Positions 1 through 64,000 of a stretch of 64,000 nucleotides of DNA are shown here, one piece after another. This DNA comes from an uncultured Poribacteria bacterium (GTDB lineage: Bacteria > Poribacteria > WGA-4E > WGA-3G): the NCBI GenBank assembly GCA_951828385.1, contig OX639973.1, positions 992,001 through 1,056,000 on the forward strand, in the 5' to 3' direction. A model generated the notes under the pieces. The model was not told the DNA's origin. It did not search any database and was given only the letters and a program-made list of their open reading frames with translations. The number at the start of each line of letters is the position of its first letter. The first letter of the stretch is position 1. The position numbers and the translations under genes were made by a program.

Positions 1-59
1 TTTCATGTTTTTGTAGTTGTTGGTTATTAGTTGTTGGTTGTTAGTTAAGTCATTTGATA

Positions 60-3000
60 CTATTTCCGTATCAAGAGTTTTCGTGTTGCCGAAAAGTCCC
101 CAGCTGTTAGCCTGTAGAAATAGACACCACTTGCCACACGTTCACCTTGTTCATTTCGCCCATCCCAATACGCTGCGCGACTTTTGTTATGATACACTCC
201 GGCAGGTTGATGTCCCAACGTCAACTGCCGCACCAATGCCCCGTTCACAGAATAGATGTGAAGCGTCACCTTTGTAGGTTGTACTAACTGGTACGGTATC
301 CATGTCTCTGGGTTAAACGGATTCGGGTAGTTCGGCAAAAGAGCCGTCTCTTTCGGCAGCAAGAGGGCAAGCAGTTGCTCCAAGACCGCGATGCCGCGCA
401 GATGGGCAGCGTCTGTGCTTCCCAAATGCTTGGCATTGTCTAACCACCGCTGAATGTCCTGCGTAGAGAGTTTTGCCAGGACCGAGGGATGCAAGGCAGG
501 CGCAGCGGTAGTCCCCGCTCCAAAGGCACTTGCTACTAAAACGAGGTCTTGGATATTGACGGCTCCGTCGCTGTTGACATCCGCATGACTTTCTCCAGTC
601 TGTCCAAAACTCGCGGATACCAAGACAAGGTCTTGGATGTTGACGATCCCATCGCCGTTGACATCTGCAGCGAGCTGCGCTGCCCGGGTAGCCATGGCAG
701 TAAAAGTTACAGGGTATGTTATCTGCGGTGCTGTTACGCGGATCTTGTTCACACCTGGATCCGGGCCGAGGCTGAGTCTTGTGTGCGCCCTGCCCCGAGC
801 ATCTGTGGTAACGGCTGTCGCGCTGAGGCTTCCGCCGCCTTCAATGACGCGAAACGTAACGGACAATCCGGTTATTGCGGTGCCGTGTGGGTCTAGTGCT
901 TCGACGACAAACGGTGTTACTAATGTTGTCAGCACTTCGCTCTCTTGCGTATCGCCTGATATTTTCACCAATGCTGAATGTGCCTTGTTGTCAAACTTCA
1001 CCTCAACGCCTCTCGCCTGCATGGCGGGGATATACATATGCACCGAGGCATAGTTCAGCGGGTTGCGTTCAATATACAGACCTGTGCTGTTCCACTGTGT
1101 CCCCGGCAAATCCAATCCTACTAGCGGCGAGACATCTAAGATCCTGTTAGCGTTAAGATCCAGCACCTGTAGTTGGGTTAGACTTGACAATGCTGAGACA
1201 TCGGTGATACTGTTGCCACCGAGATACAGCGATATGAGTTGTGTTAACCCTGACAGCGTAGCTATATCCGAGATGACGTTGTTTCCAAGATGCAGATAAG
1301 TCAGCTGCGTGAGCCCTGCAAGGGGAGACACATCCGAGGCAGAGGTGCCGTAAATACTTAGGTTTGTCAATTGCCTCAAATCGGACAAGGCAGACACCTC
1401 TGAGAGGGAAAGACCGGAGAGAGAGAGACTTCTCAACTGTGCTAAGCCCGCAAGGGATGATACATCCGAGAGGGGATTTCCGCTAAGTTGCAGTGAGGTT
1501 AGTTGTGTTAGGGACGCAAGTGGGGTCAGATCGGTGATGGCGTTGCCTTGAAGGCTTAGAGATGTGAGTTGTGTTAAGGATGCCAGCGGTGCCACATCGG
1601 TGATGGCATTGTTCCAAAGTATCAAACTGGTCAGTTGTGTCAATTTTGAGAGCGCAGATATATCTGAAAGATCGTTGTTCCCAAGATGCAAGTTTTTTAC
1701 TTGTGTCAAACTCAAAAGGAACGATGTACCTGGGAGCGGACTGAAGGAGAGATTAAGGACCGACAATTGCGTTAAATCGAAAAGTGGTGAAAAATCTGAG
1801 ATGGCATTGTTGTTAACCCACCCCTCGCCGCTGATATATTCACCGCCGAGGTTCAGTGTCGTCAGATTGTGGGCGTATTCAAGCCCGGCGAGGTTTCGGA
1901 TGTTGGCGTTTGGTGCTTCAAGTCGCGTTAACGCCAACATATCCGCCGCGGTGAGCTGCACGTCCCGTGCCTTACCAAGGGTCTCCGCTATCCTCGCCCG
2001 GAGGTTGGTATCGCGGACAGTGACACGGGAATTTGCATCAACGGCGGTAATGCTGAAACTCACGGGGCGCGGCACATCCACAGCAGTGGCGCGGACGGTG
2101 TTTTTGCCCGGGGTTGCTCCCAACGTGAGGGGCGTCTGGGCTCTCCCTGAACGATCCGTGATAACGTTTGATGCAAACAGACTCCCCCCACCAGCAGCGA
2201 TGGTAAAGTCCACGGGGACCCCTGCGAACCCGAATCCATTTTCATCTCGGACTTCTACAATCAACCAGAAAGATTCACCGGCTACACCGTGTGTGCCGGA
2301 GAGTTTTACGAGCGTCGTCGGTATGCGCGGGTCATAAGTTACTGCCGTGCCTCCTGATTGAATAGCAGAAATATGTGTATGGAGGGATGGATAACTCAGC
2401 GGGTTCCCGCGTAACTGCAGCGTTTCCAGTTGTGCCAAGCTTGTGAGGGGTTCCACGTCCACGACGGTGTTGTTGTTTAGCGAAAGCATTTTGAGGTGCG
2501 TTAGGGCTGATAAGGCAGCCACATTCGAGATCCGATTGCTATTGAGCGAAAGCGTTTCCACTTCTGTGAGCAATGCGAGGGGCCCTACATCCGAAAGGTT
2601 ATTGTTGTCAAGCGACAGATTTTTCAACTCCGGTAATCCCGCAAGCAGTGCTACATCTGCAAGGAAGTTGTCGTCAAGCGAAACCGTTGTGAGATTGGCG
2701 GCGTGTTGCAGCCCCGTCAGGTCACGAATGTTCATACTGTTTGCATTAAGCGCAGTTAGTTTCAACATATCTGACATGGTGAGTGTGCTGTCGCGCGGCT
2801 TGCCGAGGGTTTGCAGTATCTGCGCGCGGAGATTGGGATCCGGGAGAGCCACGGGCGAACTCAGAAGCACAGCGGTTGCTGTAAACTGCACGGGTTGCGA
2901 AATATGTGCAGCGGTCGTAGGGACGGTGGTTGTGCCTGTCGTCCGGTCTAACGTCAAGTGTGCTTCTGCTCTGCCGGTGACATCCGTTGTTGTGCTTGTC

Positions 3001-5672
3001 GTACTCAGTCTGCCGCCCCCTGCGGTGACATTAAATGTCACTGGCACGCCCGCAAATGCCCGGTTGTGTTGATCCCGGACTTCCACGACAAACGGGAGTG
3101 GCAAAGGTGTGTTGATAGTGCCTTTTTGTGCGGTGCCTGATATTTTCACGAGTGTGGTTGGGGTGCGGGAGTCAAACTTCACCTCAACGCCTTTTGCTTG
3201 CATCTCCGGGATGTGTGTGTGGAGTGCCCCATAACTCAGTGGGTTGCCTTCCAGAAACAACCCTGTGCTGTCCCACTGCGTCCCCGGCAGGTCTAACCCT
3301 ACCAGCGGTGATACATCTAAGATCGCGTTATTGCGAAGATTTAGCACCTGTAGTTGGGTGAGCCCCGACAGGACTGACACATCGGTGATATTATTGTTAT
3401 TAAGAGACAGTGATGTCAGTTGAGTGAGCGCCGACAGGGCAGCTATATCCGAGATGGCGTTGCTCCAAAGATTTAGATAAGTCAGCTGCATCAGCCCTGC
3501 AAGGGGAGACACATCTGAGACAGAGGTGCCGTAAATATTTAGGCTTGTCAATTGCCTCAAATCGGACAAGGCAGACACCTCTGAGAGGGAAAGACCGGAG
3601 AGAGAGAGACTTCTCAACTGTACTAACCCCGCAAGGGATGATACATCCGAGAGGGGATTTCCGCTAAGTTCCAGTGAGGTTAATTGTGTTAGGGACGCAA
3701 GCGGGGTCAGATCGGTGATGGCGTTGTTCCAAAGTGTTAACCCTGTCAGTTGTGTCAATCCCGCCAAAGCAGAAATATCAGAAAGGGTGTTGTTTCCAAG
3801 GTGTAGGTTTTTCAGTTGGGTTAACCCCGATAGGAATGACACATCAGTGAGGGCATTGAAGGTGAGGTTCAGTGTCGTCAGCTGCGTTAACCCCATAAGC
3901 GGTGAAAAATCCGATACCGCATTGTTGTTGATATACCCTTCACCGTCGATATACTCGCCCCCAAGATTCAAAAATCTCAGGTTGTGGGCATGTTCAAGTC
4001 CAGCGAGGTCTGTTATCCAGCGATTAGGGACCTCAAGCTTCGTTAAATTTAGCATCGTGTGCGTCGTGATTGATCCACCAATCTCATCCCGTACTGCTGC
4101 TGCTAAATGCACATCTGGAATAGATACAACTTTAGGTTGTGGTAAGATGGGGGCCGTATCAATCGGAAATTGCTGCCATTTCATGTTTCCATGCCCATCA
4201 ACACTATGAAGAATGACCTGATTATTCTTCGGTTTCACTTTCGACGTAACGAATTCAACCGTGCTCTCTGGGGTTCCTTTTAATCCTTTATAATCCCACA
4301 AGGCTGGGAAAACCGCAGGATGCCATGGCTCGAACGTAAGCAACTGTACCTGCTGGATGCCATCAGGATCGCTTACCTCAAAACGCAGACGAATGACATT
4401 TGGGGGTGAGGCGAGGCTCGGTGGAAGCATGTTTAGAGTTGTATTCTGATTGATGGGAGTTCCATCTGTATTGAAAGCAGGGATTGTATCCAACCACGCC
4501 GCAGCACAGAAAGATGTCATCATGTGGTCTTCGATACCTAAGACGGGCATCCAATTGCCAGTTGCGCGGTAGTCGTGATTCAATCCAAAGGCATGACCGA
4601 GTTCATGTGCAATAATGGAAATATTAAAACACCATTCTCGGGCGGTGACAAACGCGCTGCCTGTGCGTCCGTTTCCACCCCCTCGACCACATGGCGTGAT
4701 GTCTTGAAGGTCTACATCCAACACAGTAAAGAGGATATGGTTTGATCTGTCAAATCGTTCCATGGCTTCACTCCAGGCACCTTCCCAGTTATTCTGATAA
4801 TAGCTGTAGTTGAACCTGCCGTTGACATGATGGACAACCGTCTGCCCTTGTCGGTCGGTCTCAATTTGAAAGGTTTTCCTACCGAACCCGTGGTTTTCCA
4901 TGTGTTGGGCGTAGAATTCCTGGACATCCTTTATTGATCTGTCCATCTGTTCATCTATGTCTTGCAGAGGTTGACGGTCATTTGGAAGAAAGTAGATGAG
5001 CCGGAGTATTGGGCGTTGTTCCGACAACTGGGCTGGAGGTTCGATATCTGGTTCCCGATCCCACTCATTATCACTGCCATCAAAGGTATCAATTCCGACG
5101 AACATGCTCCAACCCCCGGTACGCTCACTTACCTTCACCATCAACAAATTATCACCGGCTACCAGGTCCACGTGAAACACGTCTTGGAAGTCCCAGGCAC
5201 CTCGGTCTATAGCATTGTTATGGACAACTTCGCCATTGAGCCAGACTTTGATAGCGTCATCACTGCCGACGCGCATCGTCACGTTGTTTCGGGCGGTGTC
5301 GGATTCAAACGTAAATAGGGCGTAGGCAGAATGGTGGTCTACATTACCTGCTGTCATGCCGATCTGCTTGAGGCAATCATTAATATTATCGGAACCGGTA
5401 GCAGCAATCTTCCCGAGCGTCCATCGGAAATTCCCAACGCGGTCGCCCTCATTTGCCCCGTTTACTGCGACATCTGCTTCGGTGATGGCACCGTCACTCG
5501 CAACAGCGAGCGAATCAATATCTATGGATGCTGCGCCGCCTCGGCCGGGTTCGGTGGGTGCGATCATCCAGAGCCAGGGCCCTGTGATTTTGTCTTGGGC
5601 GTGGGTATTGTGCGCCATCACGAAAAGTGTCGTAAGACATGCGATTGCTATTGAGAACGGTTTCCAAGTCAT
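60..5672 (-). CDS. Secreted metzincin-like metalloprotease with LRR arrays, Ig-like domains, dockerin repeats and sorting tail
   Basis: A 1870-residue exported protein. A signal peptide ends near residue 25 (THAQ). Residues 30-200 look like a carbohydrate-binding or PA14-like beta domain. A metzincin zinc site HELGHAFGLNHD lies at residues 356-367 (H356, E357, H360, H366). Three blocks of LxxLxxLxxLxLxxN leucine-rich repeats alternate with three Ig-like modules starting at TTLVKISG-type sequences. Two dockerin-like calcium loops (DVNGDGIVNIQDLVLV and a second copy) precede a FlgD/type IX-style tail with NYPNPFNPETWIPYQL and a C-terminal KLLIRK. The start has an AAGGAAA ribosome site. It probably acts outside the cell, cutting or binding proteins or matrix. 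The LRR blocks are partly duplicated at DNA level. Domain identities are confident; substrate is unknown. Confidence 0.88.
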   Translation of the reverse strand: MTWKPFSIAIACLTTLFVMAHNTHAQDKITGPWLWMIAPTEPGRGGAASIDIDSLAVASDGAITEADVAVNGANEGDRVGNFRWTLGKIAATGSDNINDCLKQIGMTAGNVDHHSAYALFTFESDTARNNVTMRVGSDDAIKVWLNGEVVHNNAIDRGAWDFQDVFHVDLVAGDNLLMVKVSERTGGWSMFVGIDTFDGSDNEWDREPDIEPPAQLSEQRPILRLIYFLPNDRQPLQDIDEQMDRSIKDVQEFYAQHMENHGFGRKTFQIETDRQGQTVVHHVNGRFNYSYYQNNWEGAWSEAMERFDRSNHILFTVLDVDLQDITPCGRGGGNGRTGSAFVTAREWCFNISIIAHELGHAFGLNHDYRATGNWMPVLGIEDHMMTSFCAAAWLDTIPAFNTDGTPINQNTTLNMLPPSLASPPNVIRLRFEVSDPDGIQQVQLLTFEPWHPAVFPALWDYKGLKGTPESTVEFVTSKVKPKNNQVILHSVDGHGNMKWQQFPIDTAPILPQPKVVSIPDVHLAAAVRDEIGGSITTHTMLNLTKLEVPNRWITDLAGLEHAHNLRFLNLGGEYIDGEGYINNNAVSDFSPLMGLTQLTTLNLTFNALTDVSFLSGLTQLKNLHLGNNTLSDISALAGLTQLTGLTLWNNAITDLTPLASLTQLTSLELSGNPLSDVSSLAGLVQLRSLSLSGLSLSEVSALSDLRQLTSLNIYGTSVSDVSPLAGLMQLTYLNLWSNAISDIAALSALTQLTSLSLNNNNITDVSVLSGLTQLQVLNLRNNAILDVSPLVGLDLPGTQWDSTGLFLEGNPLSYGALHTHIPEMQAKGVEVKFDSRTPTTLVKISGTAQKGTINTPLPLPFVVEVRDQHNRAFAGVPVTFNVTAGGGRLSTTSTTTDVTGRAEAHLTLDRTTGTTTVPTTAAHISQPVQFTATAVLLSSPVALPDPNLRAQILQTLGKPRDSTLTMSDMLKLTALNANSMNIRDLTGLQHAANLTTVSLDDNFLADVALLAGLPELKNLSLDNNNLSDVGPLALLTEVETLSLNSNRISNVAALSALTHLKMLSLNNNTVVDVEPLTSLAQLETLQLRGNPLSYPSLHTHISAIQSGGTAVTYDPRIPTTLVKLSGTHGVAGESFWLIVEVRDENGFGFAGVPVDFTIAAGGGSLFASNVITDRSGRAQTPLTLGATPGKNTVRATAVDVPRPVSFSITAVDANSRVTVRDTNLRARIAETLGKARDVQLTAADMLALTRLEAPNANIRNLAGLEYAHNLTTLNLGGEYISGEGWVNNNAISDFSPLFDLTQLSVLNLSFSPLPGTSFLLSLTQVKNLHLGNNDLSDISALSKLTQLTSLILWNNAITDVAPLASLTQLTSLSLQGNAITDLTPLASLTQLTSLQLSGNPLSDVSSLAGLAQLRSLSLSGLSLSEVSALSDLRQLTNLSIYGTSASDVSPLAGLTQLTYLHLGNNVISDIATLSGLTQLISLYLGGNSITDVSALSSLTQLQVLDLNANRILDVSPLVGLDLPGTQWNSTGLYIERNPLNYASVHMYIPAMQARGVEVKFDNKAHSALVKISGDTQESEVLTTLVTPFVVEALDPHGTAITGLSVTFRVIEGGGSLSATAVTTDARGRAHTRLSLGPDPGVNKIRVTAPQITYPVTFTAMATRAAQLAADVNGDGIVNIQDLVLVSASFGQTGESHADVNSDGAVNIQDLVLVASAFGAGTTAAPALHPSVLAKLSTQDIQRWLDNAKHLGSTDAAHLRGIAVLEQLLALLLPKETALLPNYPNPFNPETWIPYQLVQPTKVTLHIYSVNGALVRQLTLGHQPAGVYHNKSRAAYWDGRNEQGERVASGVYFYRLTAGDFSATRKLLIRK
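1364..1440. repeat. Intragenic 77-bp duplication, copy 1
   Basis: These 77 bases, encoding part of the third LRR block, are identical to 3545-3621. The surrounding LRR blocks remain similar at an offset of about 2.18 kb, so a whole LRR segment appears to have been duplicated recently or homogenised by gene conversion. Confidence 0.85.
3545..3621. repeat. Intragenic 77-bp duplication, copy 2
   Basis: Identical to 1364-1440. It encodes the LRRs around SLSLSGLSLSEVSALSDL in the first LRR block of the giant exported protein. Confidence 0.85.
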
Positions 5673-5703
5673 ATTCGAGTTGTTTCCTTTATCTATAACG
5701 GTG

Positions 5704-5758
5704 GCACAGCCTAACAGGCTATGCTACAAAAGAGGCACGGCCTAACAGGCTATGCTAT
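5704..5758. repeat. Two tandem short palindromic repeats (CCTAACAGG family)
   Basis: Two adjacent units read GCACAGCCTAACAGGCT then ATGCTACAAA, and GCACGGCCTAACAGGCT then ATGCTAT. Each contains the inverted repeat AGCC..GGCT. The second unit is interrupted by the insertion sequence; a third unit continues on its far side at 7332. The rest of 5673-5945 outside the insertion sequence shows no gene. Confidence 0.7.
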
Positions 5759-7324
5759 ACTATAGTTTGGACAGTTTGATCTCATTAGAGATTATGAAAA
5801 GTTGGCAGTGTTCTTCCATTAGGACTTCCGAATAGGAGTTAGAATCGCTTTCCAACGACTCTTTTATCCGTAAAACCTTTTAGAAATCACTGCGTTTTCG
5901 TTTCTATTTTTTCCAAGTTCGTCAAAATCTGCGGTTCTGAAGTGTTCATGTAGAATCTTCAACGTTTTTTAGTTTTTTTTCTGAGTTTTCTCCCGGGGCG
6001 TAACTCGCTAAAAAATAGTTTTGTTGTAGACATCGTTGTAAGTAAGCGACCCTCAAGCCGCGTGTGAGATATTTCGGTTGATACCAGTGCACATTGAGTG
6101 TTAATAGCACGGTTTCTAAGTCAAGCACGGCATCGTCTGTCTGCGTTTCCGGGTCTCTTGGGTCTCTTTGACTGCTGAAAGCGAGTTGTGTAAGACTTGC
6201 TGTGAGAAAACTCAGTTGAACGAACCGATCTAAACTCTTAGGGTTTCGGAGTTGATAGGAGTCAAATCCGAAGTTTTCTTTGACGTCCCGAAAGGCAGTT
6301 TCAATCTGCCATCGGTTTCTGTAGTGTCGGATGACCGCCTCTACGGGGAGTTGTAAATCAGAGGTAAATACACAAAAATACTGATACGGTTTAGACGGAT
6401 CCCTGGGACGTTTACGGATAACGACGATCCTGACATCAACGGGACACATTCTTGTCCGAACAACTTTGTCTGTGACCGAAAACGTCTCATTGCCAACGAC
6501 AAGGTCTCTATACTTCAGATGAGGCAGAGACACACGACTGCTATACCGACGCGGTCTGCCTTTCTTTGGAAACTTCGGGCGTTTCGGGAGATAAAAGAAC
6601 GCCGCGTTTGACTTCGCACGACACAGCAAATGATGCCCTTGCGAGAGGACCTCGGTAAACACTTTGCGTCTATTGAAACCTCTATCGAAAATGATAAGTC
6701 CCGGTGGCATGAGACCACATAAATGCTTCAGCACGGCGAAACTGTTCGCGGCTTCGCTTTTCGGATCTATCATCCGTGCGGCTAAAGGAAACAGACGCAC
6801 CCCTTCGGGGGTCTCTGCTAACCCCCCGATCGCACCGAACTCGTGTCCGTGATGAAACTTCGATTGATTCTTGTTGCGTTTCTGATACCGCGTATTTCTG
6901 AAGAAATGGGTCCCAACTTGTTTTTTGCCATCTGTGGTCACATGGCTTTCATCATAGACGTAGACCCCCGTGCCGTAAACCGTTTGCACTTGATGCCTCA
7001 GAGACGATGCCACTTCATCGACACACCAGACGCCCCGAGACAAAAACTTCGGGAGACACCAATATGTCTGCGATTGTTCCGTTGAGAGATAGATTTGGGT
7101 CATCGTGCCCCGATGCGGCGTATTTATCAAACCTTTCACGAAAGTTTCAAAGTGGTTGAAGTTATTATGCTTGAACAACGGTCTATATTCTGATAACATG
7201 TCTTCTAAGCAGGAAAGAGGGTCCATTAGAAATCTCCTTTCAAGATGTTTTGGTTTATATCTGAAAGGATACCCTCTTTTCTGCTTATTGTCATCTTAAT
7301 TCATAAAATTGTCCAAACTATAGT
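5759..7324. mobile_element. Complete IS4-type insertion sequence, about 1.57 kb
   Basis: The left end ACTATAGTTTGGACAGTTT and the right end are inverted repeats with one mismatch over 19 bp. The heptamer ATGCTAT lies on both sides (5752-5758 and 7325-7331) and is the probable target-site duplication; a base or two at each boundary is ambiguous because the flanks resemble the repeat. One transposase gene fills the interior. The element looks intact. Confidence 0.88.
5946..7226 (-). CDS. IS4-type DDE transposase
   Basis: A 426-residue transposase. The first catalytic Asp is in YVYDESHVTTDGKK, the second in LIIFDRGFNRRK. The C-terminal HYRNRWQIETAFRDVK fits the Y-(2)-R-(3)-E-(6)-K signature of IS4-type enzymes and supplies the catalytic Glu. 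No frameshift or stop interrupts it. It starts at ATG behind AAAGGAG. It catalyses cut-and-paste movement of the element that encloses it. The exact IS subfamily cannot be settled by eye. Confidence 0.9.
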   Translation of the reverse strand: MDPLSCLEDMLSEYRPLFKHNNFNHFETFVKGLINTPHRGTMTQIYLSTEQSQTYWCLPKFLSRGVWCVDEVASSLRHQVQTVYGTGVYVYDESHVTTDGKKQVGTHFFRNTRYQKRNKNQSKFHHGHEFGAIGGLAETPEGVRLFPLAARMIDPKSEAANSFAVLKHLCGLMPPGLIIFDRGFNRRKVFTEVLSQGHHLLCRAKSNAAFFYLPKRPKFPKKGRPRRYSSRVSLPHLKYRDLVVGNETFSVTDKVVRTRMCPVDVRIVVIRKRPRDPSKPYQYFCVFTSDLQLPVEAVIRHYRNRWQIETAFRDVKENFGFDSYQLRNPKSLDRFVQLSFLTASLTQLAFSSQRDPRDPETQTDDAVLDLETVLLTLNVHWYQPKYLTRGLRVAYLQRCLQQNYFLASYAPGENSEKKLKNVEDST

Positions 7325-7331
7325 ATGCTAT

Positions 7332-7359
7332 AGGACACAGCCTAATGGGCTACGCTACA
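7332..7359. repeat. Short palindromic repeat, third unit beside the IS
   Basis: Reads ACACAGCCTAATGGGCT followed by ACGCTACA. It is a diverged third unit of the CCTAACAGG family found at 5704-5758, now separated from the others by the insertion sequence. Confidence 0.6.
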
Positions 7360-7361
7360 TG

Positions 7362-10262
7362 TCAATATTCATCAATCGGTGGGCAGGCACACATCAGATT
7401 TCTGTCCCCATAGACTTCGTTAATACGTGCTACAGGGGGCCAGAATTTAGCGTCTCGTACCCACGGTTTTGGAAACGCGGCTTTTTCACGCGAATACGGG
7501 TGACACCAGTCAGATTGTGTAACCATCTCCACCGTGTGCGGTGCGTTTTTCAGTACGTTGTCTTGCCGATCGGCAGTACCTGTTTCAATTTCGGTTATCT
7601 CTTCACGAATCGAAATGAGCGCGTCACAGAACCGCTCTAACTCGGCTTTCGATTCACTTTCTGTCGGTTCAATCATCAATGCGCCCGGTACGGGCCAGGA
7701 GACCGTCGGTGCGTGAAATCCGTAATCCATTAACCGTTTTGCGACATCGGTTACGTCTATATCAGCAGTCTTTTTGAAGGCACGCAAATCAATGATACAT
7801 TCATGTGCGACTAAGCCTTGTTTCCCCGTATAAAGCACCAGATAGTGCGGTGCGAGTTTTTTTGCGATATAGTTGGCGTTAAGGATCGCGACTTGTGTTG
7901 CTGATGTAAGTCCGGATGCTCCCATCATGGCGATATATGCCCAAGAGATGGGTAGAATTCCGGGGCTCCCCCACGGTGCTGCGGATACGGCACTAATTCC
8001 AGTGCTACCGCCAACGGTGACGATCGGATGTGTTGGTAAGAAATCTGTGAGATGTGCCTTGACACCAATCGGTCCCATGCCAGGTCCACCGCCACCGTGA
8101 GGGATACAGAAAGTTTTGTGGAGATTAAGATGGCAAACATCCGCGCCGATATCCGCTGGTTGTGCGATGCCAACGAGCGCGTTCAGATTTGCACCATCCA
8201 TATAAACCTGTCCGCCAGCTTGATGGACAATATCGCAAATCTCGCGAATCTTCTCTTCAAAGACACCATGTGTTGAGGGGTAGGTAATCATCGCAGCGGC
8301 GAGATTGTCACGATGTATATCTGCCTTTTCCCGAAGATCCTCAAGGTCAATATTCCCATCCGTATCACACGCGACGACAACGACTTTCATACCTGCCATT
8401 ACTGCGCTCGCGGGATTTGTGCCGTGGGCAGATGTTGGGATTAAACAGACATCGCGCTGCGATTCACCGCGACTCTGGTGATATTCTCGGATGACTAAGA
8501 GTCCTGCATATTCGCCTTGCGACCCGGCATTCGGTTGCAATGAGATGCCACTATAACCTGTTATTTCGGCTAACCATGTTTCCAATTGTGAAAATAGGCG
8601 TTGATAGCCTTCTGCCTGTTCTATCGGAACATACGGGTGTAACTCGCCGAATTCGCGCCATGTGACCGGGACCATCTCCGCCGTCGCGTTGAGTTTCATT
8701 GTACAGGAGCCGAGCGGTATCATCGCGTTTACAAGGGAGAGGTCTTTGGTTTGAAGCCTGTGGATATAACGGAGCATCTCGGTTTCAGAATGGTAACTAT
8801 TGAAAACGGGATGCGTTAGATAGGGACTTTCTCGTTGTAATTCTATAGGAATTGTATGCACAGAGGTGGTATGCGCAGACGGAAACTGTGCACCAAATAT
8901 CTCAAGGAGTTCCTCGACATCGGCAGAGGTCGTTGTTTCGTCTAAGGAGATGCCGATGTGTGTTGAATCAATTGCCCGAAGGTTTATCTGTTTCGCACGG
9001 GCAGAATGTAGGGGCGAAGTGACCTCGTTTAAGGGCGAGGTGACCTCGCCCCTACGGGAGGGGACATTAACAGAAATAGTATCAAAACAGGGGGATTCTC
9101 CAGTGTCATATCCAAGTTCTTCAAGTCCTGCTCGTAGTGTGCGAGTATGGACGTGTACGCGTTCTGCGATCTGTTTAAGCCCAGTGGGTCCGTGATAGAC
9201 GGCGTACATCCCTGCCATGACAGCGAGCAAGACTTGTGCGGTGCAGATATTGCTCGTCGCTTTTTCACGCCGGATATGTTGTTCGCGCGTTTGCAGTGCC
9301 AATCGGATGGCGGTTTCACCGTTTATATCTTGAGAAACACCGGCAATTCGTCCGGGGATACTACGTTTAAGCTCTTCATGTGTGGACAGAAAAGCTGCGT
9401 GGGGACCGCCATATCCAAGCGGAACACCGAACCGTTGCGAGTTACCGATAGCAATGTCTGCGCCGAATTCGGCAGGCGGTTTTAATAGCGTGAGTGCTAA
9501 CAAGTCAGTGGCGGTAACAAATAATCCACCAGCGGCATGCACTTGTTCAGCGAATTGATGGTAATCGTAAATTGCGCCATCTGTGGCGGGATATTGCACG
9601 ATGGCACCTAAGATCGGTGTGTCAAAATTGACATCACGATGGTCACCGATTTGTAATTCAATACCAAGGGGTTCAGCGCGTGTTTGTAGAACGGCGATTG
9701 TTTGTGGGTGACAGGTTTCTGACACAAAAAATTTTCGACTGATCTTCGCTGGTACATTTGCAAAACACATTCCCATTGCTTCCGCAGCAGCTGTTGCCTC
9801 GTCAAGGAGTGAGGCATTCGCAACAGGTAAGCCGGTTAAATCTATAACCATTGTTTGGAAGTTTAGCAACGCTTCTAAACGTCCCTGTGAAATTTCGGCT
9901 TGATAGGGAGTGTATTGGGTATACCAACCGGGGTTCTCCAAAATGTTCCGTTGAATCACTGGGGGAACAAAACAGTCATAATACCCCATTCCGATATAGG
10001 AACGGTAGACTCGGTTTTGAGCGGCGATTTGTTTTAAGGTATCAAGTGCTTCGTATTCTGAAAGCCCGTGTGAGTATATGGTTTTTCCATCAATATCTAA
10101 ACTGAGCGGTGATGATAAACGAATATCTGCTGGCACAACGTCTTCGATGAAATCTTGCATTGAAGCATAACCGAGCGTTGTCAACATCAATTCAATATCT
10201 TCCGCGCGAGGACCGATGTGCCGATCTACGAAAGGACTTTTGTTGATTTTTTTATCAGGCAT
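7362..10262 (-). CDS. gcvP: Glycine dehydrogenase (P protein of the glycine cleavage system)
   Basis: A 966-residue single-chain P protein. It decarboxylates glycine with PLP and passes the aminomethyl group to lipoyl-GcvH. The PLP lysine is in [15 protein letters not shown], followed by the glycine-rich GPGMGPIGV. Other landmarks are [13 protein letters not shown] near the N terminus and [13 protein letters not shown] start at the ATG giving MPDKKINKS; a longer frame runs upstream inside gcvH without support. The start overlaps the gcvH stop by 8 bases (ATGCCTGA), implying translational coupling. An in-frame palindromic DNA repeat encodes about 16 extra residues ([16 protein letters not shown]) before the [10 protein letters not shown] segment. 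Confidence 0.97.
9008..9055. repeat. Palindromic repeat inside gcvP coding sequence
   Basis: A near-palindrome with GTAGGGGCGAAGTGACCTCG at one end and GGTGACCTCGCCCCTAC at the other, 48 bases long, so it keeps frame. It encodes roughly [16 protein letters not shown] on the minus strand, a stretch absent from GcvP proteins as I know them. It looks like a mobile palindromic repeat that landed in a surface loop. Confidence 0.8.
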
Positions 10263-10641
10263 GCTCCGCCTCAATATGTGTTTGGTAACTATCGGCATCA
10301 AGCAGTTGGTCAAGTTCACCCGGGTCCGTCATTCTGATTTTGAGGAACCATCCATCCTCATAAGGTGACTCATTGACCTGTTCTGGTGCGTCAAGGAGCG
10401 ATTCGTTGACCTCAATCACCTCGCCGCTCACAGGTGCGTAGAGATCGAATGCGGCTTTGACAGATTCTATGACACCGAATTCTGTTTTTTGGGTGAGTTC
10501 CGTGCCGACTTCCGGCAGTTCGACGTAGACAATATCTTGAATTTCGGATTGGGCATAGTCGCTGATACCGATAGTGACAATGTCACCCTCTTGCCTTGCC
10601 CATTCATGGCTTTCATTGTATTTTAATTCTTGTGGAATCAT
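10255..10641 (-). CDS. gcvH: Glycine cleavage system H protein
   Basis: A 128-residue lipoyl carrier protein, the usual length. It shuttles the aminomethyl group between P, T and L proteins. The lipoylated lysine is in [20 protein letters not shown]. The N terminus [19 protein letters not shown] and the ending [10 protein letters not shown] are typical. It starts at ATG behind GAGAGGG and overlaps gcvP by 8 bases. An 18-bp inverted repeat about 50 bases upstream may be an operator. Confidence 0.97.
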
Positions 10642-10691
10642 TCTATTAATTCCCTCTCGTTCTGTGTTTGATATATTTCCTAAATAATGAT

Positions 10692-10709
10692 ATTTACGAA
10701 TGCGTAAAT
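10692..10709. promoter_or_regulatory. Possible operator upstream of gcvH
   Basis: The perfect inverted repeat ATTTACG-AATG-CGTAAAT (7 bp arms, 4 bp centre) sits about 50 bases upstream of the gcvH start. Its symmetry and place suit a dimeric repressor or activator site for gcvHP. No regulator can be named. Confidence 0.4.
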
Positions 10710-10838
10710 GCTTGAATCTACTTGAGATCTAAGCGAACATAATATGAAACCGTAAAACGTATAACTCTAATTTGATTGCTGGAATTCGCGCCGTACGCGC
10801 CGACCAGCATACACGAATCTTATGTAATTTTTTTTGCG

Positions 10839-10864
10839 AAAAGATACCAAATGGTATCTTTTTT
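10839..10864. terminator. Hairpin with flanking A and T runs, likely bidirectional terminator
   Basis: AAAAGATACC and GGTATCTTTT form a stem of 10 bp with a short loop, followed by more T on the plus side and more A on the left. It lies in the 507-base gap between gcvH and the protease/TPR gene and would end transcripts from the latter on the minus strand. The rest of the gap shows no gene. Confidence 0.55.
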
Positions 10865-11148
10865 CGTTTTTGGTAATTTTTTATATTTGGTTGAAAATCC
10901 AGTTGTTGTATAGGCTTGAAAGCATTTTTCTCTGTTTTTCTCTCTATAAAAAAAGATACCACGGAAAGTGTAACATTTTTGATAAGTGTTTTATCTTCTG
11001 AGATTTACCGCTAAAAATTATGCTATATCATTAGTTAGGCAAAAATCTATACCCTGTGAGCGAGTGAAAGTTGCCTTCCGTAGTTTTGTAACACAATTAG
11101 GTAGACAGATTCTGAGCACCCAGCGGGAATATCTACCACAGAGAATAT

Positions 11149-13365
11149 CTACTGTGCCTCTTCTAACGCCTTTGCCTTCTCAAAGTCAATTTTCGCAGCC
11201 TCTTGTTGTCCGAGATCTTGCTTTGAGTGTCCGCGAAGATGATAAGCAGTCGGATTATCAGGTTTGAGTTCGATAATGACGGTAAAATCTTCTATCGCCC
11301 CAAGGTGGTCGTCAAGACCAACCTTTGCTATACCACGACCACGATAAGCAGAGACATCATCAGGGTTGAGTTTAATGGCTTGATTATAGTCTTCTATCGC
11401 ACCCGTATAGTCGCCAAGTTTACGCTTTGCCATGGCGCGTCCTCTGTATACAAACACATCCTTCGGACTTAACTTGAGAACTTGATTATAGTCTTCTATC
11501 GCTCCGGCATAGTCATCATGTTCACTCTTCAACTCCGCACGATGCGTGTATCCGTTAGCGTCATCAGGGTTGAGTTTGATGGCTTGTGTAAAATCCTCCA
11601 TCGCACCCGTATAGTCGCCAAGTTTACGCTTTACCCAACCACGATTATTGTATGTATTATATGCGTAGGTATCATCAGAGTTGAGTTTGATGGCTTGTGT
11701 ATAGTCCTCTATAGCACCAGCATAGTCGTTAAGTTCGCGCTTCACGCTTGCACGATTTTTGTACGCGTAAGTATCATCAGGTTTGAGTTCAATAGCACGT
11801 GTGAAATCTTCCATCGCGCCGGTGTGATCACCCTGTTCTCGTTTCGCCCAACCACGATTGTTATATGCATAAGTATTATTAGGTTTGAGTTGAATAGCGT
11901 GTGTAAAATCCTCTATCGCCCCTGCATGATCGTTGAGAGCTTGCTTCGCAAAACCGAGATCATTATAGATGTAGTAGGCATAGGAATCGCCAGGCGTAAT
12001 CGTAACTGTTCCCAAACCGTGCTCCGTATACGTTTGGTAGGTAAAGGAGCCGTCCTTAAGTTTTTTGATACTTTGATTGTAGTCTTCTATTGCACCCGTA
12101 TAGTCCCCCAATTTGCGTTTTGTATCGGCGCGATCGTTATATGCAAATACATCCTTTGGGTTCAGCTTAAGAGCCTGACTATAGTCTTCTACTGCTTCTA
12201 CATCCTCTCCAAGTTCAGCCTTTACTTTTCCCCGCTTCTTATAGGCTTCGGCATCCTCAGGGTTCAACTTGATAGCTTGATTATAGTCTTCTATTGCACC
12301 CGTATAGTCACCACTTTTGTGCTTCGCATCAGCACTTGCCCTGTATGTGAATGCATCCTTTGGATTTAGTTTGATAGCTTGATTATAGTCTTCTATCGCA
12401 CTGGTATGATTACGCAATTTTCGTTTTGCCTCCGCCCGTTCCTTGTAGGCGGATGCGTCATCAGGATTTAGTTTGATAACTTGATTATAGTCTTCTATTG
12501 CTGCTTGATAATCCTCAAGTTTCATTTTCGATTTCGCCCTAAATTTATAGATTTTAGCATCATTAGGGGTTAGTTCGATCGCTTTATTGAAGTCTGTGAG
12601 TGCCCCTTCAGAATCGTTATCATAATATTTTCGTTTCCCTTGCTCGAAGTGGACATAGGCGCGGATATCGTTTCGCTTCCGCCACTGCGTGAAAGGTTCC
12701 GTTGAAGTGGTACCAGCAAGCAACGCCTTGATTACGTTTACAGGACTATTGCCAGGGTCATGGCCGTAGTGGATTCCGATGACTTCTCCTTTACTGTTTA
12801 GCACTGGGCTGCCACTGTTGCCCGGGTAAGCTTCAGCTGTTGTATGGAACCGTTTATCGCTACTGCGTATATCCTGTACAACGCCTTCCGTGATTTTATA
12901 TTTTCCTTCTGGAGAAGGGAATCCGACAAGGAAGGCAGGATCGCCGATCTGGAGCATATCACTGTCTCCTAAAGGCAGCGGGACACCTTTACCTTTCACT
13001 TTTAGGATGGCGATGTCGTATTCAATATCAAACGCTACAACACCTTCCACCAACCAGATCGTTTCTTTCTGACTTAATTTTGCGGTAATAAGTCCAGATA
13101 CACCTGCGGCAACATGGAAATTTGTTGCAATTTTATCCGGTGCCACAAAGAATCCCGTGCCACCACCTAATCCGAGATCCGATCCTCTAAAGGCAAACCC
13201 GACTAAGCGTACTGTAGACCCTTTTGCTTTATCAGATATTAAATCAGTTTCTGTTGGCTCCTCCGCTGTTTCGGAGACTACCTGTGCGTAAACTGATACG
13301 TATGAGAGTGTAAGCAATAATCCCAAGATTAGGAAGCAGAACAAAAATTTTGTGTTATGGTTCAT
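11149..13365 (-). CDS. Exported trypsin-like serine protease with a long TPR array
   Basis: A 738-residue protein with a signal peptide (residues 1-28, VYAQ). Residues 45-215 form an HtrA/trypsin-like domain with His84 in ATNFHVA, Asp117 in YDIAILKV and Ser184 in PGNSGSPV, so the triad is complete. No PDZ domain is present. From about residue 235 to the end there are about 14 tetratricopeptide repeats of the AIEDYNQAIKLNPDDA type, one interrupted by a short insertion (GSFTYQTYTEHG). It likely acts in the periplasm, with the TPRs recruiting partners. It lies between gcvT and gcvH, with no known metabolic link to them. Ribosome site GAGG precedes the ATG. Confidence 0.88.
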   Translation of the reverse strand: MNHNTKFLFCFLILGLLLTLSYVSVYAQVVSETAEEPTETDLISDKAKGSTVRLVGFAFRGSDLGLGGGTGFFVAPDKIATNFHVAAGVSGLITAKLSQKETIWLVEGVVAFDIEYDIAILKVKGKGVPLPLGDSDMLQIGDPAFLVGFPSPEGKYKITEGVVQDIRSSDKRFHTTAEAYPGNSGSPVLNSKGEVIGIHYGHDPGNSPVNVIKALLAGTTSTEPFTQWRKRNDIRAYVHFEQGKRKYYDNDSEGALTDFNKAIELTPNDAKIYKFRAKSKMKLEDYQAAIEDYNQVIKLNPDDASAYKERAEAKRKLRNHTSAIEDYNQAIKLNPKDAFTYRASADAKHKSGDYTGAIEDYNQAIKLNPEDAEAYKKRGKVKAELGEDVEAVEDYSQALKLNPKDVFAYNDRADTKRKLGDYTGAIEDYNQSIKKLKDGSFTYQTYTEHGLGTVTITPGDSYAYYIYNDLGFAKQALNDHAGAIEDFTHAIQLKPNNTYAYNNRGWAKREQGDHTGAMEDFTRAIELKPDDTYAYKNRASVKRELNDYAGAIEDYTQAIKLNSDDTYAYNTYNNRGWVKRKLGDYTGAMEDFTQAIKLNPDDANGYTHRAELKSEHDDYAGAIEDYNQVLKLSPKDVFVYRGRAMAKRKLGDYTGAIEDYNQAIKLNPDDVSAYRGRGIAKVGLDDHLGAIEDFTVIIELKPDNPTAYHLRGHSKQDLGQQEAAKIDFEKAKALEEAQ

Positions 13366-13386
13366 TTTATTGCCTCAACGGGTTAC

Positions 13387-13403
13387 GGCACACGGCGTGT
13401 GCC
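13387..13403. repeat. Short perfect palindrome upstream of the protease/TPR gene
   Basis: GGCACAC-GGC-GTGTGCC forms a 7-bp stem with a 3-base loop in the 55-base gap between the Uma2-like gene and the protease/TPR gene. It could be a REP-like repeat or a processing hairpin. Confidence 0.45.
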
Positions 13404-13420
13404 TACTACTTTTAACAGCA

Positions 13421-14278
13421 CTATTGACGTTGAAGGTTCGCAAGTTGTGTCCGGAGTTTTTCTAATTCTGCTTCAGCATCCTGTCGGCGTTGTGCTTCAG
13501 TTGCGGCAAGTTTTTCGGCATCTTGCCGGAGGTGCGCCTCCTCTTCTGCGCGTGCTTGTGCTGCCTCTCTTAGGTGCGCCTCCTCTTCTGCGCGTGCTTG
13601 TGCTGCCTCTCTTAAGTAATGTTCTTCAAGAGAAGTTGTAATCGGCGTGCCATCTGGCAGATATGGACGCAACAGTCTAACGTGCGTTCGATGTTGTTCC
13701 TCGCAGCGAAAGTAGAGATTTAACGCTTCACTGAACAGACCACCTTCCGCATCCGGTTCCATCTCAACAATACCACCTGATAGCTCCTGCCGCCACCCCC
13801 GAAATTCTGCAGGTTTCTTCAACTCCGGTTGATGGATAAAATACTCTTGGACACCTATATCATTGAGATACACGCCGACTTTTTCATTCCGATCTTGACG
13901 GGCCGTCGCGTCAGAGAGAAACTCAAAGACAGCAACGGGTGCTGTACCCTCCGCCCACGTATAGAAACTGCGCCGTAGCGGATATTTAGCGACACCGAAG
14001 ACGATGTGAATATCAGGGGCGACACATTTTGTGATGTCGCCTTCGCTATAGTAGATAAAACTGTCAATCCCAATATAAACAAGTTCGTTGATAGCGAAGT
14101 ATCGCTTGAACTGTTCGTAAATTGCTGCAATCTGTTCGCCGTGAAAACCGGTTGCGGACATAGGTTCGTCATCCTCACACGGATAACCTTCAATATAGGC
14201 AGTCGTTTTGCCGTTTGCTTTTGGAAAGACTGGCATATACTTTCTCTGCTTGAATTCAAAGTCATTTGTGGTATCCAT
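13421..14278 (-). CDS. Uma2 family (DUF820) PD-(D/E)XK nuclease-like protein
   Basis: A 285-residue protein. The core contains CVAPDIHIVFG and APVAVFEFLSDATARQD, the Asp and Glu motifs of the Uma2 fold, a restriction-endonuclease-like domain common in cyanobacteria and other lineages; its cellular role is unknown. From residue 215 onward the protein is a charged alpha-helical or coiled-coil tail with a 14-residue tandem repeat (LREAAQARAEEEAH), produced by a 42-bp DNA duplication. The Uma2 assignment is firm; nuclease activity is not shown. Confidence 0.85.
   Translation of the reverse strand: MDTTNDFEFKQRKYMPVFPKANGKTTAYIEGYPCEDDEPMSATGFHGEQIAAIYEQFKRYFAINELVYIGIDSFIYYSEGDITKCVAPDIHIVFGVAKYPLRRSFYTWAEGTAPVAVFEFLSDATARQDRNEKVGVYLNDIGVQEYFIHQPELKKPAEFRGWRQELSGGIVEMEPDAEGGLFSEALNLYFRCEEQHRTHVRLLRPYLPDGTPITTSLEEHYLREAAQARAEEEAHLREAAQARAEEEAHLRQDAEKLAATEAQRRQDAEAELEKLRTQLANLQRQ
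13530..13613. repeat. 42-bp perfect tandem duplication in the Uma2-like gene
   Basis: Two identical 42-base units beginning AGGTGCGCCTCCTCTTCTGC abut at 13571/13572. They encode the duplicated 14-residue helical unit in the protein's tail. Confidence 0.9.
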
Positions 14279-14303
14279 GATTTTCTCCGTTTGATTATTA
14301 ATA

Positions 14304-15380
14304 TTAGATAAAGGGTGCCGTTACAATTTTAGCAGGATGCATCCTACCCCGAATCTCTATATCAATTTCTCCATCGTCAGGTATCGCCTGCGATGATACG
14401 GTAGCGAAGCCGATAGCATATTTGAGACTTGGCGATGGCGCGCCACTTGTCACGGAACCGACTTGTTCACCGTCTTGATAGACGACATAACCGGCACGCG
14501 CCACAGCACGGTCAAGCATCTGGAAACCTACCATCTGCTTCGCAATGCCCTTCTTTTTTTCTTTAAGGAGCGCGTTCTTGCCGATAAATTGGCGGTTCTT
14601 GGATTTAACGAACTTACTGAGTCCAACTTCATACGGGTTCGTGTCGTCGTTCATATCCATGCCGTAGAGGCGGAGTCCGGCTTCAAGACGTAATGTATCC
14701 CGTGCGCCCAGTCCCACGGGTTGTCCATCAGCTTCCATCACAGCAGGATAAAGTGCATTCCATAAACCCTCTGCACTGTTTGCGTTAACGTATAACTCAA
14801 AACCGGTTTCACCGGTATACCCGGTTCGTGAAATAGTGGTAGGGATACCTGCCACCTCGTCTACTGCAAAGCGAAAAAACGAAATTTCAGAAACATCCCG
14901 TTTAGGGACGAAAGGATTTAGAATGTCTATCGCTTTTGGGCCTTGGAGTGCGATGAGAGCCGTATGCTCGCTTACGTCTTTTATTTCCGCGCCTGTGTTG
15001 TTGTGGGTCTCTACCCATGCGAAGTCTTTTTCGATGTTGGCAGCATTGACGACCAGCATATAGTGGTTATCAGCGTGCCGATAAATGAGCAGGTCGTCAA
15101 CGATGCCGCCCGTTTCATTACAGAATAAGGTATACAACACACGTCCATCGGTTAAACGTCCGACATCGTTAGTGCTGAGTTTTTGGACCAACGCGCTTGC
15201 ACCCTCTCCACGAACCTCGAATTCTCCCATGTGCGATAGGTCAAACAAGCCGACAGTCGCCCGAACAGCAAGATGTTCTTTAACAATACTGCTATATTGG
15301 AGCGGCATCTCCCACCCACCGAATTCGGTGAATTTCGCATTAAGGGATTTATGGACTTGATAAAGGGGCGTTCTTTTCAT
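14304..15380 (-). CDS. gcvT: Aminomethyltransferase (T protein of the glycine cleavage system)
   Basis: A 358-residue T protein of normal length. It moves the C1 unit from aminomethyl-lipoyl GcvH to tetrahydrofolate, releasing ammonia. Landmarks are TPLYQVHKSLNAKFTEFGGW at the start, LSHMGEFEVRG, SRTGYTGETGFELYV and LRLEAGLRLYGMDMNDD. It is separated from gcvH and gcvP by the Uma2-like and protease/TPR genes, all on the same strand. The preceding gene is only 35 bases away, so it may be read from an upstream promoter; I saw no glycine riboswitch. Confidence 0.96.
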   Translation of the reverse strand: MKRTPLYQVHKSLNAKFTEFGGWEMPLQYSSIVKEHLAVRATVGLFDLSHMGEFEVRGEGASALVQKLSTNDVGRLTDGRVLYTLFCNETGGIVDDLLIYRHADNHYMLVVNAANIEKDFAWVETHNNTGAEIKDVSEHTALIALQGPKAIDILNPFVPKRDVSEISFFRFAVDEVAGIPTTISRTGYTGETGFELYVNANSAEGLWNALYPAVMEADGQPVGLGARDTLRLEAGLRLYGMDMNDDTNPYEVGLSKFVKSKNRQFIGKNALLKEKKKGIAKQMVGFQMLDRAVARAGYVVYQDGEQVGSVTSGAPSPSLKYAIGFATVSSQAIPDDGEIDIEIRGRMHPAKIVTAPFI

Positions 15381-15415
15381 GTGTCGTCACCAAGTACGCC
15401 GAAGATTGCGCGTAT

Positions 15416-16168
15416 TTAAAGCCCATAGATACGAGCGAGATTTCCGCCGAAAATCAGTGCCTCAGCATCATCGCCGAGTTCCAACCGTTTGAGGGCGTTG
15501 ATAACCTGAATCGGTCGATATTCCGGTAAATTAGAGCCGAAGACGATCTGTTCCGGTCCGAGTTCATCAACAGCGGTTTTCACTTCAGTCGGCACAACGG
15601 TGTCCGGATCTGTTCCCCACCGGCGATGGAACCGCAAGATAGTGGTCCCGAGCGAGACATTCTTATTCGCTTTTGCGACAGCGATCCCCGCGTCTAAATC
15701 GTCAGGAAATCCCATGTGATCCATGATAATGGGGGTCTCTGGCACCCAACTTGCGACAGTGCCGATCCGGTTGGGATGACAATTGTTAGGTCCGGAGTGA
15801 ATTGAGATGATAAGCCCATGGTCCCGTGCGGCTTCAACAACAGGACGCACGATCGGATCATCTACATTGTAGTTGTGAATGGCGGGCATCAGTTTAATCC
15901 CGGGCATCTCCCACACTTCAGCCGCCAATCTGACCTGCTCGACAGGTTCCGGTTCTGTCGGATGTACAAGTGCACAACCGAGGGTGCGCGGATTACCGCG
16001 AATCGCTTCGGCGAGTTCACTGTTTTCGGGAAGCGGTTGGGGGGTCGGCATAACGACAACGACATCCATATCCGCTTCGTCCTCTAATGCCAACAAAGCG
16101 GCTAAATTGAGTTTGCCGTTTTCATCACGAAATGAGTCATTGAGATAGGCTTCAAAATCGCCTCGCAT
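15416..16168 (-). CDS. Amidohydrolase_2-like TIM-barrel protein, metal ligands apparently missing
   Basis: A 250-residue protein resembling the amidohydrolase_2 family: PGIKLMPAIHNYNVDDPIV, GLIISIHSGP, TPIIMDHMGFPDD and QIVFGSNLPEYRPI follow the family order. The canonical N-terminal HxH metal motif is absent: the good ribosome site AAGGAG fixes the start at MRGDFEAYLND, beyond where HxH would lie. The usual FGSD aspartate is Asn (FGSN). It may be non-catalytic or use another chemistry. It sits between a lipoprotein gene and gcvT, 15 and 35 bases away, and is probably cotranscribed. Confidence 0.75.
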   Translation of the reverse strand: MRGDFEAYLNDSFRDENGKLNLAALLALEDEADMDVVVVMPTPQPLPENSELAEAIRGNPRTLGCALVHPTEPEPVEQVRLAAEVWEMPGIKLMPAIHNYNVDDPIVRPVVEAARDHGLIISIHSGPNNCHPNRIGTVASWVPETPIIMDHMGFPDDLDAGIAVAKANKNVSLGTTILRFHRRWGTDPDTVVPTEVKTAVDELGPEQIVFGSNLPEYRPIQVINALKRLELGDDAEALIFGGNLARIYGL

Positions 16169-16183
16169 GAGAGATCTCCTTTA

Positions 16184-17275
16184 TTAGGGGGCTATCGTTA
16201 CTGCGAAAAAACCGTTGAAGAGAACTGCCCCATCCGTTCTCCTTTCAAAACCCACATCCGCGTGCATTAGCCCCTCCATTAGGGCATATATGATGTCTCG
16301 GTAACGGATGTATGCAGATTCCGCCGTAGCGGTGTCTGGAAAACGGACGACAAAAACAATCTGAGCATCCATCCAATTTGTTGAATCGGCACTATTTTGA
16401 TAGTACGCGGAGACCCCGAGTGCGGTATCCGTCAACTGCGGGACATTGGCAGGTAATGTGCTGTAGATTTGGCTTAATGCCCAATTGGATCGGAATAATT
16501 TGGTGCTTCCATGTATCCTTTTGTTATTAGGGAGTAGTGCAAGCATTCGTGGCTCTGGGGGTGGATCTTTAATCTGTGCAGCAACGGTTTTCGCGAGTGC
16601 GATCATCCCTTCACGAATACCGGTAGCGAATTCATAACCCTCAATTTGAACGAAATACTTTCCCTTGGAAAATCGGAGATACCCGCCCGAAAGCATCGCC
16701 TTACTGCCGACCCATTCAAATTTCATTCTCGGATAGGTGTGAAAGTTGTAAATTCCAAAGGCGTTTTCTGGTGTTCCCATATCGAAAATTTCAAGTAAAA
16801 TCAACGGCTTTGAACCGAATTGCGGGGCTTGGTATTCCACCTCTGCCTGCCGTTCAAAACCGTAAGCGTAGTAAAGATCGGGTGAAGCAACTGGAGATAT
16901 GGCTCTGTCTCGGTACAGCGTTTTACCTTGATATGTTGAAGGCGCACGGGATTGGACCCAACCGAGCAATTCGCCATCGTTAGGTAAAAGCTGCTCCGGC
17001 GCAACTGTCGTCCTCACGCCTTCTTCTGTCGTTGACGATTCTTCGGACAGTACGGATGCGTCCTTTATGTTTTCTGCCACTTCCAACAGCGTCTGCTCTG
17101 CCTTCTTCGCCGTAGCACCGTGCCACACGCCATAGATATATCTACCTTCACGCTGAACCGCTGTCCAGTCTCCCTGTTCTGTCCCACATGAAATTAACAT
17201 CAAACTCAAGAAAAGGCAGATACCGAGGGTGAAACGATGGGTTTTGTCAAAAATACCTGCTGTTTTGTCTTTCAT
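16184..17275 (-). CDS. DUF6599-like lipoprotein
   Basis: A 363-residue predicted lipoprotein with lipobox LISC (Cys30). From about residue 75 it follows a pattern I associate with the DUF6599 family: LLPNDGELLGWVQSRAP, LYYAYGFERQAEVEYQ, MGTPENAFGIYNFHTYP. The function is unknown. It is preceded by the LptE-like gene with a 27-base gap and followed by the amidohydrolase-like gene, suggesting an envelope-related operon. The family call is from recall and moderate. Confidence 0.6.
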   Translation of the reverse strand: MKDKTAGIFDKTHRFTLGICLFLSLMLISCGTEQGDWTAVQREGRYIYGVWHGATAKKAEQTLLEVAENIKDASVLSEESSTTEEGVRTTVAPEQLLPNDGELLGWVQSRAPSTYQGKTLYRDRAISPVASPDLYYAYGFERQAEVEYQAPQFGSKPLILLEIFDMGTPENAFGIYNFHTYPRMKFEWVGSKAMLSGGYLRFSKGKYFVQIEGYEFATGIREGMIALAKTVAAQIKDPPPEPRMLALLPNNKRIHGSTKLFRSNWALSQIYSTLPANVPQLTDTALGVSAYYQNSADSTNWMDAQIVFVVRFPDTATAESAYIRYRDIIYALMEGLMHADVGFERRTDGAVLFNGFFAVTIAP

Positions 17276-17302
17276 TCGCGCGGGGCTCCCTACAGTGTTC
17301 TC

Positions 17303-17818
17303 TTACCACTGTTCAGCAAGTTGGTTGTAAAGATCTTCTACGAGTTCATCTACAAGGCGCCTCTCGGCTTCTTCACGGGACTCCCTCGGTTCAGCCCTAC
17401 CGTCTACAACATAGTAGTCGTGAACTTGGAGATGATTGTCGGTTTGCGCAATCATGTCGTTGCGGACTCTATCAAGAAATTCGTATTCAATTTGTAAAGT
17501 CATCCGTACCATTTCGACTTCACCTTGGGGGCCATAGCCTTGCTCCCGTATATCAAAATCCTGTATCCGCATCGTAAATTCGGAGTCGTTTCCGTCTCGC
17601 CACTTCCGGTTGAAACGTTGCGTCAGTTTTTCATGAATCACTTCATCGTAAGGTCGCTGGGAGGCTTCATCGTAGGCAAAATCGGCATCTAAAATTACAA
17701 CAGGTGCGATACGAATAGTGCTGATATGCTCAAGATACTCTGATTTAGACACATACCCGCATCCAGAAATTAAACCCAGGCATATCAATACCGCCAACAC
17801 AGACATTGATTTAGACAT
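17303..17818 (-). CDS. LptE-like outer-membrane lipoprotein
   Basis: A 171-residue predicted lipoprotein with signal peptide and lipobox ISGC, followed by GYVSKSEYLEHISTIRIAPV and a basic/acidic alpha-beta body ending in LVEDLYNQLAEQW. Layout and size resemble LptE, the plug of the LPS translocon, and related LPS-assembly lipoproteins. I choose the ATG giving MSKSMSVLA because GGAGGG lies just upstream; an in-frame TTG four codons earlier overlaps that site. Similarity is weak, so LptE remains a suggestion. Confidence 0.55.
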   Translation of the reverse strand: MSKSMSVLAVLICLGLISGCGYVSKSEYLEHISTIRIAPVVILDADFAYDEASQRPYDEVIHEKLTQRFNRKWRDGNDSEFTMRIQDFDIREQGYGPQGEVEMVRMTLQIEYEFLDRVRNDMIAQTDNHLQVHDYYVVDGRAEPRESREEAERRLVDELVEDLYNQLAEQW

Positions 17819-17842
17819 TTTTCCCTCCAAGTTTTGTCAGCA

Positions 17843-18103
17843 TCAGAATGTTAGCCCCTCTGGCAGGACAGGCTGTAGGAATTTTACGGGTGATGCCTTC
17901 GGACGTGGGGCTTCCTGCTTTTTGCCATAAAACACAGATTTGACGGTATCAACAACATATCGCTTATAAGTAGGGGATAATAAAACAACAAAGGCAAGGA
18001 CGAGCAGAATAAGAACTATGGCTAAGAAATAGGTTAGCCACTTCTGATCAAGCAGATCCCCTTTATTAAGGGTGTGTTTCGTTGTACTACGGCGTGCTCT
18101 CAT
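17843..18103 (-). CDS. Small single-pass membrane protein
   Basis: An 86-residue protein with a basic N terminus (MRARRSTTKHTLNKGD), one membrane segment (LTYFLAIVLILLVLAFVVLL) and a short tail ending in LQPVLPEGLTF. GAGAGG precedes the ATG by 8 bases; a longer frame upstream has no ribosome site. It heads the same-strand run leading to the LptE-like gene. Not recognised. Confidence 0.6.
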   Translation of the reverse strand: MRARRSTTKHTLNKGDLLDQKWLTYFLAIVLILLVLAFVVLLSPTYKRYVVDTVKSVFYGKKQEAPRPKASPVKFLQPVLPEGLTF

Positions 18104-18345
18104 GGATATGACCTCTCGTTGGATCGCGTATTTACTTCGTGTAAGTCTGTATATCAACACTTCAAGAAATCGGATTCATCGCGATTATTGAAAATTATAG
18201 CACAAAAACAGATAACATGCAAAATTATTAATTGGGTATTGTGGGAGGTGGAGTTAATGAAGATTAGAAGTTGAATTCGGTCCTGTAAAAACAAAAAGAG
18301 AGTACCTGGGTGTGGAAGTTGGTGACTCTCTATGAAGTTAATCTA

Positions 18346-18627
18346 CTATTCAGAACCGTTTTGTGTCACGCCGGGGGGCGGTTCGGAGAACTCTTCACCG
18401 CGTGCGGCTGCTTCTCTTCTGCGTCGATCCCAGTCCGCGATTTCTCTATAAACCTTCGCCTGCCCCTCTGCGATGCCTTCCGCTTTGCCTTCCGCTTTTC
18501 CCTCTGCGATGCCTTTCGCTTTGCCTTTCGCTTCGGCTGCTGCTTCGGCTGCCCGAATTCGCTTTTCTTGTCTGTCTAAATACCAGTCTGATAATAACAT
18601 GATTAGATCAATGCCTCCCACTATCAT
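18346..18627 (-). CDS. Small membrane-anchored coiled-coil protein, possibly frame-disrupted at its 5' end
   Basis: A 93-residue frame starting MIVGGIDLIMLLSDWYL, a hydrophobic segment, then a charged helix with tandem GKAEG/GIAEG units. The frame stays open upstream to 18720 without ATG or GTG (FSNFIPVGAALVGMIVGG). In a second frame, a GTG behind GGTGGAGG-like sequence opens VEDILIKLTELWRAVRDFQT, which stops just where the first frame becomes convincing. The gene may therefore have lost its true start by a frameshift, or begin at this ATG. Not recognised. Confidence 0.45.
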   Translation of the reverse strand: MIVGGIDLIMLLSDWYLDRQEKRIRAAEAAAEAKGKAKGIAEGKAEGKAEGIAEGQAKVYREIADWDRRRREAAARGEEFSEPPPGVTQNGSE

Positions 18628-18797
18628 CCCGACTAACGCTGCTCCAACGGGGATAAAGTTTGAAAATCTCTCACGGCTCGCCAGAGTTCTGTCAGTTTTA
18701 TCAAAATGTCCTCCACCAAGTTAAATATATAATAACCTGCACTGCATGAATTGTCAACGAAAAAGTATGCCGGGGGTCGCGCCTAAAGCGGAGGGAT

Positions 18798-18815
18798 CGG
18801 GATTTGGAAATCCCG
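18798..18815. repeat. Short hairpin repeat
   Basis: CGGGATTT-GG-AAATCCCG, a perfect 8-bp stem with a 2-base loop, in the 325-base gap upstream of the small coiled-coil gene. It resembles dispersed REP-type hairpins. Apart from this and the pnp terminator the gap holds nothing obvious. Confidence 0.5.
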
Positions 18816-18864
18816 CCTACGGAAGAACTGAATGCCTCTGGCTAAAAGATAGGGATATTTATAG

Positions 18865-18898
18865 TAAAATAGGGCAAAGGACTTATCCTTTACCCTAT
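18865..18898 (-). terminator. Rho-independent terminator of pnp
   Basis: On the minus strand ATAGGGTAAAGGA and TCCTTTGCCCTAT form a 13-bp stem around TAAG and are followed by TTTTA. It lies about 55 bases past the pnp stop and ends the translation/RNA-metabolism cluster. Confidence 0.8.
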
Positions 18899-18952
18899 AT
18901 GTTTCTTAGATTGGTTTTTAAACTGCAACGTTGTGCAGTGCTTCACAGGCTA

Positions 18953-21283
18953 CTATCGAGAGCGCCCTTTTGGAATACGTGGCGAGCGGCGATCACGGAA
19001 GTCGCGAGAATTATCGCGTTGGTCATAACGGTTGCCGCCACGTCGATCGCGGTTGTCGTTTCCGCGCCGATCGCGGTAGTCCCGTGAATCTCGATTATCC
19101 CGATAGTTAGACCGCCCACTATCGCGGGAGTCTCTGGGAGGATTCCAATCAGATGAGGGTTCGCGCTCCTCACTGGATTCAATATTTAGTTCTTCAACGG
19201 GAACACCGCGTGCGGCAACAAGCGCGAGATCCACGCGGTCTTGATCGTCAATCGTGAGGATACGGACGGTGACTTCGTCCCCCACCTCCATGACATCCTC
19301 CGCGCGACGGACGTACCCATCACCCATCTGTGAGATATGGACGAGTCCATCTTTGCCGGGCAAGATCTCTACAAACGCTCCGAAAGAAGCGGTGCGTACG
19401 ACTTTACCGGTGTACTCCTTGCCGATTTCAGGCATAGCCGTAATCGCTCGGATTTTCTCCTCAGCGCGTTTGACATCTTCTGCGCTCGTTGCAGCGATCT
19501 CCACAGTCCCATCATCTTCAATATTGATGGTAGTGCTTGTTTCCTCTTGGATACCTTGTACGGTTTTACCGCGAGGCCCGATGAGGTCTTTAATCTTCTG
19601 CGTTGCGATTTGGAGGGAGTAAATCCGCGGTGCATACGGTGAAAGCTCAGCCCGTGGTTGGGCGATAACGGCGTTCATCTGTTCAATGACAGCGAGGCGT
19701 GCCTCTTTGGCTTGATGAATCGCGCGGCGCATCAATTCAGGCGTGACCCCTTCAATCTTGATGTCCATCTGTACGGCGGTAACACCTTCACTGGTTCCTG
19801 CGACTTTAAAGTCCATGTCGCCGAGGAAATCCTCGGTGCCGAGCATATCGGTGAGTATAGCTTCCTGTTCACCTTCCTTAACAAGCCCGACACCTATTCC
19901 TGCGACGGGTTTTTTAAGTGGCACGCCTGCATCCAATAGTGCGAGCGTAGCCCCACAGACAGTTGCCATAGAAGATGAGGCATTGGATTCTAAGATTTCG
20001 GCAACGATGCGGATGGTATAGTGAAACTCTTCCTTATTCGGGATGACGGGTTCAAGTGCTTTTTCCGCGAGTGCGCCGTGTCCAATCTCTCGACGTCCAG
20101 GTCCCATCATTCGTTTGACTTCGCCGGTACTGTATGGTGGGAAGTTATAGTGTAGAAAGAAAGCACGTCTTGCTTCACCATCAAGTCCACGTTGGACGTC
20201 TTCATCACCAGATGTGCCGAGCGTCGTTACACAGAGTGCCTGTGTTTGTCCTCGCGTAAAGAGCGCGGAGCCGTGCGTATGTGGTAGCAGTGCGACTTCG
20301 CCTGAGATGGAACGAATGTCAGTTAAGCCACGTCCATCGACCCGTTTACCTTCCGTAAGAATTGCCTGTCGCATCTCTTCTTTTTCAATGTCACTCAAGA
20401 TAGAGATCGTATCTTTGGCTGCATTCGGATCGACATCCTCTGTTGTATCTTCAAGGATTTCCGACAGCACGTCTTCCTGTACTTGTTCGAGATAATCCTC
20501 ACGTGACTTCTTGTCCGCCATCCCGATAGATTCTCGAATCCGTGATGTTGCGAGATTTCGGACCCGGTCACTGAGGTTTGATTCAACGCTGTTGGATGTA
20601 TAGTCTCGTTTGGTATTACTGCATCCTGCCGCCAATCCCTCTTGGAGTTTAATGACCTCTTTTATCTGGTCATGTGCGGTGATAATTGTGTCAATGACTT
20701 CGTCTTCAGGAATTTCATGTCCGCCGCCTTCGACAGACATGACCGCGTCCACCTTTCCACTGACAAACAACTCCATATCGGAGGCGTGCAATTGCTCATA
20801 AGTTGGGTTAATGATTAATTCGTTTTCGATTTTTCCGACGGTGACTGCGGCGACAGGTCCATTAAAGGGTATATCGGAAATAGATAATGCGGCAGAAGTG
20901 CCAATGAGTGCGGGTACATCCGCCGGATGAATACCATCAGATGAAAACACGTTACATAAGATTTGCACCTCAGCCTTAAAGTCCTTTGGAAAAAGGGGTC
21001 GGATGCAGTGATCTATTAAGCGCGCCACCAACTGTTCTGAGGTTCCGGGCCGTGGTTCACGTCTACCATAAACTGTAGGTATGCGCCCACCGGCGTAAGC
21101 CCTTTCACGGTAATCTACTGTTAATGGAAAGAAATCGAGGTCATGTTCACTATCATCGGCTACCACCGTGACCAAAACGACCGTTCCACCGTATTGTACC
21201 CAGACGGCACCGTCTGCCTGTTTCGCAACTTTTCCGGTTTCAATTGATAACTTCTCGCTCCCAAGTTGCATTTCAACTTTCAT
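18953..21283 (-). CDS. pnp: Polyribonucleotide nucleotidyltransferase
   Basis: A 776-residue PNPase. It degrades RNA 3' to 5' by phosphorolysis as part of mRNA turnover. Two RNase PH domains are visible (GTVVLVTVV and GRRDIRS-like GRGLTDIRSISG; MGPGRREIGHGALAEKAL), then a KH domain (IKDLIGPRGKTVQGIQEET) and an S1 domain (GKVVRTASFGAFVEILPGKDG). The last 65 residues are a low-complexity Arg/Asp/Asn/Gly tail (SRDFRDRR, NRDRRGGN), unusual in PNPase and likely RNA-binding. I start at MKVEMQLGSEKL, preceded by AGGAG; an in-frame extension upstream has no ribosome site. Confidence 0.97.
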   Translation of the reverse strand: MKVEMQLGSEKLSIETGKVAKQADGAVWVQYGGTVVLVTVVADDSEHDLDFFPLTVDYRERAYAGGRIPTVYGRREPRPGTSEQLVARLIDHCIRPLFPKDFKAEVQILCNVFSSDGIHPADVPALIGTSAALSISDIPFNGPVAAVTVGKIENELIINPTYEQLHASDMELFVSGKVDAVMSVEGGGHEIPEDEVIDTIITAHDQIKEVIKLQEGLAAGCSNTKRDYTSNSVESNLSDRVRNLATSRIRESIGMADKKSREDYLEQVQEDVLSEILEDTTEDVDPNAAKDTISILSDIEKEEMRQAILTEGKRVDGRGLTDIRSISGEVALLPHTHGSALFTRGQTQALCVTTLGTSGDEDVQRGLDGEARRAFFLHYNFPPYSTGEVKRMMGPGRREIGHGALAEKALEPVIPNKEEFHYTIRIVAEILESNASSSMATVCGATLALLDAGVPLKKPVAGIGVGLVKEGEQEAILTDMLGTEDFLGDMDFKVAGTSEGVTAVQMDIKIEGVTPELMRRAIHQAKEARLAVIEQMNAVIAQPRAELSPYAPRIYSLQIATQKIKDLIGPRGKTVQGIQEETSTTINIEDDGTVEIAATSAEDVKRAEEKIRAITAMPEIGKEYTGKVVRTASFGAFVEILPGKDGLVHISQMGDGYVRRAEDVMEVGDEVTVRILTIDDQDRVDLALVAARGVPVEELNIESSEEREPSSDWNPPRDSRDSGRSNYRDNRDSRDYRDRRGNDNRDRRGGNRYDQRDNSRDFRDRRSPRIPKGRSR

Positions 21284-21526
21284 TCTATATACTACTCCTG
21301 TATTTCCAATTTTTCGTCGTGCTACCAAGTATGGACAGTAAAGATAGGGTTCAAGGACAGTCCTTACTCAAGAAACATATTGCCAATTTGACGATGCTAA
21401 CTCCAGTTTTTAAGTGTTAGAGAGTGTCGCGTCCACGAGACTTCTTCGACCCTTATTACTACAAGATAGCACTCACTCTGTGCTCGCCTATGCCAATATA
21501 TTAACGCGTTTAGCACTTATAATAAC

Positions 21527-21817
21527 TTAATTTGTTTTCAATCCGATAGTGTCCCGAATTTCGAGTTCATTAATTAAACGGTAATAGCGCGTAACATCCT
21601 TCTTATAAAGATAGCGCAACAAGCGGCGCTGTTTACCCACTAAGCGGAAAAGTCCATGGCGCGAATGATAATCCTTGCGGTGTGTCTGAAAATGCTCAGT
21701 CAACTGTCGAATACGCGCAGTCAAAATTGCCACTTGTGCTTCCGGGGAACCGGTGTCCTGTTGGTGTATCTGGTACTTTTGAATGAGTTCTTTCTTCTCT
21801 GGTGCACCAATTGCCAA
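21527..21817 (-). CDS. rpsO: Small ribosomal subunit protein S15
   Basis: A 96-residue S15, which binds 16S rRNA early in 30S assembly. Recognisable by [31 protein letters not shown] and [12 protein letters not shown]. The start is a TTG (LAIGAPEKK) placed 8 bases after a perfect AAGGAGGTG; no ATG is suitably placed. The C terminus carries a few extra residues (DTIGLKTN). rpsO-pnp adjacency is ancestral. It has its own promoter in the gap after ribF. Confidence 0.95.
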
Positions 21818-21900
21818 TTGCTTCACCTCCTTTATACTTACAGCAAGTTTTGGGAATTTGCGAGTTTCACCGAAAATCATCTGATAAGAGAATATTCTGA

Positions 21901-21916
21901 GGCATCAATGCCTGTC
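21901..21916. promoter_or_regulatory. Leader hairpin upstream of rpsO
   Basis: AGGCAT-CA-ATGCCT forms a 6-bp stem in the rpsO leader, between its promoter and the TTG start. S15 often represses its own mRNA through leader structures, so this could take part, but no specific motif is recognised. Confidence 0.3.
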
Positions 21917-21982
21917 CGCTCTCATACGAAATGAAACAAAGTTCGGAGAATCGCTCCCATCTTTATTTAATTTGATACCTAT

Positions 21983-22011
21983 ATAATACCACAAATTCGT
22001 CGAAAATTCAA
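21983..22011 (-). promoter_or_regulatory. Promoter for rpsO-pnp
   Basis: On the minus strand -35 TTGAAT and -10 TATTAT are 17 bp apart, in the gap between the ribF stop and rpsO. It would let rpsO and pnp be transcribed separately from the upstream cluster. Confidence 0.55.
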
Positions 22012-22043
22012 ATTAAACTCATATTTCCAAGGATGATCAGCAT

Positions 22044-23030
22044 TTAACTCACACCTCTATGTGCATGGGTAGACTCGGCAAGGATCCTTGCTGCATCAGC
22101 AACATCGCGTCGTATTTGTTGAATGAGCGTCTCAGGATTCGGAAATTTCCGTTCACGCCTAATTTTCTCTACCAAAACTATTTCTACAGGTTTGCCGTAG
22201 ATCGTTTCATCAAAATCAAAGAAGTGACATTCCACTTGGAGAGTTGTCCCGTTAAATGTAGGGCGCACCCCGATGTTCAACACACCGTCGAGCCATTGTT
22301 CCTCTAACTTTGCGCGGATGGCGTAAACACCATTCGGCGGACAGACTTGTCGCTGTGTATCTATATTGGCAGTTGGAAAACCGATCTCTTTGCCGCGCCC
22401 ATCACCGTGAACGACATGACCGAGCAAGGTATAAGGTCGTCCGAGTAGTTGTGAACTGCAATGAAGGTCGCCGTGCGCGATCGCTTCTCGGATGCGGGTG
22501 CTATGGACGGGTGCCCCATTTATCTCTGTCGGCGGAACAATAGTGACATCAAAGGGATAACCTTCACTGAGTTCCGCTAACCGTTGTGCATTGCCGGCGC
22601 GATCCTTCCCGAATTGGCAAGCATACCCAACGACGACATGTCTGGCTCGGCATTTTTCCAAGAGTACCTGTTCCAGAAATGATTTCGGAGACATTGCTGC
22701 TATTTGTGCATCAAAACTGAGCATGATAATTTCATCAATACCCAGCTGCCGAAGAATTTCGACGCGTTTAGAAAGGGGGGTCAGGAGGGGTGGGCACCGT
22801 TCTGGCGCGAGGAACGCAAGCGGATGCGGATAAAAACCGACCAAGACACTCATCAACTGATGTTGTGCGGCACGTTCAAGCAGGGTATTAATAACGGCTT
22901 GATGTCCAATATGAATCCCATCAAACACGCCAAAAGTAACTGCTGTGCTTCTGCCGAATCCGACGATGTCATCCAACCGACAAGTTGTGGGAACGGCTTG
23001 CCGATCGCTCGTATTCTTAGCGTTTTCCAC
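22044..23030 (-). CDS. ribF: Bifunctional riboflavin kinase / FAD synthetase
   Basis: A roughly 328-residue RibF that makes FMN and then FAD. The N-terminal adenylyltransferase has FGVFDGIHIGHQAVI and HSTRIREAIAHGDL; the C-terminal kinase has GRPYTLLGHVVHGDGRGKEI and GFPTANI, then NGVYAIRA and GVLNIGVRPTF. I prefer a GTG start (VENAKNTSD) nine bases after AGAAGGA and six bases past the nrnA stop; an in-frame TTG seven codons upstream is possible. truB, usually found just before ribF, is absent here. Confidence 0.95.
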   Translation of the reverse strand: MENAKNTSDRQAVPTTCRLDDIVGFGRSTAVTFGVFDGIHIGHQAVINTLLERAAQHQLMSVLVGFYPHPLAFLAPERCPPLLTPLSKRVEILRQLGIDEIIMLSFDAQIAAMSPKSFLEQVLLEKCRARHVVVGYACQFGKDRAGNAQRLAELSEGYPFDVTIVPPTEINGAPVHSTRIREAIAHGDLHCSSQLLGRPYTLLGHVVHGDGRGKEIGFPTANIDTQRQVCPPNGVYAIRAKLEEQWLDGVLNIGVRPTFNGTTLQVECHFFDFDETIYGKPVEIVLVEKIRRERKFPNPETLIQQIRRDVADAARILAESTHAHRGVS

Positions 23031-23035
23031 GTCGC

Positions 23036-24067
23036 TCAATCCTTCTGGCAATCACCATGTTCCAAAGCACTCTGATCAATGTAGCGTTGTGCAGTTTGAA
23101 CAAGTGTATTAATGGCTGAAAGGTAGGGCATGACAACTCTGCAACCTGCGGCGCGTGCGTGTCCGCCGCCCTCAAATTCAGCAGCAAGTTGACTGACATC
23201 AACGCGTCCTTGGCTCCGTAGGCTCACTTTTGCGGTTCGATCGGTCATCTCAGATACACAGAGTGCTACCTCAACGCCTGCTATTGCTTGAATCTGATTC
23301 ACGATGCCTTCTACTGCGTCAGCCGTCGCTCTGGTTTTTCGGAACATCGCTTGTGTTGCGTACACGGACGCGATCTTTCCATCATCGGTCACCTGCAACG
23401 TTCGGAGGATTTCACTTGAGAGACGAATTTTAGCGACCGGGAGTTGCTCATAAACATTCCGGTAGACTTCATCTGGTGCGAATTCGCCGACCTCAATTAA
23501 TTCTGCAGCGATGCGATGTGTTTCAGCCGTCGTATTGCTGTAGCGAAAGCAACCGGTGTCAAACATGAGCCCGGTATAAAGACAGAGGGCACACGATTCA
23601 TCTATCGGTGTCTGGTGCGACTTAATAAGTTTATAGACAATCTCTGACGTAGAAGAAGCTGAAGGCATAATGAGATTGATGTCCCCGAACGCCTCCGCTG
23701 TGGCGTGATGGTCAATGTTAACGAGTTTGTGTGTCGGCAGCAAGGATTTAGCAAGCGTTTTTCCGATGCGTTCGAGTGTGCTTGCGTCTAATACGATTAG
23801 CACCTCCGGCTGATATGTCCTGAGGGTATGCATATCCTCAATGCGCTCCCAGCCAGGCAGAAATTTATAGTTTCCGGGGACAGGGTCGGTATTAAACATT
23901 TTAACGGATTTTCCGATCCTCGTGAGGAAAAGGTAGAGCCCTAATTCGGAACCGATTGCGTCGCCATCCGGGTTAATGTGCGTTGAGAGTGCGAAGTCGT
24001 GGTAGCGATTGAATAGGTTAAGGAGCGCGTCGTAGTTCTGCATATCCGCTATGTGTAAGGTATTCAT
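23036..24067 (-). CDS. nrnA: DHH/DHHA1 phosphoesterase, NrnA-type oligoribonuclease / pAp phosphatase
   Basis: A 343-residue DHH-family enzyme. The motifs HINPDGDAIGSELGL, VLDASTLERIG and NIDHHATAEAFG give the metal site, and the C-terminal DHHA1 domain ends with GGGHARAAGC. Members degrade short RNA oligonucleotides and 3'-phosphoadenosine 5'-phosphate. Its ATG overlaps the rbfA stop (ATGA), as in many nusA-infB clusters, consistent with co-translation. Confidence 0.92.
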   Translation of the reverse strand: MNTLHIADMQNYDALLNLFNRYHDFALSTHINPDGDAIGSELGLYLFLTRIGKSVKMFNTDPVPGNYKFLPGWERIEDMHTLRTYQPEVLIVLDASTLERIGKTLAKSLLPTHKLVNIDHHATAEAFGDINLIMPSASSTSEIVYKLIKSHQTPIDESCALCLYTGLMFDTGCFRYSNTTAETHRIAAELIEVGEFAPDEVYRNVYEQLPVAKIRLSSEILRTLQVTDDGKIASVYATQAMFRKTRATADAVEGIVNQIQAIAGVEVALCVSEMTDRTAKVSLRSQGRVDVSQLAAEFEGGGHARAAGCRVVMPYLSAINTLVQTAQRYIDQSALEHGDCQKD

Positions 24068-24447
24068 GGAAGGTCTGCTGTCTGGTTTTCGGATGTCTCG
24101 TCTTCTGAGGTAACAGACTTAAGGAGGTCATCTATTTTGAAAAGGTAGTCAGCGGACTCATCAATAGCAAACCTGAGTTCTGGGGAATACCGGAGCGTGA
24201 GCCGGTTCCCGATTTCTCGCCTGAGAAACCCTGCTGCACTTTTCAGCCCAGCGAGCGTTTTCTCTTTCTGTACCTCGTCCCCGATAACACTGACTTTGAC
24301 ATCCACGTACTTCAGGTCCGGCGACACTTCTGCCTGTGTGACAGTACAAAATGCGACGCGCGGATCCTTGACAGAACGTTGAATAATTTCACTCAATTCC
24401 CGTTGAATGAGGGCTCCGACCCGATCTTGCCTTCTACTATCAGCCAT
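24064..24447 (-). CDS. rbfA: Ribosome-binding factor A
   Basis: A 127-residue RbfA, a KH-type 30S maturation factor needed for 16S 5'-end processing and cold growth. Typical segments are DRVGALIQRELSEIIQRSVKDPR, shown in part as RELSEIIQRSVKDPR, then VSPDLKYVDVKVSV and LRREIGNRLTLRYSPELRF. It overlaps nrnA by four bases and lies 43 bases after ylxP. Confidence 0.95.
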   Translation of the reverse strand: MADSRRQDRVGALIQRELSEIIQRSVKDPRVAFCTVTQAEVSPDLKYVDVKVSVIGDEVQKEKTLAGLKSAAGFLRREIGNRLTLRYSPELRFAIDESADYLFKIDDLLKSVTSEDETSENQTADLP

Positions 24448-24490
24448 GTTGTCCCTATCTTTCAGAGTAAGTTTTGACGTGCAAGTTGTG

Positions 24491-24775
24491 TTAGAAGAAA
24501 AATTCTGTTTCGTAATCGACTAATTCAGCGTCTACATTTTTCTCAACAAAAGTGATGACATGCGAGATAAGTTTATTGAGATGCGCGACATCGTTGGAAA
24601 CAGAAACGGTGGCTAATACCGCGAACTGATGTGCATCTAAAGCTTCAACTTCCGCGATAGCGATATTGAAGCGATTTTTGAGTCTATCAACAAGACTTTT
24701 GATAACCCGGCGCTTCGCCTTCAACGATTGGCTATCGGGGATGCGTAGCCGGATTTTACAAACACCGATATGCAT
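24491..24775 (-). CDS. ylxP: YlxP/DUF503 family protein
   Basis: A 94-residue protein with the DUF503 pattern IGVCKIRLRIPDSQSLKAK, RRVIKSLVDRLKNRFNIAIA and SNDVAHLNKLISHVI. It sits between infB and rbfA, its normal genomic place, and is thought to act in ribosome maturation. I start at MHIGVCK; a TTG four codons upstream is in frame but unsupported. A MITE-like repeat separates it from infB. Confidence 0.9.
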   Translation of the reverse strand: MHIGVCKIRLRIPDSQSLKAKRRVIKSLVDRLKNRFNIAIAEVEALDAHQFAVLATVSVSNDVAHLNKLISHVITFVEKNVDAELVDYETEFFF

Positions 24776-24788
24776 GAAATGTGTCAAT

Positions 24789-24914
24789 TATAGTAAAATC
24801 TATAGTTAATTGGGCACTCTCCAACAGTCTGAATACCTATAACAGGCATTCAGACTGGCACAAACTAACAGTTTATGCTACAAAGATGTCCACTTATTTA
24901 TGGGCTTCACTATA
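24789..24914. mobile_element. 126-bp MITE-like repeat, copy 1
   Basis: The ends TATAGTAAAATCTATA and ...GGGCTTCACTATA are imperfect inverted repeats. An internal stem CAGTCTGAATACCT / AGGCATTCAGACTG (one mismatch) is followed by CAAACTAACAGTTTATGCTA. A second, nearly identical copy of the same length and orientation lies at 29841-29966. It carries no gene. It lies inside the infB-ylxP gap and must be transcribed through. Confidence 0.8.
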
Positions 24915-24951
24915 ATTGTAGCAGTAGGTGCTGTTTGTGTAAAGTGTTATT

Positions 24952-26985
24952 CTACGAAAGGGAACGCGCGATTTGCTCATGGACATAACATTCGAGAACA
25001 TCACCGATTTGTAGGTCAGCAAACGTCTCTATGCCAATACCACATTCATAGTTCGCTTGTACTTCGTTCACATTATCTTTGAACCGACGGAGCGAATTGA
25101 CTTTTCCTTCATGAATCAAGCGATTATCGCGAAGGATACGGAGCGGTTGGTTGTAAGAGATGCGTCCCCAATTGACGTAGCTGCCAGCCACCAAGCCGAG
25201 CCGTGGCACCTTAAACAATTCGCGAACTTCTGCTCGCCCGATAACGACTTCTCGGACCTCAGGATCAAGTAAGCCTTCCATCGCCGAGTGTATATAGGAA
25301 ATGAGTTCATAAATAACATTGTAGGTCCGAACGTCAATTCCCTCAGTTTCCTTAGCTTGCACGGCTTCGGTTGTCGGATGAACGTTGAAACCGACAACAA
25401 TCGCATCAGATGCGGAGGCGAGCAAGATGTCAGTTTCAGTGATACCGCCAACCGCCTGGTGGATAATGTTGATTTTCACCTCCTCGGTACTCAACTCAAG
25501 TAGAGAGGAAGCAACCGCTTGGACCGAGCCTTGTACATCGCCCTTAAGGACGACATTTAATTCTTTAATTTCGCCTTCTTGAATCTGTTGGAATAAATTT
25601 TCGAGACTGACATGGCTATTGGTACCGAGTTTTTCGGTACGGTACTGATCTTGACGGGTTTCACTGATCGTACGAGCATCCTTATCAGATTCAACAACAT
25701 AGAATTTTTCGCCTGCTTCTGGAACGCCGGTAAAACCGAGTACCTCAACAGGGACGGAGGGCCCGGCTTCTTTCAATCGTTTCCCCAGATCGTCCATCAT
25801 TGCTCTAACTCTCCCGGAATATCTGCCGGAGATAAAGACATCTCCAACCCGCAAGGTGCCAGTCTGCACAAGAACAGTCGCAACCGCGCCGCGTCCTTTA
25901 TCTACCTGTGCTTCAATAACAATACCGCGAGCCGGTTTATTCGGGTTCGCCTTCAGTTCAAGGAGCGCCGCTTCCAAAAGGAGCATCTCAAGCAAAAAGT
26001 CGATTCCTGTTCCCTCTACAGCGGAAGTTTCGACACAAATTGTTTGCCCACCCCAATCTTCAGGAACGAGTTCATGTTCTGTTAATTGTTGTTTGATATA
26101 ATCTGGACGTGCGCCCGGTACATCTATCTTGTTAATAGCGACGACAATCGGAACTTTCGCAGCTTTTGCGTGGTTAATTGCCTCAACAGTCTGGGGCATG
26201 ATCCCGTCATCCGCTGCAACAATGAGCACAACGATATCAGTTACCTGTGCGCCGCGTGCGCGCATTGCGGTAAAAGCTGCGTGCCCAGGCGTATCCAAGA
26301 AAACAACACTGCCGCCCTCTAAGGTCACATGATAAGCCCCGATATGTTGTGTAATATTCCCTGCCTCAGATTCACTGATGTTTGATTGACGGATAGAGTC
26401 CAAGAGAGAGGTTTTGCCGTGGTCAACGTGTCCCATAATTGTGACGACTGGTGCCCGGGGTTGTAAAGATTCTGGTGGATCTGGTATCTCAACTAACAGT
26501 TTTTCCTCAAGTGTCGGTAATTTAACTGCTTGAAAATTTAAGTGTTCCCCGAGCATCACAAGGGTCTCATAATCAAGCCGCTGATTTATGTTTGCCATCA
26601 CCTTTAATTTCATGAGTTGCATAATCAATGCCGAGGGCTGCAACTCCAATGTCGCAGCGAGGTCCGCAACCGTTGCCCCCTCTTTGATTTGCAAACCATT
26701 CACTGTGTTTGAAGACACCTCTGTGGTGTCTTCAGTTGACGCTTCAGGTGTAGAAACGGCTTTTCCCGATTCAACGATCTCGGACTCAATCAATGCGACG
26801 GTATCTGCATCAAGCGAACTCATATCATTTTTAATGCGAACGCCATGTTCTTCCAAGAGCGCGATAAGTTGCTTGGTTGTTAGGTCGTATCGTTTTGCCA
26901 ACTCATAGACCGGCGTACCTTGATCCTGCTTCTTTTCACGATTCCCTTTGGCGGATCTGCGCCGCTGTCGTGGTTCCTTGCTCAT
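24952..26985 (-). CDS. infB: Translation initiation factor IF-2
   Basis: A 677-residue IF-2, a short form without the long linker found in enterobacteria. It delivers fMet-tRNA to the 30S subunit and promotes subunit joining. Two IF2_N domains ([40 protein letters not shown]) precede the GTPase with [20 protein letters not shown] and NKID motifs, then domains II-IV ([13 protein letters not shown]). The ATG follows AAGGAGGAG and overlaps the ylxR stop (ATGA). A longer in-frame extension has no ribosome site. Confidence 0.97.
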
Positions 26986-27356
26986 GGTAACTCCTCCTTT
27001 TTTTCTGTTGTGCTGGCGGATTTCTCGGTCCATTCAAGAAGGACTTCCTCAAACCGCTCTATAACCACACTTGTCAGTTGCACACGTAATAAAGAATTAA
27101 TCCGTCTCGGCGACTTAAACGCTTTCTGAATGCAGAGTTGAGAGGGGCAGACATAAGCCGCGCGCCCGTGTAATTTCTTCTGGTTGTCAATTCGCAGTGT
27201 TTTATGCTTCTGACCGACAAATCGTATCAATATTTTTTGCGAAAATTTTCCATGGCACCCAATACAAGTGCGAATAACATCCCTCACCGACTTCACCCAC
27301 TTTTTGAACCTTCGATTGGTATGCCAGTAATCCTCGCGCCGGTAGTAAGAGACCAC
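26982..27356 (-). CDS. ylxR: YlxR family RNA-binding protein
   Basis: Up to 124 residues. The YlxR pattern is clear: RTCIGCHGKFSQKILIRFV, then KKLHGRAAYVCPSQLC and a basic helix. The family usually has this Cys motif within ten residues of the start, so the true start is probably an internal GTG near 27296 or 27287 rather than the GTG at 27356; no clear ribosome site decides it. Place between nusA and infB is standard. Confidence 0.85.
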   Translation of the reverse strand: MVSYYRREDYWHTNRRFKKWVKSVRDVIRTCIGCHGKFSQKILIRFVGQKHKTLRIDNQKKLHGRAAYVCPSQLCIQKAFKSPRRINSLLRVQLTSVVIERFEEVLLEWTEKSASTTEKKEELP

Positions 27357-27409
27357 AAGATAGCGCGCTTAAAAAACTATTAGTCTTTCAACTTTGAACT
27401 TGAGGGCAG

Positions 27410-27502
27410 GTTCGTAGTAGTGCGATTTTGCGGCGTACTCGACCAAATGCGAAGTGCATTATCGCACGTCAGCAACGGGCAATGAATTGCCCTACTACGA
27501 AC
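27410..27502. repeat. About 93-bp palindromic repeat between nusA and ylxR
   Basis: Outer inverted repeats GTTCGTAGTAG / CTACTACGAAC are perfect over 11 bp. Nested stems TGCGAT/ATCGCA and GGGCAAT-GA-ATTGCCC lie inside. The whole can fold into a branched structure and resembles a non-autonomous mobile palindrome. It is transcribed in the nusA-infB operon. No gene lies in it. Confidence 0.65.
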
Positions 27503-27535
27503 AGGATTACCTATAAACTCAACATTGAAGCACTA

Positions 27536-28852
27536 CTATTCAGATTCAGGGTCAAGATCCTCGTTCTCAGCAGTAATGTCAAGCGTCTCAATATTCTCTT
27601 CCGAACTTATCAATAGACTCTCCTCTGCGTCGGGGGTGTCCGATGCCTCAACTTCAGCAGTATCCACTTCAACATCTTCAGCCTCCATTGGATCAGGCGT
27701 ATCTGCAGTCTGTTCTTCACTATTTTCGTCAGTCCGTTCTTCCGGGTTGTCCAGTATAAGTTCAGCTGCCTCATCAGCCTCAGGTTCTTCTGGTTTAAAG
27801 AGTTCGTTAATCGAAACAGCGGCTTCGGATTCTCCCTTTATATCAACTTTCCAGCCTGTCAACCTTGCGGCGAGTCGTGCGTTCTGTCCGCGTTGCCCAA
27901 TAGCTAAGGAAAGTTTATCGTCTGGCACAACCACGTGGGCACTTTTATTTTCATCGTCAAGTTCTACTCTACGCACACCGGCACGACGCCCCAAGGCGTT
28001 CGCAATAAAAGCACTTATATCCTCGCTCCATTCAACAAGGTCTATTTTTTCGCCATCCAGTTCGCTAATGATATTTTGGACGCGAGTTCCCTTAACACCG
28101 ACACATGTGCCCACAGCATCTATGCCTTCCTCCGTCGCTTGAACAGCGACTTTTGCACGATTGCCCGGATCGCGTGCGATCGCCATAATACGGACCTGCC
28201 CCTCATAGATTTCAGGAACTTCTTGTTCAAACAAGACGGCTACGAGGTCTCGGTGCGTTCGCGAGACGATGACCGGCGCGCCACGCGCCTCATTTTTTAC
28301 GGATAAGATCAGACATTGTAAACGTTTGCCCCGTTCATAGTTCTGCGACCGTGGTATCTCACGTGGTGGTAAAAAAGCTTCCGTCTGTTCAAGGTCTAAG
28401 ATGACACCGCCACGTTCAAAACGCTGGACGTAGCCCGTGATGACCTCACCTTCGCGGCCAACGAATTCCTGATAGACTCTTTCACGTTCTGCCTGTTTGA
28501 TCTTTTGGAAAAGGATTTGCTTCGCCAATTGTGCTGGGATTCGACCAAAGTCGCTCGGATTGATTTCGACGTTCAACACCTGACCGAGTTCAACGTCCTC
28601 CTGAAGTTTTATGGCTTCCTCAATAGGAATCTCTGTGGAAAAATCACGCATAATATTAACGACTGTTTTAGGAACGTAGCAGCGTATATCGCCTTTTTCC
28701 AAATTAATTTCAACAGAGACATCGGCTTCGGGACCGTAAACCCGGCGTGCAGCAGCCCGGAGTGCTTCCTCTATCGCCTCAATAAACACCTCTTCAGGTA
28801 AATCTGTCTGCGCGGTATTTTGACGAATAGCATTTTGGAGATTCTCTAACAT
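27536..28852 (-). CDS. nusA: Transcription termination/antitermination factor NusA
   Basis: A 438-residue NusA, which binds RNA polymerase and nascent RNA to modulate pausing, termination and antitermination. The N-terminal domain (EEVFIEAIEEALRAAARRVYG) is followed by S1 (GEVITGYVQRFERGGVILDL) and KH domains (VGTCVGVKGTRVQNIISEL; LSLAIGQRGQNARLAARLTG). The last 90 residues are very acidic (EDVEVDTAEVEASD), in place of the helix-hairpin-helix repeats of proteobacterial NusA. The start has no clear ribosome site; a 10-bp palindrome GTTCGCGAAC lies at 28860-28869 just upstream. Confidence 0.96.
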   Translation of the reverse strand: MLENLQNAIRQNTAQTDLPEEVFIEAIEEALRAAARRVYGPEADVSVEINLEKGDIRCYVPKTVVNIMRDFSTEIPIEEAIKLQEDVELGQVLNVEINPSDFGRIPAQLAKQILFQKIKQAERERVYQEFVGREGEVITGYVQRFERGGVILDLEQTEAFLPPREIPRSQNYERGKRLQCLILSVKNEARGAPVIVSRTHRDLVAVLFEQEVPEIYEGQVRIMAIARDPGNRAKVAVQATEEGIDAVGTCVGVKGTRVQNIISELDGEKIDLVEWSEDISAFIANALGRRAGVRRVELDDENKSAHVVVPDDKLSLAIGQRGQNARLAARLTGWKVDIKGESEAAVSINELFKPEEPEADEAAELILDNPEERTDENSEEQTADTPDPMEAEDVEVDTAEVEASDTPDAEESLLISSEENIETLDITAENEDLDPESE

Positions 28853-28976
28853 AAATAACGTTCGCGAACCCTTATTTTATATAGACATGCCAATAACAGG
28901 TCATATAATTTTAGTCCGCGCACTCCTTTCCAATTTTTTACAGAAGCGTAGGATGTGCATCCTTCGCTTTTGCCAG

Positions 28977-29432
28977 TTACCATTTCAGATGTATGTGTGC
29001 GTTGCGAATTTGTGAAATCTGAACAGAGATACTTTTCCCGCCAGTTTGTGCCAAGACGACCCGCTCCGGATGTACTTCTACAACGGTGCCTTGTACGTGA
29101 GAGTTCTGTTCATTTTCCGATTCCGAAGCGACTTCTATCTGAACGGTTCGCCCACAATTTCGCTGAAAATCCTTGGCGGTTTGCAAAGGTCTATCTATCC
29201 CGGGTGAGGCGACTTCCAACTGTGCGTAACTCGCTAAATATTCATGGACTTCTAAAATCGGGTGTACGACATGGTTCACAGCTTGGCAATCTGCTACCGA
29301 AAGCCCGCCTTGCTTGTGAATAAGTAAGCGCAAGGTCTGCCCGTGCGTCTCAATATCCACGAGTTCAAAACCATCCATGTCAAGCATCGGTGCTAACATC
29401 TCAATAATAGCGTTTTTCTCGGTTGTTGTCAT
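28977..29432 (-). CDS. rimP: Ribosome maturation factor RimP
   Basis: A 151-residue RimP, required for 30S subunit maturation. Typical blocks are GFELVDIETHGQTLRLLIHK, LEVASPGIDRPLQTAKDFQR and VQGTVVEVHPERVVL. It begins the nusA-infB cluster and lies 124 bases before nusA. The gap contains GCGTAGGATGTGCATCCT..CGC, a small hairpin near 28946. Confidence 0.94.
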   Translation of the reverse strand: MTTTEKNAIIEMLAPMLDMDGFELVDIETHGQTLRLLIHKQGGLSVADCQAVNHVVHPILEVHEYLASYAQLEVASPGIDRPLQTAKDFQRNCGRTVQIEVASESENEQNSHVQGTVVEVHPERVVLAQTGGKSISVQISQIRNAHIHLKW

Positions 29433-29840
29433 ACCTTATGTAATGTAAATATATAAAAAAACGCGAAATATCCCAATAGTAGAGGTCCCTCGCGGTTTAT
29501 GTTATGTTGTATCCTGCAGATGGAAGGCGTAGCACTGAGGTAAACGTACCCGCCTCTAATTCTAAAGCAGCTGCGTTATACAACTTCTACCGATTGCCAA
29601 GCAACGGTGTATTAATTCTCTTCCATTACCTGTATTGTATTACATAATACCTATTTTCCGTGTTACAGTCAAGCCAAAACATGCAACTAAAGTAAGATTC
29701 ACAAAAGATTATGATATAATTGTATCATATTGGATGCTATAAGTCAAATTAAAAAGCTGCCGCTGCTATACTATCTCTGGCACACTGATTAATTGTTCGG
29801 AAAACGTGAACTCGGTTTCCCAAAACCTATCTTGACTGTT

Positions 29841-29966
29841 TATAGTAAAACCTATAATTAATTGGGCACTCTCAAACAGTCTGAATGCCTATGACAGGCA
29901 TTCAGACTGGCACAAACTGGAAGTTTATGCTACAAAGATGTCTACTTATTTTTAGGATTCACTATA
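29841..29966. mobile_element. 126-bp MITE-like repeat, copy 2
   Basis: Starts TATAGTAAAACCTATAATTA and ends AGGATTCACTATA, imperfect terminal inverted repeats. The internal stem CAGTCTGAATGCCT / AGGCATTCAGACTG is perfect over 14 bp around ATGAC. It has the same orientation as copy 1, so the pair flanks rimP-nusA-ylxR-infB as direct repeats. It lies in the 750-base gap 29433-30182, which otherwise holds the hairpin at 30064 and no supported gene. Confidence 0.8.
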
Positions 29967-30063
29967 GTTAGTGTAGGGACTATTTCGGGGTGTGCTATAG
30001 AAAATGAGGTGCTTGAAAACGAAGGGTGTGTGCGGTGGACGTGATGTTTGTGCGTGTAGAAAG

Positions 30064-30097
30064 CACGCGTCCACAATCTCAAGATAGCGGACGCGTG
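30064..30097. repeat. Hairpin in the gap past the 495-residue protein gene
   Basis: CACGCGTCC and GGACGCGTG form a perfect 9-bp stem with a 16-base loop about 85 bases past the stop of the minus-strand gene. No T-run follows on either strand, so a terminator role is unproven. Confidence 0.45.
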
Positions 30098-30182
30098 AGA
30101 TGAACGGGGTTTCAGAGGATGTAGGCACGATAAATCGTGCAACGTGTTTGTTACGTTTTTGCCTTAACATTCTCTAATCTTA

Positions 30183-31670
30183 TTACTCTTTTTTCAGGAG
30201 TCGTTCTACCTGTTCAGCGACTGCCGGATCAGTCTCTTTCAGACGGCGGATTCCTTCCTCAGGCCCGTAGCGATTCAAGGTTTCCATCGCTTTTGAAAAT
30301 CTTTCGGGGTTAAACTGTTCCGAGATTTTGGATTCAAGCTTTTCCACTGTGGGGATTTGCGGCATAAAATGATTTTCAATTTCTGCTGTCAACTCAGCGT
30401 CTGTCATGTTGGCGAATTCTTCAAACTGCCGGAGCTGCTGCTTAAATTTCTCAAATTCGGCTTGTGCTGCGGCTGCAGCATCCTGTGCACGTTCTGTCTC
30501 ATAAGTATCGTGCCCGTAGTTTTCGGTATCGCCGAGAAACTCACCCGCTGTCTCTGTCTCCGCATTCGGAGCGAATTCACCGAATTGCCCTGGATCTTCC
30601 TGAAAAATTACTTCCGAAGAAACAACAATACCATCTTTTTTCGGATCGTAAGGTTCTGGGTTTTTTGTCAGGACGTTGTAATCCTCGTCCACATAAACAA
30701 TTTCAATATCTTCAGGGTGAACGCCTTGATAGTGTAAAGCATTCCGTTGTTCATCTGTGAGGTGTGTGCCCCAAGTCCTTGTTACAGGTCCATCTCTATA
30801 TACATAAGTCATCTTTCCTGTCACGGGTAAGTATTTATCGGGCTGGCTTTCGGGGAAGTAGATAGTGCCAGGGGTATTCGGATTTGCCGCTCTGAAGTCC
30901 TTGTAGACTTGTCGCTCCCACTGTTTTCGTTCAATAAACGCGTCTTCATAAGCGTCATACGCACTTACGGGTGGCACACCGTAGAGTCCACTTTGCCATC
31001 TATTTGGGTTCTCGCGTGCTTGAATGAGATAGAACCGTGATTTCATATAGTAGTCGTAATCGGTGGCGTTTTCAATCACAATGCCCTTATCAAGGATACG
31101 CTGTAGCCACTCCTCGCGCGGGTAGTGTTCATCATATCTGAGAGTCTTTGGAAAGAGCTCCACATACCCTGCGTCATAGGCTGCCATGAGTGCTTCTGTG
31201 GTCTGGGGGCCTTCGTAGGGTTTGGGCTGTACAATAACAGGCTTGCCTGCATTTGGATATAGTTTCTCCTCAGGCATCCCCTCTTCGAGAGAGGTAGGTG
31301 GTGGCAAATTCGCTGCTTTGTATGGTGCCACCATCTCTACTAATCTAGAGCGGTAATCTATTTTATATGCTGCAATATCTTCGGCGGTTTTAAGTCCGCC
31401 ATGCTCTACATAAACACCAATCGCATCTTCAATCTTTCCATCAATCCAATCATCCCATGTCTGCACAGGTGTATTTATCAAAAAAGCCGCTCTCTTTTCC
31501 TTTGAAGCCAACGGGTGCAATCGTAATCGTTCAGCTCTTGCCCGGGCTTCAGACGTGAATGGAATACTTTTCAGCAAAGAAGTGCGGGACTCCGCGCTGA
31601 GGAAGAGAAATAAGGCGACCCCAAGGGCGAGTAAGAGAGGTCCTGCAATAAACAGACGTTTACGATTCAT
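30183..31670 (-). CDS. Exported or membrane-anchored protein of unknown function
   Basis: A 495-residue protein not recognised. The N terminus has one membrane segment or signal anchor (LFIAGPLLLALGVALFLFLS). The middle is rich in Tyr, Pro and acidic residues (PTSLEEGMPEEKLYPNAGKP; NATDYDYYMKSRFYLIQARE). The last 110 residues are helical and charged (AAAAAQAEFEKFKQQLRQFE), ending EQVERLLKKE. It starts at ATG behind AAGGAG, 95 bases after the gene for another exported protein, with a stem-loop between them. The two likely form an operon and may work together at the cell surface. Confidence 0.7.
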   Translation of the reverse strand: MNRKRLFIAGPLLLALGVALFLFLSAESRTSLLKSIPFTSEARARAERLRLHPLASKEKRAAFLINTPVQTWDDWIDGKIEDAIGVYVEHGGLKTAEDIAAYKIDYRSRLVEMVAPYKAANLPPPTSLEEGMPEEKLYPNAGKPVIVQPKPYEGPQTTEALMAAYDAGYVELFPKTLRYDEHYPREEWLQRILDKGIVIENATDYDYYMKSRFYLIQARENPNRWQSGLYGVPPVSAYDAYEDAFIERKQWERQVYKDFRAANPNTPGTIYFPESQPDKYLPVTGKMTYVYRDGPVTRTWGTHLTDEQRNALHYQGVHPEDIEIVYVDEDYNVLTKNPEPYDPKKDGIVVSSEVIFQEDPGQFGEFAPNAETETAGEFLGDTENYGHDTYETERAQDAAAAAQAEFEKFKQQLRQFEEFANMTDAELTAEIENHFMPQIPTVEKLESKISEQFNPERFSKAMETLNRYGPEEGIRRLKETDPAVAEQVERLLKKE

Positions 31671-31695
31671 AGGATTCTCCTTTTCGTAGAACAGA

Positions 31696-31727
31696 GGGGC
31701 AGCACTCCTTGTTTCAAGTACTGCCCC
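31696..31727 (-). promoter_or_regulatory. Intercistronic stem-loop between two exported-protein genes
   Basis: On the minus strand GGGGCAGTAC and GTGCTGCCCC pair over 10 bp with one G-U. It stands just ahead of the AAGGAG of the 495-residue gene. No proper T-run follows. It could stabilise or process the mRNA or attenuate the second gene. Confidence 0.45.
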
Positions 31728-31765
31728 AACTTTGTTGTAAAGCCTACAGTAAAACGGGGTTTAGT

Positions 31766-32524
31766 TTACTCACCATAAGTGGTATATGATGCATCGGCGG
31801 AACTATAGGCATTGCCAGCAAAGACAAAATAAGCACACCACGCCGATTTGCTGGCTTCAGCGCGACCTGAAACATAAGCATTTACAGACTTTGAAGTTTG
31901 TGCCTGTGGAACAACCTTCTTTATTGTTGTATGAGTCTCTGTCTTATAGAGTTCACCACCACTTGTCCACTCAGCTCCTACCTTTGCACGTTCATCACCA
32001 AAAGGGACTTCTATCTTTAGTGTTATTGTAGGATCAGAAACTTGTTTTCCAGTCACCTCCTTAACCTCTTTCTCCACCATTAGGACCCAGGCCTGAAGGA
32101 AAGATCCTTTTCCAGGATCTGTTCTTGCAGGGACTGTAGACCAATGCCCCCAGCATCCTCCATAGCCTTGTGCATAACAAGCACCACTACAATAGACCTT
32201 TGCGTAGCATTCCGCCCGAGAAGCCTCTACCGTCGCATTTCCGGTGTAATCCGCAACTCTTATGCGGTAGGGTCCGTTAAAAGCGGTGGGATTTTTAATG
32301 GACGGTCCCATTGAGGCTGAAGCACTACTTGAGCCAGCAGACACGGAACCACTCAGGGTCCAGCCTCCGCCGTGGCTTTCAGAGGAAGAATCAGAAAACG
32401 AACTATATCCTTCATCCATGTACGTCCATCCGCAGTCCCCGTCAATAGGGAAAAATACCAGCCCGCAGATTGCCAGAATGGATAGGTACACGACATACGA
32501 ATGTTTCAACTTATCTAAAAACAC
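31766..32524 (-). CDS. Secreted Ser/Ala/Cys-rich protein of unknown function
   Basis: A 252-residue protein. I choose a GTG start (FLDKLKHSYVVYLSILAIC) seven bases after AAGGAG; an open frame upstream has no such site. A signal peptide ends around residue 30. The mature part opens with a Ser/Gly-rich stretch (SSFSDSSSESHGGGW; GSSSASASMG), then a Cys cluster (AECYAKVYCSGACYAQGYGG with CWG after it) that could form disulfides, and a C-terminal beta-rich region. Not recognised. It may be a surface or extracellular protein. It is the first gene after a long leader that begins at a consensus promoter. Confidence 0.65.
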   Translation of the reverse strand: MFLDKLKHSYVVYLSILAICGLVFFPIDGDCGWTYMDEGYSSFSDSSSESHGGGWTLSGSVSAGSSSASASMGPSIKNPTAFNGPYRIRVADYTGNATVEASRAECYAKVYCSGACYAQGYGGCWGHWSTVPARTDPGKGSFLQAWVLMVEKEVKEVTGKQVSDPTITLKIEVPFGDERAKVGAEWTSGGELYKTETHTTIKKVVPQAQTSKSVNAYVSGRAEASKSAWCAYFVFAGNAYSSADASYTTYGE

Positions 32525-32688
32525 AGTTTTTCTCCTTGTATGTATAAAGTGATTTGAAAATACTGAAGATTTATGACAACAAGGGAAACATGCCTTAGAA
32601 TAGCACGTTCCGATGTTATTGTAAAACCCAAAAAGTTGCTTCGCGAGGATCCACACTTATTAGTGCAGTCTGCGATGCAACGCCGAAA

Positions 32689-32733
32689 GCCCGCGGTGGG
32701 GTGCTTCGTGTGAGACGAAGACAGCACGCGGGC
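32689..32733. other. Structured element in the leader of the secreted-protein gene
   Basis: Outer stem GCCCGCG/CGCGGGC (7 bp) and inner stem CTTCGT/ACGAAG with a GTGAG loop, separated by an asymmetric internal loop. It lies in the 775-base gap 32525-33299, between the consensus promoter at 33015-33043 and the GTG start. It does not match a riboswitch class I know. Confidence 0.4.
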
Positions 32734-33014
32734 GCGAAAGATCTCTACAACAGTTAAAGGGACTGTATGGACCTTGTGAAGTAAAACACTTAACGTAGGT
32801 AAGCGGGGGGGGGAGTAAACTTGATGGTATTAACCAAAAACACAAGCACTACCAACGAACAATGTGCACTCAGGTGGTGCATACCTGGCATCAGCACTTT
32901 TAGCATCTTGAGGTTGATAGGTTGGTTCATCATCTGCAATTTTTCGCTGTGAAATGTGAGCGTAAAATGCCCGGTAGCACTATTTTTTCGATTTTGCCGC
33001 CTTGCTTATGAAGA

Positions 33015-33043
33015 ATTATATCATATATCCCAAAAGATGTCAA
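33015..33043 (-). promoter_or_regulatory. Perfect sigma70-type consensus promoter
   Basis: On the minus strand TTGACA and TATAAT are exactly 17 bp apart. Transcription would start near 33008 and run about 485 bases to the GTG of the secreted protein. Confidence 0.75.
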
Positions 33044-33286
33044 ATTTAAAAACGGATGAACGGATGCCCGTATTTGTGTAGTGGATTGGCAAAAAAGGTG
33101 GGAAATGACTAAAGTAAGTTTTAAGAAATTATGGAGTTTTTCGCTTTTTTTTTTCAAAGCCGGTGCGGTTAGGAATGCAGATCGGATTTGGATGAGTACA
33201 CTGCAAAATCTCATCTACCGGGCCTAGGGTTGAAAATCTGTCTGACATTTTCAGTAGAAATTATTTTATTTTTCAAAAAAGTACGC

Positions 33287-33292
33287 TATAAT
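33287..33292 (+). promoter_or_regulatory. -10 element placed for a leaderless mRNA
   Basis: TATAAT ends seven bases before the ATG at 33300, so the transcript would begin at or next to the start codon. No ribosome site is seen and no good -35 lies 17 bp upstream. Confidence 0.45.
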
Positions 33293-33299
33293 ATTTACC

Positions 33300-33920
33300 A
33301 TGAGTATGTTCCGTGAACACTGGATCGGTGGGTTAGTCGCTTACAGTACCTTTTTCATCATCTCACTTATAGCCGCCCTTGCCATTCCAATCCTTTATGA
33401 TACAATGCCACCAGATTGGAATCCAACGATTCCACCGGTGAGGGCTCCTCTACAAATCATCGGTTGCTTTGCCGTATCAGTGCTGTTTGGATTGTGGCCA
33501 GATGTTGACATCAAGAGCAAGAGTCAGAAGATATTTTATAGTGTACTCTTTGTGCTAAATGTGGTCCTGATTGTTTTTTTACAGAGGTACCTGGAATCAG
33601 CACTCTTAGGTCTCTTCGCGATGCTCCCGATTATGAGCAAACATCGCGGGTGGACACACGCGAAACTGACTATGATTTTGCTGCCCAGTGTGTTCCTGTT
33701 CGTTCCGATTTATGCTGGATATCCAGAATGGAAGTCGGGGAGTACCCTCGCGGAGCAGTTCAATGCGTTACGAGATTGGGATGACCTTCCACACGCTGTC
33801 CTGAGTGGTATCCCCTTCTACGTGGCAGGTTTCATCGGTTATGCAACGCATCTCCATCTGGACGGCATCCTATTGCGTTCACGGAAAGCACAACGACAAA
33901 AGGCACGAGCCAACCCATGA
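33300..33920 (+). CDS. YdjM-like (DUF457) membrane-bound predicted metal-dependent hydrolase
   Basis: A 206-residue protein with about five membrane segments. The family's polar motifs are present: FGLWPDVDIKSKSQK, KHRGWTHAKL and GYATHLHLDG, with the His and Asp residues expected to bind metal. Members are integral membrane proteins of unclear substrate; E. coli YdjM is one. Its stop overlaps the next start (ATGA), so it is coupled to the nucleotidyltransferase gene. The start appears leaderless; a second ATG lies two codons in. Confidence 0.82.
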   Translation: MSMFREHWIGGLVAYSTFFIISLIAALAIPILYDTMPPDWNPTIPPVRAPLQIIGCFAVSVLFGLWPDVDIKSKSQKIFYSVLFVLNVVLIVFLQRYLESALLGLFAMLPIMSKHRGWTHAKLTMILLPSVFLFVPIYAGYPEWKSGSTLAEQFNALRDWDDLPHAVLSGIPFYVAGFIGYATHLHLDGILLRSRKAQRQKARANP

Positions 33921-35257
33921 ACACAACGATTCAGACGCTTCAAGAACTATTTGGCAATCCGACCCTGCAGGCACTCGGTAATTTTGCCAACGCACGCGGT
34001 GTACAGCTCTATCTCGTCGGTGGCAGTGTGAGAGATTTATTGCTCAAACGCCAGACGACAGATATTGATTTCGCCTTAGCCTCGGATGCGATTCAGTTTG
34101 CCAAGGCGTTTGCTGATAGTATCAGCGCGACCTGCATCGCGCTTGAAGAAAACCCGTCCACTGCCCGTGTGATTGTCAAACAACATGACATTTCGCAGAG
34201 ACCGTCTTTAAGCATGGATTTTGCGCAATTCCGGGCTGCATCGCTCACTGAGGATTTACGTTTGCGGGACCTGACAATCAATGCGATGGCAATTGCGTTT
34301 GAAAATGTGGAATCGGTTACACATAACGCGTGTGAACAAAATTCTCTTCACGTGATTGACCCGTGCAGCGGTACGAAAGACTTAGAGACAGGTTTACTCC
34401 GATTTCCGAGTGAACAGGTGGTGCGAGATGATCCCGTTCGTTTGCTGCGGATTTACAGATTCGCGGCGCAGTTGGATTTCAAGATCGCCGAAAGCGCGAT
34501 TAATTTGGTAACAAAGCATCGAGCGTTACTCTCTAAGATAGCATCGGAACGGTGCCGCGACGAACTGATGAAAATCTTTAATGTTAAGAAGTCATATCCA
34601 TATCTACAACAAATGGAAACAGTTGGATTGCTTACCGAAGTCGTCCCGTCAATAAAAGCGGCAGGCAGTTCCTGGAATCCACTTGAGGCTTTTGAAAAAA
34701 GCCCAATCCCGATGGGACTCCACACATACCGCAGCGAAATTAATGACTACCTGCAAGAAAAACTTGGGGCAGAGGTCAATCGGCGTTCTTTGATCAAACT
34801 TAGTCTACTCTTGGAAGATAATTACGATGGTATCGGCGCGCAGCTTCGATTGAGTCGTAAAGCGACACAGTTTATGAAACGTCTTCTCAGCGGAACTAAA
34901 GCACTTAAAAATGAAATTCAGCAATTGACCCGAAAACAGATCATTCGCTTTCTCAGAACATACGCCTCCGACTGGTGGGGTGTACTTCTCTATGCGGCAG
35001 CGTCACATCCGATGGATCCGACATCACTTCAACAGATTGCGAACACGTACTATGAACATATCCTGCCAATTAGCAAACAGGGTAGACTCATCACTGGAGA
35101 TGATTTGATTAAGCATTTTGATTTGAAAGAAGGGCAGCAGATCGGAAGGTTGCTAAAAGAGGTTGAAGAACGGCAGTTTGATGGCGACATCCGAACCCGT
35201 GAAGAAGCACTTACTGCTATAGCGGCGTTAATTCGGCGGTCTAATCACTTTCTTTGA
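33917..35257 (+). CDS. tRNA CCA-adding / poly(A) polymerase family nucleotidyltransferase
   Basis: A 446-residue class II nucleotidyltransferase. The catalytic motif is LYLVGGSVRDLLLKRQTTDI with the two Asp of DIDFAL, followed by DLRLRDLTINAMAI and DDPVRLLRIYRFAAQL. It adds CCA, or A alone, to tRNA 3' ends, or polyadenylates RNA; the sequence by eye does not decide which. No HD domain is evident. It overlaps the upstream membrane protein gene by four bases and converges on the TVP38 gene with one base between. Confidence 0.9.
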   Translation: MNTTIQTLQELFGNPTLQALGNFANARGVQLYLVGGSVRDLLLKRQTTDIDFALASDAIQFAKAFADSISATCIALEENPSTARVIVKQHDISQRPSLSMDFAQFRAASLTEDLRLRDLTINAMAIAFENVESVTHNACEQNSLHVIDPCSGTKDLETGLLRFPSEQVVRDDPVRLLRIYRFAAQLDFKIAESAINLVTKHRALLSKIASERCRDELMKIFNVKKSYPYLQQMETVGLLTEVVPSIKAAGSSWNPLEAFEKSPIPMGLHTYRSEINDYLQEKLGAEVNRRSLIKLSLLLEDNYDGIGAQLRLSRKATQFMKRLLSGTKALKNEIQQLTRKQIIRFLRTYASDWWGVLLYAAASHPMDPTSLQQIANTYYEHILPISKQGRLITGDDLIKHFDLKEGQQIGRLLKEVEERQFDGDIRTREEALTAIAALIRRSNHFL

Positions 35258-35258
35258 G

Positions 35259-35933
35259 TCATAATTTCGTCTGATTTTTTCGCAAAAATCTCGGAATCAA
35301 TGAGAGTAAAAGCATCAGGATGCCCGCGATCCCGAGATAGATTGCGGTCTTCCAAAAGTTGCCTTCGCCACTGACAAACGCGCCCCCCAACTGAACGAGT
35401 ACGATTGTCCCCGGTAACATAAAGATAGCAGAGACGAGTACATAAATTGGAAACCGAATGCTGGTGAGCCCATAGGCGTAATTTTGAAGGTTAAACGGGA
35501 AAATCGGGACCAAGCGTGTGAACATCAAGATCCGCCATCCTTGTTCTTCAACCTGCTCATCGATCTTGCGGAATTGTGCATTGTCTTTGACCCAACCTTC
35601 AACAAGGTCGCGAGCGACGTAGCGGGCAATAAGGAATGCGACAGAGACGGAGATAATAGAGGCTATGGAGGCGTAGAAGACACCCCATAACGGTCCGAAG
35701 ACGAAACCTGCCAATACCGTTACCGGGGACCCCGGGAGGAAAAAGACAGTCGAGACAAGATAAAGTCCAATATAGACGAAGGGTGCAATTGCCCCAAAAC
35801 TCGCCACCCATGTCTTGATTTTGGGAACATTTTCTAACCGAATCTCGTCTGTTATGCCGTAGTGTCTCAACACGAAATAAACTATTGCAACAATGCCGAC
35901 AGCGGTTGCGATTTTAATCAGGCTCTTTTTCAT
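35259..35933 (-). CDS. TVP38/TMEM64 (DedA-like, VTT domain) membrane protein
   Basis: A 224-residue membrane protein with about six hydrophobic segments. The VTT/SNARE-associated domain is marked by VFGPLWGVFYASIASIISVS, FLPGSPVTVLAGF and LQNYAYGLTSIRFPIYVLVS. Relatives are thought to move lipids between leaflets. Its start overlaps the end of the upstream coiled-coil gene by 20 bases. Confidence 0.88.
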   Translation of the reverse strand: MKKSLIKIATAVGIVAIVYFVLRHYGITDEIRLENVPKIKTWVASFGAIAPFVYIGLYLVSTVFFLPGSPVTVLAGFVFGPLWGVFYASIASIISVSVAFLIARYVARDLVEGWVKDNAQFRKIDEQVEEQGWRILMFTRLVPIFPFNLQNYAYGLTSIRFPIYVLVSAIFMLPGTIVLVQLGGAFVSGEGNFWKTAIYLGIAGILMLLLSLIPRFLRKNQTKL

Positions 35934-37419
35934 CTTCTTGCGAAATTGCCTCCAAATAGGCTTTAATCTGTGCTTGATATCGAACAGGAATACGATTATT
36001 GCTCACGGCTTCGGCATACGCGCGCTCCGCATTGAGGACGACATCGCTGAAAGGTAGATAGACGGGGTCATTGTTGCTAATCTCATCCGTAGTGGCATCA
36101 GAAAAACCTTGTGTATGCCCCGAAACCTCTGCTGTAAGTACCAACTGCTGTCCATCAATTTGTAGGATTGGTGTTTCCTCGCCAATGAGCGGCGCAGCAC
36201 CTGTCGTGTCTGTTTCGTTCTCCACTTCCTCTGCATCGGTTGTCTGCAACTCTGACGGTGGATCGGCATTCAACGCGCCTTCGAGAGTCCCTTGTACTTC
36301 ACTGCTTCCAGCGTTTTGCCCAGGGGCCCCATCGCTATTCGCAACGCCACCTTCTGAAGTTTCAATTTCAAGCGTCGCCAACGCTAATTCCTTCTGGCTC
36401 GCCGTGAGTTGTGTCTCCAGTTGCGCGAGGTCGGTTGATGCCTCCATCATCTCAAGCGCGTCAATGATGTCCTGCAACGTCTCCGATGTAACTGACTTGC
36501 CCTGAATCTGATTCAGTGAATCGTTGAGTGGCCCCTCCGGTAGATTTTCAGCCAAACGTTCAAAGAGATTCATGAGTTCCGCTTGGAGTTCGGGCGGTAT
36601 CTCAGGCTGTTCAACGAACGTTTGCAGTTCTGCAGCGAGTTGGTTGGCATCCATACCGCGAAAGTTTTGCGTCGCCGCTGCGGCTTCGGTGATAGCGTTT
36701 TGCTCTGATTGCTGCTCGCGTACCTCTTTTTTTAAGTCGCTGAGATTTCTTCGTGCCGTGTCAAGGTCCTTTGCGGTTTTCAACTGATTTATGGTATCGC
36801 TGATTTGCTGCTGTAGGGTCGAATTTTTGAGCTGTTTCCCATCAAGGTTCTGAATGGCTTTATCCAATGCCTCCTGCTGGAGGTCGGTGAGGGGTTGCGG
36901 CGCCTCATAGAACGGTGGAATAGCGAAAGATAATCCAATCAACAACAAAGGAATTGGAAATAATCTCATTAACTTTGGGACACGATACGGACAGACCTTT
37001 GCGATTTCTAAAGTTTCTACAACTTCTGCGGTGTCTTGGATTTGGCGTTGTGCGAAATCACTTTGCGGAGCCGTCTGTATCAATTCAAACGCTGTGCCGA
37101 GACGTTCTCTGAGTTCCATCTTTTCGTCAATAGTCCGCGCGACAAGCCGTAAATCTTTGCGATGTCTGAAACTGATGCAGATGCCTACGCCTATCGCTAC
37201 GGACATGATCATCCAGCTGATACTTGATATTTGCATCGGTAGGGGAACTACTCGATTCAGGAGGAATAGAAGCGCAAGCAGCATGAGTCCACAGAAACAC
37301 ATACGGACAGTTGTCAGTAAAAGTGCCTGCCGATACATTCTATCCCGAATGTCGGTTAGACAATTTTTGATGCGTTGTGCCTCTAACGCTTCGCCTTGGC
37401 CGTGTTTAGATTTTACCAT
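35914..37419 (-). CDS. Membrane protein with long coiled-coil region, DUF4175-like
   Basis: A 501-residue protein. Two membrane segments near the N terminus (LLALLFLLNRVVPL; ISWMIMSVAIGVGICISF) are followed by RTIDEKMELRERLGTAFELI, a third segment (FPIPLLLIGLSFAIPPF) and a long charged helical part with TLQQQISDTINQLKTAKDLD-type heptads. The end (NRIPVRYQAQIKAYLEAISQ) recalls proteins encoded near aerotolerance (Bat) operons and DUF4175. Function is unknown. Start at MVKSKHGQ, overlapping the glycosyltransferase gene stop by 7 bases; an upstream extension lies inside that gene. Confidence 0.65.
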   Translation of the reverse strand: MVKSKHGQGEALEAQRIKNCLTDIRDRMYRQALLLTTVRMCFCGLMLLALLFLLNRVVPLPMQISSISWMIMSVAIGVGICISFRHRKDLRLVARTIDEKMELRERLGTAFELIQTAPQSDFAQRQIQDTAEVVETLEIAKVCPYRVPKLMRLFPIPLLLIGLSFAIPPFYEAPQPLTDLQQEALDKAIQNLDGKQLKNSTLQQQISDTINQLKTAKDLDTARRNLSDLKKEVREQQSEQNAITEAAAATQNFRGMDANQLAAELQTFVEQPEIPPELQAELMNLFERLAENLPEGPLNDSLNQIQGKSVTSETLQDIIDALEMMEASTDLAQLETQLTASQKELALATLEIETSEGGVANSDGAPGQNAGSSEVQGTLEGALNADPPSELQTTDAEEVENETDTTGAAPLIGEETPILQIDGQQLVLTAEVSGHTQGFSDATTDEISNNDPVYLPFSDVVLNAERAYAEAVSNNRIPVRYQAQIKAYLEAISQEDEKEPD

Positions 37420-38429
37420 GCGAGTTTCTCCACTGTTTCCATAACCGCCTCTGGCGTGATCGCCGCAAGATTTTCGCGTGCGCGATCGGGATGCGCGTCC
37501 CACGCCTTGGAGGAAAGTGTTTTCAAAAACGGGCAGTCTTTACGGGCAAGCACGGCATGCTTGTCCCACGGGGGTGCCCACTGGGTAAGATTTGACGCAC
37601 CAAATAAGGCGACTGTAGGCGTTTTCACCGCAGTACTGAGGTGCATCGGTCCTGTATCATTACTTATATAGAGCCGACACTGTTGTAGCAGTGCGGCGAG
37701 TTGCATTGGGGTCGCCTGACTCACAATAAGCGGTGAATATACCATCTGTTCGGCTACCTGATCCGCTAATCCACCCTCCCGCGGTCCGGTTGTGATGACG
37801 ATATGTGCGCTATAAGTTTCGTGCAGTCGATCCCCGAGCGCGGCAAAATTCGCTGCATGCCAGCGGCGATACACGGTCGCTGCGCCTGGATTGAGACCGA
37901 CAATAGGCTTGCCATCATCAAACTTCCGCTTTTCAAGAAAATTGTTCACCCACGCCATCCCTGCACTGTCAACAAACACCTCCGGCTCATCCTCTATAAC
38001 TTCAACATCTAAGGCACGAACAACATCAAGATAGCGTTGCGTCTCGTGCTGTGCGGTGTTATTTGGTACCGCGAGGCTTAATAACTTCTTGCCCGCAGCG
38101 TTCGTTTCAAAACCGACACGAAACGGAATTCGAGCAAGAAATGTATGAAACACCAAGCGGAAGGTTGGTTGTAGTACAACCGCCATCTGGAATTTTCGCC
38201 GAGCGATTTGATAGATAAGTTTCGGCACCGAAGCATGGTAGGTAAGCACCTCATTGAGATGTGGATTTGCGGACACCAAATCCTCTCGCGTCGGTGCTAC
38301 CATGTAAGCGATATGTGCCTCTCTAAAGTGCTGACGTAAGGCGCGGATGACGGGGGTTGTTAAAACCGTTTCGCCGAGGGGTGCGAGTCTGATGATTAAA
38401 ATGCGGTTGACCTGCTCAGGTTTTAGCAT
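37413..38429 (-). CDS. Glycosyltransferase family 9 (heptosyltransferase-like)
   Basis: A 338-residue GT9 enzyme. The N terminus RILIIRLAPLGETVLTTPVI and the C-terminal SNDTGPMHLSTAVKTPTVAL with LFGASNLTQWAPP are family hallmarks; GLNPGAATVYRRW begins the second Rossmann domain. It likely adds ADP-heptose or a similar sugar to a lipopolysaccharide core, supporting an outer membrane. I start at MLKPEQVNR, close to the first beta strand. It is the first gene of a three-gene minus-strand operon. Confidence 0.88.
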   Translation of the reverse strand: MLKPEQVNRILIIRLAPLGETVLTTPVIRALRQHFREAHIAYMVAPTREDLVSANPHLNEVLTYHASVPKLIYQIARRKFQMAVVLQPTFRLVFHTFLARIPFRVGFETNAAGKKLLSLAVPNNTAQHETQRYLDVVRALDVEVIEDEPEVFVDSAGMAWVNNFLEKRKFDDGKPIVGLNPGAATVYRRWHAANFAALGDRLHETYSAHIVITTGPREGGLADQVAEQMVYSPLIVSQATPMQLAALLQQCRLYISNDTGPMHLSTAVKTPTVALFGASNLTQWAPPWDKHAVLARKDCPFLKTLSSKAWDAHPDRARENLAAITPEAVMETVEKLAW

Positions 38430-38493
38430 ATTGGGGCTTCTGTTAGATAGACAACGTAGGTTTGAAAATGGACAGAGCACTACCGTCCATCAA

Positions 38494-38522
38494 TTGCAAA
38501 TTTTTACTGGTCACGGTATAAT
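38494..38522 (+). promoter_or_regulatory. Promoter of the CPBP protease gene
   Basis: -35 TTGCAA and -10 TATAAT are 17 bp apart, 25 bases before the ATG. A CAGGA ribosome site lies in the short leader. Confidence 0.65.
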
Positions 38523-38547
38523 ACCGTAAAACCGACAGGAATTCAAG

Positions 38548-39282
38548 ATGGTTTTTCACATCCAAACATTAAAAGAAAAGTATCTACGCGGTTGGGAACG
38601 ACAAGCGACTGTTATCTTGCTCGCCTCTGCGCTATTGTTAACACTGCACAGGACCTATAGCCGACGGAGTTTTTTCAATCGTCACTTCGCAGAATATTTC
38701 GGACACGGACCTCTGGCAGAAAGTTACCCGTACTACTACTGGTTTTTGATCACGGCATTTACATTGTTACTCGTCCCTGCTCTCGTTGCGAAATTTGGAA
38801 CAGCAGAACGCCTGAAAGATTACGGGTTTCGACTCGGAGATCAGAGACTCGGATGGCGCGTGACAGGAGCTGCATGGATGCTGATGATACCGGTGGTTGT
38901 CCTTGCAGTTATCGTATACCCCCCTTTTGTCGCAAAGTATCCGCTTTGCAAGGTCGTCGCAACGAGTTGGCAAGCGTTTCTACTGTACCAACTCGCGTAC
39001 GGTGTTTACATGTTTTCGTGGGAATTCTTTTTCCGTGGGTTTATGCTTTTCGGATTGGAACGGAAATTTGGAAACTATGCTATCCTAATTCAGACGATAC
39101 CGTTTGCGGTGATGCACTATTCCAAACCGCTGCCGGAAGCACTCGGTTCAATCATCGCGGGGGTATTGCTCGGTGTGTTAGCATTTGAAACGCGGTCATT
39201 CCTCTATGGTGCGGCGATTCACTGGCTCGTTGCGATGACAATGGATGTGGTGGCTGTGACTTTTCGGCACTACTTTTTCTAA
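38548..39282 (+). CDS. CPBP family intramembrane metalloprotease
   Basis: A 244-residue membrane protein with about six helices. The Abi/CPBP motifs are SWEFFFRGFMLFGLE (the EExxxR motif with Trp in place of the first Glu), IPFAVMHYSKPLPEA and YGAAIHWLVAMTMD; His and Glu residues would bind zinc. Such proteases act on prenylated proteins or in bacteriocin immunity. It is a single gene with its own promoter. Confidence 0.85.
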   Translation: MVFHIQTLKEKYLRGWERQATVILLASALLLTLHRTYSRRSFFNRHFAEYFGHGPLAESYPYYYWFLITAFTLLLVPALVAKFGTAERLKDYGFRLGDQRLGWRVTGAAWMLMIPVVVLAVIVYPPFVAKYPLCKVVATSWQAFLLYQLAYGVYMFSWEFFFRGFMLFGLERKFGNYAILIQTIPFAVMHYSKPLPEALGSIIAGVLLGVLAFETRSFLYGAAIHWLVAMTMDVVAVTFRHYFF

Positions 39283-39290
39283 AAATTCTA

Positions 39291-39319
39291 TTGCGGACGC
39301 TCGGTAATTGTGCTATAAT
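39291..39319 (+). promoter_or_regulatory. Promoter of the small coiled-coil membrane protein gene
   Basis: -35 TTGCGG and -10 TATAAT are 17 bp apart, about 48 bases before the ATG. Confidence 0.55.
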
Positions 39320-39366
39320 TCGTAAAGTGTAGAGGCATTTATCAGGTAAAGTATGGAGAATTGATT

Positions 39367-39813
39367 ATGCAAATGTTAGGATTGGTTTTTGCGATCGCGG
39401 GACTTTTGTGCTTCAGTCCATCTGCATTTGGTGAATTGAGCGTTGAGGATTTAGAGAAGATCCGCCAGATTGTTAGCGAGGTTGAGGTGCGGTTGGGAGA
39501 ACGCATTGATGAAGTGGAGGTGCGGCTTGGAAAACGTATTGATGAAGTGGAGAAGCAACTGGGGGACCGCATCACTTCTGAAAGTCAAGCCTTAGGGAAA
39601 CGAATAGACTTCCAAGGGCATTTAATCATTGCCTTGATCGTTGCCATTATTGCTTTCGTTGCAGTGCCAATGGGGATTATTGTTTATCAATACAACCGAA
39701 ACCGCGATCAACAAGAAGCAGAAATTAGGGCACTCCGCGATCAACAAGAAGAAATCAAAGTGCTCCGTCAGCGAATAGAGGAGTTGGAACGGGAGCGGCT
39801 CATCCAGGCTTAG
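39367..39813 (+). CDS. Exported coiled-coil protein with one transmembrane helix
   Basis: A 148-residue protein with a signal peptide (PSAFG), a heptad-rich region with two near-repeats (EVRLGERIDEVEVRLGKRID), a membrane helix (LIIALIVAIIAFVAVPMGII) and a C-terminal cytoplasmic or periplasmic coiled coil (QQEEIKVLRQRIEELERERL). GGAG lies 8 bases before the ATG. Not recognised; proteins of this plan often line the envelope as spacers. It precedes the restriction-modification island but shows no functional link. Confidence 0.6.
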   Translation: MQMLGLVFAIAGLLCFSPSAFGELSVEDLEKIRQIVSEVEVRLGERIDEVEVRLGKRIDEVEKQLGDRITSESQALGKRIDFQGHLIIALIVAIIAFVAVPMGIIVYQYNRNRDQQEAEIRALRDQQEEIKVLRQRIEELERERLIQA

Positions 39814-39909
39814 CTGATTGGATTTTAGTCATAAAAAAATAACGAAACAGGACAGAAACATACCTACAAACAGAAAAGGGGCAACACGTTTCAGTAGACA
39901 GAGAAAATT

Positions 39910-41991
39910 ATGGCACAATGCGACATCATCCAAACGATACTCAAAGATAGCAATTATCACCTTGATCTATTCGACACATCCGAAATTCAGGACTTACGTC
40001 AAAGGATAGAGGGCAAAAAGAGACCCATCACTTACTGCCCTATTCGAGGAAAGGCTGTCCAACTAAAACCTGAAGAACTTATCCGTCAATTGTATGTGGA
40101 ACGCCTCTTGAACCGGTATCATTACCCCCGAGAACGTGTGCGGTTTGAGCATCTTGTCAACTTCGGTAGAGAAAAGAAACGCGCTGACATCGTTATCCTT
40201 GACAAGGACAGAGCCGATACCCCTTATATTATCGTTGAAGTCAAAAAGCCGAAACTCCAAGATGGCAAAGCGCAACTCCGCTCCTACTGCAACGCCACTG
40301 GCGCGCCTATCGCTGTATGGACAAACGGACAACAGATTTCGCACTACCACCGGAGAGACCCAAACTATTTTGAAGATATTACCGATATTCCTAACGCTGG
40401 TCAGACTTTGGCGGATATCCTCAGCGAACGTTTTACCCTTAAGGACCTCATACTTAAGGACAAACTCGTCACAGAACGGAAATCTTTAAAAGACATTATT
40501 TTGGAATTAGAGGATGAGGTACTCGCCAATGCAGGCGTAGATGTCTTTGAAGAAGTCTTTAAACTTATCTTTACCAAACTCTATGATGAGGCACTCAGTT
40601 ATAAAGACAAAGGAATTATTGATTATTTTGTTCGTCAGGCACAAAATACCCACAAAGAACACGGGTCCAGCGTAACATACGAATCGGACTATGATATTAT
40701 TCGGCTGGGAGCGGAAGATATTTTGGACGATGGATTTCGAGTCATGGCATTTAGAAACACCGGTCAAACCGACACCGAGCTCAAAACCAAAATTCAGCGA
40801 CTTTTTGACGAGGCAAGAGACCAATGGAAAGGCGTTTTTCCGGAACATTCAGCGTTTGAACTTTCGGACAGTCATCTCGCGGTCTGTGTTTCAAGTTTGC
40901 AGGATATAAAGTTGTTCAACTCCAATCTACAAGTTGTAGATGAAGCGTTTGAATATCTGGTGAGTAAATCTGCGAAAGGTGAAAAAGGGCAATACTTCAC
41001 GCCACGCCATGTCATAGATATGTGTGTCAAAATGCTCAATCCTCAGCAAGGGGAATATATGATTGATACCGCTGCTGGGAGTTGTGGGTTTCCTGTGCAT
41101 ACAATTTTCAAACTGACTGGAACGCTTTTCACGAACGCAGAAATCCCAGAACAAGACAAGGAGCATGTCCTCAAAGTGTTTGGCATCGATTTCGACGAAA
41201 AGACCGTTCGGGTGGCGAGAACTCTCAATCTGATCGCAGGAGACGGTGAAACGAATGTTTTGCACCTCAACACATTGGATTATGAACGGTGGGACGACAG
41301 CACAGAGAGAAATAGCAGCTGGGGCCGCACTTATGGCGACGGTTTTGATCGTCTCAAAGCGTTAAGGACGGAACAAGACGAGAACAAGTCATTTGGTTTT
41401 GATATTCTAATGGCGAATCCACCTTTTGCCGGTGACATCAAGGAGAGCCGTATCCTCCATCAATACAACCTCACCTTTAAGCAGAACGGCAAAGCACACA
41501 CCAAAGTCGGCCGCGATATTCTGTTTATTGAACGCAATCTTGATTTCCTCAAACCCGGTGGTCGTATGGCGATTGTACTACCGCAAGGCAGATTTAACAA
41601 CACATCTGACAAATACGTCCGTGAATTTATCGCCGAACGCGCCCGTATTTTGGCTATCGTCAGTTTGCACGGTAACACCTTTAAACCGCATACTGGCACG
41701 AAAACGAGTGTTCTGTTCGTGCAAAAGTGGAACGATGATCCAAACGTGGGTCCCCTCTGCCGAAAAGCTGATAACTACTCCGTCTTTTTAGCAGTGAGCG
41801 AGAAAGGCGGTAAAGATAATTCCGGTGATTATGTTTTTCTTCAAAACAGTGATGGGCAGCACAAATTGGACAAAAATGGTCATCTGATCGTTGATCATGA
41901 CCTACATAACCACAACGAGGAACTCCCTGATGGAATCGCCGAAGCCTTTATTGAATGGGCAAAGCGTGAAGATTTGAGTTTTTGGAGATAA
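39910..41991 (+). CDS. Fused restriction nuclease and type I-like DNA methyltransferase (HsdR_N-HsdM)
   Basis: A 693-residue protein. Residues 1-190 resemble the HsdR N-terminal nuclease: D93 in RADIVILDKD, then E110 and K112 in YIIVEVKKPK, a PD-(D/E)XK site. Residues 200-340 are a helical HsdM_N-like domain; from 350 an N6-adenine methylase follows, with SAM motif DTAAGSCGFPVHTIF and catalytic FDILMANPPFAGD. No helicase or translocase domain occurs here or nearby. With the downstream HsdS it would act like a type IIB/IIG enzyme (BcgI-type layout): nuclease and methylase in one chain, separate specificity subunit. The start has only a weak ribosome site. Confidence 0.87.
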   Translation: MAQCDIIQTILKDSNYHLDLFDTSEIQDLRQRIEGKKRPITYCPIRGKAVQLKPEELIRQLYVERLLNRYHYPRERVRFEHLVNFGREKKRADIVILDKDRADTPYIIVEVKKPKLQDGKAQLRSYCNATGAPIAVWTNGQQISHYHRRDPNYFEDITDIPNAGQTLADILSERFTLKDLILKDKLVTERKSLKDIILELEDEVLANAGVDVFEEVFKLIFTKLYDEALSYKDKGIIDYFVRQAQNTHKEHGSSVTYESDYDIIRLGAEDILDDGFRVMAFRNTGQTDTELKTKIQRLFDEARDQWKGVFPEHSAFELSDSHLAVCVSSLQDIKLFNSNLQVVDEAFEYLVSKSAKGEKGQYFTPRHVIDMCVKMLNPQQGEYMIDTAAGSCGFPVHTIFKLTGTLFTNAEIPEQDKEHVLKVFGIDFDEKTVRVARTLNLIAGDGETNVLHLNTLDYERWDDSTERNSSWGRTYGDGFDRLKALRTEQDENKSFGFDILMANPPFAGDIKESRILHQYNLTFKQNGKAHTKVGRDILFIERNLDFLKPGGRMAIVLPQGRFNNTSDKYVREFIAERARILAIVSLHGNTFKPHTGTKTSVLFVQKWNDDPNVGPLCRKADNYSVFLAVSEKGGKDNSGDYVFLQNSDGQHKLDKNGHLIVDHDLHNHNEELPDGIAEAFIEWAKREDLSFWR

Positions 41992-41994
41992 AAC

Positions 41995-42063
41995 ATGTCC
42001 AAATATTATCCACCAAAGTACGGAAGTGAGCAATTTCATCTAATCTTCGGGCAGGAGACCTAA
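41995..42063 (+). pseudogene. 22-codon remnant of a gene following the methyltransferase
   Basis: Starts at ATG three bases after the methylase stop and reads MSKYYPPKYGSEQFHL, then stops at 42061. The beginning resembles zinc-finger proteins (DUF4145-like) often found in restriction operons, in which the next residues would be a CxxC; here the frame diverges and ends. It is probably a truncated gene. The assignment rests on a short stretch. Confidence 0.35.
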
Positions 42064-42104
42064 TCCTCATAGGTTTGGGAGGAATACCCGCTCCTTACTT
42101 TTTC

Positions 42105-42133
42105 TTGACCTTCTGTCAAAAATGTAGTATAAT
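42105..42133 (+). promoter_or_regulatory. Strong promoter inside the restriction-modification island
   Basis: -35 TTGACC and -10 TATAAT are 17 bp apart. It lies about 290 bases before the antitoxin-like gene. The transcript would begin near 42140 and run through a structured stretch. Confidence 0.65.
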
Positions 42134-42139
42134 GAGAGT

Positions 42140-42260
42140 ATCACAGTGACAGACATACTCAGCGTTACCGCCCCGCAGTAACGGCCGGGGACCCCGGTAG
42201 CGTGTTGGTTTCCTACCCACTGAATAGGGGTTAAATCTGTGATCTGTGAACTGCGTGATT
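42140..42260 (+). ncRNA. Possible structured RNA or long leader
   Basis: Just after a strong promoter: stem CGTTAC/GTAACG (42163-42183), then the GC-rich palindrome CCGGGGACCCCGG (42185-42197), then CCTA..TAGG. It may be a leader controlling the toxin-antitoxin genes, a small RNA, or relic sequence. No known family is recognised. Together with the repeat at 42295 it fills the 360-base gap 42064-42423. Confidence 0.25.
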
Positions 42261-42294
42261 TTGTAGCGTCCAATTTTAGTTTGCGCATTCGTAT

Positions 42295-42323
42295 GCACAA
42301 CCTAACAGGTTATGCTACAAAGG
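42295..42323. repeat. Short palindromic repeat (CCTAACAGG family), isolated copy
   Basis: GCACAACCTAACAGGTT followed by ATGCTACAAAGG matches the units at 5704-5758 with compensating changes in both arms (AACC/GGTT instead of AGCC/GGCT), so the palindrome is kept. Confidence 0.65.
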
Positions 42324-42423
42324 TGGCAATTTGCGTTATTATAATTGACGTAAATCTGATTTTTGAATTGCGGCGTGCACGCTAAAGTGTACCTACATCG
42401 GCAAATACTGATAGGAGGAAATC

Positions 42424-42789
42424 ATGCAAACAGATATATTCACTTTACCGGTCAGTCTTGAACAGGTTGCTGCCGTGATTAAACGGATGCGCCCGCAAGA
42501 CCGACAACAGTTGTTAGCAATGGTCCCGGAGTTGGCCACTGATGCAATCAAGCAAGGAAAATTGCTTGACGATGCCGCGCAAGCCGTCGATCAACTCAAA
42601 CAAGAACTTTTGGTGGAACTTGATGGACAACCGTTATCCTTGGATGAACCTTTCTTAGAGGGCTTCACACTTGGACAATACCTTGAATTATCTGATGCGG
42701 AGCGAGAAAGACTTTGGGATGAATGGAGTGAAGACGCACTTGAAGACTTAGAAGAAGTGGAGGTTCAGTCGAATGCGCTGCCTGCTTGA
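42424..42789 (+). CDS. Putative antitoxin partner of a PIN-like protein
   Basis: A 121-residue acidic helical protein (VIKRMRPQDRQQLLAMVPEL; LSDAERERLWDEWSEDALED). It starts at ATG after AGGAGG. Its stop lies 17 bases inside the next gene, an arrangement typical of toxin-antitoxin pairs. No DNA-binding domain is obvious. The role is inferred only from size, charge and partner. It lies between the methylase and specificity genes of the restriction system. Confidence 0.5.
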   Translation: MQTDIFTLPVSLEQVAAVIKRMRPQDRQQLLAMVPELATDAIKQGKLLDDAAQAVDQLKQELLVELDGQPLSLDEPFLEGFTLGQYLELSDAERERLWDEWSEDALEDLEEVEVQSNALPA

Positions 42790-43309
42790 TAAAGTTACAG
42801 CACGCTATATCATGGAAGGCATGCTGAAACTTGTGGAGGGACGCTTGGTGACATTTACTGATACCGAACTCTTTGCACTCCACTTCTACCAGCGTGCCCA
42901 CTCCAATAACATTACGTTGTTCATTCTTCCCCAGACTTATACCTTGTTAAAGCGTCTAAATCATTTATCACGTTATAGTGTGATTATCCGCCATTTCTTG
43001 GCAGCAACGCAAGTTTCCTATCCCGCGCGATACTTCAAACGATGGACAAGACGATTACAAGAATACGGTTTCACAAAAGAAGATGCAGAAGTACTTGCGT
43101 TAGCGACATTTGGAACAACTCCGAATGGAGACCTTTTGGGCATGCACATAGTGGCAACATCGGATCAACCGATGATCAACCAATGGAGGACATGCCACGG
43201 GGAAATCCAAAAGCGATTGTCGAATATGCAGCGGAACCTTGCAGCTCCCTACTGTCATGTATCTTTACCGATTGTCGAACGCCCCGAATTTATTAGAACT
43301 TTAAGGTGA
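42773..43309 (+). CDS. PIN-domain-like protein, putative toxin
   Basis: A 178-residue protein. Acidic residues fall where PIN nucleases have them: RCLLDKVTARYIMEG at the N terminus, FTKEDAEVLALATFG in the middle and HIVATSDQPMINQW near the end. PIN toxins cut RNA, often tRNA. The coding start overlaps the antitoxin-like gene by 17 bases. The C-terminal 40 residues extend past a usual PIN domain. It is followed after 51 bases by hsdS, so the pair may sit within the restriction operon. Family call is moderate. Confidence 0.55.
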   Translation: MRCLLDKVTARYIMEGMLKLVEGRLVTFTDTELFALHFYQRAHSNNITLFILPQTYTLLKRLNHLSRYSVIIRHFLAATQVSYPARYFKRWTRRLQEYGFTKEDAEVLALATFGTTPNGDLLGMHIVATSDQPMINQWRTCHGEIQKRLSNMQRNLAAPYCHVSLPIVERPEFIRTLR

Positions 43310-43360
43310 GAAAAGATCATAATACTATTTCTAATTGAATCCTTTTTACATAAGTTCTAA

Positions 43361-44749
43361 ATGCAGTATTCTATCGTTGATTACCAATCTATAGTGGATG
43401 CCTCCCATTCTCTGCGGTTTGATGCGGAGTTTTTTGGACCTGATTATCTACAGGTTCAACGCCGACTTGAAGAGATTGGTTCGCGCAAACTCATTGACTT
43501 TCAAGTCAACATCAGACACCCCAAAGAGATAAAGCGAAATTATGTGGGTAATGGTGTTCCGTTTTTAAGAGCGCAAAATGTGCGTCCGCTCTCCATTGAT
43601 CTGACAGCGAATCCGGTCTATATATCGGAAGAAGACGCAGAGCGTTTGAAGGAAAACACGATAGAATATAAAGACATTCTGATAACGCGATCTGGCGCAA
43701 ATGCTGGTCAGTGTGCTATCTATCTTGAAAATAGTCATGCTATCTCGTCGTCCCATACCTTTATCCTCAAAAGCGGAAACTTAAACCCTTTTTTTCTCGC
43801 CATTTTCCTTAACACCAAATATGGTAAAGCATTAATAGAAAAGGGTAAGTACGGGAGTGCCCAACCTGAAGTTGCCCCGTACTTTTTATATCAAATTCCT
43901 ATACCGAATTGGAATAACCTTCCATCTGTGATCGAAAAAACCTATCTCCGATCAAAAGAACTAACGGAATTATCAAAGACGCGGTATGCCGAAACCCAAG
44001 TCCTTCTTCTGAGTGAACTCGGACTCGTCGATTGGCAACCGAAGCACAAATTAGCCTTTACCACGGATTATGCAAGCATGCAACGCGCGGAACGCATTGA
44101 CGCTGATTACTTCCAGCCAAGATACGATGATATTATCAATACCATCAAAAATTATCCGGGCGGTTGGGATACTTTGGGAAATCTGGCAACCCTTAAAAAA
44201 TGTGTTGAGGTGGGTAGTAAAGAATACCTTGAGACCGGCGTTCCGTTTGTTCGGGTGAGTAATCTCAGTCCGTTTGAAATCACACAAGAGAAATACATCT
44301 CAGAAGAATTGTACGGAGAAATCACGGAACACCAACCTAAACAGGGAGAGATCCTTCTCAGTAAGGACGCAACCCCCGGCATAGCTTACTATTTGCGCGA
44401 AGTCCCTGAAAAAATGATCCCTGCTGGCGGTATACTCCGGTTGAAAAGCAAAACGGATAAGATCGGAAACGAATACTTAACTCTGGTGCTTAATTCCATC
44501 CTGACACAAGAGCAAATTAATCGGGATGTAGGTGGGTCAGTCATTCTCCATTGGAGACCAGACCAAGTAGCTGGGACAGTTATCCCGATTCTGCACCACG
44601 AAAAGCAAGCTGAAATCCAACAGAAAGTTATCGAATCCTTTAGTTTACGCGAGCAGGCTAAAGACCTTCTGGAATGTGCAAAGTGCGCAGTCGAAATCGC
44701 TATTGAGCAAGATGAACAAACCGCTATGGACTGGTTGGGGTCTGTTTGA
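43361..44749 (+). CDS. hsdS: Type I restriction-modification specificity subunit
   Basis: A 462-residue HsdS-like protein with two target-recognition domains. The first spans about residues 35-200 (GVPFLRAQNVRPLSIDLTAN, DILITRSGANAGQCAIY, YGSAQPEVAPYFL); the second about 255-430 (TGVPFVRVSNLSPFEITQEK, GEILLSKDATPGIAYYLREV). Each ends in a helix that spaces the two halves. It directs the upstream nuclease-methylase to a bipartite DNA site. No ribosome site is visible. Its last 26 bases overlap the antisense antitoxin-like gene. Confidence 0.87.
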   Translation: MQYSIVDYQSIVDASHSLRFDAEFFGPDYLQVQRRLEEIGSRKLIDFQVNIRHPKEIKRNYVGNGVPFLRAQNVRPLSIDLTANPVYISEEDAERLKENTIEYKDILITRSGANAGQCAIYLENSHAISSSHTFILKSGNLNPFFLAIFLNTKYGKALIEKGKYGSAQPEVAPYFLYQIPIPNWNNLPSVIEKTYLRSKELTELSKTRYAETQVLLLSELGLVDWQPKHKLAFTTDYASMQRAERIDADYFQPRYDDIINTIKNYPGGWDTLGNLATLKKCVEVGSKEYLETGVPFVRVSNLSPFEITQEKYISEELYGEITEHQPKQGEILLSKDATPGIAYYLREVPEKMIPAGGILRLKSKTDKIGNEYLTLVLNSILTQEQINRDVGGSVILHWRPDQVAGTVIPILHHEKQAEIQQKVIESFSLREQAKDLLECAKCAVEIAIEQDEQTAMDWLGSV

Positions 44750-45077
44750 CAGGTGACAGATGCTTAGCGTGTGTATCTTCAATCACTAGACGATGCCTAA
44801 GCGCGTTTAACAGAGAACTAAATGTATCTAATAATTGTGTAGCATCCTCATTAGAGAACATATCTAAAAGCGTTTTGGTATCAATACCAGTTTGTTTGCA
44901 AATTTCAACAACTCCCCCTTGTGATGCTATAAAGACCCGAAGCTCCTTCAGGAAGAAGGGCAGATCGCCATCAGCTTGGTATTCCTCCAATGTCAATTGG
45001 AGATAATCAATCGCTGCCTCCTGATCATTAGCAAGTCTCCTAATTTGATACTCGCGCCAGTTCCCCATTTCTCTCAT
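44724..45077 (-). CDS. HigA-like addiction-module antidote / HTH protein
   Basis: A 117-residue protein whose centre follows the putative addiction module antidote pattern: AAIDYLQLTLEEYQADGDLP, FFLKELRVFIASQGGVVEIC and KQTGIDTKTLLDMFSNED, the last being a helix-turn-helix. These antitoxins normally pair with a RelE/HigB-like toxin; none is seen beside it. GGAG precedes the ATG. It converges on hsdS and overlaps its 3' end by 26 bases, so the two mRNAs can pair. Confidence 0.65.
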   Translation of the reverse strand: MREMGNWREYQIRRLANDQEAAIDYLQLTLEEYQADGDLPFFLKELRVFIASQGGVVEICKQTGIDTKTLLDMFSNEDATQLLDTFSSLLNALRHRLVIEDTHAKHLSPVKQTPTSP

Positions 45078-45152
45078 CGGCGTGTCTCCGTTCCTATTGA
45101 CAATCGTTCTATACCTGCTATGCGATGAAAATAAACAGTTCGTTGATTGATA

Positions 45153-45182
45153 ATTATACTACATTTTCTATTAGAAACGCAA
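45153..45182 (-). promoter_or_regulatory. Promoter of the HigA-like gene
   Basis: On the minus strand -35 TTGCGT and -10 TATAAT are 18 bp apart, about 75 bases before the ATG at 45077. Confidence 0.55.
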
Positions 45183-45255
45183 GGTATATTTGCTGTTTCG
45201 GAATTGCTCAGCGTCATTAAACTCACCTTCTTACAAAAATATCCGCTAATTGCAG

Positions 45256-45284
45256 TTGACATCTACACCGTTTTCCTATAGAAT
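45256..45284 (+). promoter_or_regulatory. Promoter of acs
   Basis: -35 TTGACA and -10 TAGAAT are 17 bp apart, about 70 bases before the acs start. Confidence 0.65.
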
Positions 45285-45354
45285 ATGTCCTATACAACTT
45301 GTAGAGGCATTTTGAGAACTGGAGATTGATTTGTAGAGGAGACGAACATATAAA

Positions 45355-47298
45355 ATGGCTAACAATATTTTTCCACCGGTGGAGACTGCTTATCCGATCG
45401 GTGATGCACACGTTGACAGTTTAGAAGCATATCAAACACAATATGCCGAATCAATTCAAGACCCAGAAGCATTCTGGGCAACGGTTGCGGAACGGTTGAC
45501 ATGGTATCAAAAATGGGATACAGTTCGCGATTACGACTTTGTTAACGGCGATATTAAATGGTTTGAAGGTGGTACACTGAACGCTTGCTATAACTGTCTC
45601 GACCGGCATGTAGAGGCAGGACACGGTGATGCAACCGCGATTATTTGGGAGGGAAATAGTCCATCCGAAGATAAGACGTTCAGTTACAGTGAACTCCTTG
45701 CCGAGGTCAAAAAGTTTGCTAATGTCCTGAAAGCAGAAGGCGTTGAAAAAGGCGACCGCGTCTGTATCTATCTACAGATGGTGCCAGAGTTGGCGATTGC
45801 GATGTTGGCGTGTGCGCGGATTGGTGCTGTCCACTCCATCGTTTTCGGTGCTTTCTCAGCGGAATCCCTCCGAGATAGGATTAATGACTCGGCGTGTAAG
45901 ATGCTCATCACACAAGACACGGCACTGCGGGGTCCGCGCAGCGATATACCGATGAAAGCGAATGCTGATGCAGCTGTGGCAGAATGCCCATCTATTGAAA
46001 AAGTTGTCGTCGTGGCGCGTACAGGTGACACAGTCAATTTCGATGCATCGCGCGATATCTGGTGGCATGAAGCGATGGCAGATGCCGACGCTGAATGTGA
46101 ACCGGAAGTTATGAATGCCGAAGATCCGCTTTTTATTTTGTACACCTCTGGCTCAACAGGAAAACCGAAGGGCGTTTTGCATACCACAGGCGGTTACCTT
46201 GTCTATACGTCCTATACACACCAACAGGTCTTTGACTACCATGAAGGTGATGTCTACTGGTGCACCGCCGATATAGGCTGGATTACGGGGCATTCTTACA
46301 TTATCTACGGTCCGCTCGCGAATCGTGCGATTAGCATTATGTTTGAAGGCGTGCCGAACTATCCCGACTTCGGACGCTTTTGGCAAGTCGTTGAAAAGCA
46401 TCAGATTAATATTTTCTATACCGCGCCGACAGCACTGCGGGCGTTGATGAAGGAAGGCGATACATGGGTCGAAAAATACGACAGGTCCACACTCAGGTTC
46501 CTCGGCACGGTGGGTGAACCGATCAAAGAACCGGAATGGCTGTGGTATTACAACATTGTCGGCGAGAAACGGTGCCCGATTGTGGATACATGGTGGCAGA
46601 CTGAAACCGGTGGTATTTTGATGACCCCGCTGCCTGCTGCGACACCGCTGAAACCGGGTTCTGCGACGTTTCCATTCTTTGGCATTGAGCCGGTGATATT
46701 AGATGAGGCAGGCAACGAGGTGGAAGGTAACCCTGCAACGGGTTATCTCTGTATTAAAACGGCGTGGCCCGGCATCATGCGAACAGTTTACGGGGATCAT
46801 GAACGGTTTTTAGACACCTATTTTCGCCGATTCCCCGGCTATTATATGACAGGCGATGGGGTGCTGCGCGATGAAGATGGCTACTACTGGATTACCGGGC
46901 GCGTGGACGATGTCCTGAATGTCTCAGGTCACCGATTGGGTACAGCGGAGGTTGAAGGCGCAATCGGTCAACATGCGTCCGTCGCGGAAGCAGCAGTCGT
47001 CGGTTATCCACACGACATCAAGGGACAAGGCATTTACGCGTATGTTACGCTCATGACGGGTGAATCGGCATCTGATGCGGTAGAAACGGGTATTAAACAA
47101 GCGGTCCGACAACATATTGGACCGATTGCCACGCCGGACAAGATTCAGTTTACGCCTGCGCTGCCGAAGACAAGATCAGGCAAGATTATGCGGCGCATTC
47201 TCCGCAAGATCGCGGAAGGCGACATCTCCGACCTCGGTGATACTTCAACCCTTGCGGATCCAACGGTTGTTGATGCATTGGTTGAAGGGCGACAGTAG
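45355..47298 (+). CDS. acs: Acetyl-CoA synthetase (AMP-forming)
   Basis: A 647-residue Acs that activates acetate to acetyl-CoA through acetyl-AMP. The N-terminal ACAS_N segment ([20 protein letters not shown]) is followed by the P-loop [38 protein letters not shown] and the hinge [20 protein letters not shown]. The C-terminal [16 protein letters not shown] contains the lysine commonly acetylated to switch the enzyme off. Full length. The nearest ribosome site GAGGAG is about 11 bases upstream of the ATG. Confidence 0.97.
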
Positions 47299-47381
47299 AA
47301 TAGTTTCAGTTCCCTGAAGCAGTTCGATTCCTAGTCAAGTAATTCATTGTGCATTAAATTTGCAAGAAGTAGGGGTACACA

Positions 47382-47876
47382 TTGGCATCAGCACAGAAGA
47401 TTGTAAATGAACTGAAAAAACAGGGAATCACGCACGCCGTAGGTGTTCCAGACAATGGCAGTGCGCGAATTTATGAACTTTTGCGGGCAGACCCCGGCAT
47501 TGAGGTTATTACGGTAACCCGCGAAGGTGAGGCATTCGCTGTCGCATCTGGATTGTATGTGGGCGGTAAAAAACCGGTGATAATCATTCAAAATACAGGT
47601 TTGCTGGAATCCGGCGATGCGATCCGGGGCACGGTGGTCAACATGCGGGTGCCGGTAGTCATATTTATTGGGTATCGTGGATTTCACAATCGGGATGTAG
47701 ATGGCCAATGGATTGATTCTGTAGCGAGTTTTCTGGAACCGACGCTGAAGGCATGGCATCTGCCTTACGAGATGTTAGAAACAGACGATGAGATTTCATG
47801 TATTAGTAAGGCATTTGAAACAACAGAAGCGACCTCATTGCCAGCAGCGATTTTACTGATTGGACACGCAACTTAA
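47382..47876 (+). CDS. Thiamine-diphosphate PYR-domain protein, sulfopyruvate/phosphonopyruvate decarboxylase alpha-like
   Basis: A 164-residue protein holding only the N-terminal TPP-binding (PYR) half of a decarboxylase. GITHAVGVPDNGSARIYELL, TVTREGEAFAVASGLYVGGK (with the TPP-activating Glu) and IIIQNTGLLESGDAIRG fit the alpha subunit of sulfopyruvate or phosphonopyruvate decarboxylase. The beta (PP-domain) subunit normally lies next to it; here the next gene is the sigma factor. The start is a TTG behind AGGGG. Confidence 0.75.
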   Translation: MASAQKIVNELKKQGITHAVGVPDNGSARIYELLRADPGIEVITVTREGEAFAVASGLYVGGKKPVIIIQNTGLLESGDAIRGTVVNMRVPVVIFIGYRGFHNRDVDGQWIDSVASFLEPTLKAWHLPYEMLETDDEISCISKAFETTEATSLPAAILLIGHAT

Positions 47877-48044
47877 TAGACTATTGCTTTATCAGGTTTG
47901 AACTTAATGTAGTCAATGCGCGTTCATTCTTGAGAAAAATAACGGTTTAACTACATTTTATGTTGTTTTTTCGGCAAAATTGTGTTAGAATGTCTTGTTA
48001 TCTCGGTTTGTCAGGGAAATTTTACTTTTTTTTAAACATTTTAC

Positions 48045-48074
48045 TTGACAAAACGTTTTAACATAATGTATCAT
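48045..48074 (+). promoter_or_regulatory. Promoter of the sigma-factor gene
   Basis: -35 TTGACA and a -10-like TATCAT are 18 bp apart, about 47 bases before the ATG. Confidence 0.55.
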
Positions 48075-48121
48075 TAATATCTGTATCATTTTATCAAACC
48101 TCATAAAAGGAGAGGAGAAAG

Positions 48122-49111
48122 ATGGAAGCCGAATTTCTCGGTGAAACGACAAGTATTGACAGTGTTGATCCTTACATGGATGCAGCATATCCAGCAGAGG
48201 AAACAGAACCTCCAGAGAGTTATAAAGGAAGCGATCAGAGTGCTTTAACGAGTTGGCTCCGAAGTGTAGCGGGTCACCGCCTGCTGACCCGTGAAGAAGA
48301 AGTTGAATTAGCGAAACGCATTGAAGCCGGTGAAATGGAGAATGGTGATATTGCGGATGCGGAGCGAGCCAGAGATCAACTTGTACAAGCCAACTTACGG
48401 CTCGTCATTTCAATCGCTGTGAAATACCAAGGACACAATGTTCCACTCGAAGATCTAATTCAAGAAGGAAATATCGGACTAATCAAAGCAGCGAGTAAAT
48501 TTGATTATAGGAAGGGTTTTAAATTCAGTACGTACGCGATCTGGTGGATTAAACAAGCGATTATGCGTACGCTTGATAATTTCTCTCGCTCCATCCGACT
48601 CCCTTCTTATGTCGTTGCGAAAATGAATAAGTTTGACGCTGTCTACGCGGCACTATGCCAAGAGCTGCAACGTGAACCTCGACGCGACGAAATAGCGGAA
48701 GCTTTAGATCTGTCCTTGAGACAGGTTGAGGAAATTTTAACGTTTAACGCTGATGCGATTTCAATGGATTTACAACTTAGCGATGAACGCTCCGCTGCGA
48801 CCTTAGGTGATTTAATCGAGGATCCCACGACCAGTGGTGAAGAAGGTCCTATCGCAGAAATGATTAACGAAGATCTGATCGCCCAATTTCTTAAAAGGCT
48901 ACCGGAGCGAGAACAGAAAGTACTCAAAATGCGTTTTGGACTCGAAGATGGCGAACGTAAGACGCTCCGCGAAATTGGCGTTGCCCTGGAAGTCACGCGG
49001 GAGCGGGTTCGACAACTGGAGATTGAGGCAATTAAACGACTGCGCGTGTTGTATGACGAAATGGGAGAATTTCAGTCAGATCAAGCTTGGGCAGGAAAAA
49101 CTGCTGCATAA
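48122..49111 (+). CDS. RNA polymerase sigma factor, RpoD/SigA type
   Basis: A 329-residue primary-type sigma factor. After a short acidic start come region 1.2/2.1 (DQLVQANLRLVISIAVKYQG), 2.3-2.4 (FKFSTYAIWWIKQAIMRTLD), region 3 (QELQREPRRDEIAEALDLSL) and 4.2 (TLREIGVALEVTRERVRQLE). Region 1.1 of proteobacterial RpoD is missing, as in compact SigA/RpoS-like proteins. It recruits polymerase to TTGACA/TATAAT promoters such as those seen in this window. Ribosome site GGAGAGGAG precedes the ATG. It may be the primary or a principal alternative sigma. Confidence 0.93.
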   Translation: MEAEFLGETTSIDSVDPYMDAAYPAEETEPPESYKGSDQSALTSWLRSVAGHRLLTREEEVELAKRIEAGEMENGDIADAERARDQLVQANLRLVISIAVKYQGHNVPLEDLIQEGNIGLIKAASKFDYRKGFKFSTYAIWWIKQAIMRTLDNFSRSIRLPSYVVAKMNKFDAVYAALCQELQREPRRDEIAEALDLSLRQVEEILTFNADAISMDLQLSDERSAATLGDLIEDPTTSGEEGPIAEMINEDLIAQFLKRLPEREQKVLKMRFGLEDGERKTLREIGVALEVTRERVRQLEIEAIKRLRVLYDEMGEFQSDQAWAGKTAA

Positions 49112-49132
49112 CACGACTCACGGAAGGCACCT

Positions 49133-49747
49133 ATGAAGAATTTCTTGAAGAAGTTCACGGGAAATGAAACCCCTTTGCTTAAGGTGACAGAAACCGCACA
49201 AGAGAAGATTCACGCAGTGATAGAAGCTGAAGAAGTTGAAGTTGAAGGTTTACGTATTAGCATCCAAGGCAAAACTGCTACGGCATTCCAATACAGCCTC
49301 GGTTTAGCAACTGAAGCCCAAGCAAATGACATTGTTGTTGAATGTGGGAATTTTAATGTACTCGTCGATGCCGAAAGCGCGCCGGATCTTCAAGGTGCTG
49401 TGATCGACTATGTCGACGACCTGAATTCAAGTGGGTTCAACATCGAAAACCCGAACACGCCGGCTTGGGATAACCCGAAAGCACAACAGATTCAGGAACT
49501 CATCGATGAACGGATTAACCCCGCTGTCGCTGCACACGGTGGACAAATAGAACTGCTGAATGTTGAAGAGGATTCTATCTATATCCACATGGGTGGGGGG
49601 TGCCAAGGATGTGGCATGGCGAATGTCACGCTCAAACACGGCATTGAAGCGATGATTCAGGAAGTCTTTCCTGAAATTAAGCACGTGATTGATACAACCG
49701 ATCACGCTTCTGGGGATAATCCGTATTATGCCCCAAGCAAGGGATAA
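49133..49747 (+). CDS. nfuA: NfuA-type iron-sulfur cluster carrier
   Basis: A 204-residue protein with an A-type (HesB/IscA-like) N-terminal domain that lacks the usual cysteines (RISIQGKTATAFQYSLGLAT), and a C-terminal NifU domain with GGGCQGCGMANVTLKHGIE, whose CxxC holds a 4Fe-4S cluster for delivery to apoproteins. The layout matches NfuA. It lies 21 bases after the sigma-factor gene, probably cotranscribed, and is followed by a clear terminator. Confidence 0.92.
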   Translation: MKNFLKKFTGNETPLLKVTETAQEKIHAVIEAEEVEVEGLRISIQGKTATAFQYSLGLATEAQANDIVVECGNFNVLVDAESAPDLQGAVIDYVDDLNSSGFNIENPNTPAWDNPKAQQIQELIDERINPAVAAHGGQIELLNVEEDSIYIHMGGGCQGCGMANVTLKHGIEAMIQEVFPEIKHVIDTTDHASGDNPYYAPSKG

Positions 49748-49762
49748 GAATAAATGACACGA

Positions 49763-49791
49763 ACGGGCGGCTGACAACATCCGCTCGTTTT
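49763..49791 (+). terminator. Rho-independent terminator after nfuA
   Basis: CGGGCGG and CCGCTCG pair over 7 bp (one G-T) around a 10-base loop and are followed by TTTTTG and more T. It ends the sigma-nfuA transcript just before the convergent GHMP gene. Confidence 0.75.
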
Positions 49792-49796
49792 TGTTT

Positions 49797-50765
49797 TTAA
49801 CCTGACACAACGCTTGCTCCAAGGTTGTTCGCCTGTGTGATAAAACAGGTGCCACCATCCGGTAGCGTTTTCAGAAATGTGTCGGTTTCTTGTTTTAGCC
49901 TCTCAATATCTTCTGCTATCACGCAAATCGCTGGTCCCCAACTACTAACACCTGCCCCGAATGCATCAGTGTCCCGCAAGTAGTCAAGCGTCAATTGCAG
50001 CTCAGCACCTTGTGCCTCAATTTCTACGCGCTTCCACCCAAACGTCTGAATATTGTTTAAGGCTTTGCCAAAGTTGGACATATCATTTTCAATGAGGGCA
50101 GGAAGTACCTGGAGCAGTAAGATGTGTGAGAGTTTCTGCGCAACCTCCTCCGGTTGCGGACACAGCGTACGAAATAGTTCTACCTCTGTATCGCCGTAAA
50201 TTCTCGAACAATTCGGCATTACAATCAACAGTGGCAATTCTGGAAATGGATAACGGAATAAAATCGGTGGTGGTTGAATATCCGCAACAGCAGAGGAGGG
50301 AAGGAACGAAGCTTTTTCTTCAGGAAAACGGTGCCCACCATCAACGATGAACCCGCCAGTATCAAACGCTGCAACGCCAATCCCTGAAGTCCCCCCGCGC
50401 CCGACAGCTTGGGCGAGTTCTTGGACCCCGAGTCCGAGTTGATACAACACATTGACAGCCTGGGCAATGCCGAGTGCGAGTTGGGTTCCAGACCCGAATC
50501 CACAATGCATTGGGATTTCAGATTCAAACGTTAGCTTAATACCGGGAAACGGATAGGCTTTTTGAAATCGTTGGAGCACAGCAACAGCGCGGTCACGGTA
50601 CACAGAAGTCGCAATATCAATACGTGTTGCCCGCTCAGCGATGATTTGGAAATTAGGTTCAGCAATCGCAAGCCCGAATCCACCATCAACCCGCCCCAAT
50701 GCCCCATTTAAGTCAAGCAGGGAAAAGTGTAAGCGGGACGGAGTCGTAATTTTGACGTGGTGCAT
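49797..50765 (-). CDS. Beta-ribofuranosylaminobenzene 5'-phosphate synthase-like GHMP-superfamily protein
   Basis: A 322-residue protein. TPSRLHFSLLDLNGALGRVD, GGFGLAIAEPN and IPMHCGFGSGTQLALGIAQA with GRGGTSGIGVAAFDTGGFIV closely follow beta-RFAP synthase, which joins PRPP and 4-hydroxybenzoate (or p-aminobenzoate) in tetrahydromethanopterin synthesis. The GHMP-type glycine-rich loop is clear. In bacteria this enzyme marks C1 carriers of methylotrophs and some other phyla. No other methanopterin gene is in the window. It starts at ATG and is convergent with nfuA. Confidence 0.8.
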   Translation of the reverse strand: MHHVKITTPSRLHFSLLDLNGALGRVDGGFGLAIAEPNFQIIAERATRIDIATSVYRDRAVAVLQRFQKAYPFPGIKLTFESEIPMHCGFGSGTQLALGIAQAVNVLYQLGLGVQELAQAVGRGGTSGIGVAAFDTGGFIVDGGHRFPEEKASFLPSSAVADIQPPPILFRYPFPELPLLIVMPNCSRIYGDTEVELFRTLCPQPEEVAQKLSHILLLQVLPALIENDMSNFGKALNNIQTFGWKRVEIEAQGAELQLTLDYLRDTDAFGAGVSSWGPAICVIAEDIERLKQETDTFLKTLPDGGTCFITQANNLGASVVSG

Positions 50766-50835
50766 AGTTGTGTCGGACGGAGTTCGTCTGCGGTTACCTT
50801 CATTAATAAACGTTTGTCAGGTATATCTGCACTGA

Positions 50836-51540
50836 TCAGTCAGCCGCAGTTTCCTCATATCCATTCCGTCTGACATCTTGTTCAATTAAACCGTCTCGGA
50901 TGTGGAGTACCCGTTTTGCATGCTCAGCGACTTCCGCTTCGTGTGTCACCATGATGATGGTATTGCCTTCATCGTTCAACCTATTGAAGATCGCCATAAT
51001 TTCTGTCCCGGAACGCGTGTCCAAGTTTCCCGTCGGTTCATCGGCAAAAATCATTGAGGGTTTGTTGACTAAAGCCCGAGCGATTGCAACCCGTTGAATT
51101 TGCCCACCAGATAACTCGGTTGACTTGTGATCAACGCGATCCGCTAAGCCGACAGCTTCCAAGGACTCAAATGCGCGTCGTTTCCGCTCTTTTCTCCCCA
51201 AACCCGAGTAGATAAGCGGTAATTCAACATTGTTGAGCGCGCTCGTCCGCGGCAGCAGGTTAAAGGATTGAAAAACAAAACCGATCTTCTTATTGCGAAT
51301 GTCTGCGAGGCGATTATCGGAAAGCTTGCCGACTTCTTCGCCTTCAAGGAAGTAATCCCCCGATGTTGGCGTTGCGAGACACCCTAAGATATCCATCATG
51401 GTTGATTTACCGGAACCGGACGGTCCCATAATAGCGAGGAACTCACCTTGTGTTATGGTGAAACTCACACCTCGCAGCGCGTGTACCTGTACATCTCCCA
51501 TTTGGTAGACTTTTGTCAAATCTCGTACATCTATTAGCAT
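50836..51540 (-). CDS. ABC transporter ATP-binding protein, MacB/LolD type
   Basis: A 234-residue ATPase. Walker A is GPSGSGKST, the Q-loop region [20 protein letters not shown], the signature [15 protein letters not shown], Walker [15 protein letters not shown]. This is the MacB/LolD/FtsE subgroup. It is a stand-alone domain, without the fused permease of MacB. It follows the membrane fusion protein and TolC-type genes on the same strand after 102 bases, forming an export operon whose permease is not here. Confidence 0.93.
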
Positions 51541-51642
51541 GATATTGCTCCTTAGTATAGAGTAAAAAAAATAAAAATATAGTATAGATTTGAAAAAATA
51601 AAAACAGAACTTAGCAAACTTGGGCTAACAATACGGCATCTG

Positions 51643-53604
51643 TTACTCATCGTCGCCTTCGTCCTCCATTTGTCCCTTTGTTAATTCCTGCATAGAAGGC
51701 ACAAAAACGCGATCGCCTTCCTTCAAACCGCCCGTGATTTGAAAGTGTGTGTTGTTGCGCTGTCCGATTGTAATGTGGGTTTTAACGCCTTTTTCCGCTT
51801 TGCCTTTACTGGGTTTACCAGTATCTAACTTGACAAAGTACTGTCGTTCGCTACTCACTTCGGCTTCTATATCGGGAAGGACGTTTTGGTCGGCGATAAC
51901 AATCCCGATCTTTGTCGGGCCCTTGCGCAAGCCTTTCTGCTGCCCTTCAAGTAAAATTTCGAGGTTGCCTCGCGCTTTTTCGCTGTCGATTTTACCGACC
52001 TTTCCAGCGAATTCTCTTCCGATAAGATTCCGAATTTTGAGGGCTTGACCTTCCTGAAATTGCCCGAGAGCTGCAGCGTCTACGTTCGCTTTAACAGTGA
52101 AAACCTCCGGACTGAGCACAGCGGGAATCGGTAGTTGTAGGATATCCGATTCTTGAAACACAATGATATCGACATCTGCAGACATACCGGGCCGCAATTC
52201 AGGCGGCGAACCGATAACTTCTACATCTACCTCAAAAGTAATGACAGAGCTCTGATTTTGCGGACCGCGCTGCGTTGCACTCGGTGAAATCTCGCTCACC
52301 CTACCGGGAAAGACACGACCGGGATAACTATCAACGGTGATCTCGGAGCGTTGTCCTACCTCTATTTTTCCGATTTCGACCTGGTTGATTTGCGTCCTGA
52401 CAATCATTTGGTCAAGGTCAGCGATACGCATGATCGCCTCACCGCGTGAAAATGAGGAACGGCCGGACGTGATAATTTCACCTTCCTCTACAATGAGACG
52501 CGTAATCGTGCCAGCCATCGGCGCCGTGACCGTTGTCCAGTCGTGACGCTCTTGCTGAGATTTAAGTTGGCTTTCCGCTTGAAGGAGACTCGCTTTGGCA
52601 CTCACCTCTGAATGTATTGTTAACTCCTTTTCTTCTTCTATCGTCTCTTGTATCTGTTGGAGTCGGGTTTGTGAATCTTCAAGTTCCGCTTCGTACTGCT
52701 TCTGCTGTGCTTTTAAGGAGTCTTTAAGTGTATCAACGTTCTTTTTATTTAGCTCAAGCGTCGATTGTCGGTTTTCTATCGCTTTCTTGCGAGTGTTAAG
52801 GTTCTCATCTTGGGATTTTATGGTTTCCTTTTGTGATTCTACCTCTTTAAGCGCAGTATCGTACTGTGACTTAGCGACAATAAGTTGTCTCTGAGAGTCC
52901 TCTAACGCCTTTTTCGAGATGAGCTCCTTATCATAAAGTTTTTTGTTACGCTCATGCTCGGACTTTGTCGTCTCATACGAGATGTCAGCGGATTCAACGG
53001 CGGACTCTGCGCGTTCCAGGTTTAATTTCGCTTGTCCCAATGCGATTTCTGCCTGCTTCAAGGCGATATTATCTTGATCCAGTGAGTTCTTTGTCGTTGC
53101 GACTAAGGTCTCAGCCTCTGTGATCCGTTGCTGTGTGTTTGCAACGAAAGAATCTAAAGTCGCTTGTGCCTTTAAAACAGAATTTCGCGCTTGTGCGAGA
53201 CTACTCTCCTGCTGTTTCTCAGTAATCGTAATTCTGAGCCGTGCGCGCTCAAGTTCAGCCTTGCGTGCGTTATAGTTCGCCTCCGCCTGCTTCTTCTGCT
53301 CCAAAATCTGTTTTTCATCAATGCGAAGAAGGGGTTGCCCCATCTCAACTTTTTGCGCCTCATCAACGAGAATTTTAACGATCTCACCTTCCACGTTTGA
53401 GCGGACATCCACCTCTATAAAGGAACGTAAAGTGCCAGACTCACGTACGCGAACAAGGAATTCGCCGCGGCGGACGACTTCCTGCTTGGCTTCGCCCTCC
53501 TTCTCTTTTTGACCAAAGTTCATACGGGTAGCACCGATCGCGCCAACAGCAATAACGACCCCAGCAACTATCCCGATGATAATCCACTTTTTGCGATTCT
53601 TCAT
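51643..53604 (-). CDS. MacA/HlyD-type membrane fusion protein with very long coiled coil
   Basis: A 653-residue periplasmic adaptor. After an inner-membrane anchor (KKWIIIGIVAGVVIAVGAIG) come a lipoyl/barrel-sandwich half (GEIVKILVDEAQKVEMGQPL), about 290 residues of coiled coil (ETIKSQDENLNTRKKAIENR) and the second half (TVTAPMAGTITRLIVEEGEI), then beta-barrel domains ending in KEGDRVFVPSMQEL. MacA is about 370 residues, so the hairpin is much longer than usual and could span a wide periplasm. It starts (MKNRKKW) two bases before the upstream tolC-like gene's stop region. Confidence 0.88.
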   Translation of the reverse strand: MKNRKKWIIIGIVAGVVIAVGAIGATRMNFGQKEKEGEAKQEVVRRGEFLVRVRESGTLRSFIEVDVRSNVEGEIVKILVDEAQKVEMGQPLLRIDEKQILEQKKQAEANYNARKAELERARLRITITEKQQESSLAQARNSVLKAQATLDSFVANTQQRITEAETLVATTKNSLDQDNIALKQAEIALGQAKLNLERAESAVESADISYETTKSEHERNKKLYDKELISKKALEDSQRQLIVAKSQYDTALKEVESQKETIKSQDENLNTRKKAIENRQSTLELNKKNVDTLKDSLKAQQKQYEAELEDSQTRLQQIQETIEEEKELTIHSEVSAKASLLQAESQLKSQQERHDWTTVTAPMAGTITRLIVEEGEIITSGRSSFSRGEAIMRIADLDQMIVRTQINQVEIGKIEVGQRSEITVDSYPGRVFPGRVSEISPSATQRGPQNQSSVITFEVDVEVIGSPPELRPGMSADVDIIVFQESDILQLPIPAVLSPEVFTVKANVDAAALGQFQEGQALKIRNLIGREFAGKVGKIDSEKARGNLEILLEGQQKGLRKGPTKIGIVIADQNVLPDIEAEVSSERQYFVKLDTGKPSKGKAEKGVKTHITIGQRNNTHFQITGGLKEGDRVFVPSMQELTKGQMEDEGDDE

Positions 53605-53605
53605 G

Positions 53606-55006
53606 CTACTGTAAAACCCCCATAGCATCCTGTAGACGGATCTGTGTAATTTTATAGTCGTAGAATGCATTCACCTCATTCGTCAAGGCTTGTGCGTAAC
53701 TCGTTTGGGCATCAAGCAATTCGAGCAAGATCGCTTTGCCGACATCAAATCGCCCTTGAATCACTTCCAAACTCAACTGGGCATTGTTAACCTGTTTCTT
53801 GGAGATATCAACGACGCTTTCACCGCGTTCAAGATTCAGATAGGCTTGCCGAACGGCGAGCGCAACGCTCCGCTCTAAGTCGCTTGCGTTTTCACGACTT
53901 TGCTCCAACTGCATGTTTAACTCTTTCACACGGTTCCCCAAGACCCCGCCATCAAAAAGGGTGAAATTCAGGGATACCCCTGCGCTCCAACTTCGGAAAT
54001 CCGAGAAATTCTCACGTTCACGGAGGTAATCATCAAGATTAACGTTGTAGTCCACATCTGCGTTCAGACGGGGCCACCGCTGTAATCTCGCCAAAGTGAG
54101 GCTCCATTCTTGAGATTTTATTTGTGACTGTCTCTCTTGAAACTCCGGACGATTGCTCAGGGCAATCTGTATAGCTTCTTCAATTGGCATCACTACCCGC
54201 TCAATCGTTCCGCGATCTTGGTACAACTGATAGGATTCATCGACAGAAACAGTAAGCAAAATGCCGGGGTCTAATCCGAGGAGGCGTGGCAGCGTTGCTT
54301 GGGCAATTTGGAGTGAGCTGCGATTGTTCAACAGTGATAATTCATCATTTGCTTCTCGGAGTTCGGCGGTCGCGACATCCGCGGGGATAAGGGTGCCCGC
54401 CTCTACGAAATCCCTTGTTCGCTGTGTGTTTTCCTGCGATCTCGCTAAAACTTGTTCACTGACTTTGACAAGTTCTTGCCTTTTAAGAACATCGTAGTAA
54501 GCGACTGTAATATCAAGAATTAAGTCCTGCTTAGTCCTTTCATTTCGGCTAAGAGTAGCGGTTAGGTTCTCTTTCGCTTGTGCGAAACTCCCCTCTCTTT
54601 GTCCGTTATCCCAAAGTGTGTATTGTCCGCGCAGCCCTAAATTGTAGTTTTCGGGTTCAAAGCCAAAGTCGAGGCGATCCGAAAAATCGTAGTTGCCGTT
54701 TGCAAAAATTTGTGGGAAATATCCGGAGCGCGCATTTTTGACCCGAAGTTCTTGCATCGCGAGATTCAGGCGCGCATTTCGCATACTCGTCGATCTTTCT
54801 AAACCTATCTGGATACATTGCTCGAGGGTTAAAGGTTGCGATAAGTCAACTTCAGCAACAGGTTCTTGTGCACCCACACAAAGAACTACTGCAAACTGAA
54901 GGATAAGAACGGTTTTCATAAGCACGTTTTGGAAACTCGCACGCAGGCTCCCTTGGAACGCTGCGAGTCTTGATAAAACAGATAATTTTAATTTCCCGTG
55001 AATCAT
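53606..55006 (-). CDS. TolC family outer-membrane efflux protein
   Basis: A 466-residue outer-membrane factor with two OEP repeats of long helices (SQPLTLEQCIQIGLERSTSM; LNLERGESVVDISKKQVNNA). It would form the exit duct for the adaptor and ATPase encoded downstream. AAGGAGAGG fixes the ATG at MIHGKLKLS; the signal segment then lies further in (VLMKTVLILQFAVVLCVGAQ), so an internal ATG giving MKTVLILQ is an alternative start. First gene of the export operon. Confidence 0.88.
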   Translation of the reverse strand: MIHGKLKLSVLSRLAAFQGSLRASFQNVLMKTVLILQFAVVLCVGAQEPVAEVDLSQPLTLEQCIQIGLERSTSMRNARLNLAMQELRVKNARSGYFPQIFANGNYDFSDRLDFGFEPENYNLGLRGQYTLWDNGQREGSFAQAKENLTATLSRNERTKQDLILDITVAYYDVLKRQELVKVSEQVLARSQENTQRTRDFVEAGTLIPADVATAELREANDELSLLNNRSSLQIAQATLPRLLGLDPGILLTVSVDESYQLYQDRGTIERVVMPIEEAIQIALSNRPEFQERQSQIKSQEWSLTLARLQRWPRLNADVDYNVNLDDYLRERENFSDFRSWSAGVSLNFTLFDGGVLGNRVKELNMQLEQSRENASDLERSVALAVRQAYLNLERGESVVDISKKQVNNAQLSLEVIQGRFDVGKAILLELLDAQTSYAQALTNEVNAFYDYKITQIRLQDAMGVLQ

Positions 55007-55330
55007 TAACCTCTCCTTGTCCATTCCGACGCTTATGGGCATGCTTTCCAAGCGTACGCCCGGCACCGGTTCAACACTTTCAGTCAGCCTTGGGAAGTTG
55101 TAAAGTTCACCAAAACCGTATTATTATATAGATTACAGCGTCAATGCGAGTCTCTTCAATTCGCTCTGGTGCCAGTCCTAACTTCTAAGCACTCCCAAAT
55201 GTGAGACAACGACTTTAATTTTCTAAAAGCAAGTTTTAATTTGCAAGCACCATCAAAAAGACTTTATCTATTTTGACGCAATGCTTCATTAAAAGTTTAG
55301 ACATTTTACGCCCCAAATTTGTTCTTTTTC

Positions 55331-55359
55331 TTGCAATTGCTTGGGATTTTTGCTAAACT
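55331..55359 (+). promoter_or_regulatory. Possible promoter of the caspase-fold/PEGA gene
   Basis: -35 TTGCAA and -10 TAAACT are 17 bp apart, about 45 bases before the ATG. The remaining divergent gap 55007-55404 shows no gene. Confidence 0.4.
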
Positions 55360-55404
55360 ACTCTGTTAAATAAAAACATTGAAGGATAATTCGCGGATAA
55401 AAAC

Positions 55405-57033
55405 ATGCTACAGCGGAGTTCCATTTTCACATCCATCCTTATCTGTATTATATTCGTTACCGTCGCGACACCAGCGTTCTCGGTTGATTCTGGCACCTAC
55501 TGGCTGCTTGTAGACGCAACGCCGGAGGCACGGGCACATGCGCAACTGAATTCACTCACCGAACTCCTAACATCACGAGGAAAGGTGCCGAGTGAGCAAA
55601 TCTATCATGTTGAAGGCGAGAATGCCACAACGGAAGAGATCCACGCACTCCTCCAAGAAATTGGACGACAGATGCAGACGCAGGACACTTTAGTTTTTCT
55701 ATTCCACGGGATGGTCACTAAACCGAGAGGTATGCCCTCGATGCGTTTGATAATCGACGGAGATGAAGATGGAATTCAAGATTCCACACTTAACGGATGG
55801 TTTAGAGAGCATGAGAGAGAACGCACGGTTGTGATTGTCGATGGTTACACGCAGGATACAAACTTAAGTGCTTACTATGGCAACCGTGAGACACTCGGTA
55901 CGGCTGCGCTGAATGTGATTCAACCGGCTGAAAAAGCAGCGCACACTACACTCCTTCAAAAACTTCACGATGCGCTCGCCGCAGATACAACGGATTCAGA
56001 CGATAATCGGCAGCTGAGCATCGTTGAAGCGTATGAGTTGCTGCAAGCAAATCTCGAGTCCTCGGATGCGATTCTTGCACCAACAGGTGATGTTGACGCA
56101 GCACTGCTTAAACTGAGTCCTGCGATTAAGATCACAACATTTCCCGACGGTGCACAAATTTTCATCAACGATGTAGAAGCCGGAAATACACCGAAACTCA
56201 TCACAGAGAACCTACAACAAGGTACTTCTACAGTATCCGTAAAGAAAGTTGGGTACATTACTCCACCCTCCAAAACTGCGGAATTGCAGTTGGTGCTTGG
56301 AGAGTCCGTCCACATCGGTTGGGCACTTGATTCTATCGCCGTTCATGGTAGCGTTAAAGGTGTCGCTGGTGCGTCGGCTGCCGACGCTCTGGTTTGGATA
56401 GATGGAACAGCATATCAACAGACCGTGGCGGCTGATGGCATGTTTCGTTTTGACGATTGGAAAGACTCAGATTTACTAACAGTCGGCGAAACATATTCAC
56501 TCTACGCAAAACAGGGTAACCAGAATTACGGTTCGGCACCTTTCATATTTGACGGTTATAGCGATATAACCCAATCGATCCAGCTCATTAAGAGGAGTTG
56601 GTTTGAGATCGCACAAATTGAATTTGACCGAGATAACCATCAAGGTGCCGTCACTGCTTTTCAGAACGGGATTGAGCGCACGACAAATTTCCCACAAATG
56701 TCTCAAGATTTAACAGTCTTACTTCTCAGTTCCTTCGCCGACGCGTTAGAGAAGCAAGACGTTCAAGATGTTAACTATCTGGTGGTTACTGCGAAACTTG
56801 CGGAGCAGCTAAACCAACCTGCGCTTGCAAAAAAGTATTGGGAAGAGATCAAAACAAAAGCAGAAAAAGGAACGCCTGCCGCCGAATTAGCGAGTCAACG
56901 GTTGTGGCAGCTCAATCGTGGTCGCTATCTTCTCAATATTGGTCTTATTGTACTGTTGGTAGTGCTCCTGGTATCCGGGGCGTGGACGTATTACAGATAC
57001 CGGAAATCCAAACAAACGGCACAGGAAGCGTAA
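55405..57033 (+). CDS. Exported caspase-fold (C14-like) protein with PEGA domain, catalytic Cys lost
   Basis: A 542-residue protein with signal peptide (TPAFS) and a C-terminal membrane helix (LIVLLVVLLVSGAWTYY). Residues 30-215 resemble a caspase-like domain: LVFLFHGMVTK gives the His-Gly pair (H101), and the strand RTVVIVDGYTQDT is where a Cys would follow the Asp, but it reads D146-G-Y. Residues 230-300 are a PEGA domain (TTFPDGAQIFINDVEAGNTP). A carboxypeptidase-like beta domain and TPR-like helices follow. It is probably an envelope-anchored pseudoprotease or scaffold. Caspase assignment is moderate. Confidence 0.7.
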   Translation: MLQRSSIFTSILICIIFVTVATPAFSVDSGTYWLLVDATPEARAHAQLNSLTELLTSRGKVPSEQIYHVEGENATTEEIHALLQEIGRQMQTQDTLVFLFHGMVTKPRGMPSMRLIIDGDEDGIQDSTLNGWFREHERERTVVIVDGYTQDTNLSAYYGNRETLGTAALNVIQPAEKAAHTTLLQKLHDALAADTTDSDDNRQLSIVEAYELLQANLESSDAILAPTGDVDAALLKLSPAIKITTFPDGAQIFINDVEAGNTPKLITENLQQGTSTVSVKKVGYITPPSKTAELQLVLGESVHIGWALDSIAVHGSVKGVAGASAADALVWIDGTAYQQTVAADGMFRFDDWKDSDLLTVGETYSLYAKQGNQNYGSAPFIFDGYSDITQSIQLIKRSWFEIAQIEFDRDNHQGAVTAFQNGIERTTNFPQMSQDLTVLLLSSFADALEKQDVQDVNYLVVTAKLAEQLNQPALAKKYWEEIKTKAEKGTPAAELASQRLWQLNRGRYLLNIGLIVLLVVLLVSGAWTYYRYRKSKQTAQEA

Positions 57034-57043
57034 AAAACAAAAA

Positions 57044-58135
57044 CTAAATTCCGTTAGAAGACTGTATATCTGCCAAGAGCTCTTCTACCACCACTGTTGC
57101 ATATCCACCCGCGGGGAGCGTGAAACCGAGGCATATCCCGGTGCCGCTATCAATAGCAGAGACCGCAGGCAATTGTATCGGCATCCGTAAGGGTCTACGG
57201 GTCCCCGGTAACCGAATCCGCACAACCTTACGAAATTTTTCAAGACGAACCCCCTCCTCTGCAAGGATCGATGTCTCCAGCGTAAACACATCCCCAGTCG
57301 GCATCCGCATTTTGTACCCGAAGATCGGTCCCGAAGGACTAATCTCAAACGCATCTGCGCGTGGCTGTTCAACCGTCGGGTCCGCAACGAGAAAGGGCGC
57401 GCCATTGCTATGTTTCACAGCAACGTCTCCAGCAAGAAGCTTGACTAAATGCGGCATCCGTTTTTCCAAAACAGTGTTAAAAAGATATGCTTGATAGGCT
57501 GATAAGTACAACTTGCGCAACCGATACGGAATAGAAGTTACCACTTTTTCGACGGGCTTCCGCGCTAATTCCTGTTGTATACGGCGCGCGACACTGTCTA
57601 CTTGTGGTGCATCATCTGTGAGCATATAACGCACTACTGTTTCCCACTCCGCTTTCACGAGTGCTTTGCCAATCAGATGTGAATCGTTTTTATTCCCAAA
57701 TCGCTGTACGCCAAATCGGTTCGGTACACCCTCAATTACCAATCTCTGCATCACTGTTTCAACAAGAGACACTGCCTCGTGAGAAATATGGCGCAGGGTT
57801 AGTTCAAAGCGGTTGCCACGAAGGTGTCCGACCCGTAATTTATGCGTGTGCCGTTCTGCCCATAACACTTCAATAGCCGGTTGTTCAATCCTCAAAATCC
57901 GTTCCGGTGCTACACCTTCGACAGATAATACCTGTGTTGTGACTGCGTTCTTATCCTTTAAACCAGCATACCCGAAATCTCGTGTAGGTACCTGTAGGTC
58001 CCGTGCGATTCGGTTAATAGCCTCCATAGTACTAAGATTCCGTTTCTGAATCGCAAAATAGGTATGTGTCCCTGTTCCAGAGGGTTCATAAAGCGGTAGT
58101 TCTTCGACGATAAAATCTTCGGGTTCTTTAAACAT
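57044..58135 (-). CDS. truD: tRNA pseudouridine(13) synthase TruD
   Basis: A 363-residue TruD, which makes pseudouridine 13 in tRNA-Glu. The catalytic Asp is in GYAGLKDKNAVTTQVLSVEG; other marks are RGNRFELTLRHI and NRFGVQRFGNKNDSHLIGKA. The insertion domain lies in the C-terminal half. The end converges closely on the caspase-fold gene. It stands alone with no visible operon. Confidence 0.93.
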   Translation of the reverse strand: MFKEPEDFIVEELPLYEPSGTGTHTYFAIQKRNLSTMEAINRIARDLQVPTRDFGYAGLKDKNAVTTQVLSVEGVAPERILRIEQPAIEVLWAERHTHKLRVGHLRGNRFELTLRHISHEAVSLVETVMQRLVIEGVPNRFGVQRFGNKNDSHLIGKALVKAEWETVVRYMLTDDAPQVDSVARRIQQELARKPVEKVVTSIPYRLRKLYLSAYQAYLFNTVLEKRMPHLVKLLAGDVAVKHSNGAPFLVADPTVEQPRADAFEISPSGPIFGYKMRMPTGDVFTLETSILAEEGVRLEKFRKVVRIRLPGTRRPLRMPIQLPAVSAIDSGTGICLGFTLPAGGYATVVVEELLADIQSSNGI

Positions 58136-58219
58136 TTGATCTCCTTATGCATCTGGGTTGCCACGCTATTATAAGCACGATCCGCCTATTTGTCAAACTG
58201 CGAAAACAGGAATATTTGC

Positions 58220-58248
58220 TTGCCATTGGCGCGTAATTGTGGTATACT
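58220..58248 (+). promoter_or_regulatory. Promoter of the ferredoxin-fusion gene
   Basis: -35 TTGCCA and -10 TATACT are 17 bp apart, 33 bases before the ATG. AGGGGGG provides the ribosome site. Confidence 0.65.
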
Positions 58249-58281
58249 TAACAGTGAATCATCTACAAAAAGGGGGGCAAG

Positions 58282-59568
58282 ATGGCTTACATAATTTGTG
58301 AACCGTGCGTTGACGTAATGGACACAGCATGCGTTGTTGTCTGTCCGGTAGACTGTATCCATACCAGTGAAGGCGAAAAGCAGCTTTACATTGAGCCAGA
58401 TGTATGTATTGACTGTGCAGCGTGCGTGCCTGAATGTCCTGTTGAAGCTATTTTTATGCAGAGTGATGTTCCCAGCCAGTGGGAATCGTATATTGAAGTA
58501 AACAGCAAATTTTTTGAGACGTTTGTTAGACCTGAAGCTGCGGACAGTGGAGACGACGAAGCAGGAAAAACTAAACAAGGCAAACAACAAGGGATTCCAG
58601 AAGAATTTGTACAGATACCAGAAGTCCCCGATACACGACTTCGTGCGCCGTTCAATTTGTTAGCGATGCTCGGACAACCCATCCTCGGTGCGTTCTCAGC
58701 GAAGTTTAAAACGCGGCTTGAGGAGATGGCGGGAAACCCCCGTGTCTTTAGTGCAGCCGTCTCTACTGGCATTAACAGCCTCATCAACCTCACACTTTAT
58801 CCGCTTATTCTTTTCTTCATCGGATTTCGAGGACAAACTCCCGACCTTTTCTCCAGTACAGGCAACTTGATGATCTTTCTGGGAATAGTCATCGCGATTA
58901 CTGAAGGTATCTATCGGTTTAAAGACGAATTCAGTTCAACATCCGAACAACCGCGTTACGGTGCGGCGTTCTACGGTTGGATGATGTCGCTCGTTGCAAC
59001 GCCGCTGCTCATCGGCGCGCGTTCTGCTCTGGTTACCGCGCTTCCAGTACAACGGACAACGGCACCCGGGGCAGTAGATGTAGAGGGTGCAATTTACGCC
59101 GATGATATAAAGGAACGATACCGGCGTTACGGAATGATTAATCAGGTCGCAGAAATGGCAGATTATTACCGGATTGAGGTCGAGTTCCCGCGATGGGTCC
59201 CCAATTCTGCGGCGAAGAAAACGTTCGACCTTCCTGATAGAATGCCGCACTATGACTATGAAGTCTGTCTAAGTTCGCCGTATGCTATAGAGACGGCACC
59301 GACACCCGAAACGACTGTGACTGTTCAGACGCAGCTCCCTATAGACCCGAAAACAGGGCAAATGGAGGATCTGAGGTTTGAAAATGTTGTTGGACGGACG
59401 AGCTCCTTCCCCAACGGCTTTACAAGCATCTTTCCGATTCAAGCACAACCGGAGGATTTCCACACAAATTATCGGAATAGAGTCCTTGAAATTATTGTAC
59501 CCAAAACAGGCACTTATGATCAACTGGGCTTGGAACCACCCGTCCATTACGCGAAACTCAAAGGGTAG
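58282..59568 (+). CDS. 7Fe-type ferredoxin fused to a membrane domain and a C-terminal domain of unknown function
   Basis: A 428-residue protein. Residues 1-75 are an Azotobacter-type ferredoxin: C9-x7-C17-x3-C21-P for one cluster and CIDCAACVPECP for the other. Free ferredoxins end near residue 80-110. Here a linker follows, then three hydrophobic segments (LINLTLYPLILFFIGFRG; LMIFLGIVIAITEGIYRF; YGWMMSLVATPLLIGARSAL) and a soluble C-terminal part with many charged beta-like stretches (IEVEFPRWVPNSAAKKTFDL). The fusion would tie an electron carrier to the membrane. The C-terminal half is not recognised. Confidence 0.8.
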   Translation: MAYIICEPCVDVMDTACVVVCPVDCIHTSEGEKQLYIEPDVCIDCAACVPECPVEAIFMQSDVPSQWESYIEVNSKFFETFVRPEAADSGDDEAGKTKQGKQQGIPEEFVQIPEVPDTRLRAPFNLLAMLGQPILGAFSAKFKTRLEEMAGNPRVFSAAVSTGINSLINLTLYPLILFFIGFRGQTPDLFSSTGNLMIFLGIVIAITEGIYRFKDEFSSTSEQPRYGAAFYGWMMSLVATPLLIGARSALVTALPVQRTTAPGAVDVEGAIYADDIKERYRRYGMINQVAEMADYYRIEVEFPRWVPNSAAKKTFDLPDRMPHYDYEVCLSSPYAIETAPTPETTVTVQTQLPIDPKTGQMEDLRFENVVGRTSSFPNGFTSIFPIQAQPEDFHTNYRNRVLEIIVPKTGTYDQLGLEPPVHYAKLKG

Positions 59569-59623
59569 GTTTCAATTTGTTGTGTCATGACTAACATCCG
59601 GATAAGAATTATGGGGAAGCCGT

Positions 59624-60988
59624 ATGTTGGATAAAGAGACGCTTGTTGCGTGGGATAAGCGTTACCTCTGGCATCCATTCACGCAGATGCAAGATTGGCT
59701 GACGGAGGATGTCGTCATCATTGAGCGCGGTGAGGGGTGCTACCTTATAGACACTGCCGGAAATCGGTACATTGATGGCACGGCTTCTATGTGGACAAAC
59801 GTTCACGGGCACAATCACCCTGAATTGAATACAGCACTCAAGGCACAGTTGGATAAAATTTCACACACCACGCTGCTTGGGTACAGCAATATCCCAGCGA
59901 TCCAACTGGCACAAAAACTGGTGGAAATCACGCCAGCAGGACTGAACAAGGTCTTTTACTCCGATAACGGTTCAACGGCTGTCGAAATCGCCTTGAAGAT
60001 GGCGTATCAGTACTGGCAACATAAGGGAGAACCGCAACGGAAACTGTTTATCCATTTCGATAATGCTTATCACGGGGACACGATAGGTGCTATGAGTGTC
60101 GGTGGGATTGATAGTTTCCACACCACCTTTGATTCCCTCCTTTTCAAAGGTATCCGTGTGTCCGCTCCTGAAACCTATCGTTCCACTCGCTATACAGATA
60201 CGTCCGGCAACAATACTAATGTGAAAACGCGTTGGCTGAATGCAGTAGAAGCCGCGCTCTCTGAAAATGCGGGACAGGTTGCGGGTATCATTTTGGAACC
60301 ACTCATTCAGGGCGCGGGGGGTATGCTGGTTGCCCCGAAAGGGTTTTTGAAAGCACTTGCCGTATTAGCAAAGCGATGGGAAACACTCCTCATTGTGGAT
60401 GAAGTGATGACCGGATTCGGACGCACCGGCAAAATGTGGGCATGCGAACACGAGGACGTTACACCCGACATCCTATGCACGGCAAAAGGTCTCGCCGCCG
60501 GTTATCTTCCCCTTGCGGCAACACTTACCACAGATGACATCTACAACGCCTTCCTCGGCGAATATAGAGACCTTAAGACCTTTTTTCACGGTCACACCTT
60601 TACTGGCAACCCGTTAGCCTGCGCTGTGGCATTAGAAAACATCGCTATTTTCGAGCGTGAGAACCTAATATCCCAACTTCAACCGACCCTTGAACATTTT
60701 AGAAACCGGCTTCAAGATTTCTATGCGCTCCCGCATGTTGGTGATGTGCGCGTGTGTGGTTTTGCTGCGGGTGTAGAGCTCATGAAAAACCCCGACACAC
60801 ACACGCCTTATCCGTTTGAAGAAAAGGTAGGTATCCGGGTTTGCAAAGAAGCACTTGCACGTGGAGCGATGCTCCGGCCGCTTGTGAATACGATTGTCTT
60901 GATGCCGCCGTTGCAAATCTCAATTTCGACAGTGGACACCCTACTGGACATCGCTTATAGTTCTATTGCGGTCATCACGGAAAGATAG
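59624..60988 (+). CDS. bioA: Adenosylmethionine-8-amino-7-oxononanoate aminotransferase
   Basis: A 454-residue class III aminotransferase. It makes 7,8-diaminopelargonate in biotin synthesis using SAM as amino donor. Typical are DKRYLWHPFTQMQDW, SDNGSTAVEIALKMAYQYW, NAYHGDTIGAMSVGG, DEVMTGFGRTGKMWACEHE and the PLP lysine in CTAKGLAAGYLPLAATL. The N-terminal HPFTQM signature favours BioA over other class III enzymes. No other bio gene is adjacent. GGGGAAG precedes the ATG. Confidence 0.94.
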   Translation: MLDKETLVAWDKRYLWHPFTQMQDWLTEDVVIIERGEGCYLIDTAGNRYIDGTASMWTNVHGHNHPELNTALKAQLDKISHTTLLGYSNIPAIQLAQKLVEITPAGLNKVFYSDNGSTAVEIALKMAYQYWQHKGEPQRKLFIHFDNAYHGDTIGAMSVGGIDSFHTTFDSLLFKGIRVSAPETYRSTRYTDTSGNNTNVKTRWLNAVEAALSENAGQVAGIILEPLIQGAGGMLVAPKGFLKALAVLAKRWETLLIVDEVMTGFGRTGKMWACEHEDVTPDILCTAKGLAAGYLPLAATLTTDDIYNAFLGEYRDLKTFFHGHTFTGNPLACAVALENIAIFERENLISQLQPTLEHFRNRLQDFYALPHVGDVRVCGFAAGVELMKNPDTHTPYPFEEKVGIRVCKEALARGAMLRPLVNTIVLMPPLQISISTVDTLLDIAYSSIAVITER

Positions 60989-61014
60989 CGGAAAATAAAC
61001 TTCTAACCTAATTC

Positions 61015-63438
61015 TCACTTTCCATCTATCTTCTTCGGTTCAGTTGCAAGGTATTTCTCATCTGTTTCTATATCGGATGGATAGCGAATCTCCCAGACTT
61101 TAATATCTTTCGCAGTAGCATCATCTGTTGGATAAACAGGAACGAAAATATCCTTGTGTTCACCGCGCAGGAATAATTTAACAGCGAGACTGTTCCAACC
61201 GAGCGGCGGGATATAATAGGCTCTGTTCAAACGGGTTTCGGCATCAAAATCCAAAACAAGTCCACCGTTTTCGATATCCACTGCAATTTGAGAGGTTGGG
61301 GTGTTGACAGTTCTTTCTACCGTTACATCTCTTACCAAGCTTGCTCCCAGTTCTCCTTCAGTAACTGCTTCGTTGTCGTCTTTAAAGTGCGCCGTGATGG
61401 AAAGCGTATCGGGAGAAGCGCGGACGACTTCAACGAAGTCTAACGGTGTGCCTGTCCCGCGCGGTTGCATCCGGTACGGTGTACCGATAGAGGTCTCGGT
61501 TCGCGTCAGTTGATAGAGTTGAAACTGTCTATCACTGCTTTCATTGCTGCCCATGCTTGAATAGTTTTGGGAGCCAGATAGCACCCCCCGCTCTGTTAGC
61601 ATCAGGTGCGTGGCTTTGTGCGTTTTGAGAAATCCAAGTGCTTCGCTTGCCTCTTGTGCGCTGAAGACGTGTCGGTAATAGAGATATATCCAGTGCGGGA
61701 GAAAATGGTCGGAGTCAACAACCGTCCTGACACCACCGAGGACGTTGAGTTGCGTGCCATAGTCCCAGTTTGCTGCGATCACGGATTCTTTGGGAAGCGT
61801 ATCGTGCATCCATTTAAACACCTCTGACCTGCTGTTTTGTCCTGGAACAGGTGGGCGCATGCGCGCAGCAGCGTAGACCGACTTGTGTGCATGCCCGCCG
61901 ATCGGTGTCCAGAAGAGAACAGCTATCAACGTGATGACTGTAAAAATAGCAGTTGCAAGTCTTTCTTTAACATGCGGGTAAAGAATTTCTGCGTCCTTGA
62001 GCCTTTGGATGAGGTGTACAGGCGAAAACCAAAGGAGCCACGCGGTGCCGTAAGCGAGTGGCAGTCCGATAAAGAAGTCGTGTCGTTTGCCACCGCGTGA
62101 GAGACCTACCCATAAGAAAAACCACGCCAGTGTTGCAAGTGTCACCCATTCGTTTTCTGCTCTTTGCTTTCCTATTTCTCGCGGAGCGGGTCGGAGGCAT
62201 GCTATACCGATTGATAGCACTGTCACACCCAACGAAACGAGGAAAAGCGTATTGCACGTCTCTGCCCCTATCCATCCGTTGACCTGTGTACGGAAGAAGG
62301 TTGTGCCGACAAATAGCACAAGCGAGACTGTCAGCGGAAGTCCTGTCCATTTCCACAAGTAGAGACAGGCGGTTATCAATCCAAGGCTCCCTAAGACAAA
62401 CACTGCCCCGTATCGCCCTGCCCAATATCTGAAATTCGGGTCGCCTAATTCCCCGATACCCTGCATAAGTTGACTCTCACGGAACGGATAGGCTGTCTCG
62501 GCAAAGGTGCCAGATTGCATGAAAATATAGCCGACTCCCGCGGCAATGCTCAGCAGCGTTAGTCCCCACGCGAGTTTTCGCGGATGTGAACGGAGTTGCT
62601 CAACGTGTTTGAGGAGCAGATATCTTCCCCCGCGCAGCGCGAAGACTGTCAGTGGTGGAAGTAGCATCAGTGCAGCGACATGCGTTGAAAAACCAGAACC
62701 GCTGCGATAGGCAGGACTGATCAGATAGAGCCACGGGATGAACATCAACATATAGAGAAGATATTCTTTGAGGTGCTGTTCTGTGTCCGTGCTACAGAAC
62801 TTATAGAGCTCCACTACTACAATCATCAGAACGAAGAATCCGAAACCTTCCCAACTCAGTCCACCCAAGAAAACGGTAAAACCAGCGAGGGCGGTGGCAA
62901 TCCATCTGCGTCTCCCAGGCCCCATGCCTTCTTTCCAAAGATAACTGGTAACAGCAAAGATACCGAGCATCCAGCACCATGCATCCCGGTCGGCAAAACC
63001 AGCAGCACTGCGTTCTATACTCCCCGGCAGTGTTGCCAGAAGGAGAGCAGTAATTGCGGCGAAAACGACTCCATAGGTGCGGGCGAGGAAGAAACACAAC
63101 ACACCGAGGCCGAGTGTGAAACAGATAGTGCCGATATAAACTTGAATGTGATAAAGTGTGAGTTTTGGGGATGTCCATCCGATAGCTTTGTGGGTGTAGG
63201 CAATGGCATAGGCATAGGGCGGAAATATTTGCCCGTTGTCTCTGCCGTGTGGCAACCAGCGACGCATATCGCGTGCGGGGAGGGTGCCTTGTTCGGCAAT
63301 CTCTTGAGCCTGTGAAGCGAAGAGATAGGCATCGTTAGAGGTGAACTGCCCATCTGGTAATCTGTCTACACCTTGGACGCGTATCCAACAGGCAAGTAGC
63401 ACAATCGCACATAAAAGGATTTTTTGATAAAAATTCAT
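61015..63438 (-). CDS. STT3-type oligosaccharyltransferase
   Basis: An 807-residue membrane protein with about 13 hydrophobic segments in the first 510 residues and a soluble C-terminal domain. STT3/PglB/AglB motifs are present: SNDAYLF with Asp36 in the first outer loop, GFADRDAWCW with the D150-x-D152 pair, and ANWDYGTQLNVLGG, the WWDYG-like motif at 558-561. These enzymes move a lipid-linked glycan to Asn in Asn-x-Ser/Thr. Neighbours give no glycan pathway. STT3 family is firm; the glycan and targets are unknown. Confidence 0.88.
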   Translation of the reverse strand: MNFYQKILLCAIVLLACWIRVQGVDRLPDGQFTSNDAYLFASQAQEIAEQGTLPARDMRRWLPHGRDNGQIFPPYAYAIAYTHKAIGWTSPKLTLYHIQVYIGTICFTLGLGVLCFFLARTYGVVFAAITALLLATLPGSIERSAAGFADRDAWCWMLGIFAVTSYLWKEGMGPGRRRWIATALAGFTVFLGGLSWEGFGFFVLMIVVVELYKFCSTDTEQHLKEYLLYMLMFIPWLYLISPAYRSGSGFSTHVAALMLLPPLTVFALRGGRYLLLKHVEQLRSHPRKLAWGLTLLSIAAGVGYIFMQSGTFAETAYPFRESQLMQGIGELGDPNFRYWAGRYGAVFVLGSLGLITACLYLWKWTGLPLTVSLVLFVGTTFFRTQVNGWIGAETCNTLFLVSLGVTVLSIGIACLRPAPREIGKQRAENEWVTLATLAWFFLWVGLSRGGKRHDFFIGLPLAYGTAWLLWFSPVHLIQRLKDAEILYPHVKERLATAIFTVITLIAVLFWTPIGGHAHKSVYAAARMRPPVPGQNSRSEVFKWMHDTLPKESVIAANWDYGTQLNVLGGVRTVVDSDHFLPHWIYLYYRHVFSAQEASEALGFLKTHKATHLMLTERGVLSGSQNYSSMGSNESSDRQFQLYQLTRTETSIGTPYRMQPRGTGTPLDFVEVVRASPDTLSITAHFKDDNEAVTEGELGASLVRDVTVERTVNTPTSQIAVDIENGGLVLDFDAETRLNRAYYIPPLGWNSLAVKLFLRGEHKDIFVPVYPTDDATAKDIKVWEIRYPSDIETDEKYLATEPKKIDGK

Positions 63439-63599
63439 TGTGTTTCATTACAATCGGAAGGCGTATTACCATCCGAGGAGGAGTCTCCTTATGTTTTTAA
63501 GTTGTGTAACCGAAAAAACTGCCGTTTCCAACCTTGCTCCCTTCATCCTTTCACCTTTCCAGTCTTCCAATCTCAGGTTCAAAAGCAACTTTCCCTGCT

Positions 63600-64000
63600 T
63601 TACTTATTCGTTCGGAGGGCATCAATCGGTGACAACCGTGATGCTCGGACAGCGGGATAGACACCAAAAGTGATACCCATGAAGATTGAAAAGAGAACAG
63701 AAATCACTATCCATCGCACGGACAGCACCACAGGCCACACCTCCACAATCGGCATGAGGCGGACAGCAACCCGTGCCATGCCGTGGGCGAAGAGCCATCC
63801 ACCTGCGATACCGAGAACCCCACCGCAGAGACAGAGGCAGATAGACTCTGTTAAGAATTGATAGAAGATGTCAATACGCTTGGCACCCACTGCCTTTCGC
63901 AAGCCGATCTCGTGCGTCTTTTCACCGACGGAAACGAGACAGATGTTCATAATACCGATGCCACTGACAAACAGCGAGAAGCCAGCAATGCCACCCAAGG
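63600..64000 (-). CDS. MacB-type ABC transporter permease, 3' part (runs off the window)
   Basis: The last 133 or so residues of an FtsX/MacB permease: GGIAGFSLFVSGIGIMNICL, SVGEKTHEIGLRKAVGAKRI and VYPAVRASRLSPIDALRTNK are the family's C-terminal marks. The rest lies beyond the right edge. It is the kind of permease that the ATPase at 50836-51540 lacks, but lies 12 kb away with unrelated genes between. The gap 63439-63599 shows no gene. Confidence 0.92.
   Translation of the reverse strand, partial: LGGIAGFSLFVSGIGIMNICLVSVGEKTHEIGLRKAVGAKRIDIFYQFLTESICLCLCGGVLGIAGGWLFAHGMARVAVRLMPIVEVWPVVLSVRWIVISVLFSIFMGITFGVYPAVRASRLSPIDALRTNK

Follow-up and report, generated by a model that had tools for sequence, protein, structure and literature searches.

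A gene that is present as a single copy in the genome of a Poribacteria bacterium encodes a protein whose first domain is homologous to caspases (clan CD, the C14 superfamily) and which, as far as its sequence tells, is a pseudoenzyme with a dead active site. The gene lies in the window, that is, the whole 64,000-nucleotide stretch of DNA analyzed here. We consider it on balance probable that the product is an envelope-anchored binding or scaffold protein, or a receptor, and no protease; this role had been suggested in the initial annotation and is the best reading of the predicted features. The segments of the protein and the genes around it are listed in Table 1.

Table 1. Segments of the pseudocaspase and neighboring genes, with their positions in the window (aa, residues of the protein).
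Feature	Position	Strand	Basis
Pseudocaspase gene, 542 aa	55405..57033	+	ORF call
Signal peptide, aa 1-26 (approximate)	55405..55482	+	Hydropathy up to 2.35 at aa 7-25
Caspase-like domain, aa 30-238	55492..56118	+	hhalign to C14 profile; VIA-align 2 over aa 26-150
FLFHG, aa 98-102, end of strand 3; catalytic His register probably M103	55696..55710	+	
Rebuilt pseudo-active site, aa 146-165: D146-G-Y148-T-x-D151-x-N-L-x-x-Y-Y-x-N160-R161-x-x-L-G165	55840..55899	+	Column counts
EF-hand-like loop, aa 197-208 (D-x-D-x-N-R-x-L-S-x-x-E)	55993..56028	+	Pattern count
PEGA domain match, aa 240-285	56122..56259	+	PF08308, E 1.3e-6
Carboxypeptidase-regulatory-like beta domain, aa 308-396 (approximate)	56326..56592	+	PF13620 in family members
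Helical TPR-like region, aa 398-505	56596..56919	+	TPR_2, profile alignment, low-confidence model helices
Transmembrane helix, aa 506-530 (about)	56920..56994	+	Hydropathy up to 2.54
Short basic tail, aa 531-542, predicted cytoplasmic	56995..57030	+	Sequence; R531 conserved
Divergent intergenic region, 338 nt, shared with export operon	55067..55404	.	
TolC-type outer membrane efflux protein	53606..55066	-	PF02321, E 7.6e-58
HlyD-type membrane fusion protein	51643..53670	-	PF13437, E 1.9e-16
ABC transporter ATPase	50836..51540	-	PF00005, E 2e-32
GHMP kinase gene, downstream of export operon	49797-50765		

The pseudocaspase gene occurs once in its own genome (6.66 Mb, one contig), and relatives whose proteins are 93% and 81% identical belong to Candidatus Poribacteria. 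Orthologues scoring at least 356 bits are found in 75 of the 82 class genomes searched, each as a single copy. The two genomes from other classes of the phylum yielded no orthologue, and in 15 genomes from outside it the best match to the family profile reached 43 bits, far short of 356. Comparison with five relatives gives a dN/dS of 0.12-0.19 for the whole gene. Given these ratios and the presence of one copy in 75/82 genomes of the class, the gene is under purifying selection and is not decaying. Such a distribution also means that the gene does not look symbiont-specific; the phylum comprises both sponge-associated and free-living lineages (PMC8546597). The column counts below refer to an alignment of 67 rows, made up of the window protein and 66 loci, in which 65 of the 75 orthologue-bearing genomes of the class are represented and the other 10 are not. 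Seven loci (L001, L031-L033, L060, L062, and L063) were dropped because they duplicate the window or genomes already included, and L034 was dropped as a match to PEGA only. Two divergent paralogues, L058 and L059, are included in the 67-row counts and excluded from the 65-row profile used for hhalign.

Homology to caspases emerges when whole families are compared. The profile of 65 orthologue rows aligns with 30 C14 domains from related genomes over 195 columns (hhalign probability 99.0, E 4.8e-18), and the 17 rows lacking an HG pair, compared with 30 C14 proteins, give E 6e-20; a reversed C14 profile, used as a control, gives a probability of 0.2. In genome searches, the family profile matches C14 proteins, for example G069:C471 (E 2.3e-14), a place that is matched by the C14 model too. 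Two relatives that carry PEGA and regulatory-like domains score as C14 (E 3.6e-18 and 2.7e-18) while having Arg/Ser in place of His/Cys, and are intermediate proteins. Single sequences are silent: PF00656 (Peptidase C14) does not match the window protein at E 1 or, at E 0.01, any of 27 family members.

Structure comparison points the same way. Both AlphaFold models are of poor quality (mean pLDDT 45.7 and 42.1) because the input consisted of four close sequences; they place strands, at low confidence, near aa 31-37, 66-70, 95-101, and 142-146, in an order that fits the caspase core. When one such poor model was submitted to VIA-align 2, all 50 rows listed were clan CD proteins (caspases, metacaspases, or legumain), with the best Z score, 8.0, to metacaspase 4 and a Z of 7.7 to Yca1; values under 8 can reflect a mere common arrangement. 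The uniformity of that list, obtained with a low-confidence model, speaks for more than a common arrangement. Foldseek of the model against the PDB gave no match at E 0.001, and 13 of the 50 matches listed were caspases; when the family profile was run against PDB sequences, 18 entries were listed, none a caspase and nearly all of them designed repeat or assembly proteins. The caspase fold proposed in the initial annotation thus came through both the profile and the structure comparison with C14 proteins. A DnaK substrate-binding-like fold for the first domain can practically be set aside. A phmmer search relates the segment at 55501-55857 (aa 33-151) to DnaK chains (E 5.5e-4), and weak matches occur in DnaK-sized long ORFs of the genomes, but this signal is gone with the family profile while the caspase signal strengthens, and the order of the modelled strands fits that of a caspase; the DnaK similarity is chance-like.

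The catalytic dyad has been lost. Position 148, which corresponds to the catalytic Cys and lies in the segment IVDGYTQ (aa 144-150), is never Cys in the 67 rows, in agreement with the loss described earlier: it is Tyr in 58, Arg in 4, and Leu, Phe, Met, Ile, and Ser in one each, the Ser occurring solely in the divergent row L059. Among the 65 orthologue rows without the divergent paralogues, Tyr is found in 57 and a His-Cys dyad in none. The catalytic His position, 103, is Met in 23 rows, Glu in 8, Phe in 7, and Tyr in 6, with others in the remainder and His in only 1/67; no row combines H103 with C148. At the equivalent positions, the C14 set has His in 30/30 and Cys in 29/30 proteins.

The initial annotation had taken the HG pair of FLFHG to be the retained His-Gly, which is probably wrong. 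In the ungapped register obtained with the 17 rows lacking HG and the 30 C14 proteins, H101-G102 falls on the S-G of S-G-H-G and M103 corresponds to the catalytic His, so that H101 likely precedes the catalytic position by two residues and stands at a place where caspases carry Ser or Ala. This register mostly rejects the pair as the source of a catalytic His. Some doubt comes from hhalign, which opens a gap and places HG on HG when HG-bearing rows are included. A second source of doubt is the low-confidence structure alignments, which at their end pair the catalytic Cys with T149 instead of Y148 and so differ by one residue from the sequence alignment. Neither arrangement restores a His-Cys dyad. 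They would be the basis for an enzyme that still acts through another nucleophile, T149, or through a dyad shifted to the HG pair, which we regard as very improbable: position 149 is Thr in 49 rows, Ala in 12, Ser in 5, and Leu in 1, and Arg replaces H101 in 20/67. A Cys within residues 146-150 is found at 147 only, in four rows (L048-L050 and L059). This residue was considered as a surviving nucleophile and rejected, being located one residue before the catalytic position; 4 of the 30 C14 proteins share a Cys there beside the real one.

The substrate pocket is degenerate as well. In TbMCA2, the S1 pocket is formed with two Asp residues, D95 and D211 (PMC4357240), and both positions are Asp in 30/30 proteins of the C14 set. 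The equivalent of D211, which adjoins the Cys, is retained as D146 in 65/67 rows. The equivalent of D95 is lost, position 47 being Leu in 17 rows, Gln in 9, Asp in 4, and other residues elsewhere, although the alignment at this position is less certain.

What occupies the former active site is strongly conserved. R161 is present in 64/67 rows and G165 in all 67, the segment spanning aa 142-170 has the lowest mean entropy (1.31 bits) among 11 segments measured, and dN/dS for aa 140-170 against the five relatives is 0-0.08. A second conserved element lies further along the domain. EF-hand calcium loops follow the ligand pattern D-x-[DNS]-x-[DNSG]...E, and the corresponding columns here are Asp197 in 67/67 rows, Asp/Asn199 in 66/67, Asn/Asp201 in 67/67, and Glu208 in 67/67. 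The complete pattern occurs in 66 of the 67 rows, as compared to 0.021 times per shuffled domain. Position 6 of the loop, where Gly is usual, is Arg in 62/67. The loop is a probable calcium-binding site, as predicted from this pattern. Because a loop of this kind also turns up at some place within the extracted region of 8 of the 30 C14 proteins, the loop may have been inherited and then fixed.

The remainder of the protein is consistent with the membrane anchorage proposed earlier. A hydrophobic N-terminus, in which no lipobox was seen by eye, is combined with a C-terminal transmembrane segment in which S524 and G525 are conserved. The predicted cytoplasmic side of the basic tail follows from the positive-inside rule, and the charge of the tail suggests that the protein, placed at the surface in the initial annotation, resides in the inner membrane with its bulk outside the cytoplasm. 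The PEGA assignment is also sound, the match in the window protein scoring 28.6 bits against a curated Pfam cut-off of 20.8, and PEGA is matched in 25 of 27 family members. PF13620 is found in 15/27 members at E 0.01, with those for which bits are given falling below the cut-off, and has no match in the window protein at E 1. As for the TPR-like part that had been named alongside PEGA, TPR_2 matches the window protein weakly at aa 398-425 (E 0.071, 13.7 bits versus a cut-off of 27). Weak TPR matches are seen in 3/27 family members at E 0.01, positions 405-431 of the family profile align to designed TPRs, and the region is modelled as helices in a low-confidence AlphaFold model.

These features can be assembled into a tentative mechanism. 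The signal peptide would export the protein, and the single C-terminal helix would hold it in the inner membrane as a type I protein, with all but the tail outside the cytoplasm if the predicted orientation is right. The caspase fold would be unable to cut, its Cys having become Tyr, its His Met, and one of its two pocket acids having gone. The rebuilt site and a bound calcium ion may together form a binding surface. The PEGA and regulatory-like beta domains would place the protein near the cell wall; PEGA is called peptidoglycan-associating in a survey of conflict systems (PMC7159879). Binding could then be relayed to partners through the TPR-like helices and the membrane helix. In this genome, the protein probably acts with, or is co-regulated with, the TolC-HlyD-ABC exporter encoded next to it.

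The pseudocaspase gene is convergent with truD and divergent from the TolC-HlyD-ABC ATPase operon, and the exporter is the best-placed candidate partner here. A stronger version of this link, in which the pseudocaspase is a dedicated accessory of the exporter whose periplasmic role is to bind export substrates or assembly intermediates, appears unlikely, albeit worth serious consideration. Pfam confirms the TolC, HlyD, and ABC ATPase domains, and the TolC gene is the divergent upstream neighbor in 30/31 loci of the organism's own genus (the exception ends at a contig edge), in 2/2 of a second genus, and in 4/8 rows of family f4, whose proteins are about 40% identical. However, the same arrangement is found in only 2/12 loci of genus g3 and in 0/13 elsewhere (0/2 in family f2, 0/2 in f3, and 0/9 in other families of the class), and shared promoter regions may be due to chance or regulation. 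A few of the 66 loci have short flanks, and some of the misses could not have been seen. Since the genes are neighbors in no more than 38 of 66 loci, with 2/12 in one sister genus, the exporter link is not obligatory.

In sister families, the candidate partner is a different one. Twenty genomes have a gene for a protein with a divergent diadenylate-cyclase-like domain, and in 12 of them it lies directly downstream of the pseudocaspase gene on the same strand; 10 of those 12 adjacencies are also in the 66-locus neighbor comparison. The protein is soluble, with a coiled coil (for example, L044:7747-8724). Its domain shows a modest similarity to DAC, by Pfam at E 1.6e-5 to 0.01, under the cut-off (in a second Pfam comparison mostly under it), and by hhalign at E 9.1e-8, with five sequences only. 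The DGA motif is retained and SEETSE is present. Cyclase activity is doubtful because the RHR motif reads RHN. Among the 97 genomes searched, the family is confined to this class; it is absent from the organism's own genome and from all 57 genomes of its own family that were searched. The pseudocaspase could be the sensor half of a pair that switches this partner across the membrane, as the adjacency, the DAC similarity, and the conserved S524 and G525 of the membrane helix would allow. We consider this improbable, given that most of the 57 own-family genomes devoid of the partner carry the pseudocaspase, that RHN stands in place of RHR, and that the tail available on the cytoplasmic side is only about 12 residues long.

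The pseudocaspase also has to be seen against the C14 proteins of the genomes that carry it. In animals, cFLIP, a pseudocaspase that acts by binding, regulates active caspases, and by analogy the Poribacteria protein might act on the active caspases of its own cell as a decoy or a regulator. Its own genome has eight C14 places, and the search for paralogues that keep the Cys, called for in the initial annotation, found three proteins at about 2.415-2.424 Mb that retain both GHG and DSC by eye. An expansion of caspase homologues had been invoked earlier with symbionts in mind; the pseudocaspase itself is single-copy and class-wide, and is distinct from the C14 proteins, which are more numerous in this genome. 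Against a decoy stands the finding that 27 of the 74 pseudocaspase-bearing genomes searched, including the one-contig genome G065, have no C14 match at E 0.001, though genome incompleteness could hide some; the degenerate substrate pocket argues in the same direction. Because of these 27 genomes, control of caspases is unlikely as a general role, and a cFLIP-like function for the protein has, in our estimate, a slim chance. The cFLIP-like pseudocaspases of animals do share a dead fold and a binding role with the Poribacteria protein, which differs in being extracytoplasmic by prediction, single-copy, and often encoded in genomes with no detectable C14.

The C14 proteins and divergent relatives are themselves varied. 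The three proteins with intact motifs lie in a cluster (L083:5085-13911) of mostly FGE-bearing C14 proteins with nearly identical caspase domains, two of which are separated by an ORF that looks transposase-like by eye. At about 2.898 Mb (L084:5286-7379), a C14-PEGA-FGE protein keeps GHG and has His in place of the Cys (FDSHFSG); a locus in another genome (L115) has Arg at the equivalent position. Two adjoining proteins at about 1.119-1.122 Mb (L086:4822-8295) have two caspase-like domains each, with motifs altered in most of them, such as SGNG and TDTVSF; the motifs of these paralogues were read by eye, with Pfam support for some of the proteins. In genome G069, a divergent relative of 984 residues (L087:7488-10442) combines a part resembling the pseudocaspase with an AAA/STAND-like ATPase domain, and its neighbors are an Arg/Ser pseudocaspase of 720 aa and separate genes for ATPase-like proteins. 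The C14-PEGA-FGE proteins of the own genome share with the pseudocaspase the order of caspase and then PEGA (by Pfam at 2.898 Mb, by eye in the others). The own-genome C14 proteins differ from it in matching PF00656 and, for the most part, in having GHG and DSC intact; an FGE-sulfatase domain forms the end of most of them, whereas the pseudocaspase ends in a TPR-like region and a membrane helix.

Among described proteins, the nearest are the bacterial pseudo-orthocaspases (Klemencic et al. 2019, PMC6426788), which have the same p20 fold without the His-Cys dyad and are reported there as conserved and presumed functional; the Poribacteria protein has the bacterial p20 fold and no dyad that define this group and is of neither the YS nor the YN subtype. 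At the dyad positions, the described proteins have Tyr-Ser or Tyr-Asn and the Poribacteria protein Met-Tyr; by the same account they keep both pocket Asp residues, one of which is lost here. The PEGA, regulatory-like, and TPR-like parts and the C-terminal membrane helix further set the Poribacteria protein apart from them. The main text of that study mentions neither Poribacteria nor PEGA, and about 90% of the dead bacterial caspases in its survey came from Alphaproteobacteria and Cyanobacteria (PMC6426788). Dead caspases are also common in some conflict systems, where those described by Kaur et al. (2020, PMC7159879) are likewise catalytically dead and are proposed to be regulators or binders. 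As described there, they occur in NTPase systems, fused to the vWA components; no such neighbor of the pseudocaspase was seen, the exception to this difference being the one divergent relative fused to an AAA ATPase domain. Among the open-access papers searched, judged by titles and the first lines of abstracts, we found none on a Poribacteria caspase gene; the one paper that brings PEGA domains and caspases together concerns fungal crystals, those on pseudocaspases and bacteria are general reviews, and the words "caspase" and "PEGA" are absent from the main texts of PMC3909097 and PMC8546597. With respect to the known pseudo-orthocaspases, the new elements are the single-copy core gene, the Met-Tyr site, the lost pocket acid, the fixed EF-hand-like loop, and the membrane-anchored PEGA architecture.

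Our analysis supplies an annotation for a core gene that Pfam labels as PEGA only. It also makes a caspase fold that does not cut testable in a simple, single-copy setting, where the fold is kept even in genomes in which no C14 protein was found. A more far-reaching and speculative proposal, to which we give little weight, is that the dead site and the EF-hand-like loop form one ligand-gated, calcium-dependent receptor surface outside the cytoplasm, from which the membrane helix relays to the cyclase-like neighbor in sister families. If true, the pseudocaspase would be a caspase-derived bacterial transmembrane signalling receptor that needs no protease.
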